NCBI GenBank assembly: GCA_036399815.1
Contig: DASWMK010000285.1
Coordinates: 1 to 40,067 of the forward strand
Source of the DNA: Acidimicrobiales bacterium
Lineage (GTDB): Bacteria > Actinomycetota > Acidimicrobiia > Acidimicrobiales > DASWMK01
DNA length: 40,067 nt
Direction: 5' to 3'
The position numbers were made by a program, and so were the translations under genes. Shown here piece by piece: positions 1-40,067 of this stretch. The notes under the pieces are model-generated. The model was not told the DNA's origin. It ran no database searches and was given only the letters and a program-made list of their open reading frames with translations. How positions within the stretch are numbered: the first letter of the stretch is position 1; each line of letters opens with the position of its first letter.

Positions 1-2
1 GG

Positions 3-1013
3 GCGTCCGATCGCCCCGGCGCCCCCGCCGGTGAGGACGACGAGCCGGAAGTCGGGGGCCGGGTCGGCCCGGCCCTCCTCCTGCTCCTCGTCTCCGTGCC
101 GCTCACCGCGGCCGGCAACCTGATCGCCGGGCGCTACGCCCTCGACAGCTTCTCCCCCGCCGAGGCCAACACCCTCCGCTACGCCATCGCCCTCGCCATC
201 CTCGCCCCCCTGCTCGGCCGCTGGCCGAAGCCGACCCGGCGGGAGCTGCCCCTGCTCGTGGCCACCGGCGGGCTCGGCATCTGCGTCTACAACATCCTCT
301 TCTTCGCCGCCCTGGAGATCATCCCGGCCTCCGAGGCCGGGCTGCTCGAGATGACCATCCCCGCCGCCTCCCTCCTCCTCGCCTGGGCGTTCCTGCGCGA
401 GCGGGTGGCGGTCCGGCAGGTGGCCGGCATCGTCGTGAGCTGGCTCGGGACGATCTGGCTGCTCCAGATCCTGCCGGCGTCCGCGGCCGGGGCGAAGAGC
501 TCGGACACCTGGCGCGGCGAGCTGCTGATGCTCGCCGGCGTGGCCTGCTTCGCCGTGTACGCCATCGTCAGCAAGTTCGCCATGCGGCGCCTGCCGCCGC
601 CGGCCGTGGCCGGCTGGAGCTGCCTGTTCGGCGTCGTGCCGCTGGCCGCCGTCGCCGTGCCCGCCTTCGTCGCCGACCCCGACGTGCTGACCGACGCGTC
701 CCTCGCCAGCTGGCTCGGGATCGCCTACGGCGCCGTCGTCGGCTTCGTGTTCAACATCATCGCCTGGTACCACTGCTTCCGCCGGGTCGGCGTGGCCAGG
801 ACGAACGTGTTCCTCTACCTCGTCCCGATCTTCGGCGCCGTGCTGGCCGTGCCGATCTTCGACGAGTCGCTGACCGCCTGGCAGGTCTTCGGGGCCGGCG
901 TCACCCTCGTCGGCGTGGTGCTCGCCACCACCCAGGCCCGGCGCCGGGCCCTGCCCCGGGCCGACCCGCTCGCCGCCGCGCCCGTCGCCTCCTCAACCGG
1001 CGGCCGGGGATGA
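3..1013 (+). CDS. EamA/DMT-family transporter, 5' end outside window
   Basis: This is an inner-membrane transporter of the drug/metabolite (EamA, RhaT-like) superfamily. Two repeats of about five hydrophobic helices are visible, with the second beginning near base 510. The substrate cannot be read from sequence. The frame is open from base 3 to the TGA at 1011-1013. The first usable GTG is at base 96, but it lies inside the first hydrophobic helix (VGPALLLLLVSVPLTAAG, from about base 66), so starting there would cut TM1. The true start is therefore probably left of the window and this entry is 5'-partial. The last ~20 codons overlap the end of the convergent dehydrogenase gene by 21 nt. The call to the superfamily is secure; any cargo is unknown. 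Confidence 0.88.
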   Translation, partial: ASDRPGAPAGEDDEPEVGGRVGPALLLLLVSVPLTAAGNLIAGRYALDSFSPAEANTLRYAIALAILAPLLGRWPKPTRRELPLLVATGGLGICVYNILFFAALEIIPASEAGLLEMTIPAASLLLAWAFLRERVAVRQVAGIVVSWLGTIWLLQILPASAAGAKSSDTWRGELLMLAGVACFAVYAIVSKFAMRRLPPPAVAGWSCLFGVVPLAAVAVPAFVADPDVLTDASLASWLGIAYGAVVGFVFNIIAWYHCFRRVGVARTNVFLYLVPIFGAVLAVPIFDESLTAWQVFGAGVTLVGVVLATTQARRRALPRADPLAAAPVASSTGGRG

Positions 1014-1934
1014 CCGGTCGACGGCGTTGCGGGGCGGCCGCCCGGCCCGCACCAGGGCGACGTTCTCGGCGGCCAGGGCGGCCAGGTCGGCGGCCTCGCC
1101 CGGATAGGCGAAGGCGGTGTGGGGCGTGACCCACAGGCCGTCGACGTCCCAGAGCGGGCTGTCCGCCGGCAGCGGCTCCTCGTCGTGCACGTCGAGCAGC
1201 GCGCCCCGCAGGCGCCCCGCCCGCAGGGCGGCGACCAGCGCGTCCGTGTCGAGCAGGGACGCCCGGCCCACGTTGACGACGGCCGCGCCCTCCGGCAGGG
1301 CGGCGACCACCGCCGGGCCGACCAGCCCGCGGGTCTCCTCGGTGGCCGGCGCGGCGAGCACGAGGTGGTCGGCGAGCGGCGCCACCGCGGCCAGGTCGCC
1401 CGGCCCGACGACCTCGTCGGCGAGCGGCGACGGCCGGGCGCTGCGGGTGACGGCCACCACCCGCACGTCGAAGGCCCTGGCCCGCCCGGCCACCTCCCGC
1501 CCGACGTGGCCGAGCCCGACGAGCACCATCGTCGTGCCGGCCACCAGCCGGGCCGAGGCCAGCCGCCACTCCCGCGCCGCCTGCCGGCGCCACAGGCCGG
1601 GCCCGTCCTTCGACAGGGCGAGCACGCCCATCCACGCGAACTCGGCCACCGCCCTGGCCGGCACCGTGCCGGCGTGGGCGACGGCCAGGCCGGGGGGCAC
1701 GACCTCCCCGTCCAGCTGGTCGGTGCCGGCGCTCGTCAGCTGGAGCAGGCGCAGGCGCGGGCAGCGGGCCGGGAGCCCGGGCCGGAACGTGTTGGCCACC
1801 ACGACCTCGACGGCGTCGGGATCGGGCGGGTCGTCGCCCGACCCGACGGCGACGACCTCGTCACCGGGGCACCTCCTCGCCAGCTCGGCGCGGAGGTCCT
1901 CACCCAGGCGGGTGTGGACGACGCAGATCCTCAT
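993..1934 (-). CDS. D-isomer-specific 2-hydroxyacid dehydrogenase
   Basis: This 313-aa protein belongs to the NAD(P)-dependent D-2-hydroxyacid dehydrogenase family, which reduces 2-oxoacids to D-2-hydroxyacids in the cytoplasm. The Rossmann nucleotide-binding loop is at residues 140-145 (GLGHVG). The catalytic trio is present: Arg224 in NVGRAS, Glu253 in DEEPLP, and His272 in TPHTAF. The catalytic domain before residue ~100 is short but complete. The chosen ATG at 1934 is preceded by TAGGTT ten bases upstream and by no Shine-Dalgarno, fitting a leaderless or near-leaderless message. It is divergent from the O-methyltransferase gene. Substrate is not predictable; phosphoglycerate dehydrogenase is less likely because there is no ACT or other regulatory domain. 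Confidence 0.9.
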   Translation of the reverse strand: MRICVVHTRLGEDLRAELARRCPGDEVVAVGSGDDPPDPDAVEVVVANTFRPGLPARCPRLRLLQLTSAGTDQLDGEVVPPGLAVAHAGTVPARAVAEFAWMGVLALSKDGPGLWRRQAAREWRLASARLVAGTTMVLVGLGHVGREVAGRARAFDVRVVAVTRSARPSPLADEVVGPGDLAAVAPLADHLVLAAPATEETRGLVGPAVVAALPEGAAVVNVGRASLLDTDALVAALRAGRLRGALLDVHDEEPLPADSPLWDVDGLWVTPHTAFAYPGEAADLAALAAENVALVRAGRPPRNAVDRSSPAAG

Positions 1935-1944
1935 GCCCGCCGGC

Positions 1945-1954
1945 AACCTAGCGG
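1945..1954. promoter_or_regulatory. Face-to-face -10 elements of a divergent promoter
   Basis: AACCTAGCGG carries TAGGTT reading left (10 nt before the dehydrogenase ATG) and TAGCGG reading right (28 nt before the methyltransferase GTG). The two hexamers share TA of the central CTAG. The rightward hexamer lacks the final T, so it is the weaker half. Confidence 0.45.
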
Positions 1955-1982
1955 ACCCATGTGTGCAGGAGGGGATGACCAC

Positions 1983-2630
1983 GTGACCATCGCACCGACG
2001 GTGCTGGAGGTGCTCGCCGGGCTCGAGGAGCGCTCCCGGCGGGAGCGCCCCGAGCTCGACGCGCTGAACGCCCAGGGGGCGGGCGCCACGCGCGCCGCCG
2101 CGCCCCGCCTGATGCTCGACGTCGGCCCCGACGTCGGCCGCCTCCTGAACCTGACGGCCCGCCTCCTCGGCGCCCGCCGCATCCTGGAGATCGGCGGGTC
2201 GACGGGCTACTCGACCGTGTGGCTGGCCGAGGCGGCCGCCGCCACCGGCGGGCTCGTCACCTCGGTCGAGCTCGACCCGGAGAAGTCCAAGGAGCAGCGC
2301 CGCCACCTCGAGGCGGCCGGCCTGCTCGACCACGTCGAGCTCCTCGTGGGCGACGCCCACGAGCTGTGCGCCGACCTCGAGCCGGGCGTCGACCTCGTGC
2401 TCATCGACCACTGGAAGGACGTGTACGTCCGGGAGTTCGACCTGGTGTGGCCGAAGGTGCGCACCGGTGGCGTGGTCGTGGCCGACAACATCCTCCAGCC
2501 CGAGGCGACCATCGCCCAGATGCAGGCCTACGTGGCCCACGTGCGGGCGGCGCAGGGCGCGCTGTCCTACACGATCGACGTGGGCGACGGCGTGGAGATG
2601 ACCCTTCGGACCGAGCCGGCGGGAGGCTGA
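1983..2630 (+). CDS. Class I SAM-dependent O-methyltransferase (family 3 type)
   Basis: This 215-aa cytoplasmic methyltransferase resembles the catechol/caffeoyl-CoA O-methyltransferase family. SAM-binding motif I is EIGGSTGYS at residues 69-77, an acidic ribose-binding Glu follows in SVELDPEK, and the metal/substrate loop DLVLIDHWKDVY spans about 137-148, with TGGVVVADN after it. The GTG at 1983 was chosen because AGGAGGGG (1967-1974) sits 8 nt upstream, an ideal ribosome binding site. An in-frame ATG at 1959 would place that site inside the gene. The stop is one base before the ilvE start, so the two genes are certainly co-transcribed. The acceptor substrate is unknown, and coupling with ilvE does not by itself show a joint pathway. 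Confidence 0.88.
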   Translation: MTIAPTVLEVLAGLEERSRRERPELDALNAQGAGATRAAAPRLMLDVGPDVGRLLNLTARLLGARRILEIGGSTGYSTVWLAEAAAATGGLVTSVELDPEKSKEQRRHLEAAGLLDHVELLVGDAHELCADLEPGVDLVLIDHWKDVYVREFDLVWPKVRTGGVVVADNILQPEATIAQMQAYVAHVRAAQGALSYTIDVGDGVEMTLRTEPAGG

Positions 2631-2631
2631 G

Positions 2632-3549
2632 GTGATCGAGCCGGTCGACATCGTCTGGGTGGACGGCGAGCTGGGGTCGATGGACCGCAGCCGGGTCAGC
2701 CTGCTGACCCACACCATGCACTACGGCTTCGGCGTGTTCGACGGCCTGCGCTCCTACCGCCAGGACAGCGGCGACGTGATGCTGTTCCGGGCGCTCGAGC
2801 ACATGGAGCGGGTCGTGCGCTCGGCCGAGGGCATCTCGATCCCGGTCGCCTACGACGCCGACGCGCTGGTCGAGGCGGCCCAGGCCGTGCTGCGGGCCAA
2901 CGAGCTGGACGACGCCTACGTGCGGCCGCTCGTCTACGTGGGCGAGCCGAACATCATCTTCAGCCACTGGCTGAACAGCGTCCACGTGGCGATGATCGCC
3001 TTCCCGTGGACGGGGTACTCGGACCGCAACCGGGAGCGGGGGTCGTCGGCCAAGATCGCCCCGTGGCCCCGGCCGAAGGCGCTGGCCGACCTCTACAAGT
3101 TCAAGGCCTGTGGCCACTACCTGCTGAACGTGACCGCCTTCTCGGAGGCCCAGCGCAGCGGGTTCGGGCAGGCGATCTTCGTGGACGAGGACGGCGCCGT
3201 GTGCGAGGCGACCGGCGAGAACGTGTTCGTCGTGAAGGACGGCGCGGTGGCCACCCCGCCGTCGTCCCGGTCGATCCTGCCCGGCATCACGAGGGACACG
3301 GTGCTGACCCTGGCCCGGGACCTCGGCCACGAGGCCGTCGAGCGGGACCTGGTCGTCGACGACCTGCTCGGCGCCGACGAGGTGTTCACCACCGGCACCG
3401 CCTCCGAGCTGCTGCCCCTGCCGAAGATCGAGGACCGGGTGATCGGCGACGGGACGATGGGGCCGGTGACGGCGGCCATCCAGCAGCGGTTCTCCGACGC
3501 CGTGCGGGGCCGGGAGCCGGCCTACGCCGACTGGCTCACCAAGGTCTGA
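2632..3549 (+). CDS. ilvE: Branched-chain amino acid aminotransferase
   Basis: This 305-aa fold-type IV PLP enzyme transfers amino groups between glutamate and branched-chain 2-oxoacids, the last step of valine, leucine and isoleucine synthesis. The catalytic lysine is Lys158 (KFKACGHY), followed by the class-IV signature CEATGENVF at 191-199, ILPGITRDTVL near 216 and the phosphate-binding TTGTASEL near 253. Length is normal for the family. The GTG start follows GGGAGG by five bases, inside the end of the methyltransferase gene. Its genomic partner is ilvD, which ends 39 bp away on the opposite strand, so two late steps of the pathway lie side by side but in separate transcripts. A D-amino-acid transaminase role is possible but less likely given this context. 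Confidence 0.92.
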   Translation: MIEPVDIVWVDGELGSMDRSRVSLLTHTMHYGFGVFDGLRSYRQDSGDVMLFRALEHMERVVRSAEGISIPVAYDADALVEAAQAVLRANELDDAYVRPLVYVGEPNIIFSHWLNSVHVAMIAFPWTGYSDRNRERGSSAKIAPWPRPKALADLYKFKACGHYLLNVTAFSEAQRSGFGQAIFVDEDGAVCEATGENVFVVKDGAVATPPSSRSILPGITRDTVLTLARDLGHEAVERDLVVDDLLGADEVFTTGTASELLPLPKIEDRVIGDGTMGPVTAAIQQRFSDAVRGREPAYADWLTKV

Positions 3550-3566
3550 CGCCGCTCGTGGCGGCG
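3550..3566. terminator. GC hairpin between convergent ilvE and ilvD (weak terminator candidate)
   Basis: CGCCGC and GCGGCG form a 6-bp stem around a 5-nt loop just after the ilvE stop. No T-run follows on either strand, so it is not a textbook intrinsic terminator. It is noted because this is the only convergent junction in the window with an intergenic gap. Confidence 0.25.
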
Positions 3567-3588
3567 GACCCACGGCCGCCCGCCGCCG

Positions 3589-5271
3589 TCACGCCAGCGT
3601 GACCGCCCCCCGGTCGGCGCCGGCGGCCAGCCGGGCGTACTTGGCCAGCACCCCGCTCGTGTAGCGGGGCGGCGGCGGCGCCCACCCCTCGCGGCGCCGC
3701 GCCAGCTCGGCCGGGTCGACCAGCACGTCGATGGTCCTGGCGTCGACGTCGATCACGATCCGGTCGCCGTCGCGCACGAACGCGATCGGCCCGCCGTCGA
3801 CGGCCTCGGGGGCCACGTGGCCGATGCAGAACCCGTGGGTGCCGCCCGAGAAGCGGCCGTCGGTGACGAGGGCGGCGTCCGCGCCCCGGCCGGCGCCCTT
3901 CATCGCCCCGGTCACGGCCAGCATCTCCCGCATCCCGGGGCCGCCCTTCGGCCCCTCGTGGCGGATGACGACCACGTCGCCGGGCCGGATCTCGCCGCCG
4001 AGGATGGCGGCCATGGCGCCGTCCTCGCCGTCGAACACCCGGGCCCGGCCGTCGAAGCGGCTGACGTCGATGCCGGCCACCTTCACGACCGCGCCGTTCG
4101 GGGCCAGGGACCCGGTGAGCACGGCGATGCCGCCGATCGGGTGGATGGCGTCGGCCAGCTCCCGCACCACCCGGCCGTCGGGGGCCGGCGGGTCGAGGGC
4201 GGCGAGGTTCTCGGCCACGGTGCGGCCGGTGACGGTCAGGCAGTCGCCGTGGAGCAGGCCGGCGTCGAGCAGCTCCCGCATCACGACCGGCACGCCGCCC
4301 ACCTCGTCGAGGTCGCTCATGTGGTACTTGCCGTGGGGCTTGGTGTCGCAGATGTGCGGGACCCGGCGGCCGACCCGGTTGAAGTCCTCGAGCTCGAGGT
4401 CGACCCTGGCCTCGGCGGCCAGGGCCAGCAGGTGGAGCACGGCGTTGGTCGACCCGCCCACCGCCATCGTGACGGCGATGGCGTTCTCGAAGGCCTCCCT
4501 CGTCAGGATGCGCCGGGGGGTGATGCCCTCCTCGAGGAGGTGGACGACGGCCTCGCCGCTCGCCCTCGCCACCTCCTCCCTGCGGGGGTCGACGGCCGGC
4601 GGGCTGGCGCTGCCCGGGAGGGCGAGGCCGATGGCCTCGGCCACCGACGCCATCGTGTTGGCCGTGAACATGCCGGCGCAGGAGCCCTCGGTGGGGCAGG
4701 CGTTGCGCTCGATGGCGTCGAGCTCCTCGCGGTCGATGGTGCCGGCCGCGTACGCGCCGACGGCCTCGAACACGCTGACGATGTCGAGCGCCCGCCCGTC
4801 GAGGTGGCCGGGGAGGATCGACCCGCCGTAGACGAACACCGAGGGCAGGTCGAGGCGGGCGCCGGCCATCATCATCCCGGGGAGCGACTTGTCGCAGCCG
4901 GCGAAGGTGACCAGCCCGTCGAGGCGCTCGGCGTGGGCGACGGTCTCGACCGAGTCGGCGATGACCTCCCGGCTGACGAGCGACGCCCGCATGCCCTCGT
5001 GGCCCATCGAGATGCCGTCGCTGATGGCGATCGTCGTGAACTCGAGCGGGTAGCCGCCGGCCGCCCGCACCCCCTCCTTGGCCCGCCCGGCGAGACGGGC
5101 GAGGGGCAGGTTGCACGGGGTCAGCTCGTTCCACGACGAGCACACGCCGACCTGGGCGCGCTCCCAGTCGTCGTCGCCCATGCCGACGGCCCGCAGCATC
5201 GCCCTGGCCGGGGCCCGCTCGAACCCGTCGGTCACCTCGCCACTGCGGATCTTGACCCGGCGCGCTCCCAT
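3589..5271 (-). CDS. ilvD: Dihydroxy-acid dehydratase
   Basis: This 560-aa iron-sulphur enzyme dehydrates 2,3-dihydroxy-3-methylbutanoate and its homologue to the 2-oxoacids that IlvE then aminates. Cluster cysteines are visible at Cys53 (NELTPCN), Cys126 ([10 protein letters not shown]) and Cys198 (CPTEGSCAG). Lys128 in the CDK motif matches the metal-bound lysine of the family, and [15 protein letters not shown] near the C-terminus holds the active-site serine. Length is full. The ATG at 5271 is preceded seven bases upstream by TAGCCT, whose TAG is also the stop codon of the upstream regulator gene. The message is probably leaderless, and no leader peptide or T-box-like region fits in the space. 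Confidence 0.96.
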
Positions 5272-5278
5272 CGCCCGC

Positions 5279-5284
5279 AGGCTA
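5279..5284 (-). promoter_or_regulatory. -10 element of ilvD overlapping a stop codon
   Basis: On the minus strand this reads TAGCCT and ends 7 nt before the ilvD ATG. Its first three bases are the TAG stop of the upstream ArsR-like gene. No convincing -35 is visible. Confidence 0.45.
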
Positions 5285-5821
5285 GGGCCGGCGGTGGACG
5301 CCGAGCAGCAGGCCGAGGGGCTCGCCGTCCGGGTCGGGCGGCCGCTCGGCGAACTCGTGCACGACGTCGAACACCCGCTCGCGCAGCTCGGCCAGGTGCT
5401 CGGCGTTCAGGCGGAGGCCCAACCGGGTCAGGCCCCTCGACGCGCCGGGGCCGGCCTGGAACACCTCCTCCCGGTAGGCGTCGATCATGGCCAGCTCGCC
5501 GGCGAAGGACTCGTCGGGCGGGAAGTGCTCGACCGACAGCCGCCAGGACTTCCCCGTCGACCGGTAGGGCTTCTCCCGTGCCCCCCTGGCGCCGGTCCGC
5601 ACCGCCTCGACCCGCAGGAAGCCGGTGTCGACGAGCGTGCGCACGTGGTGGAGGACGGTCGCCGGGTCCCGCCCGAGCCGCTCGGCCAGCTCCTTGTTCG
5701 TGAGCGACTCGTCCTGGCAGAGGCGCAGGATGCGGAGCCGCAGCGGATGGGCCATGGCCCGCAGCTCCGCGGTGGTGGCCGGGGTGCGGCCCGGCGGCCC
5801 GACCGGCAGGGGGAGTGACAT
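5282..5821 (-). CDS. ArsR-like winged-helix transcriptional regulator
   Basis: This 179-aa DNA-binding protein has an N-terminal winged helix-turn-helix. [12 protein letters not shown] (23-34) is the typical ArsR-type first helix, [20 protein letters not shown] (40-59) is the HTH, and a basic wing follows to about residue 90. The C-terminal ~90 residues are a helical domain without metal-binding cysteines, so this is not a classical arsenic sensor. The ATG at 5821 was chosen because TACACT lies 8 nt upstream. A start 33 nt further upstream (GTG at 5854) would overlap this promoter and the operator. It is divergent from an MFS exporter with a perfect inverted repeat between them, which suggests that it represses the exporter and itself. 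The ligand is unknown. Confidence 0.85.
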
Positions 5822-5829
5822 CGGTCGCC

Positions 5830-5835
5830 AGTGTA
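5830..5835 (-). promoter_or_regulatory. -10 element of the ArsR-like gene
   Basis: Reads TACACT on the minus strand, ending 8 nt before the ATG at 5821. It lies directly against the left arm of the inverted repeat at 5836, so a bound repressor should block it. Confidence 0.45.
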
Positions 5836-5859
5836 AGTGATTGACAACTCCCAATCACT
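5836..5859. promoter_or_regulatory. Operator: perfect 8-bp inverted repeat
   Basis: AGTGATTG (5836-5843) and CAATCACT (5852-5859) are exact reverse complements separated by 8 bp, giving 16-bp centre-to-centre spacing, about one and a half helical turns. The left arm covers the start of the exporter's -35 box and abuts the regulator's -10. AT content is much higher than in the surroundings. The obvious ligand is the ArsR-like regulator encoded alongside. Confidence 0.7.
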
Positions 5860-5869
5860 CACCCAGACT
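5841..5869 (+). promoter_or_regulatory. Promoter of the MFS exporter gene
   Basis: A perfect TTGACA -35 (5841-5846), a 17-bp spacer and CAGACT as the -10 (5864-5869) place the transcription start at or next to the GTG at 5877. This is the best sigma-70-type promoter in the window. Confidence 0.6.
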
Positions 5870-5876
5870 GGCCGCC

Positions 5877-7127
5877 GTGACCTCGCTCGGCCCCGACTAT
5901 CGCCGGTTCTGGACGGCGTCGGCACTGTCGAACCTCGCGGACGGGGTCTTCCAGGTCGCCCTCCCCCTGCTCGCCGTCCGCCTCACCCACTCGCCGGCGC
6001 TCATCGCCGGCGTGGCCTTCGCCAACCGGCTGCCCTGGCTGCTGTTCGCCCTCCAGGCCGGCGCCCTGGCCGACCGCCTCGACCGGCGGCGGACGATGTT
6101 CAACGTCGACCTCGTCCGCGTCGTGCTGATCGGCGGGCTCGCCGCGCTCACGGCCGCCGGCGCCGAGCACCTGTGGGCCCTCTACGCCGTCGCCCTCGCC
6201 CTCGGGGTGGGCGAGACCCTGTTCGACACGGCCGCCCAGTCGGTCATGCCGAGCGTCGTCGACCGCGACCAGCTGAGCAGGGCGAACGGCCGGCTCTACG
6301 CCGTCGAGCTGACCATGAACCAGTTCGTCGGCCCGCCCCTCGGCGGCGTGCTGGCCGCGGCCGCGGTCGCCCTCGCCTTCGCCACCAGCGCGTCGGCCTA
6401 CCTGCTCGCCGCCGTCGCGCTCGCCCTCGTCTCCGGCTCGTTCAAGCCAGTGCGGACCGGCCCGCGCACCACCCTGCGCACCGACATCGCCGAGGGGCTG
6501 CGCTACCTGTTCGGCCACCGCCTGCTGCGGACCCTCGCCATCATGGTCGGGGTCATGAACCTGGCCAGCACGGCCACGTTCTCGGTCTTCCCGCTGTTCG
6601 CCATCGAGCCGGGGCCGATGGGCCTGTCCGAGCTGGGCTTCGGCGTGATCCTCACGGCCACGGCCGCCGGCAGCCTGCTCGGCTCGCTGTGCACGGCCCG
6701 CCTGGAGCGGGCCATGGGCCGCCACCGGCTCCTCATGCTCACGATCGTGCTGAGCGGGCCGACCCTCGCCCTGACGGCGACGGCCAACGTGCCCCTCGTC
6801 CTGCTCGGCGGCGTGCTGATGGGCTTCGGGGTCGTGATGTGGAACGTGGTGACCGTGTCGCTGCGCCAGCGGGTCGCCCCCGACCACCTCCTCGGCCGGG
6901 TGAACGCCGGCTACCGGCTGCTGGCCTGGGGGACGATGCCGGTCGGCGCCTTCCTCGGCGGCCTCCTCGGCGAGCTCGTCGGCCTGCGGGCCACGTTCGT
7001 GATCGCCGGCGGGGGGTGCGCCCTGCTGCTCTTCCTGAAGCCGTTCGTCACCGACGAGGCCATGGAGGCGGCCGAGCGGGAGGCCGAGGAGCGGGCGGCG
7101 TCCGAGCCGGCGCCGGCCGCCCCCTAG
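5877..7127 (+). CDS. MFS transporter (DHA3/EntS-like exporter)
   Basis: This is a 416-aa, 12-helix major facilitator protein of the MFS_3 type, which includes drug and siderophore exporters driven by the proton gradient. The N-terminus (LGPDYRRFWTASALSNLADG) is typical, and the loop between helices 2 and 3 is ADRLDRRR. The start is set at GTG 5877. The alternative TTG at 5841 is the -35 box of the gene's own promoter and lies inside the operator, and codons before 5877 add only a non-conserved tail. The gene is divergent from, and probably repressed by, the ArsR-like protein. The cargo is unknown. The TAG stop doubles as a possible -10 for the MATE gene. Confidence 0.9.
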   Translation: MTSLGPDYRRFWTASALSNLADGVFQVALPLLAVRLTHSPALIAGVAFANRLPWLLFALQAGALADRLDRRRTMFNVDLVRVVLIGGLAALTAAGAEHLWALYAVALALGVGETLFDTAAQSVMPSVVDRDQLSRANGRLYAVELTMNQFVGPPLGGVLAAAAVALAFATSASAYLLAAVALALVSGSFKPVRTGPRTTLRTDIAEGLRYLFGHRLLRTLAIMVGVMNLASTATFSVFPLFAIEPGPMGLSELGFGVILTATAAGSLLGSLCTARLERAMGRHRLLMLTIVLSGPTLALTATANVPLVLLGGVLMGFGVVMWNVVTVSLRQRVAPDHLLGRVNAGYRLLAWGTMPVGAFLGGLLGELVGLRATFVIAGGGCALLLFLKPFVTDEAMEAAEREAEERAASEPAPAAP

Positions 7128-7130
7128 CCT
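7125..7130 (+). promoter_or_regulatory. Possible -10 of the MATE gene, overlapping MFS stop codon
   Basis: TAGCCT begins at the MFS stop codon. It ends 6 nt before an ATC triplet that lies where the MATE start codon would be expected. The hexamer is identical to the ilvD -10. Confidence 0.35.
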
Positions 7131-7181
7131 CCGGCCATCCTCCGCCGCTCGCCCCACGACCGGGAGATCCTCCGCCTCGGC

Positions 7182-8456
7182 GTGCCCGCGCTCGGCGCGC
7201 TCGTGGCCGAGCCGCTCTACGTGCTGGCCGACACGGCCGTCGTCGGCCACCTCGGCACGCCGGAGCTCGGCGGCCTGGCCGTCGCCACCAGCGTCATCCT
7301 CACCGGCTACGCGGTGTTCATCTTCCTGGCCTACGGGACGACGGCGGCCGTCTCCCGCCTGCTCGGGGCCGGCGACGAGCGGGCCGCCGCCGGCCAGGCC
7401 GTGCAGTCGCTGTGGCTGGCGGCCGGCATCGGGGCCGTGCTGGCGGCGGCCGGCTTCGTCGCCGCGCCCGCCCTGGTCGACGCGCTGGGCGCCGACGGCG
7501 CCGTCCGCGGCCACGCCCTGCTCTACCTGCGGGTCAGCCTCCCCGGCGTGCCCGCCCTCCTGCTGACCCTGGCCGGCGTCGGCTACCTGCGCGGCCTCCA
7601 GGACACCCGCACCCCGCTCGCCGTGGCCGCGGCGTCGGCGGCCGGGAACCTCGTCCTCGAGCTGGTGCTGATCTACGGGCTCGGCTACGGCATCGGGGCG
7701 TCGGCGCTGGCCACGGTCGTGGCCCAGTGGGGCGCGGCGGCCGTCTACGTGGTGCGCATCGCCGCCGCCGTCCGGCGCCTCGACGTGGGCCTCCGCCCCG
7801 ACGGGCGGGCCATCGCCCGCCTGGCCGCCGTGGGCGGGGCGCTCCTCGTCCGCACCGCCGCGCTGCGGGCCTCCCTCACGGTGGCGACCGCGGTCGCCAC
7901 CCGCCTCGGGCCCACCGACGTGGCGGCCCACGCCATCGCCTTCGAGCTGTGGAACCTGCTCGCCCTGGTCCTCGACGCCGTCGCCATCGCCGGCCAGGCC
8001 ATCACCGGGCGGCTGCTCGGCGCCGGCGCCGTCGCCGAGGCGAGGGCCGCCGGCCGGCGGATGATCGAGTGGGGGGTGATGTCGGGGGTGGTGCTCGGCG
8101 CCGCCGTCGTCGCCCTCCGCCCGCTGCTGCCCGGCGTGTTCACCGACGACCCGGCCGTCACCGCCCTGGCCGGGTTCCTGCTGTGGTGGGTGGCGGCCAT
8201 GCAGCCGGTCAACGGGGTGGTGTTCGTGCTCGACGGCATCCTCATCGGCGCCGGCGACCTCCGCTTCCTCGCCGTCGCCATGCTCGGCGCCGCCGCCCTC
8301 TTCGTCCCGGCCGCGCTCGCCGTCGCCACGGCCGGCGCCGGCATCGGCTGGCTGTGGGCCGCGCTCGGGCTGCTCATGCTGGCCCGCCTGGCCGTGCTCG
8401 GCGCCCGCTTCGCCACCCCGGCGTGGTCGGTGCCCGGCGCCGTCCGGGCCGCCTGA
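7182..8456 (+). CDS. MATE-family multidrug exporter (DinF-like), start codon uncertain
   Basis: This is a 12-helix cation-coupled exporter of the MATE family. It shows DTAVVGHLGTPELGGLAVA near the N-terminus and two homologous halves of six helices. The first canonical in-frame start is GTG 7182, giving 424 aa. The preceding codons encode REILRLGVPALG, which looks like the normal conserved beginning of helix 1 in DinF-type proteins, so the protein should begin about 15 codons earlier. In that stretch no ATG, GTG, TTG or CTG exists. The triplet at the expected place (7137) is ATC. The gene follows the MFS exporter and ends one base before the convergent immunity-candidate gene. Substrate is unknown. 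Confidence 0.88.
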   Translation: MPALGALVAEPLYVLADTAVVGHLGTPELGGLAVATSVILTGYAVFIFLAYGTTAAVSRLLGAGDERAAAGQAVQSLWLAAGIGAVLAAAGFVAAPALVDALGADGAVRGHALLYLRVSLPGVPALLLTLAGVGYLRGLQDTRTPLAVAAASAAGNLVLELVLIYGLGYGIGASALATVVAQWGAAAVYVVRIAAAVRRLDVGLRPDGRAIARLAAVGGALLVRTAALRASLTVATAVATRLGPTDVAAHAIAFELWNLLALVLDAVAIAGQAITGRLLGAGAVAEARAAGRRMIEWGVMSGVVLGAAVVALRPLLPGVFTDDPAVTALAGFLLWWVAAMQPVNGVVFVLDGILIGAGDLRFLAVAMLGAAALFVPAALAVATAGAGIGWLWAALGLLMLARLAVLGARFATPAWSVPGAVRAA

Positions 8457-9146
8457 CTACGCGACCGGGTCGGCGCGGACCACGTGGGCGGCGACGAGCT
8501 CGCCGTCGCGTCCGCCCTCGCGCCGGGCCGCCGTGGCGACGGCGGTCTGCGGCCCGAGCGGGGTGACCACGGTGTGCTCGACGGCCCCGTCGTCGAAGGT
8601 GAGCCGGACCGTGTAGCGCACCGGTCGGGGCGGCCCGCCCCGCTCGCTCGCCGCCAGCCCCCACCTGGCGGGGTCGAGGTGGGCGCCGACCAGGTCGGCG
8701 CCCAGCTCCTGCACGTCGGGGTCGTCGTGCGAGGCTGCGGCGGCCAGGACGACCTCGAGGGTCGCGAGGTCGCCGAGCTCGACGAGCAGGTTCGCCAGGT
8801 GCTGATACCCCTCGTAGGCGAACCCGTCGATGACCTCCTCGACGGCCGACGGCAGGCGGATCGCCAGCTCCCTACGGGGGAACGTGCGGATCACGTCGGC
8901 GGCGAGGACGGCGGCCGTGAGCGGCCCGTCGAGGTCGAGCACGATCTCGGGGAGCAGGTCGGCCTTCTGCCTCGGTGAACGGGCGGCGAGCAGCACCAGC
9001 GCGGCGACCGAGTGGCCGCGGAGCATCGCCCGCAGCCACGTGGTCGCCCTGGCGTCGCCGACCACGGGCCCGGTGGCGTCGTACCAGGCCCGGGTGGCGG
9101 CGATGAGCGCCGCCACCTCGGGCTGGTCCTGGACGTCGTCGGTCAC
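8457..9146 (-). CDS. Hypothetical protein, candidate immunity partner of the RHS protein
   Basis: I recognise no named family in this 229-aa protein. Residues ~10-150 look all-helical and repetitive (leucine/alanine-rich helices separated by short turns, such as HLANLLVELGDLATLEVVLA), suggesting HEAT-like repeats. Residues ~165-229 (VRYTVRLTFDDGAVEHTVV onward) look like a small beta-rich domain. There is no signal peptide or TM segment, so it should be cytoplasmic. The GTG start lies four bases after the TGA of the giant RHS gene, so translation is probably coupled. A small non-secreted protein directly behind a polymorphic toxin is the usual position of its immunity gene. That role is inferred from position only. 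It ends with no gap against the MATE gene. Confidence 0.6.
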   Translation of the reverse strand: MTDDVQDQPEVAALIAATRAWYDATGPVVGDARATTWLRAMLRGHSVAALVLLAARSPRQKADLLPEIVLDLDGPLTAAVLAADVIRTFPRRELAIRLPSAVEEVIDGFAYEGYQHLANLLVELGDLATLEVVLAAAASHDDPDVQELGADLVGAHLDPARWGLAASERGGPPRPVRYTVRLTFDDGAVEHTVVTPLGPQTAVATAARREGGRDGELVAAHVVRADPVA

Positions 9147-9150
9147 CTGC

Positions 9151-9490
9151 TCACTTGGGCGTCTTGCCGTAGTAGAGCCAGCCGAGGCCGGCGTAGAGCG
9201 ACGAGAACTCCTCGATCGACATCCGCCTGGTCGTGTAGATCGTGTGGTGGCTGAGCGGCGCAGGGCCACCGTAGTCGGCGCCGTCCGCGACGACGGCGAG
9301 CCCGGGGGGCACCCGCGACCCGCCGGGCAGCCACCACGCGTGGGAGTTCTTCCAGAACACGGCCAGGTCCTCGAACTTGGCGAACGTGGAGGCGCCGTAG
9401 TGCTGGCCGGTCTCCTCGTTCTTCTGGCCGGGGCAGATCTGCCCGTCCTGGTCGGGCTTCACGTCCGTGCCCGGGCGCGGCGGCCTCGGG
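9151..9490 (-). other. C-terminal toxin-like domain of the RHS protein (Tse2-like ADP-ribosyltransferase fold candidate)
   Basis: The last ~110 residues lie beyond the conserved core, where RHS proteins carry their variable toxin. The pattern LPGGSRVPPGLAVVADG, then HHTIYTTRRMSIEEF (His3245, His3246), then a final LGWLYYGK resembles what I recall of Tse2-like ADP-ribosyltransferase-fold toxins: Leu-Pro-x-Gly-x-x-x-Pro-x-Gly-Leu, a His-Tyr/Thr strand, and a Met-Ser/Thr-x-x-Glu-Phe helix. This was matched by memory, not by a profile search. A YD-protein tail without toxicity remains possible. Confidence 0.42.
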
Positions 9491-12400
9491 CGGGTCGCGT
9501 TGCCGCCGGCGTACAGCGTCGTCGGCGTGACGCCGCCTCCACCGCCGTCGCTGTCGTCCGGCGCCGGCTCGGGGCAGTCGTCGTTGCCGTCGGGCGGCGG
9601 CGGGATGGGCGGGACGACCGGGTCGGGCGCGGGGCCGGGACCGGGGCCGGGGTTGGGGTTCGGCGCCGGGCCGGGACCGGGCGCGGGCCCGGGGCCGGGG
9701 CCGGGGTTGGGCCCTGGGCCGGGGTTCGGCCCCGGTCTCGGTCCTGGACCGGGCGCGGGTGCGGGCGCCGGCGCCGGTGCCGGCTCCGGCTCGGGCGCCG
9801 GCGGGGCGTCCGGGTCGGTGTCGGGCGGTGCGGGCGCCGGGCAGTAGACGGCGCAGAGGATGGCCAGCGCGGCCGCGACCGCGAGCAGCAGCGCCCGGAC
9901 CCGGTAGCCGGTGTAGGCGGCCGCCGGCGCCGTCCGCACCGTCGTGTTCTGCGTCACCAGCGAGTACTCGGCGACGAACATGCCGCTCGGGTCGGTCCAC
10001 GTCGTCGGGTTGCCGGCGACGTAGCCGTACGGGTTGTAGCCGGCCACGCCGGGGGCGCCGGGCCGCACCGGGTCGACCGAGAGGAACCGGCCCGTGCCCG
10101 TCTCCAGGTCGCGGGCGCCGAGGTGGACGCGACCGCCCTCCTGGAGCCCGCCGGCGAAGCCGAGGGCCGGCGCCGTCCCCGTCGACGTGCGGACCGAGCC
10201 GAACGGCGAGTACGACCGCCGCCCGGCGACGGCGCCGCTGCCGTCGGTGACGGCCCTGACCGAGCCGACGGCGTCGGTCAGCAGGGTCGCCGTCTGGGAG
10301 CCGGTGACCGCCGCCACCGGGCCGGACGGCCCGTGGACGAAGGCCGCCGACCCCTCGGACAGCAGCGCCGGGGTGTCGGCCAGGCGGTCCCACACCAGCG
10401 CGTCGCCGCCGTCGGCCACCCGCACCCCGTCGCCGTCGCTGGCGTAGGTGGTGGTGCCCGTCGGCGCGGCGACGCGGGTGAGGTCGCCCCGCCAGTCCCA
10501 CGTGTAGGTGCTCGACCCGTCGGACGTGAGGTTGCCGGCCCCGTCGTAGGTCCTGGCCGTCCCGGCCACGTCGACGAGCTGGGACGCGGCGTCGTAGCCG
10601 TAGGTCACGGTCGGCGTGCCGGTCAGGGTCGACCTCGTCCGGTTCCCGGCGGCGTCGTAGCCGTAGGTGGCGGTGGTCCCGCCGGGGAACGTGACGGCCG
10701 TCAGCCGGTCGGCGGCGTCGATCGTGTAGCTCTCGGTGCCGGCGCTCGAGGTGACCGCCGTCCGGTTGCCCTCGGCGTCGAGGGTGTACTGGAAGAAGTC
10801 GAGGACGGTCGTCCCCCGCCGGTGCTCGACCCTGGTGAGCCGGCCGGCCACGTCGTAGGACCGGGAGGTCGCCACCCCGTTGGAGTGGCTCTCGGTGAGG
10901 ACCCGCCCGTCGCCGTCGTAGGTGTAGGAGGAGGTCGCCCCGTTCCAGGCGGCGACCGTGCGGACCCGGTCGGCGGCGTCGTAGCCGTAGTTCACGGTGC
11001 CGGACGGCTGGCGCATCCACTCGCGCCGGCCGGCGGCGTCGTAGCCGTAGGCGACGGTGCCGCCGGGGGCGGCCACCTCGGTGACGCGCCCGACCTCGTC
11101 GTACCCGAACGTCGTCGTGCCGGTGCCGTCGGTCATCGACGTGCGCCGGCCGAGCTCGTCATAGGTCGCCGTGACCGAGCCGAACGGCGACGACTCGCCG
11201 ATCGGGTTGCCGGCGGCGTCGTAGGTGAACGTGGTCGTGATCCCCCGCCCGTCGGTGGCCGTGGCCAGCCGGCCGGCGAGGTCGTGGCTCCAGCGCCGCG
11301 TCCGGCCCACCGGGTCGCGCTCCTCGACGGGCGCGCCGAGCGGGCCGTACGTGGTCGTCCAGGACTGGCCGTTGGCGTCGGTCAGGCGGGTCCGCTGGCC
11401 GGCCAGGTCGTAGCCGAAGCGCACGGCGTGGCCGAGCGGGTCGGTGACCGAGGCGATCCGGCCGACGGGGTCGTAGGCGTAGTCGGTGTCCTGGCCGCGG
11501 GCGTCGGTGACGGTCACGGTCCGGCCGGCGGCGTCGTAGGACGTCGCCGAGCGGTTCCCGAGCTCGTCGGTGACGGCGGTGAGCAGGTTCCGGGGGTCGT
11601 AGGCGTAGGTGGTGGTGACCCCGGCCGCCGACGTCGCCGACGTGACCCGCCCGGCCGCGTCGTAGGCCTGGGTCCGCTCCTGGCCGAGCCCGTCGGCCAC
11701 GCCGACGATCCGCCCGGCCGCGTCGTAGCGGTAGGTGGTCGTGTGGCCGAGCGGGTCGGTGACCGTGGAGAGCCGGCCGGCGGCGTCGTAGGCCCGCGTC
11801 GTCGACCCGCCGTCGGCCGCGACGGTCTCGACCAGGCGCCCGGCGGCGTCGTACGCCGACCGCGTGACGCTGCCGTCGGCGGCGGTGAGCGCCGTGACCC
11901 GCCCGGCCGGGTCGTGGGCGTAGCCGGTCGTGGCGCCGCCCGGGTCGGTCACCGAGGTGACGAGCCCGCGCCGGTCGTAGCCGTAGGCCGTCGTGCGGCC
12001 CAGCGGGTCGGTGGCCGCGAGGAGCAGCCCCGCGGCGTCGTACTCCCACGACGACACCCCGCCGCCCGCGTCCGTGGACGAGGCCTGGCGCCCGGCGGCG
12101 TCGTAGGTCCAGGTGGTGGTGCGGCCGACGGCGTCGGTCATCGACACCAGCCGGCCGGCGCCGTCGTAGGCGTAGGTCGTCTCCCGGCCGTCGGCGGCCG
12201 TGGCGCCGACGAGGTTGCCGTTGCCGTCGTAGGCGTAGGTCGTCACCTCGGCGAGCGGGTCGGTGTACCGCACGAGGCGGCCGGCGCCGTCGTAGCCGAA
12301 CTTCGAGGCGTGCCCGGCCTGGTCGGTCTGCTCGAGGAGCCGGCCGAACTGGTCGTACGTGAACGCGACGCCGTGGCCCAGCGCGTCGGTGACGGAGAGC

Positions 12401-15400
12401 AGGTTGCCGGCCTCGTCCCACGTGCTCGACGTGACGCCGCCGGTCGGGTCGGTCTCGGTGAGGACCCGGCCGAGCGGGTCGTAGGTGTAGCGGGTCGTGC
12501 CGCCGAGCGGGTCGCGCTCGGAGAGCACGCGGCCGGCGGCGTCGAAGGTCCACGTCGTCGTCCGGCCGGTCCGGTCGGTGGCGCTCGTCCGGTTGCCGCG
12601 GTCGTCGTAGCCGTACGTCTCGGCGTGGCCGTCGGCGTCGGTGATCGACGCCAGGGTGCCGTCGTCGTTCCAGCGGTAGCGGGTGACGTTGCCGGCCGGG
12701 TCGGTCCAGGTGAGGATCTCGCCGAAGGCGGAGTAGGTGATCCTCGTCGTGCGACCCTCGGCGTCGCTGACGCTCGTCAGGTTCCCGCTGCCGTCGTAGG
12801 TGCCCCGCGACGTGTGGCCGGCGGGGTCGGTGCGCGATGTCACCCGGTCCTCGTCGTCCCAGGTCCAGGTCGTGGTGTCGACCACGCCGTCGTGGGCCTG
12901 CTCCTGGCGGACCGGGTTGCCGCGGTCGTCGAAGGTGGTGATCGTCGTGAGCCGGGACTCGGCGTCGGTGACGACCTCCTGGCGGCCGGCGACGTCGACG
13001 GCGACGGCGGTGCGGTTGCCCTCCCCGTCCACGACGGCGGCGAGCCGGCCGTCGTCGTCGTACTCGAGCGTGCGGTAGGGCCGCCCGCCGGCGTCGATGC
13101 TCGTCAGCAGGTGGCCCGGCGCGTACCCGAAGGTGGCCGGGTCGCCGTTCTGGTCGACGACCCGCACGAGGTCGCCGGCCGCGTCGTAGGTGTAGCCGAC
13201 GGTGCTGCCGTCGGGCCCCTCGACGGTCGTGATGCGGCCCTGGGCGTCGCGGATGAAGCGGACCGACGGCCCCGCGGACGACACGATGCCGGCGTCGGTG
13301 AACGTCGTCGTCGTGCCGGCCCGGTCGAGGGCCCGCAGCAGGCCGTCGCCCATGTCGAGCAGGTACTCGGTGCCGAAGCGGTCGGTGAGCACGAACCGGG
13401 TCGGGTCGTACAGGCCGTCGGTGCCGAAGAAGCCGCCGTAGAGGTTGCCGTCGCCGCTGAACCACAGCGAGCCGTCGGCCGCCTCCAGGGTCGACGTCGT
13501 GCCCGGGCGGCCGGTGAACTCCGCCTGGGTGAGGCCGGCGAGGAACGTCGAGCCCCTGGCCGGCGTGAGGTCGAAGACCTCGTTGCGGCCGTCGGGCCAG
13601 GTGACGCTCACGTAGTGGGGCCGGTCGCTGCTGAAGCACAGCGGGACGAAGATGAGCCCGCCGCCGCACTGGCGCATCGACCACCCGCCCTGCCCGAGCG
13701 GGCCGTTGGTCGCCACCCGGAACGAGGCGACCGACAGGGTCCAGCCGGCGCCGAAGTCGCCGACGGCGGTGTCGAAGGAGTCGTAGGTGCGCAGCACCCG
13801 GAGGGGCAGGCCGGCGATGGCGACGGCCATGTCCTCGAACGTGGTCGTGTAGCGGCCGAGCTTGAGCTGGCCGTCGACCACGAACGGCGAGACGGTGACG
13901 GAGATGCCGCCGTTGGACGAGGCCGACTCGACGACGAGCTCCCAGCCGCCGTTGGCCAGCACCGTCGGGTCGACGGTGGCGGCCACGTCGGGGCCGGTGC
14001 CCGAGGCCAGCTCGCGCACGTCGTCGGTGCCGGTGCGCCGGACGCCGACGGTCCACGAGACGACGGTGGCGCCGGCCGGCGGGGTCAGGGTGGCGGCCAC
14101 CGGGGTCGGGGCCGAGAGGATGGTGCCGGCCGGCGGCTCGAGGCCGCCGACGGTCGGGGCCGGCAGGCCGTTCCCGCCGCCGCCACCGCTGCCCCCGCCG
14201 GGGACGCGGAGGGCGACGACGGTGACGTCGGCCTCCTCGTTCGTGTGCGGGTCGTCGGTCAGGATGGGCTGGAGCTCGGCGGACGTGATGCGGCCCTGGG
14301 CGGCCAGGCTGGTGACGCCGGCCGGGAGCGGGTCGGCCACCTTCGCCTCGAACGTGACCGTGAACGAGCTGTCGGCCACGAGCGTGCCCGCCGCCACCTC
14401 GACGACCTCGTCGCCGAGGGCGCCGCCCTGCACGACCGACCCTCGGGTGGTCGTGACCGACCCGATGACGAGGGTCGACGCGGGGTCGAGGGGCACGGCC
14501 AGGTCGACGGCGGTGGCGCCGACGGTGCCGAGGTTCGACACGGCCGCGGTGTAGCGGAGGGTGTCGCCCGGCGAGGGCATGCCGTCGCCGCCGACGTCGC
14601 GGACGAGCGACGCCGAGAGCGTGCCGCTGAGCGCCGGCCGGGGCACGACCACGCGGGTGGTCGTGGGGTCGGCGCTGCCGGCGACGCCCGGGTCGTCGGT
14701 GCGGACGGCGTCGAGCTCGGTGCTGGTGACCGAGCCCTGGACGGACAGGACGGCGACCCCGTCGGGCAGCGGGTCGTCGATCACGACGTCCCACGCCAGC
14801 GTGGCGGCCGCGCCGGCGCCGACGGTGCCGACGTCGACGACGACCTCGTCGCCGGTGCCGGTGCGCACCGAGCCGGTCGAGGTCGTGACCGAGCCGGGGA
14901 CGAGCGCGGTGTTGCGGTCGACCGGCGCGGTCAGGACGACGCCGGTGAGCGGGCTGCCGCCCCGGTTGGTGACGGTCGCCTCGTAGCGGATGGTGTCGCC
15001 CGGCGTGACGAGGCCGTTGCCGTCGCCGTCGGTCCGCAGGACGTCGCGCAGGCTGGCGGCGAGGCCGGGCGGGGTCGACACGACGGTCTCGGCCGTCGCG
15101 CCGGACGGGCCGTAGGCGTTGCCGGCGCCGTCCCGCCACGTCGCCTCGGCCCGGTTGTGGAGGGTCCCACCGGTGGACGAGGCGGGCACGTCGTAGGTGG
15201 CGGTGTGGTCGGAGACCTGGGCCGGGGCCAGCGCGCCGGGCACGCCGGCCACCGGGAGGGTCGTGCCGTCCACCCGGTCGGTGAAGGCCAGCTGCTCGGC
15301 GGGGGTCGAGCCCTGGTTGGCCAGGCGGAGGTCCCACGTGAGGTGGTCGCCGGGCCCGGCCGCGGCCGGGCCGGTGGCCGTGACCCGCACGGCGGGGACG

Positions 15401-18400
15401 TGGCGGGTGGAGCGGTCGGCGACCTGCGGCGAGATCAGCAGGCCGACCCCGCCCGTCGCCCTGGCCACGGCGGTGGCGAACAGGGCCGCGTCGTCGGCGG
15501 CGAGGAGGCGGGCGACGTAGGCGTCGTCGGTCTCGCCGTCGCCCTTCGGGGCCAGGGTCGGCACCTCGTAGGCGCGGTCCTCGGTGGCCGAGGCGCCGGG
15601 CGCCAGCGTGCCGAGGTCGAGCACGGCCGGGTCGCCGGTCGGGGTGGTCATCGTGACCGTGACGTCGTCGACGTCGCCGGACAGGGCGCGGAGCGCGTCG
15701 ACGAAGTCGGCGCTGTAGCGGTACAGGGTCCGCAGCTGGGTGCCGGGCGCCGTCCAGCCGAGCTCGACGTGGGTGCGGATGCCGTCGGTGCGGGCCGGGT
15801 CGAGCAGGAGGTCGACCTGCTCGGGGGTCAGCGCGACGAGGGCCTGGTAGCCCCACGTGGCGAGGCCGCCGGGCTGGACGACGGTGCCGACCACCCGGTC
15901 GCCGGAGGCGGCGTAGGCGACGCCGGTCGCCGCGTTCGGGCGGGTGCTCAGGTCGAGCCCGTCGGCCGTCCCCGACAGGTGCTGCCACGTGCCGTCGGTG
16001 GCCGAGCGGCGCTCGACGGCCAGCGAGAACGAGTCGATCGTGGCCGCCGCCGTGTCCACGTCCTCGGCGCCGAACAGGCCGGGCACGACGAGCAGGGCGC
16101 CGTCGTTCGTCGCCGTCAGGCGGTAGCCGATCGGGTCGCCGGCGAAGACGTCGTCGGCGTCGGCCTCGAGGCCGAGGCCGAGCTCGGGGACGAGCAGCGG
16201 GCCGGCGACGACGCTGTCGGGCCGGCCGCAGGCCGCGCCCCTGATGGTGACGTCGCCGCCGGTCAGGTCGACGCGGTCGCCGACGATGCCGCAGTAGAAG
16301 CGGTTGGAGCTGCCCGACACCTCGATCTCGCCGCGCTCGGCGAACAGCACGCCGAGGAACCGGGAGGTGGAGGCGGCGACGTCGATGGCCCGGTCGCCGG
16401 TGGCGCCGGACAGGAACAGCAGCCCGTCGTGGTACGGGTCGAACGCCGGCCGGGAGCCGTCGACGGTGATGGCGCCGGTGGCGGCGAGCGTGATGCGCCC
16501 GCCGACGGCCGACCCGTTGACCTTCACGGCGCAGGGGACGTAGTAGACGCCGGCCGCGAGGACCTGGTCGACCACGTGCCACAGCCCGCCGGCGCAGCGC
16601 GACGACATGTCGTGGTAGGCGGCGCCCACCTCGCCGGCCACCGGCCCGCCGGGGGCGTAGTCGGCCACGTCGAACCGGAACGGCAGGTCGCCGGCCGGCC
16701 CGCGGACGGCGCGCGGCACGAAGATGTGGCGGTCCTCGATCGAGGCCGTGCCCACGTAGGTGGTCGTGCCCCTGACGGTCTTGGTGGAGCCGAGCACCCG
16801 CAGGTCGCGGTTGGAGTGCACGGCGCCCTCGATGGTCCCGCTCGCGCCCGACCACTCGAAGGTGCGGGGCGCGGTGCGGCTGTTGGCCCACACGGCGACG
16901 GGCTCCTGCACGGCCAGCTGGGCGACGGTCGTGGTGGCCTCGCCGCCGTCGTCGTCGGCCAGGGTCACGGTGACCGTGAACGTGCCGTGCTCGTCGAACA
17001 CGTGGGAGCCGAAGAAGCCGCCCCAGCCCGAGCCGTCGGCGGTGACCGGGACGTCCTCGGCCGCCGTGCCGTCGCCCCAGTCGATGGTGGCGGCGTGGGT
17101 GTCGAGCCAGCCGGCGTCGGTGAACGAGGCGTTCACGACGGTGACGCCGCCGGCGTAGCCGCTGCTGGCCTCGGCCTGCACGGCGGGGTCGACGTTCTCG
17201 ACCGTCACGACGACGCGGTCGCTGTCGGTCAGGCCGAAGCCGTTGGTGACGGTCACCTCGAAGGTGTAGACGCCGTCGTCGGACGCGAGGAACGACGGCC
17301 GCGCGCTCGTGGTCGACGACAGGGTGATCGGCGGGCCGTCGCCGTCGACCAAGGTCCACCGGTAGGCCAGCGGGGCGCTGCCGGCGCCGAGGACGGCGCA
17401 CGTCGTGACCGAGCCCTCGCCGCCTGCGTCCTCGCCGGTGACGGTGAGGCACAGCTCGTGGTCGCCCGGGGGCAGGTCGGGCAGCGGGATGCGGAGGTCG
17501 GCGCCGGCCGGGCCCTCGAAGGGCGGCGGCGGCGTCATGTGGGGCGCGAGGTCGAGCGGGTCGCCCCCGTCGACGGTGAGCGTCGCCCCGGTGAGACGGC
17601 TGCCGATGACCGCCTGGAGGATGTCCGGCAGGTTGCCGACGTCGGGCACGTTCGTGCACGTGCCGCCGGTGCGGGCGGCGATGTCGGCCAGCTTGGAGCC
17701 GACCCGCCCGCCGGTGCACGACGAGCCGGCGCCGATGGCGAAGGCGTGGAACGTGGTCGGGTTGGTGCAGGGCAGGACGGTCGTGACGGCCGCGCCCTCG
17801 GTGGCCTCGCCGTCGGACAGGAACACGGCCAGGCGGTTGTCGGCGATGCTGCCGGCCAGGGTGTCGCACGCCGCCCTCGCCGCCGCCGAGAAGTTGGTCC
17901 CGCCGCCGGCCCGCAGGGCTCGCAGGCCCTCGGTGAGGTCGGGCACGCCGTCGGCGTCGGCGTCGGCGCCCGGCGCGATCAGCACCGAGGTGGCCGACGT
18001 CGGGTTCAGGTCGCGGGCCGAGGCGCCCGACGAGAACGACACCAGGCCGACCTGGGCCACGGTGCCGGCGGCCACGACGTCCTGGTGGAGCTCGAGGGCG
18101 GCCGCGATCTCGCAGTCGATGATCCGGTTCGAGAGCCGGTCGCCGTTCTGGTCGCCGCCGCAGCCGCCGGTGAAGTCGGCGCTGCCCGAGACGTCGACCA
18201 CGTAGACGATGGCCGTGTCGGCGGCCGGCGGGCCCTCCCCGATGGCCGCCTGGGCGGCGATGACCGGCCCGTCGTCGCCCGACGCCAGGCCGTTGATGCC
18301 GGCCGACAGCGCGGTGCCGCCGGGCAGGTTGGCCGTCGCCTCGGTCGGCTCCAGCACGGCCGGGCTCGGGTCGATCGACCCGCTGCCGTCGAGGGTGACG

Positions 18401-18981
18401 GCGCTGCCCTCGGGCACCGCCTGGTCGGCGCCGGCCCTGGCCACCGGGTTGCGGCCGACGGTGGGCGGCGGGGGCTCCTCGGGCGGCGGGGGCGGCGGCT
18501 CGGGCGCGATGCCGCCCCTGAACTCGAAGACGTTGTCGTCGTAGTCGCGGTCGCCGCCGCCGAACAGGTCCTCGAACCCGACGCGGGCCAGGCCCTCGCC
18601 GAGGATCTCGACGGCGGCGTGGGCGAGCCCGTCGGGGTTCCGGTCGGCCGGCCCCATGCGGTACTCGTGGCCCTCGACCCTGATCCCGAAGACCAGCTCG
18701 TCGCCGGACGTGAACGGGCCGAGGGTCACGGTCCTCCCGACGTCCCGGTTCGTCGAGATGAAGACCTCCTGGGGCTCGAGGAGCCACAGCTGCGAGGTCA
18801 GCCCGGCCGATGCCGGCAGGACCTCGACCTCGACCATGTCGCCGGTGGCGTACAGCTGCGCACCGATGACGCGTTCGGCGGCCTGTGCCGGCACCTGCGG
18901 CACGAGCACGGCCACCGCCGCCGCCAACGTGGCCGCGACGACGAGGACGGCGACGCGCGCGCGCCCGAAGGCTTTCGACAT
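9151..18981 (-). CDS. Giant secreted RHS/YD-repeat polymorphic toxin-like protein
   Basis: This 3,276-aa protein begins with a Sec signal peptide (residues ~1-34, ending VPAQAAE). It continues with a vWA domain whose metal site is complete (Asp263-Ser265-Ser267, Thr362, Asp390). Next come PKD-like domains (one WGDGT near 635), a beta-rich region to ~900, DUF11-type repeats near 1306 and 1449, and a Gly linker near 1600. Tandem YD repeats run from ~1925 to 2810, leading to an RHS core ending PTTWTDPSGM (2992-3001), which fits the PxxxxDPxG self-cleavage motif. After it come a TM helix (3030-3046), a Pro/Gly linker and a ~110-aa C-terminal domain. Known RHS proteins enclose a toxin in a YD-repeat cocoon. 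Here surface anchoring and delivery to rivals are inferred. The ATG follows a GGGGGGGAG stretch. Confidence 0.92.
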   Translation of the reverse strand: MSKAFGRARVAVLVVAATLAAAVAVLVPQVPAQAAERVIGAQLYATGDMVEVEVLPASAGLTSQLWLLEPQEVFISTNRDVGRTVTLGPFTSGDELVFGIRVEGHEYRMGPADRNPDGLAHAAVEILGEGLARVGFEDLFGGGDRDYDDNVFEFRGGIAPEPPPPPPEEPPPPTVGRNPVARAGADQAVPEGSAVTLDGSGSIDPSPAVLEPTEATANLPGGTALSAGINGLASGDDGPVIAAQAAIGEGPPAADTAIVYVVDVSGSADFTGGCGGDQNGDRLSNRIIDCEIAAALELHQDVVAAGTVAQVGLVSFSSGASARDLNPTSATSVLIAPGADADADGVPDLTEGLRALRAGGGTNFSAAARAACDTLAGSIADNRLAVFLSDGEATEGAAVTTVLPCTNPTTFHAFAIGAGSSCTGGRVGSKLADIAARTGGTCTNVPDVGNLPDILQAVIGSRLTGATLTVDGGDPLDLAPHMTPPPPFEGPAGADLRIPLPDLPPGDHELCLTVTGEDAGGEGSVTTCAVLGAGSAPLAYRWTLVDGDGPPITLSSTTSARPSFLASDDGVYTFEVTVTNGFGLTDSDRVVVTVENVDPAVQAEASSGYAGGVTVVNASFTDAGWLDTHAATIDWGDGTAAEDVPVTADGSGWGGFFGSHVFDEHGTFTVTVTLADDDGGEATTTVAQLAVQEPVAVWANSRTAPRTFEWSGASGTIEGAVHSNRDLRVLGSTKTVRGTTTYVGTASIEDRHIFVPRAVRGPAGDLPFRFDVADYAPGGPVAGEVGAAYHDMSSRCAGGLWHVVDQVLAAGVYYVPCAVKVNGSAVGGRITLAATGAITVDGSRPAFDPYHDGLLFLSGATGDRAIDVAASTSRFLGVLFAERGEIEVSGSSNRFYCGIVGDRVDLTGGDVTIRGAACGRPDSVVAGPLLVPELGLGLEADADDVFAGDPIGYRLTATNDGALLVVPGLFGAEDVDTAAATIDSFSLAVERRSATDGTWQHLSGTADGLDLSTRPNAATGVAYAASGDRVVGTVVQPGGLATWGYQALVALTPEQVDLLLDPARTDGIRTHVELGWTAPGTQLRTLYRYSADFVDALRALSGDVDDVTVTMTTPTGDPAVLDLGTLAPGASATEDRAYEVPTLAPKGDGETDDAYVARLLAADDAALFATAVARATGGVGLLISPQVADRSTRHVPAVRVTATGPAAAGPGDHLTWDLRLANQGSTPAEQLAFTDRVDGTTLPVAGVPGALAPAQVSDHTATYDVPASSTGGTLHNRAEATWRDGAGNAYGPSGATAETVVSTPPGLAASLRDVLRTDGDGNGLVTPGDTIRYEATVTNRGGSPLTGVVLTAPVDRNTALVPGSVTTSTGSVRTGTGDEVVVDVGTVGAGAAATLAWDVVIDDPLPDGVAVLSVQGSVTSTELDAVRTDDPGVAGSADPTTTRVVVPRPALSGTLSASLVRDVGGDGMPSPGDTLRYTAAVSNLGTVGATAVDLAVPLDPASTLVIGSVTTTRGSVVQGGALGDEVVEVAAGTLVADSSFTVTFEAKVADPLPAGVTSLAAQGRITSAELQPILTDDPHTNEEADVTVVALRVPGGGSGGGGGNGLPAPTVGGLEPPAGTILSAPTPVAATLTPPAGATVVSWTVGVRRTGTDDVRELASGTGPDVAATVDPTVLANGGWELVVESASSNGGISVTVSPFVVDGQLKLGRYTTTFEDMAVAIAGLPLRVLRTYDSFDTAVGDFGAGWTLSVASFRVATNGPLGQGGWSMRQCGGGLIFVPLCFSSDRPHYVSVTWPDGRNEVFDLTPARGSTFLAGLTQAEFTGRPGTTSTLEAADGSLWFSGDGNLYGGFFGTDGLYDPTRFVLTDRFGTEYLLDMGDGLLRALDRAGTTTTFTDAGIVSSAGPSVRFIRDAQGRITTVEGPDGSTVGYTYDAAGDLVRVVDQNGDPATFGYAPGHLLTSIDAGGRPYRTLEYDDDGRLAAVVDGEGNRTAVAVDVAGRQEVVTDAESRLTTITTFDDRGNPVRQEQAHDGVVDTTTWTWDDEDRVTSRTDPAGHTSRGTYDGSGNLTSVSDAEGRTTRITYSAFGEILTWTDPAGNVTRYRWNDDGTLASITDADGHAETYGYDDRGNRTSATDRTGRTTTWTFDAAGRVLSERDPLGGTTRYTYDPLGRVLTETDPTGGVTSSTWDEAGNLLSVTDALGHGVAFTYDQFGRLLEQTDQAGHASKFGYDGAGRLVRYTDPLAEVTTYAYDGNGNLVGATAADGRETTYAYDGAGRLVSMTDAVGRTTTWTYDAAGRQASSTDAGGGVSSWEYDAAGLLLAATDPLGRTTAYGYDRRGLVTSVTDPGGATTGYAHDPAGRVTALTAADGSVTRSAYDAAGRLVETVAADGGSTTRAYDAAGRLSTVTDPLGHTTTYRYDAAGRIVGVADGLGQERTQAYDAAGRVTSATSAAGVTTTYAYDPRNLLTAVTDELGNRSATSYDAAGRTVTVTDARGQDTDYAYDPVGRIASVTDPLGHAVRFGYDLAGQRTRLTDANGQSWTTTYGPLGAPVEERDPVGRTRRWSHDLAGRLATATDGRGITTTFTYDAAGNPIGESSPFGSVTATYDELGRRTSMTDGTGTTTFGYDEVGRVTEVAAPGGTVAYGYDAAGRREWMRQPSGTVNYGYDAADRVRTVAAWNGATSSYTYDGDGRVLTESHSNGVATSRSYDVAGRLTRVEHRRGTTVLDFFQYTLDAEGNRTAVTSSAGTESYTIDAADRLTAVTFPGGTTATYGYDAAGNRTRSTLTGTPTVTYGYDAASQLVDVAGTARTYDGAGNLTSDGSSTYTWDWRGDLTRVAAPTGTTTYASDGDGVRVADGGDALVWDRLADTPALLSEGSAAFVHGPSGPVAAVTGSQTATLLTDAVGSVRAVTDGSGAVAGRRSYSPFGSVRTSTGTAPALGFAGGLQEGGRVHLGARDLETGTGRFLSVDPVRPGAPGVAGYNPYGYVAGNPTTWTDPSGMFVAEYSLVTQNTTVRTAPAAAYTGYRVRALLLAVAAALAILCAVYCPAPAPPDTDPDAPPAPEPEPAPAPAPAPAPGPGPRPGPNPGPGPNPGPGPGPAPGPGPAPNPNPGPGPGPAPDPVVPPIPPPPDGNDDCPEPAPDDSDGGGGGVTPTTLYAGGNATRPRPPRPGTDVKPDQDGQICPGQKNEETGQHYGASTFAKFEDLAVFWKNSHAWWLPGGSRVPPGLAVVADGADYGGPAPLSHHTIYTTRRMSIEEFSSLYAGLGWLYYGKTPK
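9590..9840 (-). repeat. Proline/glycine-rich linker encoded by low-complexity repeats
   Basis: Short units encoding Pro-Gly, Pro-Ala and Pro-Asn dipeptides fill RHS residues ~3048-3130, between the TM helix and the toxin-like domain. On the + strand this is a run of CCGGGG/GGTTGGGG-type words with many G tracts. Such linkers commonly span the cell wall, and the DNA is prone to slippage. Confidence 0.8.
10560..13210 (-). repeat. Tandem YD (RHS) repeats within the giant gene
   Basis: Degenerate units of about 63 bp (21 codons) recur throughout, each with the form G-x-x-x-x-Y-x-Y-D-x-x-G-R-L/V. The reverse complement of Tyr-Asp-Ala-Ala-Gly (gccggcggcgtcgta and variants) is visible again and again on the + strand. 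They encode the beta-strand cage of RHS proteins. Confidence 0.9.
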
Positions 18982-19014
18982 GTGTGGACTCCCCCCCAGG
19001 AACCGAAGCGCCGG

Positions 19015-19044
19015 ACCGTAGTCGGGCGCTCACGCGGGGAGCAA
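19015..19044 (-). promoter_or_regulatory. Promoter of the RHS gene
   Basis: On the minus strand TTGCTC (19044-19039) and TACGGT (19020-19015) are separated by 18 bp, placing transcription about 25 nt before the RHS ATG, so this message has a leader with a G-rich ribosome binding site. An AT-richer stretch (19042-19063) lies just upstream and contains GGAA-TTGT-TTCC, a short inverted repeat. Confidence 0.45.
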
Positions 19045-19059
19045 GGAATTGTTTCCCTT

Positions 19060-20289
19060 TCAGAACCCCGTGTCGCAGAAGGGCAGGGGGTCGGTGGCGA
19101 AGAGCGCGTCCGCGGTGGCGACCGCGCCCGGGGACCGCTCCTCGACCAGGCCGGCCCGGCGGAGCACGGCGAAGCGGGCGCCGCCGAGGTAGGCGCTGCC
19201 GAGGTCGCCGGCCGCCAGCACGAGGTCGGGGTCGGCGTCGGTGCGGGCGCACTCGGCGCCGTCGGGGCCGCCGTCGAGGCGGAAGCGGCCGCCGGCCTCG
19301 GGCCGGAACGGGTCGACCACCTCGAGCACGAGCGACCCGTGCGTGCCGTAGCGGCGGGCCGCCAGCGCGGCCGGCACGTCCACGAGGCAGGCCCACAGCC
19401 AGTCGACGATCCCCGTCACCCGCCAGGCCCGGTGGTCGGCCAGGCGCCAGGCGATCGGGTCGTCGAGGGGCCGGGCGTGGGACCGCACGACGTTGGCGAG
19501 GTCGACGTCGAGCAGGAAGCGCCAGAGGGCGGCGTCGACCTCGGGGTCGAGCGCGTACACGCCGACCGGGCGGACCTGGCTGCGGTTGGCGACCTCGTCC
19601 CAGTCCTCCTTGAACCGGTACGACACGAAGCCGTCGGCCACCCCGTCGTCGGACTCGTGGACGGCGACGAACCGGCCGCTCGCGCCGCCCCGGTACGCCT
19701 CCGGGTCCTTCAGCCACAGCTCCCAGTAGCGGTCGCTGCGGGTGACCGACCCGTGGCGCCGCCGGCGGAACGCGTCGTAGAGCGCGGGGACCAGCTTGGC
19801 CGCCTCCTCCCGGCCGACGAGGCGCACCCGCCCGCCGACGGCCGGCGGCCGGCGGAACGCCGACCGGGTCTTGTCGACCTCGACGATGGCCGCCGCGCTG
19901 GCCACGCCGTAGCCGAAGCGGCGGTAGATGGTGCCCTCCGAAGCGGTGAGGATGGCCACCGGCTCGCCCCGCTCGGCCACGTCGGCCAGCTGGTGGGCCA
20001 TCATCTGCGTGAGGATCCCCTGGCGGCGGTGGGTGGGCACCACCGCCACCCAGCTCACGCCGCAGGCCGGCACGGTGCGGGCGCCGGGGACGGTCAGCTC
20101 GAAGGTGTAGGCGCCGGCGGTGCCCACGATCTGGCCGGCCTCGAACACGGCGATCGACCGGTCGGGCTCGAACAGCGCGCCGTACCGGGCGAGCGCGTCG
20201 GCGTCGGGCACGGAGCCGAAGGCGACGCCCTCGGCGAGGAAGAAGTCGTCGGCCTCGTCGGCGGTGACGGGCCGGAGCTGGCGGTCCAC
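19060..20289 (-). CDS. Eis-like GNAT N-acetyltransferase with SCP-like C-terminal domain
   Basis: At 409 aa this matches the Eis (enhanced intracellular survival) family, which combines two GNAT domains with a sterol-carrier-like domain and acetylates amines, including aminoglycosides in some members. The acetyl-CoA motif is VAVVPTHRRQGIL (residues 81-93). The family hallmark IYRRFGYG is at 121-128. The C-terminus ends in Phe409 (PLPFCDTGF), as expected because Eis enzymes use their terminal carboxylate in catalysis. The GTG start at 20289 is preceded 7 nt upstream by TAGAAC and no ribosome binding site. It is transcribed in the same direction as the RHS gene but that gene has its own promoter. 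Substrate is unknown; antibiotic acetylation is only a family possibility. Confidence 0.88.
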   Translation of the reverse strand: MDRQLRPVTADEADDFFLAEGVAFGSVPDADALARYGALFEPDRSIAVFEAGQIVGTAGAYTFELTVPGARTVPACGVSWVAVVPTHRRQGILTQMMAHQLADVAERGEPVAILTASEGTIYRRFGYGVASAAAIVEVDKTRSAFRRPPAVGGRVRLVGREEAAKLVPALYDAFRRRRHGSVTRSDRYWELWLKDPEAYRGGASGRFVAVHESDDGVADGFVSYRFKEDWDEVANRSQVRPVGVYALDPEVDAALWRFLLDVDLANVVRSHARPLDDPIAWRLADHRAWRVTGIVDWLWACLVDVPAALAARRYGTHGSLVLEVVDPFRPEAGGRFRLDGGPDGAECARTDADPDLVLAAGDLGSAYLGGARFAVLRRAGLVEERSPGAVATADALFATDPLPFCDTGF

Positions 20290-20296
20290 GCCGCCG

Positions 20297-20302
20297 GTTC
20301 TA
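20297..20302 (-). promoter_or_regulatory. -10 element of the Eis-like gene
   Basis: Reads TAGAAC on the minus strand, 7 nt before the GTG. The last base departs from TAnnnT, so support is mainly positional. Confidence 0.3.
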
Positions 20303-20329
20303 CCGGACGGGCGGCGCGGGCGCGCCGAA

Positions 20330-20935
20330 TTAGCGCGGACCGATGCCCGCGAGCAGCTGGTCGATCATGGCGCCGACCTCGGCGCCCGTCGGCACCGACC
20401 CGGTCACCACCATCCGGTACACGACCGGCCCGACGAGCTGCTCGACGGCGACGTCGAGGTCGGTGCCGGGCCGGAGCTCGCCCCTGGCGGCGGCCCGGCC
20501 GAGCGCCGACCGCACGTGCGCCCGCCGCTCGGCGGCGAAGGCCACCAGCTCCTCCCGCAGCGCCGGGCTGTGGGCGGCGGCCGCGGCCAGCCCGGGCAGC
20601 ACCTGGGCCACCCCGGTCGTCAGGTCGCCGGACATGGCCTCGGCGAAGGCGACGAGGTCGCTGCGCAGCGCGCCGGTGTCGGGCACGGTGATCGGCGCCG
20701 TCACCTCCCGCACGGCGTCGAGCACCAGCCGCTCGCGGGACGGCCACCGCCGGTAGATGGTCGCCTTGCCGACGCCCGCCGTGGTGGCCACGGCGTCGAC
20801 GGTCAGCCCGGCGAAGCCGGACGACGCGAGGACGGTCCTCGTCGCCTGGAGGATGACGTGCCGGGCCCGGGCGTCGCGAGGGCGCCCGGCCCGGCGCGGG
20901 GCTCGACCGGGGAAGGCGGCGGCGAGGTCCGTCAC
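20330..20935 (-). CDS. TetR-family regulator co-transcribed with an efflux pump
   Basis: This 201-aa protein has the TetR N-terminal DNA-binding domain, with TVDAVATTAGVGKATIYRRW as the helix-turn-helix near residues 46-65, and a helical ligand-binding domain of usual length. Its GTG overlaps the TGA of the upstream DHA2 pump gene in a GTGA quartet, so it is the second gene of the same operon and is translationally coupled. It is the natural candidate to bind the twin palindromes at 22524-22555 and so repress both the pump and itself. The inducing ligand is probably a pump substrate, by family precedent. Ends 40 bp before the Eis-like gene. Confidence 0.9.
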   Translation of the reverse strand: MTDLAAAFPGRAPRRAGRPRDARARHVILQATRTVLASSGFAGLTVDAVATTAGVGKATIYRRWPSRERLVLDAVREVTAPITVPDTGALRSDLVAFAEAMSGDLTTGVAQVLPGLAAAAAHSPALREELVAFAAERRAHVRSALGRAAARGELRPGTDLDVAVEQLVGPVVYRMVVTGSVPTGAEVGAMIDQLLAGIGPR

Positions 20936-22503
20936 GCCGCCGCCGGCCGCGCCGACGACGCCGCCCCCGGGTGGGCACCGGCGGCGGACCCGGGCTCGAC
21001 GGCCCTGGCGGGGAGCCACAGGAGGGCGACGACGGCCCCGAGGAAGGCGACTGCGGCCCCGACGAGCAGCGCCGCGCCCATGGCGTCCGCGAACGCCGTG
21101 CGGGCGACGGCCGCGACCACGTCGCCGGCCGGGCCGCCCACCCGGGCGGCCACGCCGACCGCGCCGCCCACCGAGTCGGTGACGACCTCGAGCGCCTCGG
21201 GCGGGAGGCTGCCGGCGAGGCGGTCGGTGACGTCGGGGCGGTAGCCCGAGGAGACGATGCTGCCGAGCACGGCGACCCCGAGCGCGCCGCCCACCTGGCG
21301 GGTGGTGTCGTTGACGGCCGACCCGACCCCGGCCTTGCCGAGCGGCAGCGACCCCATGATCGACTCGGTCGACGGCGCCATCGTCAGCCCCATGCCCATG
21401 GCCATGATCATCATGGCCGACACGACGAGGCCGTAGCCGGACTCGGCCGACGCCGTGGAGGCCAGCACGAGGCCGCTGGCCACGAGCACCAGCCCGAGCG
21501 CGACCACCCGCTTGGTGCCGATCCGCTCGACCAGCCGGGCCGAGGCGCCGGCTGCGACCGACAGCACGAGGGCGAGGGGCAGCAGCCGCACGCCGGCCTC
21601 GAGCGCGGTGTAGCCGAGGACCGACTGGAGGTACTGGGTCAGCAGGAACAGCGAGCCGAACAGCCCGAAGAACACGAGGGTGACGGCCACGCTCGCCGCG
21701 CTGAAGCGGGGGTTCGAGAAGAACGTGAGCGGGAGCATGGGGTGCGCGACCCGGCGCTCCCACACGAGGAAGGCGCCGAGCAGCACGGCCGCCGCCGCGA
21801 ACCCGGCGACGATCGGGCCCGACCCCCAGCCCGAGATCGGGGCCTCGATGATCGCCCACACGAGGGCGGTCAGCCCGGCCACCGACAGGGCGGCGCCGAC
21901 GAGGTCGAGCGGGGGCGTCTCGTCGTCGCGGGAGGTGGGCACGAGCACGGCCCCGGCCGCCAGGGCGACGACCACGACGACGACGTTCACCAGGAAGACC
22001 GAGCCCCACCAGAAGTGCTCGAGCAGCCAGCCGCCGGTGACCGGCCCGAGCGCGATGCCGAGCCCGGCCACCCCGGACCAGGCGGCGATGGCACGCGCCC
22101 GCTCGCGGGGGTCGGTGAAGACGTTCGTGAGGATCGACAGGGTGGTCGGCATGATGAACGCGCCGCCCACCCCCATGAGGGCCCGCGTGGCGATCAGCAT
22201 CCCGGCCGAGTCGGCGTAGGCCGACAGGACCGACGCGACCGCGAACACGACGAGCCCGAGGTTCAGCGCGCCCTTCCGCCCGAAGCGGTCGCCGATGGCG
22301 CCGGCCGTGAGCAGCAGCCCCGCGAACACGAGCACGTAGCTGTCGACGATCCACTGGAGCTGGCTGGTGCTGGCGTCGAGGTCCCGCTGGAGGGTCGGGA
22401 GGGCGACGTTCAGGATCGTGTTGTCGAGCCCGATGATGAGGAGGCTCAGGCAGAGGACGACGAGCGTCCCCCACCGCCGCCGGTGAACCGTTCCTCGTCC
22501 CAT
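20932..22503 (-). CDS. DHA2-family MFS multidrug efflux transporter (EmrB/QacA-like)
   Basis: This is a 523-aa proton antiporter with the 14-helix layout of the DHA2 family. The hallmark first-helix sequence DNTILNVALPTLQRDL is present at ~26-41, followed by motif A-like GDRFGRKG near residue 70 and RALMGVGGAFIMPTTLSIL near 110. It exports toxic compounds across the inner membrane. The ATG at 22503 is 7 nt after TACAAT, with no Shine-Dalgarno, consistent with leaderless translation. The promoter is covered by a 32-bp twin-palindrome operator. The downstream TetR gene overlaps by 4 nt. The C-terminal ~20 residues are Ala/Gly-rich and probably disordered. Substrates cannot be told from sequence. 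Confidence 0.93.
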   Translation of the reverse strand: MGRGTVHRRRWGTLVVLCLSLLIIGLDNTILNVALPTLQRDLDASTSQLQWIVDSYVLVFAGLLLTAGAIGDRFGRKGALNLGLVVFAVASVLSAYADSAGMLIATRALMGVGGAFIMPTTLSILTNVFTDPRERARAIAAWSGVAGLGIALGPVTGGWLLEHFWWGSVFLVNVVVVVVALAAGAVLVPTSRDDETPPLDLVGAALSVAGLTALVWAIIEAPISGWGSGPIVAGFAAAAVLLGAFLVWERRVAHPMLPLTFFSNPRFSAASVAVTLVFFGLFGSLFLLTQYLQSVLGYTALEAGVRLLPLALVLSVAAGASARLVERIGTKRVVALGLVLVASGLVLASTASAESGYGLVVSAMMIMAMGMGLTMAPSTESIMGSLPLGKAGVGSAVNDTTRQVGGALGVAVLGSIVSSGYRPDVTDRLAGSLPPEALEVVTDSVGGAVGVAARVGGPAGDVVAAVARTAFADAMGAALLVGAAVAFLGAVVALLWLPARAVEPGSAAGAHPGAASSARPAAA

Positions 22504-22510
22504 GGCCGAA

Positions 22511-22540
22511 ATTGTAAGACTGCCCCGTTCCGGAACTCAA
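22511..22540 (-). promoter_or_regulatory. Promoter of the DHA2 pump-TetR operon
   Basis: On the minus strand TTGAGT (22540-22535), an 18-bp spacer and TACAAT (22516-22511) form a good sigma-70 promoter. The -10 ends 7 nt before the ATG, so the transcript should start at or within a base or two of the start codon. Confidence 0.6.
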
Positions 22541-22555
22541 GCGTTCCGGAACGGG
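22524..22555. promoter_or_regulatory. Twin-palindrome operator for the TetR regulator
   Basis: CCCGTTCCGGAAC (22524-22536) and its exact reverse complement GTTCCGGAACGGG (22543-22555) flank 6 bp. Each arm itself contains the perfect 10-bp palindrome GTTCCGGAAC, so this is both two half-operators and one large inverted repeat with 19-bp periodicity. It covers the -35 box and most of the spacer. This is the most orderly regulatory site in the window. Confidence 0.78.
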
Positions 22556-22571
22556 CGGATCGGCCCCGTCG

Positions 22572-23168
22572 CTACTCGTCCTCGATGCCGCACACCTGGC
22601 TGGCGTAGGCCTCGACCTGGGTGCCGGCGTCCTCGAGCGCGGGGTCCTCGAAGAGGGCGAACTCCTCCTCGGTGCCCTCCTCGCTGAAGCGGGTGAAGTC
22701 CCAGTCGTAGCGGGCCAGCACGTCCCCGAGGTCCGAGAGGGCGGTGGCGACGATCTGGGTGGCCTCGGCGATCTCGTCGGGCGCCGACGAGACGAGCCCG
22801 GCGACCAGGCCCTCGGCCTCGTCGAAGGTGGCCTGGGCCTCCTCGGGCGAGGTGGCCTCGGCCCCGAACGGGTCGGGCAGGTCCTGGAGCTCCTGGTACC
22901 GGCCGCACCACTCGCTGTCGGCGTCGCCGGTGAAGGTCGGGTCGGTCGAGGTGTCCGTCGAGTCGTCGGTCGAGGTGTCCGTCGTGTCCTCGGTCGTGTC
23001 CTCGGTGGAGCCCGTGGTCTCGGACGTGGTCGTCTCGTCCGCCGCCGCCGTGGTGGACGAGGACGCGGCGACCTCGCCGCCGTCGTCGTCGTCGCCCCCG
23101 CAGGCCCCGAGCAGGGCCACGGCGAGCACGAGCGCCAGCAGGACGCGGAGGGGGGTGGGGAAGCGCAT
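22572..23168 (-). CDS. Hypothetical lipoprotein, Thr/Ser/Asp-rich
   Basis: This 198-aa protein has a type II signal peptide with lipobox LLGAC, so Cys23 is the predicted lipidated residue and the mature protein is anchored on the outer face of the membrane. A low-complexity spacer of Thr, Ser, Asp and Glu follows to about residue 80. The folded part (about 85-198) is acidic and helical, with cysteines at WCGRYQ and near the C-terminus (VCGIED) that could form a disulfide. I do not recognise this domain. The ATG is 9 nt after TAGCGT. It stands alone between the pump operon and gatB, on the same strand as both. Confidence 0.8.
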   Translation of the reverse strand: MRFPTPLRVLLALVLAVALLGACGGDDDDGGEVAASSSTTAAADETTTSETTGSTEDTTEDTTDTSTDDSTDTSTDPTFTGDADSEWCGRYQELQDLPDPFGAEATSPEEAQATFDEAEGLVAGLVSSAPDEIAEATQIVATALSDLGDVLARYDWDFTRFSEEGTEEEFALFEDPALEDAGTQVEAYASQVCGIEDE

Positions 23169-23177
23169 GAGGGGCCG

Positions 23178-23183
23178 ACGCTA
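23178..23183 (-). promoter_or_regulatory. -10 element of the lipoprotein gene
   Basis: Reads TAGCGT on the minus strand, ending 9 nt before the ATG at 23168. It lies 22-27 bp beyond the gatB stop, so the lipoprotein need not depend on gatCAB transcription. Confidence 0.4.
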
Positions 23184-23204
23184 TCGGCGGCGGTCCCGAT
23201 CACC

Positions 23205-24634
23205 TCACCCGGCGGCGTCCCTCCTCGCCTGAAGGAGGGCGGTCACGGCCTGCCCGTTGGCCTTGCCCTTCGTCGCCTTCATGACCGCGCCGACGATCGC
23301 CCCGGCGGCCTTGTCGTTGCCGGCCGCGTACCGGGCCCAGGCGGCCGGGTCGGCGGCCACGGCGGCGTCCACGGCGGCGGCGAGGTCGTCCTCGCCCATG
23401 GCCACGAACCCCCGGCGGGCGACGATCTCTTCGGGCGACCCGGCCCCGGCGACGAGGTCGGCCAGCACGGCCTTGGCCTGGGTGGCGGTCAGCCGGCCGG
23501 CGGCCTCCATGTCGACGACGGCGGCCAGGTCGGCCGGCGCCACGGCCGCAGCGCCGGCGACGGCCAGGTCGTGCTCGACGCGGGTGAGCACCCTGGCCGG
23601 GTCGGCCCCGGCCCCGATCGCCCCGAGCGCGAGGCCGTCCAGGTCGCGGCCGACGATCACGGCCACCGACGGGCTCCTCGCGTCGACCCCGGCGGCCGCG
23701 GCGAGCCGGGCCCGGCGCTCGGCCGGCAGCGCGGGCAGGGCGGCGTCGACGGCCGCCACCCACGCCTCCTCGGGCGCGAGCGGCACGAGGTCCGGCTCCT
23801 GGAAGTACCGGTAGTCGTAGGCCTCCTCCTTCGACCGCAGGGTGTGCGTGCGGCCGTCGGCCTCGTCCCAGTGCCGCGTCTCCTGGACGACCCGGCCGCC
23901 CTCCTCGACGAGGGCGACCTGGCGGGCGGCCTCGAACTCGATGGCCCGGCCGAGCGAGCGCACCGAGTTCAGGTTCTTGATCTCGCAGCGGGTGCCGAAC
24001 GCGTCGGACCCGAGCGGGCGCACCGACACGTTGGCGTCGACCCGGAGCGACCCCTCCTCCATCCGCGCGTCGGAGGCGCCGGTGGCGACGAGGATGGCCC
24101 GCAGCTCGTTCACGTACGCCCTGGCCTGCTCGGCCGAGCGGAGGTCGGGGCGGCTCACGATCTCGACGAGCGGGACGCCGGCCCGGTTGTAGTCGACGAG
24201 GGTGGACGACGCCTCGTGGATGCGCCCGCCCCCGCCGACGTGGGTCGACTTGCCGGTGTCCTCCTCGAGGTGGGCCCGCTCGATGCCGACCCTCGTGCCG
24301 TCGGGCAGCTCCAGCCAGCCGTCGACGTTCACCGGGGCGTCGTACTGGCTGATCTGGTAGTCCTTCGGCATGTCCGGATAGAAGTAGTTCTTCCGGTGGA
24401 ACACCGAGGGCAGCACCGTGCAGTGCAGCGCCCGCCCGAGCCGCATGGCGAGCTCGACGGCCCGGCGGTTCAGCACCGGGAGCGACCCAGGCAGCCCGAG
24501 GCACACCGGGCAGACGTTGGTGTTGGGCTCGGCGCCGAACGCGTTGGCGCAGGAGCAGAACAGCTTCGTGGCCGTGGCGAGCTCGCAGTGGACCTCGAGG
24601 CCGATCACGGTCTCCCAGGTCGTGGCGGTGGCGG

Positions 24635-24638
<4 letters not shown>
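23205..24638 (-). CDS. gatB: Asp-tRNA(Asn)/Glu-tRNA(Gln) amidotransferase subunit B
   Basis: At 477 aa this is the kinase-like subunit that phosphorylates misacylated Glu- or Asp-tRNA and accepts ammonia from GatA. Family blocks include IGLEVHCEL near the N-terminus, cysteines in [10 protein letters not shown] and [31 protein letters not shown], and [14 protein letters not shown]. The C-terminal YqeY-like tRNA-binding tail ends with [17 protein letters not shown]. The GTG start overlaps the gatA TGA in a GTGA quartet, showing tight coupling of the operon's last gene. The Cys pairs suggest the zinc site of the family. Confidence 0.96.
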
Positions 24639-26049
<1,411 letters not shown>

Positions 26050-26053
<4 letters not shown>

Positions 26054-26352
26054 GGCGCCTCCCCGAGGACCGGCGGGACGGCGAAGCGCCCGCCCTCGGC
26101 CAGCGGCGCCATGGCCAGCACCTCGTCGCGGTCGACGCCGGGGCGGGGCTCGTCCTCGCGGAGGACGTTGCGCAGCGGGTAGGGATGGGCCGTGGGCGGC
26201 ACGTCGGCCACGTCCAGCGCCTCGACGTCCCTGGCGTGCTCGAGCACGGCGGCCAGCTGCCCGGTGAACCGGTCGAGCTCCTCGTCGTCGAGGCGCAGCC
26301 GGGCCAGCCGGGCGACGTGGGCGACGTCGTCGCGCGTGATGCGGTCGGGCAT
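26050..26352 (-). CDS. gatC: Asp-tRNA(Asn)/Glu-tRNA(Gln) amidotransferase subunit C
   Basis: This 100-aa subunit wraps around GatA and GatB and stabilises the complex. It shows the standard N-terminal helices ([18 protein letters not shown]) and the later [20 protein letters not shown], matching the family's LREDxxRxS-like tail. It is the first gene of gatCAB. The ATG at 26352 is six bases after TACCAT with no ribosome binding site, so the operon's mRNA is probably leaderless. It is divergent from the ECF sigma gene across 84 bp. Confidence 0.93.
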
Positions 26353-26358
26353 GGGGCC

Positions 26359-26364
26359 ATGGTA
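26359..26364 (-). promoter_or_regulatory. -10 element of gatCAB
   Basis: Reads TACCAT on the minus strand, 6 nt before the gatC ATG. No good -35 is visible among the C/G runs upstream. Confidence 0.4.
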
Positions 26365-26402
26365 AGGGCGGCCCCGGGGGACCCCGGCCGGGATTCCCGC
26401 AA

Positions 26403-26424
26403 GGAACCCGGGGCGTCCGGCGTC
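26403..26424 (+). promoter_or_regulatory. Possible ECF-type promoter of the sigma factor gene
   Basis: GGAAC (26403-26407) and GTC (26422-26424) resemble the GGAAC...GTC elements of many ECF promoters, but the 14-bp gap is shorter than usual. If real, the sigma factor may activate itself. GAAGAGGA (26425-26432) is a ribosome binding site just before the ATG. Confidence 0.25.
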
Positions 26425-26436
26425 GAAGAGGACGTG

Positions 26437-26949
26437 ATGGCGCTCGAGCGAGCCGGCGACGAGGGGACGGGCCCGGTCGCGGCGGTCGTCCCCCTGGCGG
26501 CGACGTGGCCCGACCCGCTCGTCGAGCTGTACCGGCAGGAGTACGCGGCCATGGTCCGCTTCGCCCACCTCCTGACCGGGTCCAACGAGGTGGCGGAGGA
26601 GCTCGTGCAGGACGCGTTCGTGCAGCTGCGGCGGGGCTGGGCCCGGGCCGCCAACCCGCCGGCCTACCTGCGGGTGGTCGTGGCCAACAACTGCCGGTCC
26701 TGGCACCGGCGCCAGGCGCTCGAGGTGCGGCGCCGGCCGGCGCCCGACGCCCCCGCCGAGCTCAGGGCCGACGAGCTGTGGGACGCCATCCAGCGCCTGC
26801 CGTTCCGCCAGCGGGCGGCGATCGTCCTGCGCTTCTACGAGGACATGAGCGAGGCGGAGACCGCCCAGGTGCTCGGCTGCCGGCCCGGCACGGTGGGCTC
26901 GGCGGTCCACCGGGGCCTGGCCCGCCTCCGCGAGGTGATCGAGCGATGA
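26437..26949 (+). CDS. ECF RNA polymerase sigma factor (SigE-family type)
   Basis: This 170-aa sigma factor has only regions 2 and 4, as ECF sigmas do. Region 2 includes [21 protein letters not shown] (trimmed here to its key residues: the -10-binding helix with VQDAF). Region 4 holds [19 protein letters not shown] followed by the helix-turn-helix ending [16 protein letters not shown]. It redirects RNA polymerase to a stress or envelope regulon. The ATG at 26437 follows GAAGAGGA; an adjoining GTG at 26434 is possible. Its TGA overlaps the ATG of the next gene by four bases, the normal placement for a sigma/anti-sigma pair. Confidence 0.9.
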
Positions 26950-27860
26950 ACGTCGAGGACCGGGTCAGGGAGACCCTCAGGCGCCAGGCAGAGCGGGTCA
27001 CCGTGTCGCCCGACGCGTGGGACCGCATCGAGGCGCGCACCGAGGCCCGCACGTTCGCCCCGTGGCAGCTGGCGACGCTCGGGGCGGTGGCGGCGGCGAT
27101 CGTCGTCCTCGCCGCCGTCGTCGGCGTCCGCAGCCTCGGCGGCGACGACCCCCAGCAGGTGGCCGTGGGCGGGCCGTCGACGACGGCGGGCGACGAGCCG
27201 GCGACGACCACGACCGCGCCCCCCACCACGACGTCCGCGCCGGTGACCACCGCCCCGGCGACGACGGCGGCCCCGCCGCCGACGACGACCGCGCCCCCGA
27301 CCACGGCGGCGCCGTCGACCACGGACACGACGGCCCCGCCCACCACGTCGACGACCGCGCCCGACGGGCCGGTGCTCGACCCGTCCGACCGGGTCGGCTG
27401 GGGCCGGCTCGGCCCGATCGTGGCCGGCATGACCGTCGAGGAGCTGGAGGCGGCCACCGGGCGGGACTGGGACGTGACCTCCGGGACCGAGGGCAGCCCG
27501 TGCGCCTACATCTCGGCGGCCGGCATGGCGGTCGGGGTCAACGTGATGGTCGACGGCGACACCGTCGTCCGCATCGACCTCCAGGAGCTCCCGACCGACG
27601 CCGGCGACGTGTCGCCCGGGTTCCCGACCGAGGAGGGCGTCGACATCGGCTCGACCGAGCGCGAGGTGGCCGACGCCTACGGCGACCGGGTCGAGGTCCG
27701 CCCCCACCCCTACCTCGGGGACGGGCACTACCTCGTGGTCGGGCCGGGGCCGGGCCAGGACCCGGCAATGCGCACGATCTTCGAGACCGACGGCCAGCGG
27801 GTGACGTCGTTCCGCACCGGCGTGGCCGAGGCCGTCGAGCTGATCGAGGGCTGCTCCTAG
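26946..27860 (+). CDS. Single-pass membrane protein, possible anti-sigma factor
   Basis: This 304-aa protein has a ~40-residue cytoplasmic N-terminus (VEDRVRETLRRQAERV onward), one TM helix at ~43-63, and an external Thr/Pro/Ala linker at ~76-140. A C-terminal domain of ~160 residues with two cysteines (SPCAYI and the final GCS) follows; I do not recognise it. Coupling by ATGA to the ECF gene and the membrane topology suggest an anti-sigma role. However, the cytoplasmic part is very short and has no zinc-binding HxxxCxxC motif, so this is not a classical ZAS anti-sigma factor. It might instead be a sensor or sigma-controlled envelope protein. It shares the stop tetranucleotide CTAG with the convergent hydrolase. 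Confidence 0.75.
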   Translation: MNVEDRVRETLRRQAERVTVSPDAWDRIEARTEARTFAPWQLATLGAVAAAIVVLAAVVGVRSLGGDDPQQVAVGGPSTTAGDEPATTTTAPPTTTSAPVTTAPATTAAPPPTTTAPPTTAAPSTTDTTAPPTTSTTAPDGPVLDPSDRVGWGRLGPIVAGMTVEELEAATGRDWDVTSGTEGSPCAYISAAGMAVGVNVMVDGDTVVRIDLQELPTDAGDVSPGFPTEEGVDIGSTEREVADAYGDRVEVRPHPYLGDGHYLVVGPGPGQDPAMRTIFETDGQRVTSFRTGVAEAVELIEGCS

Positions 27861-28618
27861 CCCCCGGTGACCTCGCCGGCGAAGCGCACGGCGGCGTCCT
27901 CCAGCAGCTCCCGGTCGAGGTCGAGGGTGGCGACGTGGAAGCTGCGCTCCAGCACCAGGCGGGTGACCGGGCCGGCGACGAGGCCGGCCAGGTGGTCGCC
28001 GCCGGTCGGCGGGACGACGTGGTCGTGGGGACTGGTGGCGAGCAGGATCGGGCAGCGGATGCCGGGCAGGCGGGGCTGCAGGGCGTCGACGGCGTCGAGC
28101 AGCGACAGCAGGCCGGCGACCGGCGCCCGGTCGTAGGCCGACTCGATGACCCCGGGCGCGGCGATGTCCGACCCCACGCCGGGCATGAACGCCTCGCCCT
28201 GGGCGGCGACCGCCTCGACCAGGTCGCGCATGGGCGGGATGGGCTCGACGGCCGGGTTGACGAGCACGAGGCCGGCGATCTCGGGGTGCTCGACGGCCAG
28301 CCAGGCGGCGAGGGTGCCGCCCATCGACAGCCCGGCCACGACGACCCGCTCGCACCGCGCCGCGAGGTCGGCGTAGGCCGCCTCGGCCGCCGCCGACCAG
28401 TCCGGCCACGACGTCGTCGCCATGTCCTCGACGGTCGTGCCGTGGCCCGGCAGCCGGGGCAGCTCGACGGCCAGGCCGGCCGCGGCCAGGCGCTCGGCCA
28501 GCGGCCGCATCGAGGTCGGGTTGCCGGTGAACCCGTGGAGGACGAGCGCGCCGTGCGGGCCGCCCGGGGCCGACCAGGCCTCCGCGCCGGGCAGCACCGC
28601 TGGGTCAGTAGGGGTCAT
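27857..28618 (-). CDS. Alpha/beta-hydrolase, carboxylesterase or monoacylglycerol lipase type
   Basis: This 253-aa cytoplasmic hydrolase resembles Est30-like carboxylesterases. The triad is readable: Ser98 in the elbow GLSMGG, Asp199 in TSPHDHVVP, and His228 in RSFHVATLD. HGF at 28-30 supplies the oxyanion hole and a short lid follows near 125-165. The substrate is likely a short acyl or glycerol ester, by family only. Its ATG lies 14 nt inside the end of the ferredoxin gene, so it is translated from the same message. On the other side it overlaps the sigma-linked membrane protein by the four bases CTAG. Confidence 0.9.
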   Translation of the reverse strand: MTPTDPAVLPGAEAWSAPGGPHGALVLHGFTGNPTSMRPLAERLAAAGLAVELPRLPGHGTTVEDMATTSWPDWSAAAEAAYADLAARCERVVVAGLSMGGTLAAWLAVEHPEIAGLVLVNPAVEPIPPMRDLVEAVAAQGEAFMPGVGSDIAAPGVIESAYDRAPVAGLLSLLDAVDALQPRLPGIRCPILLATSPHDHVVPPTGGDHLAGLVAGPVTRLVLERSFHVATLDLDRELLEDAAVRFAGEVTGG

Positions 28619-28904
28619 CGGTGGCCGGCTCCTCCCACCAGTCGTCGGGCGCCGGCACCCAGGCCGGGTCCTCGTAGATGCAGTCCACCGGGCACGGGTC
28701 GAGGCACTTGCCGCAGCCCGAGCACAGCTCCGGGATGATCACCACGTCGATCCCGTGGTTGAAGATGGCCCCGAACTGGGGCGGGCAGTGGCGCAGGCAC
28801 GTGTCGCAGTTGATGCACTCGGCCATCTCGATGCGGAGCGGGGCGTTGCGCCACTTCGGGTTGCGGGCGCGGGTGGCGATCCGCTCGGCCCTCGTGCCGG
28901 CCAT
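28605..28904 (-). CDS. Ferredoxin with two [4Fe-4S] clusters
   Basis: This 99-aa electron carrier has two complete CxxCxxCxxxCP motifs: Cys30, 33, 36, 40 and Cys61, 64, 67, 71. Both cluster sites are of the 4Fe-4S type with no 3Fe-specific spacing. An N-terminal basic stretch of ~25 residues and an acidic, Trp-containing tail (DDWWEEP) flank the core. The ATG is six bases after TAGGGT. It is divergent from a TetR gene with only 25 bp between, and upstream of, and overlapping, a hydrolase gene. Redox partner is not evident. Confidence 0.9.
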   Translation of the reverse strand: MAGTRAERIATRARNPKWRNAPLRIEMAECINCDTCLRHCPPQFGAIFNHGIDVVIIPELCSGCGKCLDPCPVDCIYEDPAWVPAPDDWWEEPATDDPY

Positions 28905-28910
28905 CGGTCC

Positions 28911-28920
28911 ACCCTACTGT
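28911..28920. promoter_or_regulatory. Face-to-face -10 elements, ferredoxin/TetR divergent promoter
   Basis: ACCCTACTGT reads TAGGGT leftward, 6 nt before the ferredoxin ATG, and TACTGT rightward, 9 nt before the TetR ATG. The hexamers share the TA pair at 28915-28916. The whole intergenic space is 25 bp, so both transcripts must start almost at their start codons. Confidence 0.55.
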
Positions 28921-28929
28921 TGGGGCGGC

Positions 28930-29538
28930 ATGGCCCGACGGCTGACGACCCAGGGGCAGGAGCGCAAGCAGCAGCTCATCGACACGGCGGCCGAGCTGTT
29001 CGCGGCCCGCGGGTACGCGGACACCCGCATCGCCGACATCGTCACCGCCGCCGGCGTGGCCAAGGGCCTCTTCTACTGGTACTTCGACACCAAGGAGACC
29101 CTGTTCCGGGAGCTGGCCGAGGACATCAGGCTGCGGCTGCGGCGGGCCCAGGGCGAGGCCATGGACCCGGCCGCCGACGCCCTCACCCGCCTGCGCCAGG
29201 GCGCCGAGGCGTCGGTGCGGTTCATGGCCCACCACGCCCACTTCTTCGCCCTGCTCGAGGTCGAGCACCTGGAGAAGCAGTTCGCCGACGTCGTCCGCAA
29301 GGGCACCGACGTGCACGTCGCCGACGTCGCCGCCCTGATCCGGGAGGGGATCGCCGCCGGGCTGGTGCGCGACGAGGACCCCGAGCTGCTGGCCTACGGC
29401 GTCGTCGGGGCGGTCGGGTACTTCAGCCACTTCCACCGCACCGGCCGCATCGAGCTGCCCCTGGACGAGCTGTCGGCCTTCGTCGGCCGCTTCGTCGTGT
29501 GGTCGCTGGCGGCGGATCCCCTCACGACCACCGGGTAG
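28930..29538 (+). CDS. TetR-family transcriptional regulator
   Basis: This 202-aa regulator has a clear TetR DNA-binding domain: TAAELFAARGYADTRIADIV (18-37) leading into the helix-turn-helix AGVAKGLFYWYFDTKETLF. The C-terminal domain is rich in His, Phe and Glu (MAHHAHFFALLEVEHLEKQF) and is similar to TetR_C domains seen near lipid-metabolism genes. The ATG is 9 nt after TACTGT. It is divergent from the ferredoxin gene and followed by an SCP2 protein, so regulation of lipid or sterol handling is possible. Its TAG stop forms the start of the next gene's -10. Confidence 0.9.
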   Translation: MARRLTTQGQERKQQLIDTAAELFAARGYADTRIADIVTAAGVAKGLFYWYFDTKETLFRELAEDIRLRLRRAQGEAMDPAADALTRLRQGAEASVRFMAHHAHFFALLEVEHLEKQFADVVRKGTDVHVADVAALIREGIAAGLVRDEDPELLAYGVVGAVGYFSHFHRTGRIELPLDELSAFVGRFVVWSLAADPLTTTG

Positions 29539-29541
29539 CGT
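29536..29541 (+). promoter_or_regulatory. -10 element of the SCP2 gene overlapping TetR stop
   Basis: TAGCGT begins at the TAG stop codon of the TetR gene and lies 33 nt before the SCP2 GTG. This leader holds an AGGGAGA ribosome binding site, so this message is leadered. Confidence 0.35.
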
Positions 29542-29574
29542 GCGGCCCCGCCGCAGACCGCGAAGGGAGACGAC

Positions 29575-29979
29575 GTGCCGTACAAGTTCCTGTCGGACGA
29601 GTGGTTGGCCGAGGCCAGGAAGATCCGCGAGGAGTACTCCGGGAAGACGGCCCCGCCCGCCCATGCCATCCGCATGAACCAGGTGATCACCGACGTCCCC
29701 TTCGGCGACGGCACCGTCAACGCCCACATGGACACCTCGGCCGGCGAGGTCGAGCTCGACCTCGGCCACCTGGAGTCGGCCGACGTCACCGTCACCCTCG
29801 ACTACGACACGGCGAGGGCGATCTTCGTGGAGCAGAACCCGCAGGCCGGGATGCAGGCGTTCATGGCCGGCAAGATCAAGGTCCAGGGCGACATGACCAA
29901 GCTCATGGCCATGCAGACGACCACCCCGGACGCCACGACCGCCGAGATCGCCCGGCGGATCAAGGAGATCACCGAGTGA
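29575..29979 (+). CDS. SCP2 sterol-binding domain protein
   Basis: This 134-aa protein is a single SCP2 domain, a hydrophobic-pocket fold that binds sterols, fatty acyl-CoA or other lipids. The family feel is clear in the C-terminal half: DVTVTLDYDTARAIFVEQNP, then FMAGKIKVQGDMTKLMAMQ, where G-K-I-K-V-x-G-D is the recurrent SCP2 signature. It is cytoplasmic with no signal peptide. The GTG start follows AGGGAGACGAC. The preceding TetR gene may control it. Its last 11 nt overlap the convergent VOC gene. The lipid ligand is unknown. Confidence 0.9.
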   Translation: MPYKFLSDEWLAEARKIREEYSGKTAPPAHAIRMNQVITDVPFGDGTVNAHMDTSAGEVELDLGHLESADVTVTLDYDTARAIFVEQNPQAGMQAFMAGKIKVQGDMTKLMAMQTTTPDATTAEIARRIKEITE

Positions 29980-30337
29980 CGGGTGGCCCACCAGGGGGGC
30001 GGAGCACGCACAGCTCGTTGCCCTCCGGGTCGGCCAGCACCTGCCACACCCAGCCGTCCTCGTGCACCCGCCCGCCCACGGGCCGGGCGCCGGCCGCCAC
30101 CAGGCGGGCCACCTCGCCGTCCAGGTCGTCGACCCGGAGGTCGAGGTGCATGCGGTTCTTCGCCGTGCGGGGCTCGGCCACCCGCTGGAGCAGGAGCTCG
30201 GGGAGGCGCCCGGCCGGGTCGGCCAGCACGACGTAGGGGTCGCCGTCCCCGCTCACCCGGCGGTAGCCGACGGCCGCCGCCCAGAACGGGGCGAGGGCGA
30301 CGGGGTCGGCGCAGTCGAGCACGACGGCGAGCTGCAC
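29969..30337 (-). CDS. VOC-superfamily (glyoxalase-like) protein
   Basis: This 122-aa protein has the single-chain vicinal-oxygen-chelate layout: two beta-alpha-beta-beta-beta modules, beginning LAVVLDCADPVALAPFWAAA and continuing with MHLDLRVDDLDGEVARLV. His and Glu in metal-ligand-like places (MHLDL; WQVLADPEGNEL) suggest a metal site. Members range from lyases and dioxygenases to antibiotic-binding resistance proteins. The GTG start is only 2 nt after the TGA of the upstream efflux-pump gene, so the two are one operon. Pairing with a pump makes a drug-binding or detoxifying role worth considering, but that is inference. Confidence 0.85.
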   Translation of the reverse strand: MQLAVVLDCADPVALAPFWAAAVGYRRVSGDGDPYVVLADPAGRLPELLLQRVAEPRTAKNRMHLDLRVDDLDGEVARLVAAGARPVGGRVHEDGWVWQVLADPEGNELCVLRPPGGPPVTR

Positions 30338-30339
30338 GG

Positions 30340-31872
30340 TCAGCTCGCCCTCGCCACCTCGAGCCCCCGGTCGCCGGCGGGGGCCGGCTCCTCGCCGGCC
30401 GCGCCCCGCGGCGTGCTGCGGAGGAACGAGGCGGCGACGGCGCCGATGGCGCAGGCGGCCGCGCCGGTGAGGAAGGCGTCGCCGTAGCTGCCGACCAGGC
30501 CGGCCGACGACACGGTGGTGGCCTGGACGGTCTGCATGATCTGGATGCCGGCGACCACCCCGACCTGGGCGGCCAGCTGGTAGGAGGCGCCGGCCACGCC
30601 GAGGTCGCCGTCGTCGACGGCGTTGGCCACGCTGGCCGACAGGGCGGGCGCCGTCGCCCCGAGGCCGAGCCCGGACAGGGCCAGGGCGACGACGATCGTG
30701 AGGTCGCTCGACCCGGGCGCCACCGTGGAGAGGGCGACCATGCTGAGCGACACGACGGCCGCGCCGAACACGGCCGACGCCCGCTCGCCGACCCGCACCG
30801 CCATCCACCCGGCGACCGGGCCGGCGATGGCGAAGGTGAGCGGGCGGGCGATCGAGAGCAGCCCGGTGCGGGTCTCGCCGTAGCCGAGCACGTCCTGGAG
30901 CAGCAGCGGGGTGAGGATGAACCCGCCCATGTACGCGAACTGGGTGAGGGCGCCGGCCGCCATCGGCACGGCCACGTTGCGCCGCCGCAGGTAGCGGAGG
31001 GGCACGAGCGGCGAGGCCGAGGTCCGCTCCACGACCACGAACGCGGCGAGGGCGACCGGCACGGCGGCGAAGGCGGCCACCACGCCGGTGCTGGCCCAGC
31101 CCCACTCGGGGCCCCGGTTGAGGCCGACGAGCAGGCTGGTCACCCCGGCGGCGAGCAGGAGGGCGCCGACCCAGTCGAAGGACCGGGGGCCGCCGGCCCG
31201 CCGGCTCTCGGGGAGGATGGCGTAGGCGACGGCCCAGGCGATCACCGTGAACACGACCTGGCCGACGAAGATCCACCGCCAGCCGAACGCCTCGACGACG
31301 GGGCCGCCGGCGACGACGCCGAGCACCGGCGAGCCCGCCATGACGAGCGACCAGAGGCCGAGCGCCTGCACCCGCCGCTCGGGCGGGAACACGCCGGCGA
31401 TCATGGCCATGGCCGCCGGCCCGGTGGCGGCGCCGCCCACGGCGCCGAGCACCCGGAAGGCGATCAGCGCGGCCGCCGACGGGGCGAGGGCGGTGGCCCC
31501 GGCCAGCACCCCGGCCGCGCCGAGGCCGAGCAGGTAGACCCGGCGCTGGCCCCACAGGTCGCCCAGGCGGCCGAACGCCGGCCCGACCACGCCGAGGGCG
31601 AGCAGCGGGCCGGTGATGACCCAGGTCAGGGTGGCCGGGGTCGTCTCCAGGTCGCGGGCGATGCGGGGCAGCGAGACGGCGAGGATCGTGATCGTGAAGC
31701 CGACCGTGAACAGGCCGAACAGCGAGGCGGACAGGACGATCCACCGGCCCCGGTCGCTCGCCGCCACCCGCTGCGCCATCCACCGCCGCAGCAGCAGCGG
31801 CCAGGGGACGACACCGACCTCCTCCGCCCCCGGAGGGTCGAGGGCGAACTCCCCGGTGTCCTCCCTCCCCAT
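30340..31872 (-). CDS. DHA2-family MFS efflux transporter
   Basis: This is a 510-aa multidrug-type proton antiporter of the 14-helix class. The signature near helix 1 is ITILAVSLPRIARDLETTPATL. GRLGDLWGQRRVY follows as motif A, and FRVLGAVGGAATGPAAMAMI is the helix-4 block. An N-terminal cytoplasmic extension of ~40 residues (REDTGEFALDPPGAEE) is acidic and unusual for the family. The ATG is 8 nt after TAGCGT, with the palindrome TGACC-N4-GGTCA just upstream. It is co-transcribed with the VOC protein. It is a separate lineage from the pump at 20932 by sequence. Substrate is unknown. Confidence 0.92.
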   Translation of the reverse strand: MGREDTGEFALDPPGAEEVGVVPWPLLLRRWMAQRVAASDRGRWIVLSASLFGLFTVGFTITILAVSLPRIARDLETTPATLTWVITGPLLALGVVGPAFGRLGDLWGQRRVYLLGLGAAGVLAGATALAPSAAALIAFRVLGAVGGAATGPAAMAMIAGVFPPERRVQALGLWSLVMAGSPVLGVVAGGPVVEAFGWRWIFVGQVVFTVIAWAVAYAILPESRRAGGPRSFDWVGALLLAAGVTSLLVGLNRGPEWGWASTGVVAAFAAVPVALAAFVVVERTSASPLVPLRYLRRRNVAVPMAAGALTQFAYMGGFILTPLLLQDVLGYGETRTGLLSIARPLTFAIAGPVAGWMAVRVGERASAVFGAAVVSLSMVALSTVAPGSSDLTIVVALALSGLGLGATAPALSASVANAVDDGDLGVAGASYQLAAQVGVVAGIQIMQTVQATTVSSAGLVGSYGDAFLTGAAACAIGAVAASFLRSTPRGAAGEEPAPAGDRGLEVARAS

Positions 31873-31880
31873 GCCCCCAG

Positions 31881-31886
31881 ACGCTA
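31881..31886 (-). promoter_or_regulatory. -10 element of the pump-VOC operon
   Basis: Reads TAGCGT on the minus strand, ending 8 nt before the ATG at 31872. No good -35 is present at normal spacing, perhaps because activation or repression is exerted through the adjacent palindrome. Confidence 0.4.
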
Positions 31887-31888
31887 CC

Positions 31889-31902
31889 TGACCCTCCGGT
31901 CA
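31889..31902. promoter_or_regulatory. Possible operator TGACC-N4-GGTCA
   Basis: Two exact 5-bp arms around 4 bp sit immediately upstream of the -10. The form is like operators of several TetR and GntR regulators, but arms this short occur by chance in GC-rich DNA. No regulator gene is adjacent. Confidence 0.3.
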
Positions 31903-32043
31903 AGGGGTCGGGCGCCGGACGCGCCAGCAGGGCCCGGGGAGCGCCTCCTCGCGGCGGCTGGGGAACGCCACGTCCGGCTGCCCCGCACCGGGCCCTGCCA
32001 CGCGGCGAGGAGTGTAGTCAACGACGCGCGGTGCGTGACGCCG
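31903..32043. other. Non-coding spacer with long inverted repeats
   Basis: This is the longest gene-free stretch in the window. GCAGGGCCCGG (31927-31937) is exactly complementary to CCGGGCCCTGC (31988-31998). CTCCTCGC (31945-31952) is complementary to GCGAGGAG (32005-32012). The two pairings interlock, as in a pseudoknot. No T-run follows, so it does not look like an intrinsic terminator. It lies between the 3' end of the SDR gene and the pump promoter, both reading left. Confidence 0.4.
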
Positions 32044-32925
32044 TTACGAAGCGGCGAACGGGCGCAGCGCGTCGGCCAGCCCCTCCACCGTCCAGCGGTC
32101 GTCCCGCTCCACCCCGTCGCCCATCCGCCAGGGCTCCATCACCTTCACGGTGCCGCCCTGGGAGAAGAACGTCTTCCCGGTGAACGGGCAGTCCTCGGTG
32201 GCGAGGTAGGCGACGAGGGGCGACACGTTGGCCGGGTCCCACACGTCGAAGCGGGCGGCGTCCTCGGGGGCCTGGACGATGTCGGACAGGCCGGGGGTCG
32301 ACTCGGTCAGCCGGGTGCGGGCGGCCGGCGCGATGCAGTTCGAGCGGACGCCGTAGCGGGCCAGCTCCTGCGCGCAGATGATGCTGAAGGCGCCGATGCC
32401 GGCCTTCGCCGCGCCGTAGTTCGTCTGCCCGGGGTTGCCGAGGAGGCCGGAGGTCGACGAGGTGTGCACGAGGTTGGCCCGGACCGGCGTGCCCGCCTTC
32501 GCCTGCTCCCGCCAGTAGGCCGCCGCCCACCTGGTCGGCACGAAGTGGCCCTTCAGGTGCACGGCGATGACCGCGTCCCACTCCTCCTCGGTCATGTTGA
32601 CGAGGACCCGGTCGCGGAGGATGCCGGCGTTGTTGACGAGCACGTCGAGGCGCCCGAACGCCTCGACGGCCGTGTTCACGAGGCGCTGCCCGCCCTCCCA
32701 GTCGGCCACGTCGTCCACGTTGGCGACGGCCTCGCCGCCGAGGGCCAGGATCTCGTCGACCACGACCTGGGCCGGTGCCCGGTCGGCGCCCGTGCCGTCG
32801 ATGTTGCCGCCGAGGTCGTTGACCACGACCCTGGCCCCCTCGGCGGCGAAGAGCAGCGCGTGCTCGCGCCCGAGGCCCCGACCGGCACCCGTGATGATGG
32901 CCACCCGTCCGTCGAGCGATCCCAT
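32044..32925 (-). CDS. Short-chain dehydrogenase/reductase, 17-beta-HSD4/FabG-like
   Basis: This 293-aa SDR has the cofactor motif TGAGRGLG (12-19), NNAG (98-101) and the catalytic Tyr170/Lys174 pair in TNYGAAKAG. The opening LDGRVAIITGAGRGLGREHA and VVVNDLGG strongly resemble SDRs related to the hydroxyacyl-CoA dehydrogenase part of peroxisomal multifunctional enzyme. A 3-hydroxyacyl-CoA or steroid substrate is therefore the best guess. Asp37 after the second strand suggests NAD preference. The ATG follows AGGGAGAGGG, a strong ribosome binding site. It is divergent from a TetR gene and shares an operator-like repeat with it, which suggests local control by lipid or steroid signals. Confidence 0.92.
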   Translation of the reverse strand: MGSLDGRVAIITGAGRGLGREHALLFAAEGARVVVNDLGGNIDGTGADRAPAQVVVDEILALGGEAVANVDDVADWEGGQRLVNTAVEAFGRLDVLVNNAGILRDRVLVNMTEEEWDAVIAVHLKGHFVPTRWAAAYWREQAKAGTPVRANLVHTSSTSGLLGNPGQTNYGAAKAGIGAFSIICAQELARYGVRSNCIAPAARTRLTESTPGLSDIVQAPEDAARFDVWDPANVSPLVAYLATEDCPFTGKTFFSQGGTVKVMEPWRMGDGVERDDRWTVEGLADALRPFAAS

Positions 32926-32946
32926 GCCCTCTCCCTTGTCGTGGTG

Positions 32947-32970
32947 GGCGCCGAAACTAGCGTCGGCACC
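32947..32970. promoter_or_regulatory. TetR operator candidate in the SDR/TetR divergent promoter
   Basis: GGCGCCGA (32947-32954) and TCGGCACC (32963-32970) pair at 7 of 8 positions around an 8-bp AT-richer centre (AACTAGCG). The site covers both opposing -10 hexamers and ends next to the TetR GTG at 32971, so binding would shut both promoters. Confidence 0.55.
32954..32963. promoter_or_regulatory. Face-to-face -10 elements, SDR/TetR divergent promoter
   Basis: AAACTAGCGT reads TAGTTT leftward (28 nt before the SDR ATG, leaving room for its ribosome binding site) and TAGCGT rightward (7 nt before the TetR GTG). The two share TA of CTAG. Confidence 0.5.
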
Positions 32971-33543
32971 GTGGGACCGATGGGCACGGCCGCCGGGCGG
33001 GAGACCCGGCGGCGCATCCTCGACGCGGTCCTCGTGACGCTCCGCACCGAGGGGGTGGCCGGCACCAGCGCCCGCACCGTCGCCCGGGCCGGCGGGTTCA
33101 ACCAGGCGCTCGTCTTCTACCACTACGGCTCCGTGGCCGGCGCCCTGCTGGCCGCGCTCGACGACCTGACCGAGCGCCGCCTGCCGGCCTACCGGGCGGC
33201 GCTCGACCCGGCGGCGCCGGCCGACGAGGTGGCCGCCGCCGTCGCCGCGCTCGTCGCCGAGGACCTGCGGGCCGGCCACCTCGCCGCCGTCGCCGCGCTG
33301 GTCGACGGCAGCGAGCGCTCCCCGGCCCTGAAGGAGGGCATCACCCCTCGCCTGGTGCCGTGGCTGCGGCTGGCCGAGGAGGCGGCCGTGCGCCTGGCGC
33401 CGGGCCGGCCGTCGGCGGACGTGGCCGTCGCCGGCGTGGCGGCTGCCCTGGGCGCCGGCCTGCTGGCGAGGATGGGCGACGGCCCCGGGCCGGAGGCCCT
33501 GGCCGCCATGGTCACCCGTCTGGTGACCGGCCCACCAGGATGA
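32971..33543 (+). CDS. TetR-family transcriptional regulator
   Basis: This 190-aa TetR protein has the DNA-binding helices RRRILDAVLVTLRTEGVAGT and ARTVARAGGFNQALVFYHYG, the latter being the recognition HTH, with FYHYGS close to the usual YYHFGS. The C-terminal domain is Ala-rich and fully helical. GTG 32971 was chosen over ATG 32980 because TAGCGT ends exactly 7 nt before it, as at other leaderless genes here. ATG 32980 would shorten the protein by three residues. It is divergent from the SDR gene, its likeliest target. Its 3' end overlaps the convergent kinase gene by 32 nt, the longest convergent overlap in the window. Confidence 0.88.
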   Translation: MGPMGTAAGRETRRRILDAVLVTLRTEGVAGTSARTVARAGGFNQALVFYHYGSVAGALLAALDDLTERRLPAYRAALDPAAPADEVAAAVAALVAEDLRAGHLAAVAALVDGSERSPALKEGITPRLVPWLRLAEEAAVRLAPGRPSADVAVAGVAAALGAGLLARMGDGPGPEALAAMVTRLVTGPPG

Positions 33544-35470
33544 TGTTGACGGTGCTGCCGAGCGGGATCAGCTCGCCGGCCGCCGGCGCGGTGTGGTCGA
33601 CGACGCCGTCGGCCGCGCCGGCCACGCTCCCGGGGGCCAGCCCGGCGGTGCGCAGGGCGGCGACGGCCTGCCCGAGGGTCAGGCCGCCGACGGCCGGCAC
33701 CTCGACCAGCGGCGGGCCGATCGACACGGCGACGGCGACCTCGGCCCCCCGCTCCACGGTCGTGCCCGGCGCCGGGCTGGTGCCGATCACGATGCCGGCG
33801 GGCACGTCGCCGTCGAACCGGTCGACGCGGACGGGCACGAGGCCGATGGCCTCCAGCGCGGCCGCGGCGTCGTCGTAGCGGCCGCCGCCGAGGCCAGACG
33901 GCACCACCCGCGGCTCCGGCCCGGACGAGACGACGAGGTCCACGCTGGTGCCCCGCTCCAGCCGGTCGGGCACGTCCTCCACGTCGAGCACGACCCCGTC
34001 GGGCACGTCCTCGGAGTGCTGGGTGACGACGGTGCCGACGACCAGGCCGGCGCCGGTCAGCGCGGCCTCGGCCGCCTCCCTCGTCTGGCCCCGCAGGCCC
34101 CGGGGCACGACGACCAGCGTGTTCCCGAGGGACACGACCAGCGTGACCGGCTCCCCCTCCTCCAGCTCGGTCCCGGGCCTGGGGTCCTGGCCGATCACCT
34201 CGCCGGCCGCCGTGCCGTCCCGCCTCGTGGTCGTCACCCGGACGACCCAGCCGTTGGCCTCGGCGGCGTCGGTGGCGGCGTCGCGCGTGCGGCCGAGCAG
34301 CGAGGGCACGGGGTGGGTCGGCACCCGGTCGGCCAGCCACGTGGCCGCGCCCGCCCCGGTGGCGCCGAGCACGAGCAGCACGGCGACGACGACGAGCGGC
34401 CAGCGCCGCCGGCTGCGCTTCAGCCCCTCGAGCTGGCGGTCCCTCTTCGCCCGCTGGCGGGCGTCGCGCCGCTCCCGCCGCGACGGCCGCCCCGGCGGCG
34501 GCATCGGCGTGGGGTCGACGACGGCGGTGGCCGCCGGGCGCTCGGACGGGGTCGGGGGCGGGAGCAGGGTCGGGTCCCGCTCGTCCACCGTCAGGTCGAC
34601 GTCGACCACGCCGACCGGGGCGAGGGGCAGGGGCGCCGGGCGGGGCAGGTCGCCGGCGCAGGCCATCAGCGCGGCGCCGAAGGCGGCGGCGTCGGGCCGC
34701 TCGTCGGGGCCGGGCCGCCCCGCCCGCTCGAGCGCCCGGGACAGCGGGCCCATGGCCGCCGGCACGGGGACGGGCCGGTCGACCCTCGCCATCAGGGTGG
34801 CGATCGTGGTGTCGGCGGCGAACGGCACGCTGCCGGTGACCGCCTCGATCAGCACCAGCGCCAGCGCGTAGACGTCGGACCGGCCGGTGACCGACTCGCC
34901 CCTCGCCTGCTCCGGCGAGGCGTAGCGGGCGGTGCCGAGCACGGCGCCGGCCGGCTCCGTCCAGGCCGCCTCGGCCAGCGCCCTGGCCAGGCCGAAGTCG
35001 GCGATGCGGAGCCGCCCGTCCTCGCCGAACAGCAGGTTGGCCGGCTTCACGTCCCGGTGCACGAAGCCCCTGCGGTGGGCGTAGTCGAGCGCCCGGGTCG
35101 CCTGGAGGCCGACGAGCAGGGCCTGGGACGGGGTCAGGCGGTGGCCCCGGTCGAGCATCGTCCGCAGGCTCCCGCCGCCCAGGTACTCGGTGACGAGGTA
35201 GGGCAGGTCGTCGTGGCCCCAGTCGTAGACGGCCAGCACGTGCGGGTGGTTCAGCGCGGCCGCGGCCTGGGCCTCGGCCCGGAACCGGCGGAGGAAGGCG
35301 TCGTCGTCGGCCAGCGCGGCGTGGAGGACCTTCACGGCGACGCGCCGGCGCAGGGTGACGTCGTCGGCCAGGAAGACCGACGCCGACGCACCCGTGCCGA
35401 TCGGGGCCATGAGGCGGTAGCGCCCGCCGAGGACCCGACCGATGTGGTCGGCCATGCGCGACAGGGCCAC
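33512..35470 (-). CDS. Membrane Ser/Thr protein kinase with four PASTA domains (PknB-like)
   Basis: This 652-aa receptor kinase has a cytoplasmic Hanks-type kinase domain (~16-285): glycine loop IGTGASASVF, Lys47 in VAVKVL, Glu66, HRDVKPAN with Asp140 and Asn145, DFG with Asp158, then SPEQ in place of APE. A proline- and charge-rich juxtamembrane segment leads to a TM helix at ~359-378 and four extracellular PASTA repeats to the C-terminus. PASTA domains bind peptidoglycan fragments or lipid II in characterised homologues, linking the kinase to cell-wall growth. The GTG at 35470 is 7 nt after TACGGT. There are no division or FHA genes beside it here, unlike the usual pknB cluster, so this may be a second paralogue. 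Confidence 0.95.
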   Translation of the reverse strand: MALSRMADHIGRVLGGRYRLMAPIGTGASASVFLADDVTLRRRVAVKVLHAALADDDAFLRRFRAEAQAAAALNHPHVLAVYDWGHDDLPYLVTEYLGGGSLRTMLDRGHRLTPSQALLVGLQATRALDYAHRRGFVHRDVKPANLLFGEDGRLRIADFGLARALAEAAWTEPAGAVLGTARYASPEQARGESVTGRSDVYALALVLIEAVTGSVPFAADTTIATLMARVDRPVPVPAAMGPLSRALERAGRPGPDERPDAAAFGAALMACAGDLPRPAPLPLAPVGVVDVDLTVDERDPTLLPPPTPSERPAATAVVDPTPMPPPGRPSRRERRDARQRAKRDRQLEGLKRSRRRWPLVVVAVLLVLGATGAGAATWLADRVPTHPVPSLLGRTRDAATDAAEANGWVVRVTTTRRDGTAAGEVIGQDPRPGTELEEGEPVTLVVSLGNTLVVVPRGLRGQTREAAEAALTGAGLVVGTVVTQHSEDVPDGVVLDVEDVPDRLERGTSVDLVVSSGPEPRVVPSGLGGGRYDDAAAALEAIGLVPVRVDRFDGDVPAGIVIGTSPAPGTTVERGAEVAVAVSIGPPLVEVPAVGGLTLGQAVAALRTAGLAPGSVAGAADGVVDHTAPAAGELIPLGSTVNIILVGRSPDG

Positions 35471-35477
35471 GCGAGCG

Positions 35478-35483
35478 ACCGTA
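35478..35483 (-). promoter_or_regulatory. -10 element of the PASTA kinase gene
   Basis: Reads TACGGT on the minus strand, ending 7 nt before the GTG at 35470. The same hexamer serves as the RHS -10. Confidence 0.4.
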
Positions 35484-35521
35484 ACCGCGTGACGGCCGGT
35501 GGCCGTGGACCCCCGGCACGG

Positions 35522-35527
35522 CAGAAT
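35522..35527 (+). promoter_or_regulatory. -10 element of the small membrane protein gene
   Basis: CAGAAT ends 6 nt before the ATG at 35534. The first base departs from TAnnnT, as in the MFS promoter at 5864. Confidence 0.35.
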
Positions 35528-35533
35528 GGCGGG

Positions 35534-36000
35534 ATGCTGGCGCCGCCGCTCGAGACGCGCGGCCGGGTCGTGGCCCGGCGGGTGGTGATCGGCGTGCTCG
35601 TCGTCGCCTGCCTGGCCGGGCTGGTGGTGGCGGCCCTGCTGAGCGCGGGCGCCGACCGCCAGTCGGTCACCTCCGGGTCGGCCATCGTCCGCCAGGTCCC
35701 GGGCGACGGCGACACGGCCCTGCGCCAGTCCCAGGTCGGGGTCGAGCTGCTCCCCGGGTGGGAGGGCAACCTCGTCGTCAACGGCGTGCTGATCCCCGAC
35801 GACCAGCTCCAGGGGCGCGACCCGACGGCCACCAACGAGCTGGGCGAGCCGATCGGCGCGCAGGGCAACGCGCCGAACCTGCTGTTCTTCCAGCCCGGCG
35901 AGGGCAAGGTCATCCAGTCCTTCTCGACCGGCCAGGTCTGCGCGACCGCCACCTACTACCGCTCCGACGCCGGCCAGGGCACGGCCAGGACGACCAGCTG

Positions 36001-36019
<19 letters not shown>
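35534..36019 (+). CDS. Hypothetical single-pass membrane protein
   Basis: This 161-aa protein has a short basic N-terminus, one TM helix at ~17-38 (VVIGVLVVACLAGLVVAALL) and an extracytoplasmic domain of ~120 residues containing two cysteines (QVCATAT and SWCFEVD) that could pair. No lipobox is present. I do not recognise the domain. The ATG lacks a ribosome binding site and is 6 nt after CAGAAT. It is divergent from the PASTA kinase across 63 bp, and its end overlaps the next transporter gene, so it probably forms an operon with it. Whether it is linked to kinase signalling is untested. Confidence 0.78.

Positions 36020-40067
<4,048 letters not shown>

Follow-up and report, generated by a model that had tools for sequence, protein, structure and literature searches.

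A MATE-family transporter gene of an Acidimicrobiales bacterium that may be translated from AUC at the 5' end of a leaderless mRNA

A gene for a MATE-family transporter in the 40,067-nt stretch of Acidimicrobiales DNA analysed here (the window) has no ordinary start codon where its coding sequence begins, and carries ATC at that place, behind a −10-like element, TAGCCT. The DNA itself shows the element, how far it stands from the ATC, the lack of an ordinary start and the coding onset, and the arrangement recurs in three other species. Our preferred explanation, to which we give a probability of about 0.57 on the basis of sequence comparison, is that the gene is expressed from a leaderless mRNA with AUC as its start codon. 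The TAGCCT element would drive the gene's own transcription, with the 5' end of the mRNA at A7137 or within a base or two of it; ribosomes would initiate directly on the 5'-terminal AUC, which the ordinary initiator tRNA would decode with a third-position mismatch; and the outcome would be full-length protein at a low level. Leaderless genes and rare near-cognate starts are each known, and their combination would be new.

The window is contig 285 of a draft genome (G000; 287 contigs, 4.16 Mb) that is the sole genome of its family in the comparison. Where its sequence relatives are named, they are mostly metagenome assemblies of Acidimicrobiia/Acidimicrobiales. The features relevant to the start of the gene are as follows.

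5841–7127, plus strand: MFS transporter gene (open reading frame; Pfam MFS_3, E = 5.5e-40), with TTG at 5841 as the listed, putative start.
7125–7130, plus strand: TAGCCT, a −10-like element whose first three bases double as the MFS stop codon (in-frame TANNNT enrichment; relatives in family f14).
7137–7139, plus strand: ATC, where translation, and the mRNA itself, are proposed to begin (relatives; coding change-point at 7134).
7137–8456, plus strand: MATE-family transporter gene, 439 codons counted from ATC (TIGR00797, PF01554).
7152–7181, plus strand: codons for PHDREILRLG, the first part of transmembrane helix 1, ahead of the first ordinary start (conservation; structural model).
7182–7184, plus strand: GTG, the first ordinary in-frame start and the rival to ATC; its use would remove residues 1–15.

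The MFS stop codon (TAG, 7125–7127) lies 12 nt before ATC, on the same strand and in frame with the MATE gene, and the frame continues from it as TAG (7125) CCT CCG GCC ATC (7137) CTC CGC CGC TCG CCC CAC GAC CGG GAG ATC CTC CGC CTC GGC GTG (7182). The original prediction, that no ordinary start precedes the GTG and that TAGCCT leads to ATC across a gap of 6 nt, is confirmed on both points: not one ATG, GTG, TTG or CTG occurs in frame between 7125 and 7182, and the gap is exactly 6 nt. It had also pointed to the same hexamer in front of ilvD; there TAGCCT does lead to ATG, and the gap (GCGGGCG) is 7 nt rather than 6. Pairing with the anti-Shine-Dalgarno sequence ahead of ATC is weak (−1.7 kcal/mol). 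A scan of positions 6900–7400 with the sigma-70 consensus gave no match, a result that is uninformative because of the base composition of the region. Elsewhere in the window, at 9151–18981 on the minus strand, is an open reading frame of 3276 residues with many YD-type repeats, which we take by eye to encode a Rhs-like surface protein.

The protein is clearly a member of the MATE family. Its frame matches TIGR00797 over the whole profile (positions 1–396 of 396) with 293.5 bits, above the curated cut-off of 147.4, and PF01554 with 148.8 bits (cut-off 24.9). An AlphaFold2 model built on a 20-protein alignment has a mean pLDDT of 92.5 and places helix 1 at residues 6–37 counted from ATC. The expectation that the N-terminus upstream of the GTG is conserved held in these 20 aligned proteins: I11 and L14 do not vary among them, and D8 and A15 hardly do. 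Alignments with solved MATE proteins likewise extend over this N-terminal stretch, for example with 9l7l (starting at residue 9) and 3vvn (starting at residue 3). Where coding begins was located with a home-made codon model that was trained on 368 kb of G000 and is blind to start codons; it puts the onset of the MATE gene at 7134, not at 7182.

TAGCCT is not a rare hexamer in the window, with 2 occurrences against 2.67 expected by chance; we therefore rejected its frequency as evidence, and it is the position of the hexamer that counts. In G000 that position is informative. Among 64 in-frame placements of TANNNT 6–8 nt ahead near coding onset (368 kb, 293 genes), the codon behind the box was ATG or GTG in 46, whereas at two out-of-frame offsets with equal gaps ATG, GTG or TTG followed in only 1 of 130 placements. 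In this genome the box layout thus points out genuine starts. Its most frequent form is TAGCCT, found at 8 of the 47 leaderless-like genes sampled from G000, with the MATE gene among them. As a separate observation, in 5 of these 47 genes, again including the MATE gene, the TAG of an upstream gene forms the first half of the −10 box (window 5279–5284 and 7125–7130; L171, L176 and L184). Between ilvD and the MFS transporter lies a gene (window 5282–5854, minus strand) that we assume by eye to encode a helix-turn-helix regulator; its start is probably an ATG 8 nt behind TACACT rather than the listed TTG at 5854.

In the samples examined, ATC behind a box near a coding onset is almost confined to the MATE gene. 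It was found at this one gene of the 293 sampled in G000, and a search for ATC as a general leaderless start in samples of G000, of the three genomes whose MATE genes share the feature (G305, G321 and G135), of other genomes of their family and of four further stretches returned nothing besides the MATE gene except a single weak example (L216) with ATC 12 codons before the coding onset. The same survey gave one TTG (L206) and two CTG (L224 and L241). When genes were ranked by the lack of an ordinary start near their coding onset, the MATE gene headed the list in the samples of G305 and G321, shared the top rank in G135 and was eighth among 260 in G000. The seven other top-ranked genes of G000 comprise four with an ordinary start further out, two that look CTG-initiated and one (window 26059) that resembles a false call. 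The two that apparently start with CTG lie at L185:5348-6250 and L178:18102-18941; we take them to resemble an HtpX-like protease and a metallo-beta-lactamase-fold protein.

Comparison with relatives carries most of the argument. The search of the order covered 397 genomes drawn from a larger group, with matches kept at E ≤ 1e-120; of the 177 loci, 176 had an N-terminal region that could be placed. Leaving out L069 (no N-terminus), L021 (at a contig edge) and 26 loci identical around the start gave a set of 149, the window included; at least three members (L064, L065 and L067) have titles that do not name the order. In the zone where the start is expected, 11–32 codons before the equivalent of 7182, an ordinary start is present in 139 of the 149 loci, with a TANNNT box 6–8 nt ahead of it in 49 of the 139. 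Run as a test of the whole set, the comparison therefore did not bear out the possibility that relatives begin at the GTG equivalent.

The other 10 loci lack ATG, GTG and TTG in the zone, and four of them combine a box with ATC: the window (TAGCCT, gap 6), L080 (from G321, gap 7), L082 (from G135, gap 7) and L086 (from G305, gap 8). The last three are three species of one family, f14, which is not that of the window. In their f14 sisters L042 (identical to L087), L099 and L100, TAGCCT stands 7–8 nt before an ATG, and this codon matches the ATC of L080, L082 and L086; two further f14 loci, L002 and L101, start with GTG. Box plus ATC in three species and box plus ATG in their sisters lend support to the proposal of a leaderless gene with a rare start. 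Across the set, 4 of the 6 ATC, ATT or ATA codons that the ten start-less loci have in the zone stand behind TANNNT (gap 6–8), against none of the 46 such codons in the zone of the remaining 139 loci (Fisher p = 5.5e-5, with related loci not independent). An earlier count that lacked the last 16 loci agrees (ordinary start in 126 of 135; such codons behind a box 4 of 6 against 0 of 41); adding them left the pattern unchanged and made the counter-argument from GTG, discussed below, a little stronger. Thus the window, L080, L082 and L086 share both the absence of an ordinary start in the zone and an odd codon that is kept among relatives.

The remaining start-less loci differ in layout. L078, L031 and L060 have CTG written as CTGA, overlapped by the TGA of another frame, and L011 has an ATG 39 codons up; L266 shows neither box plus ATC, nor CTGA, nor a far ATG, nor an overlap of ATC with TAG. 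In L078, GGAGGAG precedes CTGA. In L133 (on one contig of G088 together with L231 and L243), whose zone has no ordinary start, ATC overlaps the TAG that ends a called upstream gene, and a GTG occupies the position of 7182.

The most serious alternative, which we nevertheless consider unlikely, is that translation starts at GTG 7182, ATC being the site of a lost ATG, so that the mRNA would have a 45-nt leader and the protein would lack its first 15 residues. Against the AUC reading, each of the four ATC loci has GTG at the position of 7182, and among the 10 loci that lack an ordinary start upstream 6 have one at this position, compared with 35 of the 139 loci that do have one upstream (Fisher p = 0.027). 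If 7182 were a backup or the true start, both observations would be explained. The PF01554 and TIGR00797 matches moreover begin just behind this GTG, at residue 20 of the frame counted from 7128, but with a third MATE model, NF007690, the match starts at residue 9 of that frame. Likewise, GGGAG lies 16–20 nt before the GTG and could pair with the anti-Shine-Dalgarno at −6.9 kcal/mol, but this is beyond the normal Shine-Dalgarno distance, and the motif is made of the conserved Asp-Arg-Glu codons. In the model, a start at 7182 would also cost helix 1 the first 10 of its 32 residues, the coding onset falls at 7134, and, as noted, an ordinary start lies further upstream in nearly all loci of the set.

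The codons ahead of the GTG provide a further argument against its use. Between L080 and L082 or L086, the 54 nt after ATC are 80–83% identical (83% at the amino acid level), against 35–36% over the 100 nt upstream. The ATG lineages behave alike, with 80–81% nucleotide and 89% amino acid identity between L042 and L099 or L100. In the comparison of L080 with L082 and L086, third positions account for 5–7 of 9–11 differences before the GTG and for 14–16 of 18–19 downstream, and this weaker bias before the GTG, which counts against the AUC reading, is found in ATC and ATG lineages both. Because the N-terminal constraint in the ATC species resembles that of the ATG lineages, these codons look as though they are still translated there.

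A leaderless AUC start also has to be weighed against reinitiation, in which ATC would be used by ribosomes that have just finished the MFS gene rather than on a leaderless mRNA. The geometry in the window would suit this, as ATC follows 12 nt behind the start of the MFS stop codon (7125), in the same frame and on the same strand. However, at the f14 ATC loci no called same-strand gene (open reading frames of at least 240 nt) ends close upstream, the nearest ends being ~450–650 nt away, so reinitiation cannot be the common explanation. A relative of the MFS gene was not found at the other MATE loci tested, many of which have just 1.5–2.5 kb of upstream DNA, and TAGCCT is kept in six f14 loci despite the divergence of the surrounding DNA. 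We therefore regard reinitiation as improbable.

Two explanations that treat the ATC as an accident are the least probable, and we rate them equally low. (i) A recent loss of the start codon on the way to inactivation, to which the confinement of ATC behind a box to this one gene of 293 might point, fits poorly with an intact frame, a full-length family match and an ATC common to two f14 species whose proteins are 93% identical. (ii) A misreading of ATG as ATC in the G000 assembly, conceivable for a 287-contig draft that is alone in its family here, is very improbable because relatives also carry ATC at the start place; box plus ATC occurs in three other assemblies, four in all.

The suggestion that an ATG had mutated to ATC fits as history, and does not fit as fresh damage, given the ATC, the intact frame and the constrained N-terminal codons of both G135 and G305. 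In the protein tree the window and f14 stand apart, and grouping the four ATC sequences as one clade is rejected (p-AU = 0.0035, quick trees); a single origin of ATC was rejected accordingly. Clades of the window with all six f14 sequences (p-AU = 0.193) and of the three f14 ATC sequences alone (p-AU = 0.477) are not rejected. The quick tree requires at least 3 changes, and well-supported branches make 2 of them unavoidable. From these results the number of ATC origins is 2–3, and either ATC or ATG may have come first in f14.

If AUC is indeed the start codon, it is likely, if as yet conjectural, that it is tolerated since weak synthesis of the transporter suffices or is preferable. More broadly, and at slightly under even odds in our estimation, the ribosomes of this order may start natural leaderless mRNAs on 5'-terminal AUC, contrary to the restriction to AUG and GUG found in mycobacteria. 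One transporter gene would then have acquired such a start two or more times, perhaps because it is purposely weak and responds to the state of the initiation factors.

A precedent for odd start codons of this kind is infC, the gene for IF3, whose start codon (ATT in Escherichia coli) serves in its autoregulation. In the 11 genomes of the comparison that were searched for it (L244–L255; G000 is L253), infC has ATA at the start place in all 11, and in 9 of them the interval from the upstream stop to the conserved N-terminal motif is free of ATG, GTG and TTG; in G088 there is an additional GTG two codons ahead of the ATA, and in G321 a distant one. A near-cognate start thus appears to be used in the order. 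The MATE gene resembles infC-type starts in the third-position mismatch with which the initiator tRNA would pair and in the retention of the odd codon across species. It differs in that infC encodes IF3, whereas the MATE gene has no known link to that factor.

Weak third-base pairs are excluded by IF3 in vitro, according to Katoh and Suga (2023, PMC10158994), which speaks against the AUC reading. For leaderless initiation, a review (PMC9031893) calls the mechanism of start-codon recognition still unknown. In the leaderless reporters of Mycobacterium smegmatis described by Shell et al. (2015, PMC4633059), only ATG and GTG worked, in all but 547 of 343,242 reads, and ATC served as a putative negative control, a result that likewise counts against an AUC start. 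Among the literature matches listed, most subscription papers being beyond the reach of the search, none described a leaderless mRNA with an AUC or ATC start codon. Should the AUC reading be true, a natural AUC leaderless gene in four species would be a ready test case for the dependence on 5' AUG or GUG described in PMC4633059. Gene finders limited to ATG, GTG and TTG would then clip about one-third of helix 1 from such a transporter.

Set beside known leaderless systems, the MATE gene has the −10 element expected 6–8 nt before the start codon (TAGCCT, gap 6). Accounts of mycobacterial leaderless mRNAs (PMC4633059, PMC9031893) and of the −10-motif genes of Deinococcus-Thermus (PMC12340547), where in Deinococcus the motif lies 6–7 bp before the open reading frame, describe the same combination of a −10 element directly before the start, no Shine-Dalgarno sequence and a start at the 5' end of the mRNA, the last being what we propose here. 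By those accounts mycobacterial leaderless starts are ATG and GTG and ATC is the negative control, whereas the window's gene has ATC at 7137; this departure from the mycobacterial rule lowers the claim that the known leaderless route operates unchanged. Compared with known MATE efflux transporters (TIGR00797, PF01554), the gene is alike in its full-length family match and all-helical model, and its start codon is the only odd feature.

What the first reader, a model, noticed from the sequence alone, without database searches (positions are those of the whole stretch)
8457..18981. Giant Sec-secreted RHS protein with coupled downstream gene: candidate toxin-immunity locus
Seen: a 3,276-aa protein with a signal peptide, ordered surface modules, YD repeats, a PxxxxDPxG core motif and an unconserved tail. 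Four bases after its stop is a 229-aa cytoplasmic protein of no recognised family. Known: RHS polymorphic toxins carry a variable C-terminal effector after the core and an immunity gene next. Inferred: this is a contact-dependent or wall-anchored weapon of an actinobacterium, using Sec rather than the type VI machinery typical of proteobacterial RHS effectors; no secretion-system genes are in the window.
Basis: partly seen in the sequence, partly recalled or inferred. Interest (0 to 1): 0.85.

Follow-up and report, generated by a model that had tools for sequence, protein, structure and literature searches.

The report
Secreted RHS toxin with immunity gene
This is a giant exported bacterial protein whose tip is a predicted relative of the Pseudomonas toxin Tse2, followed at once by the gene of a protein that very probably neutralises it; the same toxin-antidote pair recurs on unrelated carrier proteins in four bacterial phyla, and the antidote family appears in neither of the two family libraries searched.

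Summary
Confirmed and sharpened. On the minus strand, 18981-9151 encodes a 3,276-aa protein (signal peptide, DUF4114/VWA/PKD/DUF11 modules, >20 YD repeats, RHS core ending PTTWTDPSG), and 4 nt later lies a 229-aa gene (9146-8457). The tail is recognisable: residues 3150-3276 match Pfam ADPRTs_Tse2 (E 1e-5) and fold with high confidence (pLDDT 96). The only significant PDB fold match is Tse2 of P. aeruginosa (5ako_C), which is also the best PDB sequence match. Related tails (31-41% identity) occur in Streptomyces, Rhizocola, Mangrovactinospora, Chitinophaga, Burkholderia, Phytobacter, Hungatella and Enterobacter, on different carriers. In all 13 loci a leave-one-out profile finds a relative of the 229-aa protein's alpha-helical part just downstream on the same strand; none occurs beside 29 RHS loci of the same order that bear other tails. 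Those loci keep the core but share neither tail nor neighbour. Best reading: a Sec-exported, WapA-like RHS polymorphic toxin with a Tse2-like ADP-ribosyltransferase-fold warhead and a HEAT-like immunity protein with no Pfam or NCBIfam model, unrelated in sequence to Tsi2. Toxicity, chemistry, target and entry are inferred. 'Unconserved tail' and 'no recognised family' need correcting; 'wall-anchored' is unsupported.

The parts
9151..18981 (-). RHS polymorphic toxin gene, 3,276 aa
   Evidence: Single ORF; RHS_repeat E 3.8e-167; YD_repeat_2x E 1e-143 and Rhs_assc_core E 1.6e-13
18877..18981 (-). Sec signal peptide, residues ~1-35 (predicted cleavage AQA|A)
   Evidence: Hydrophobic peak KD 2.69 at residues 10-28 after RAR; sequence read directly
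18514..18639 (-). DUF4114-like surface module (best stretch residues 115-156)
   Evidence: PF13448 E 1.4e-5 on the isolated segment, just under cut-off
17605..18213 (-). VWA-like domain, residues ~257-459, lying between a short N-terminal PKD-like stretch and the main PKD match
   Evidence: VWA_2 E 1.2e-5; PF22352 PKD match at 538-594 covers only profile positions 29-84
14217..15381 (-). DUF7507/DUF11-type stalk repeats, residues ~1201-1588
   Evidence: PF24346 E 4e-11, PF01345 E 6.5e-10; TIGR01451
10213..13879 (-). DUF6531-like start and YD/RHS repeat shell, residues ~1701-2923
   Evidence: DUF6531 E 5.4e-5; 25 RHS_repeat stretches
9979..10212 (-). RHS core, residues 2924-3001, ending with the PxxxxDPxG self-cleavage motif
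   Evidence: TIGR03696 E 1.6e-13; the only such core in the genome
9838..9906 (-). Hydrophobic segment after the core, residues ~3026-3048
   Evidence: KD 2.45; not reached in 1000 shuffles of the tail; similar segments in 9 of 24 other RHS tails of the order
9535..9837 (-). Pro/Gly/Ala-rich linker, residues ~3049-3149
   Evidence: Sequence read directly
9154..9534 (-). C-terminal Tse2-like toxin domain, residues 3150-3276
   Evidence: PF18648 E 1.1e-5; PDB sequence profile and fold both name Tse2 5ako_C; model pLDDT 96.1
8457..9146 (-). Immunity gene (229 aa): HEAT-like helical part, residues ~1-160, family match 38-152
   Evidence: Leave-one-out profile 31-33 bits, best decoy 5.7 bits; alpha-helical model
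8460..8642 (-). Extra C-terminal strand-strand-helix-strand domain of the immunity protein, residues 169-229, absent from all relatives
   Evidence: Alignment A4; model E176-184, E187-195, H199-209, E217-227; one marginal match in 346 genomes

Best explanation
A Sec-exported RHS polymorphic toxin with its cognate immunity gene, built like Bacillus WapA/WapI. The YD repeats are expected to form the RHS shell. The core motif PxxxxDPxG is expected to cut the chain and free the C-terminal domain. The warhead (residues 3150-3276) is a Tse2-like domain with an ADP-ribosyltransferase-type fold, expected to act in the cytoplasm of a competing bacterium in an NAD-dependent way. The adjacent HEAT-like protein is probably translationally coupled (4-nt spacing), has no signal peptide, and is expected to bind the warhead inside the producer and its kin. 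Shown here by sequence and prediction: domain order, tail homology to Tse2, fold, tail-immunity co-inheritance, and modular swapping. Inferred: export, self-cleavage, toxicity, chemistry, target, entry, and immunity by direct binding.
For: Tail: Pfam ADPRTs_Tse2 E 1.1e-5 and 6 of 10 relatives match it, best 4.5e-7. A family profile against all PDB sequences ranks Tse2 first (5ako_C, E 0.01). The model (pLDDT 96.1, pTM 0.89) has one significant PDB fold match, Tse2 again (E 8.8e-4, prob 1.00, TM 0.60). The aligned segment contains both sites whose mutation inactivates Tse2 (T79A/S80A and V109A/K110A, PMC3325213): S80 aligns with the family's invariant serine (window residue 3198). Immunity: a profile made only from the genes downstream of the other tails finds the 229-aa protein at 32.6 bits, against a best decoy of 5.7 bits among 2000 shuffles and the window's other frames. 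Leave-one-out, 13 of 13 loci have the relative just downstream on the same strand, and 0 of 29 control RHS loci do. Modularity: the same tail sits on RHS carriers in Bacteroidota, Pseudomonadota and actinobacteria and on short Pro/Glu-rich carriers in Streptomyces and Mangrovactinospora. In the window's order 26 of 29 RHS loci keep the core, but none has this tail or this neighbour, and 24 tails are nearly all unlike each other. A Phytobacter plasmid carries the pair between an Imm8-family gene and an immunity-26 gene.
Against: No experiment. The window's own Pfam hit is at or just under the curated cut-off (25.5-26.6 against 26.6 bits), and identity to Tse2 in the fold match is only 20%. Published reviews disagree on how firmly Tse2's ADP-ribosyltransferase chemistry is established: PMC6099711 reports it, PMC12133291 calls the mechanism unknown. 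The immunity model is only moderately confident (pLDDT 84, pTM 0.65), and its fold matches are generic helical solenoids with no E-value under 0.001. The complex was not modelled. The immunity matches at four degraded or distant loci are weak (14.5-22.6 bits).
Confidence: 0.87

Rival explanations
1. The toxin-immunity pair is real, but the ART-fold domain does not transfer ADP-ribose: it destroys NAD(P), or acts in another way, as some ART-fold RHS toxins do.
For: An ART-fold RHS toxin family (Tne5) is reported as NAD(P) glycohydrolases (PMC13285283, listed); Tse2's target and mechanism are called unknown in a 2025 review (PMC12133291); identity to Tse2 is only 20% in the fold match.
Against: A review of the Tse2-Tsi2 structure reports NAD-dependent ADP-ribosyltransferase activity (PMC6099711); the only significant fold and sequence match is Tse2.
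Confidence: 0.25
2. The RHS protein is a structural or adhesive surface protein, and tail and neighbour are a remnant or not a toxin at all.
For: VWA, PKD and DUF11 modules are typical of adhesive or stalk proteins; some related cassettes are broken (Burkholderia stagnalis L008 and L017, Enterobacter L019).
Against: The window's tail is intact, folds confidently, and keeps an intact coupled immunity gene that selection would not maintain in a remnant; the tail-immunity link holds in 13 of 13 loci.
Confidence: 0.06
3. The weapon is delivered by a contractile injection system instead of Sec.
For: The genome has two phage-sheath-like genes on another contig, C120.
Against: A clear signal peptide starts the protein; no PAAR gene in the genome; the sheath genes are on a different contig.
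Confidence: 0.05

Closest known systems
Tse2/Tsi2 of Pseudomonas aeruginosa (PDB 5ako)
   Same: Tail fold and conserved residues, including the serine whose mutation with its neighbour abolishes Tse2 toxicity.
   Different: Tse2 is a small free-standing effector carried by the H1-type VI system; here the domain is the C-terminus of a 3,276-aa Sec-signal RHS protein. Tsi2 did not appear among matches of the immunity profile against PDB sequences; the window's immunity protein is a larger HEAT-like protein.
WapA/WapI of Bacillus subtilis
   Same: Signal peptide, surface modules, YD repeats, RHS core, C-terminal toxin, downstream immunity gene (WapA toxin delivery: PMC5566331, abstract; B. subtilis scores for the RHS core; the rest of the WapA anatomy is from general knowledge).
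   Different: WapA's warhead is a tRNase; here it is Tse2-like. N-terminal modules differ.
RHS/HEAT-immunity associations of Zhang et al. 2012 (PMC3482391)
   Same: HEAT-repeat proteins listed as immunity partners of RHS-type toxins, and RHS toxins exported by T2SS/Sec routes in actinobacteria.
   Different: There the partners are Tox-REase-7 (a nuclease) and Ntox34; Tse2 is not mentioned in the held text.
ART-fold RHS effectors of type VI systems (Tre23, RhsP2, Tne5, Vorin)
   Same: ART-fold C-terminal toxin after an RHS core with an adjacent immunity gene.
   Different: Type VI delivery and other ART subfamilies; none of these was named by the fold or sequence searches.

Membership tests
RHS polymorphic toxin | YD/RHS repeats and RHS-associated core with PxxxxDPxG | tested here: met
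RHS polymorphic toxin | Tail after the core variable between relatives that share the core | tested here: met
   Core found in 26 of 29 loci, tail in 0; only one similar pair among 24 tails plus the window's
RHS polymorphic toxin | Immunity gene directly downstream, co-inherited with the tail | tested here: met
   13 of 13 loci, 0 of 29 controls; 4-nt spacing
RHS polymorphic toxin | Tail toxic, neighbour protective | not testable with these tools
   Needs expression assay
Tse2-type ADP-ribosyltransferase toxin (PF18648) | Match to the family profile | tested here: met
   E 1.1e-5 at 26.6 bits, exactly the curated cut-off, for residues 3150-3276; 25.5 bits on a longer piece: borderline on score, supported by six members
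Tse2-type ADP-ribosyltransferase toxin (PF18648) | Tse2 fold | tested here: met
   Foldseek E 8.8e-4, prob 1.00, TM 0.60 to 5ako_C
Tse2-type ADP-ribosyltransferase toxin (PF18648) | NAD-dependent ADP-ribosyl transfer | not testable with these tools
   Inferred from the relative only
Tse2/Tsi2 pair | Tsi2-family immunity protein | tested here: not met
   Neighbour has no Pfam or NCBIfam family; Tsi2 absent among profile matches to PDB and among the 50 listed PDB fold matches of the immunity model
Type VI PAAR-RHS effector | PAAR domain or PAAR gene in the genome | tested here: not met
   None in the RHS protein or genome
WapA-like Sec-exported RHS | Signal peptide plus surface modules before the repeats | tested here: met
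Wall-anchored surface protein | Sortase motif or wall-binding domain | tested here: not met
   No wall-binding family among Pfam matches; the C-terminus is the toxin

The most novel reading that the evidence does not exclude
Tse2-like toxins form a broad, cross-phylum polymorphic toxin family outside type VI secretion. They are guarded by an uncatalogued HEAT-like immunity family that arose independently of Tsi2, and in this genome the immunity protein has gained an extra C-terminal domain that may retune its binding or add a second function.
Probability: 0.6. Interest if true: 0.55.

Novelty: new variant of a known kind. Interest (0 to 1): 0.45.

Why it matters
It puts a Tse2-like warhead on a Sec-exported RHS carrier and links Tse2, whose target is still described as unknown, to a family in at least four phyla. 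A second, unrelated immunity fold against the same toxin fold gives a handle on which surface must be blocked. The defined immunity family would also let annotators recognise orphan immunity genes that now read 'hypothetical protein'.

Tried and rejected
Pairwise BLASTP of the 229-aa protein with the Streptomyces neighbour gave nothing; only the profile showed the relation. Single-sequence searches of 248 genomes of the order for the 229-aa protein gave only three marginal hits outside the window's genome; the one in L003 lines up with a 105-aa frame and none covers more than about 60 residues, so I judged them chance. No plasmid hit for the 229-aa protein alone. No relative of the tail in viral contigs. 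A base-composition sign of recent transfer was sought and is weak: tail 71.7% G+C against 75-77% in the core, repeats and N-terminal part. A phmmer match of the tail's last 94 residues to nephrocystin SH3 (E 0.34) was judged chance. I did not splice out the VWA domain to rescore the PKD domain, because that would join flanks inside a toxin gene. A first count of hydrophobic segments after other RHS cores missed minus-strand loci and was redone.
Full report
Observation. Both genes are on the minus strand. The ORF 18981-9151 gives 3,276 aa; the next ORF starts with GTG at 9146, four bases after the TGA, and ends at 8457. The long protein has a signal peptide and, in order, DUF4114-like, PKD/VWA, DUF7305-like (weak), DUF7507/DUF11, DUF6531-like, more than 20 YD repeats and the RHS-associated core. 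The core ends in PTTWTDPSG, the PxxxxDPxG motif described as a predicted self-cleavage site (PMC7764402). After it come a hydrophobic segment, a Pro-rich linker and a globular domain.

What the tail is. Residues 3150-3276 match PF18648, ADPRTs_Tse2, at E 1.1e-5. Relatives were found on plasmids and in genomes: Streptomyces (three), Rhizocola, Mangrovactinospora, Chitinophaga, Burkholderia (three records, two of them with the same broken cassette), Phytobacter, Hungatella and Enterobacter. Six of ten full or partial tails match the same Pfam family and no other. A profile of the family, run against all PDB sequences, puts Tse2 first at E 0.01. An AlphaFold2 model from seven natural sequences has pLDDT 96.1 and pTM 0.89, and Foldseek finds one significant PDB match, Tse2 in the Tse2-Tsi2 complex (E 8.8e-4, probability 1.00, TM 0.60). 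Sequence and fold searches, run separately, agree.

Active region. In the Tse2 alignment the chain numbering is offset by 21, inferred from the fact that T79, S80, V109 and K110 then all fall on the right letters. S80 lines up with the invariant serine of the family (window residue 3198). The pairs T79/S80 and V109/K110, whose replacement inactivates Tse2 (PMC3325213), both lie in the aligned stretch. Other invariant residues are R3169, D3233, H3245, T3247 and M3254.

What the downstream gene is. By itself the 229-aa protein resembles nothing in Pfam or NCBIfam. But a profile built only from the genes that follow the other tails finds it at 32.6 bits; the best of 2000 shuffles and the window's other frames reaches 5.7. 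Repeating this with each locus left out in turn, all 13 loci have the family member immediately downstream of the tail on the same strand, including broken copies (14.5 bits at the weakest), while 29 control RHS loci with other tails have none. The model is a stack of helices with HEAT/ARM-type neighbours in PDB (not individually significant), plus a C-terminal strand-strand-helix-strand domain found in none of the relatives and only marginally in one of 346 genomes.

Modularity. In the window's order, 48 of 298 genomes have an RHS core match. In 29 fetched loci the core is recognisable in 26; the window's tail and its neighbour in none. Twenty-four complete tails show only one similar pair, and many are followed by their own small gene at -4 to +6 nt. 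Conversely, the Tse2-like tail sits on unrelated carriers: RHS proteins in Chitinophaga, Burkholderia and Rhizocola (there with ricin-type lectin domains), and short Pro/Glu-rich proteins in Streptomyces and Mangrovactinospora. A Phytobacter plasmid carries an orphan copy between an Imm8-family gene and an immunity-26 gene. The pair moves as a unit; this is the signature of polymorphic toxins.

Mechanism. Most likely: Sec export, RHS shell formation, self-cleavage at the core motif, entry of the freed domain into a neighbour, NAD-dependent damage there, and neutralisation in kin by the HEAT-like protein. Only anatomy, homology and co-inheritance are shown. The review literature reports Tse2 as an NAD-dependent ADP-ribosyltransferase (PMC6099711), yet a 2025 review calls its mechanism unknown (PMC12133291), so the chemistry stays open. 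The hydrophobic segment after the core, with similar ones in 9 of 24 other tails, could help translocation; this is a guess.

Known or new. RHS toxins with Sec/T2SS-type export in actinobacteria and HEAT-repeat immunity proteins are already described (PMC3482391), and WapA is the functional model. I found no paper in the held library on a Tse2-like RHS tail or on this immunity family; subscription papers are not held. The finding is therefore a new toxin-immunity variant of a known kind.

Noticed in passing
L009:499-4039 (Phytobacter plasmid pTMTA97303): Orphan RHS tail plus immunity gene sits between an Imm8-family gene and an immunity-26 gene, i.e. an immunity array on a plasmid; the toxin and immunity ORFs overlap.
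   Followed up: partly
L007, L014, L015 (Streptomyces, Mangrovactinospora): The same toxin domain ends short Pro/Glu-rich proteins with no RHS repeats and no Pfam match; how these are exported is unclear.
   Followed up: partly
L008 and L017 (Burkholderia stagnalis): The two records carry the same broken cassette: toxin frame truncated and immunity gene fragmented; B. ubonensis (L016) has an intact pair.
   Followed up: partly
G000:C120:678-3725: Two phage-sheath-like genes in the window's genome, suggesting a contractile injection system elsewhere.
   Followed up: no
L022 (G043, same order): Closest RHS core in the order (45% over the 322-aa query); its tail stops after 50 aa and a transposase-like ORF (judged by eye) follows directly, perhaps an insertion that removed the toxin.
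   Followed up: no
window 17542-18450 (-): A VWA-like domain appears to be inserted into a PKD domain: only the second part of the PKD profile matches, after the VWA.
   Followed up: partly
window 8460-8642 (-): The immunity protein has a 61-residue C-terminal domain not seen in any relative; origin unknown.
   Followed up: partly
window 7182-8456 (+) and 19060-20289 (-): Neighbours are a MatE-type transporter (converging) and an acetyltransferase with an SCP2-like domain; neither looks like part of a secretion system.
   Followed up: yes
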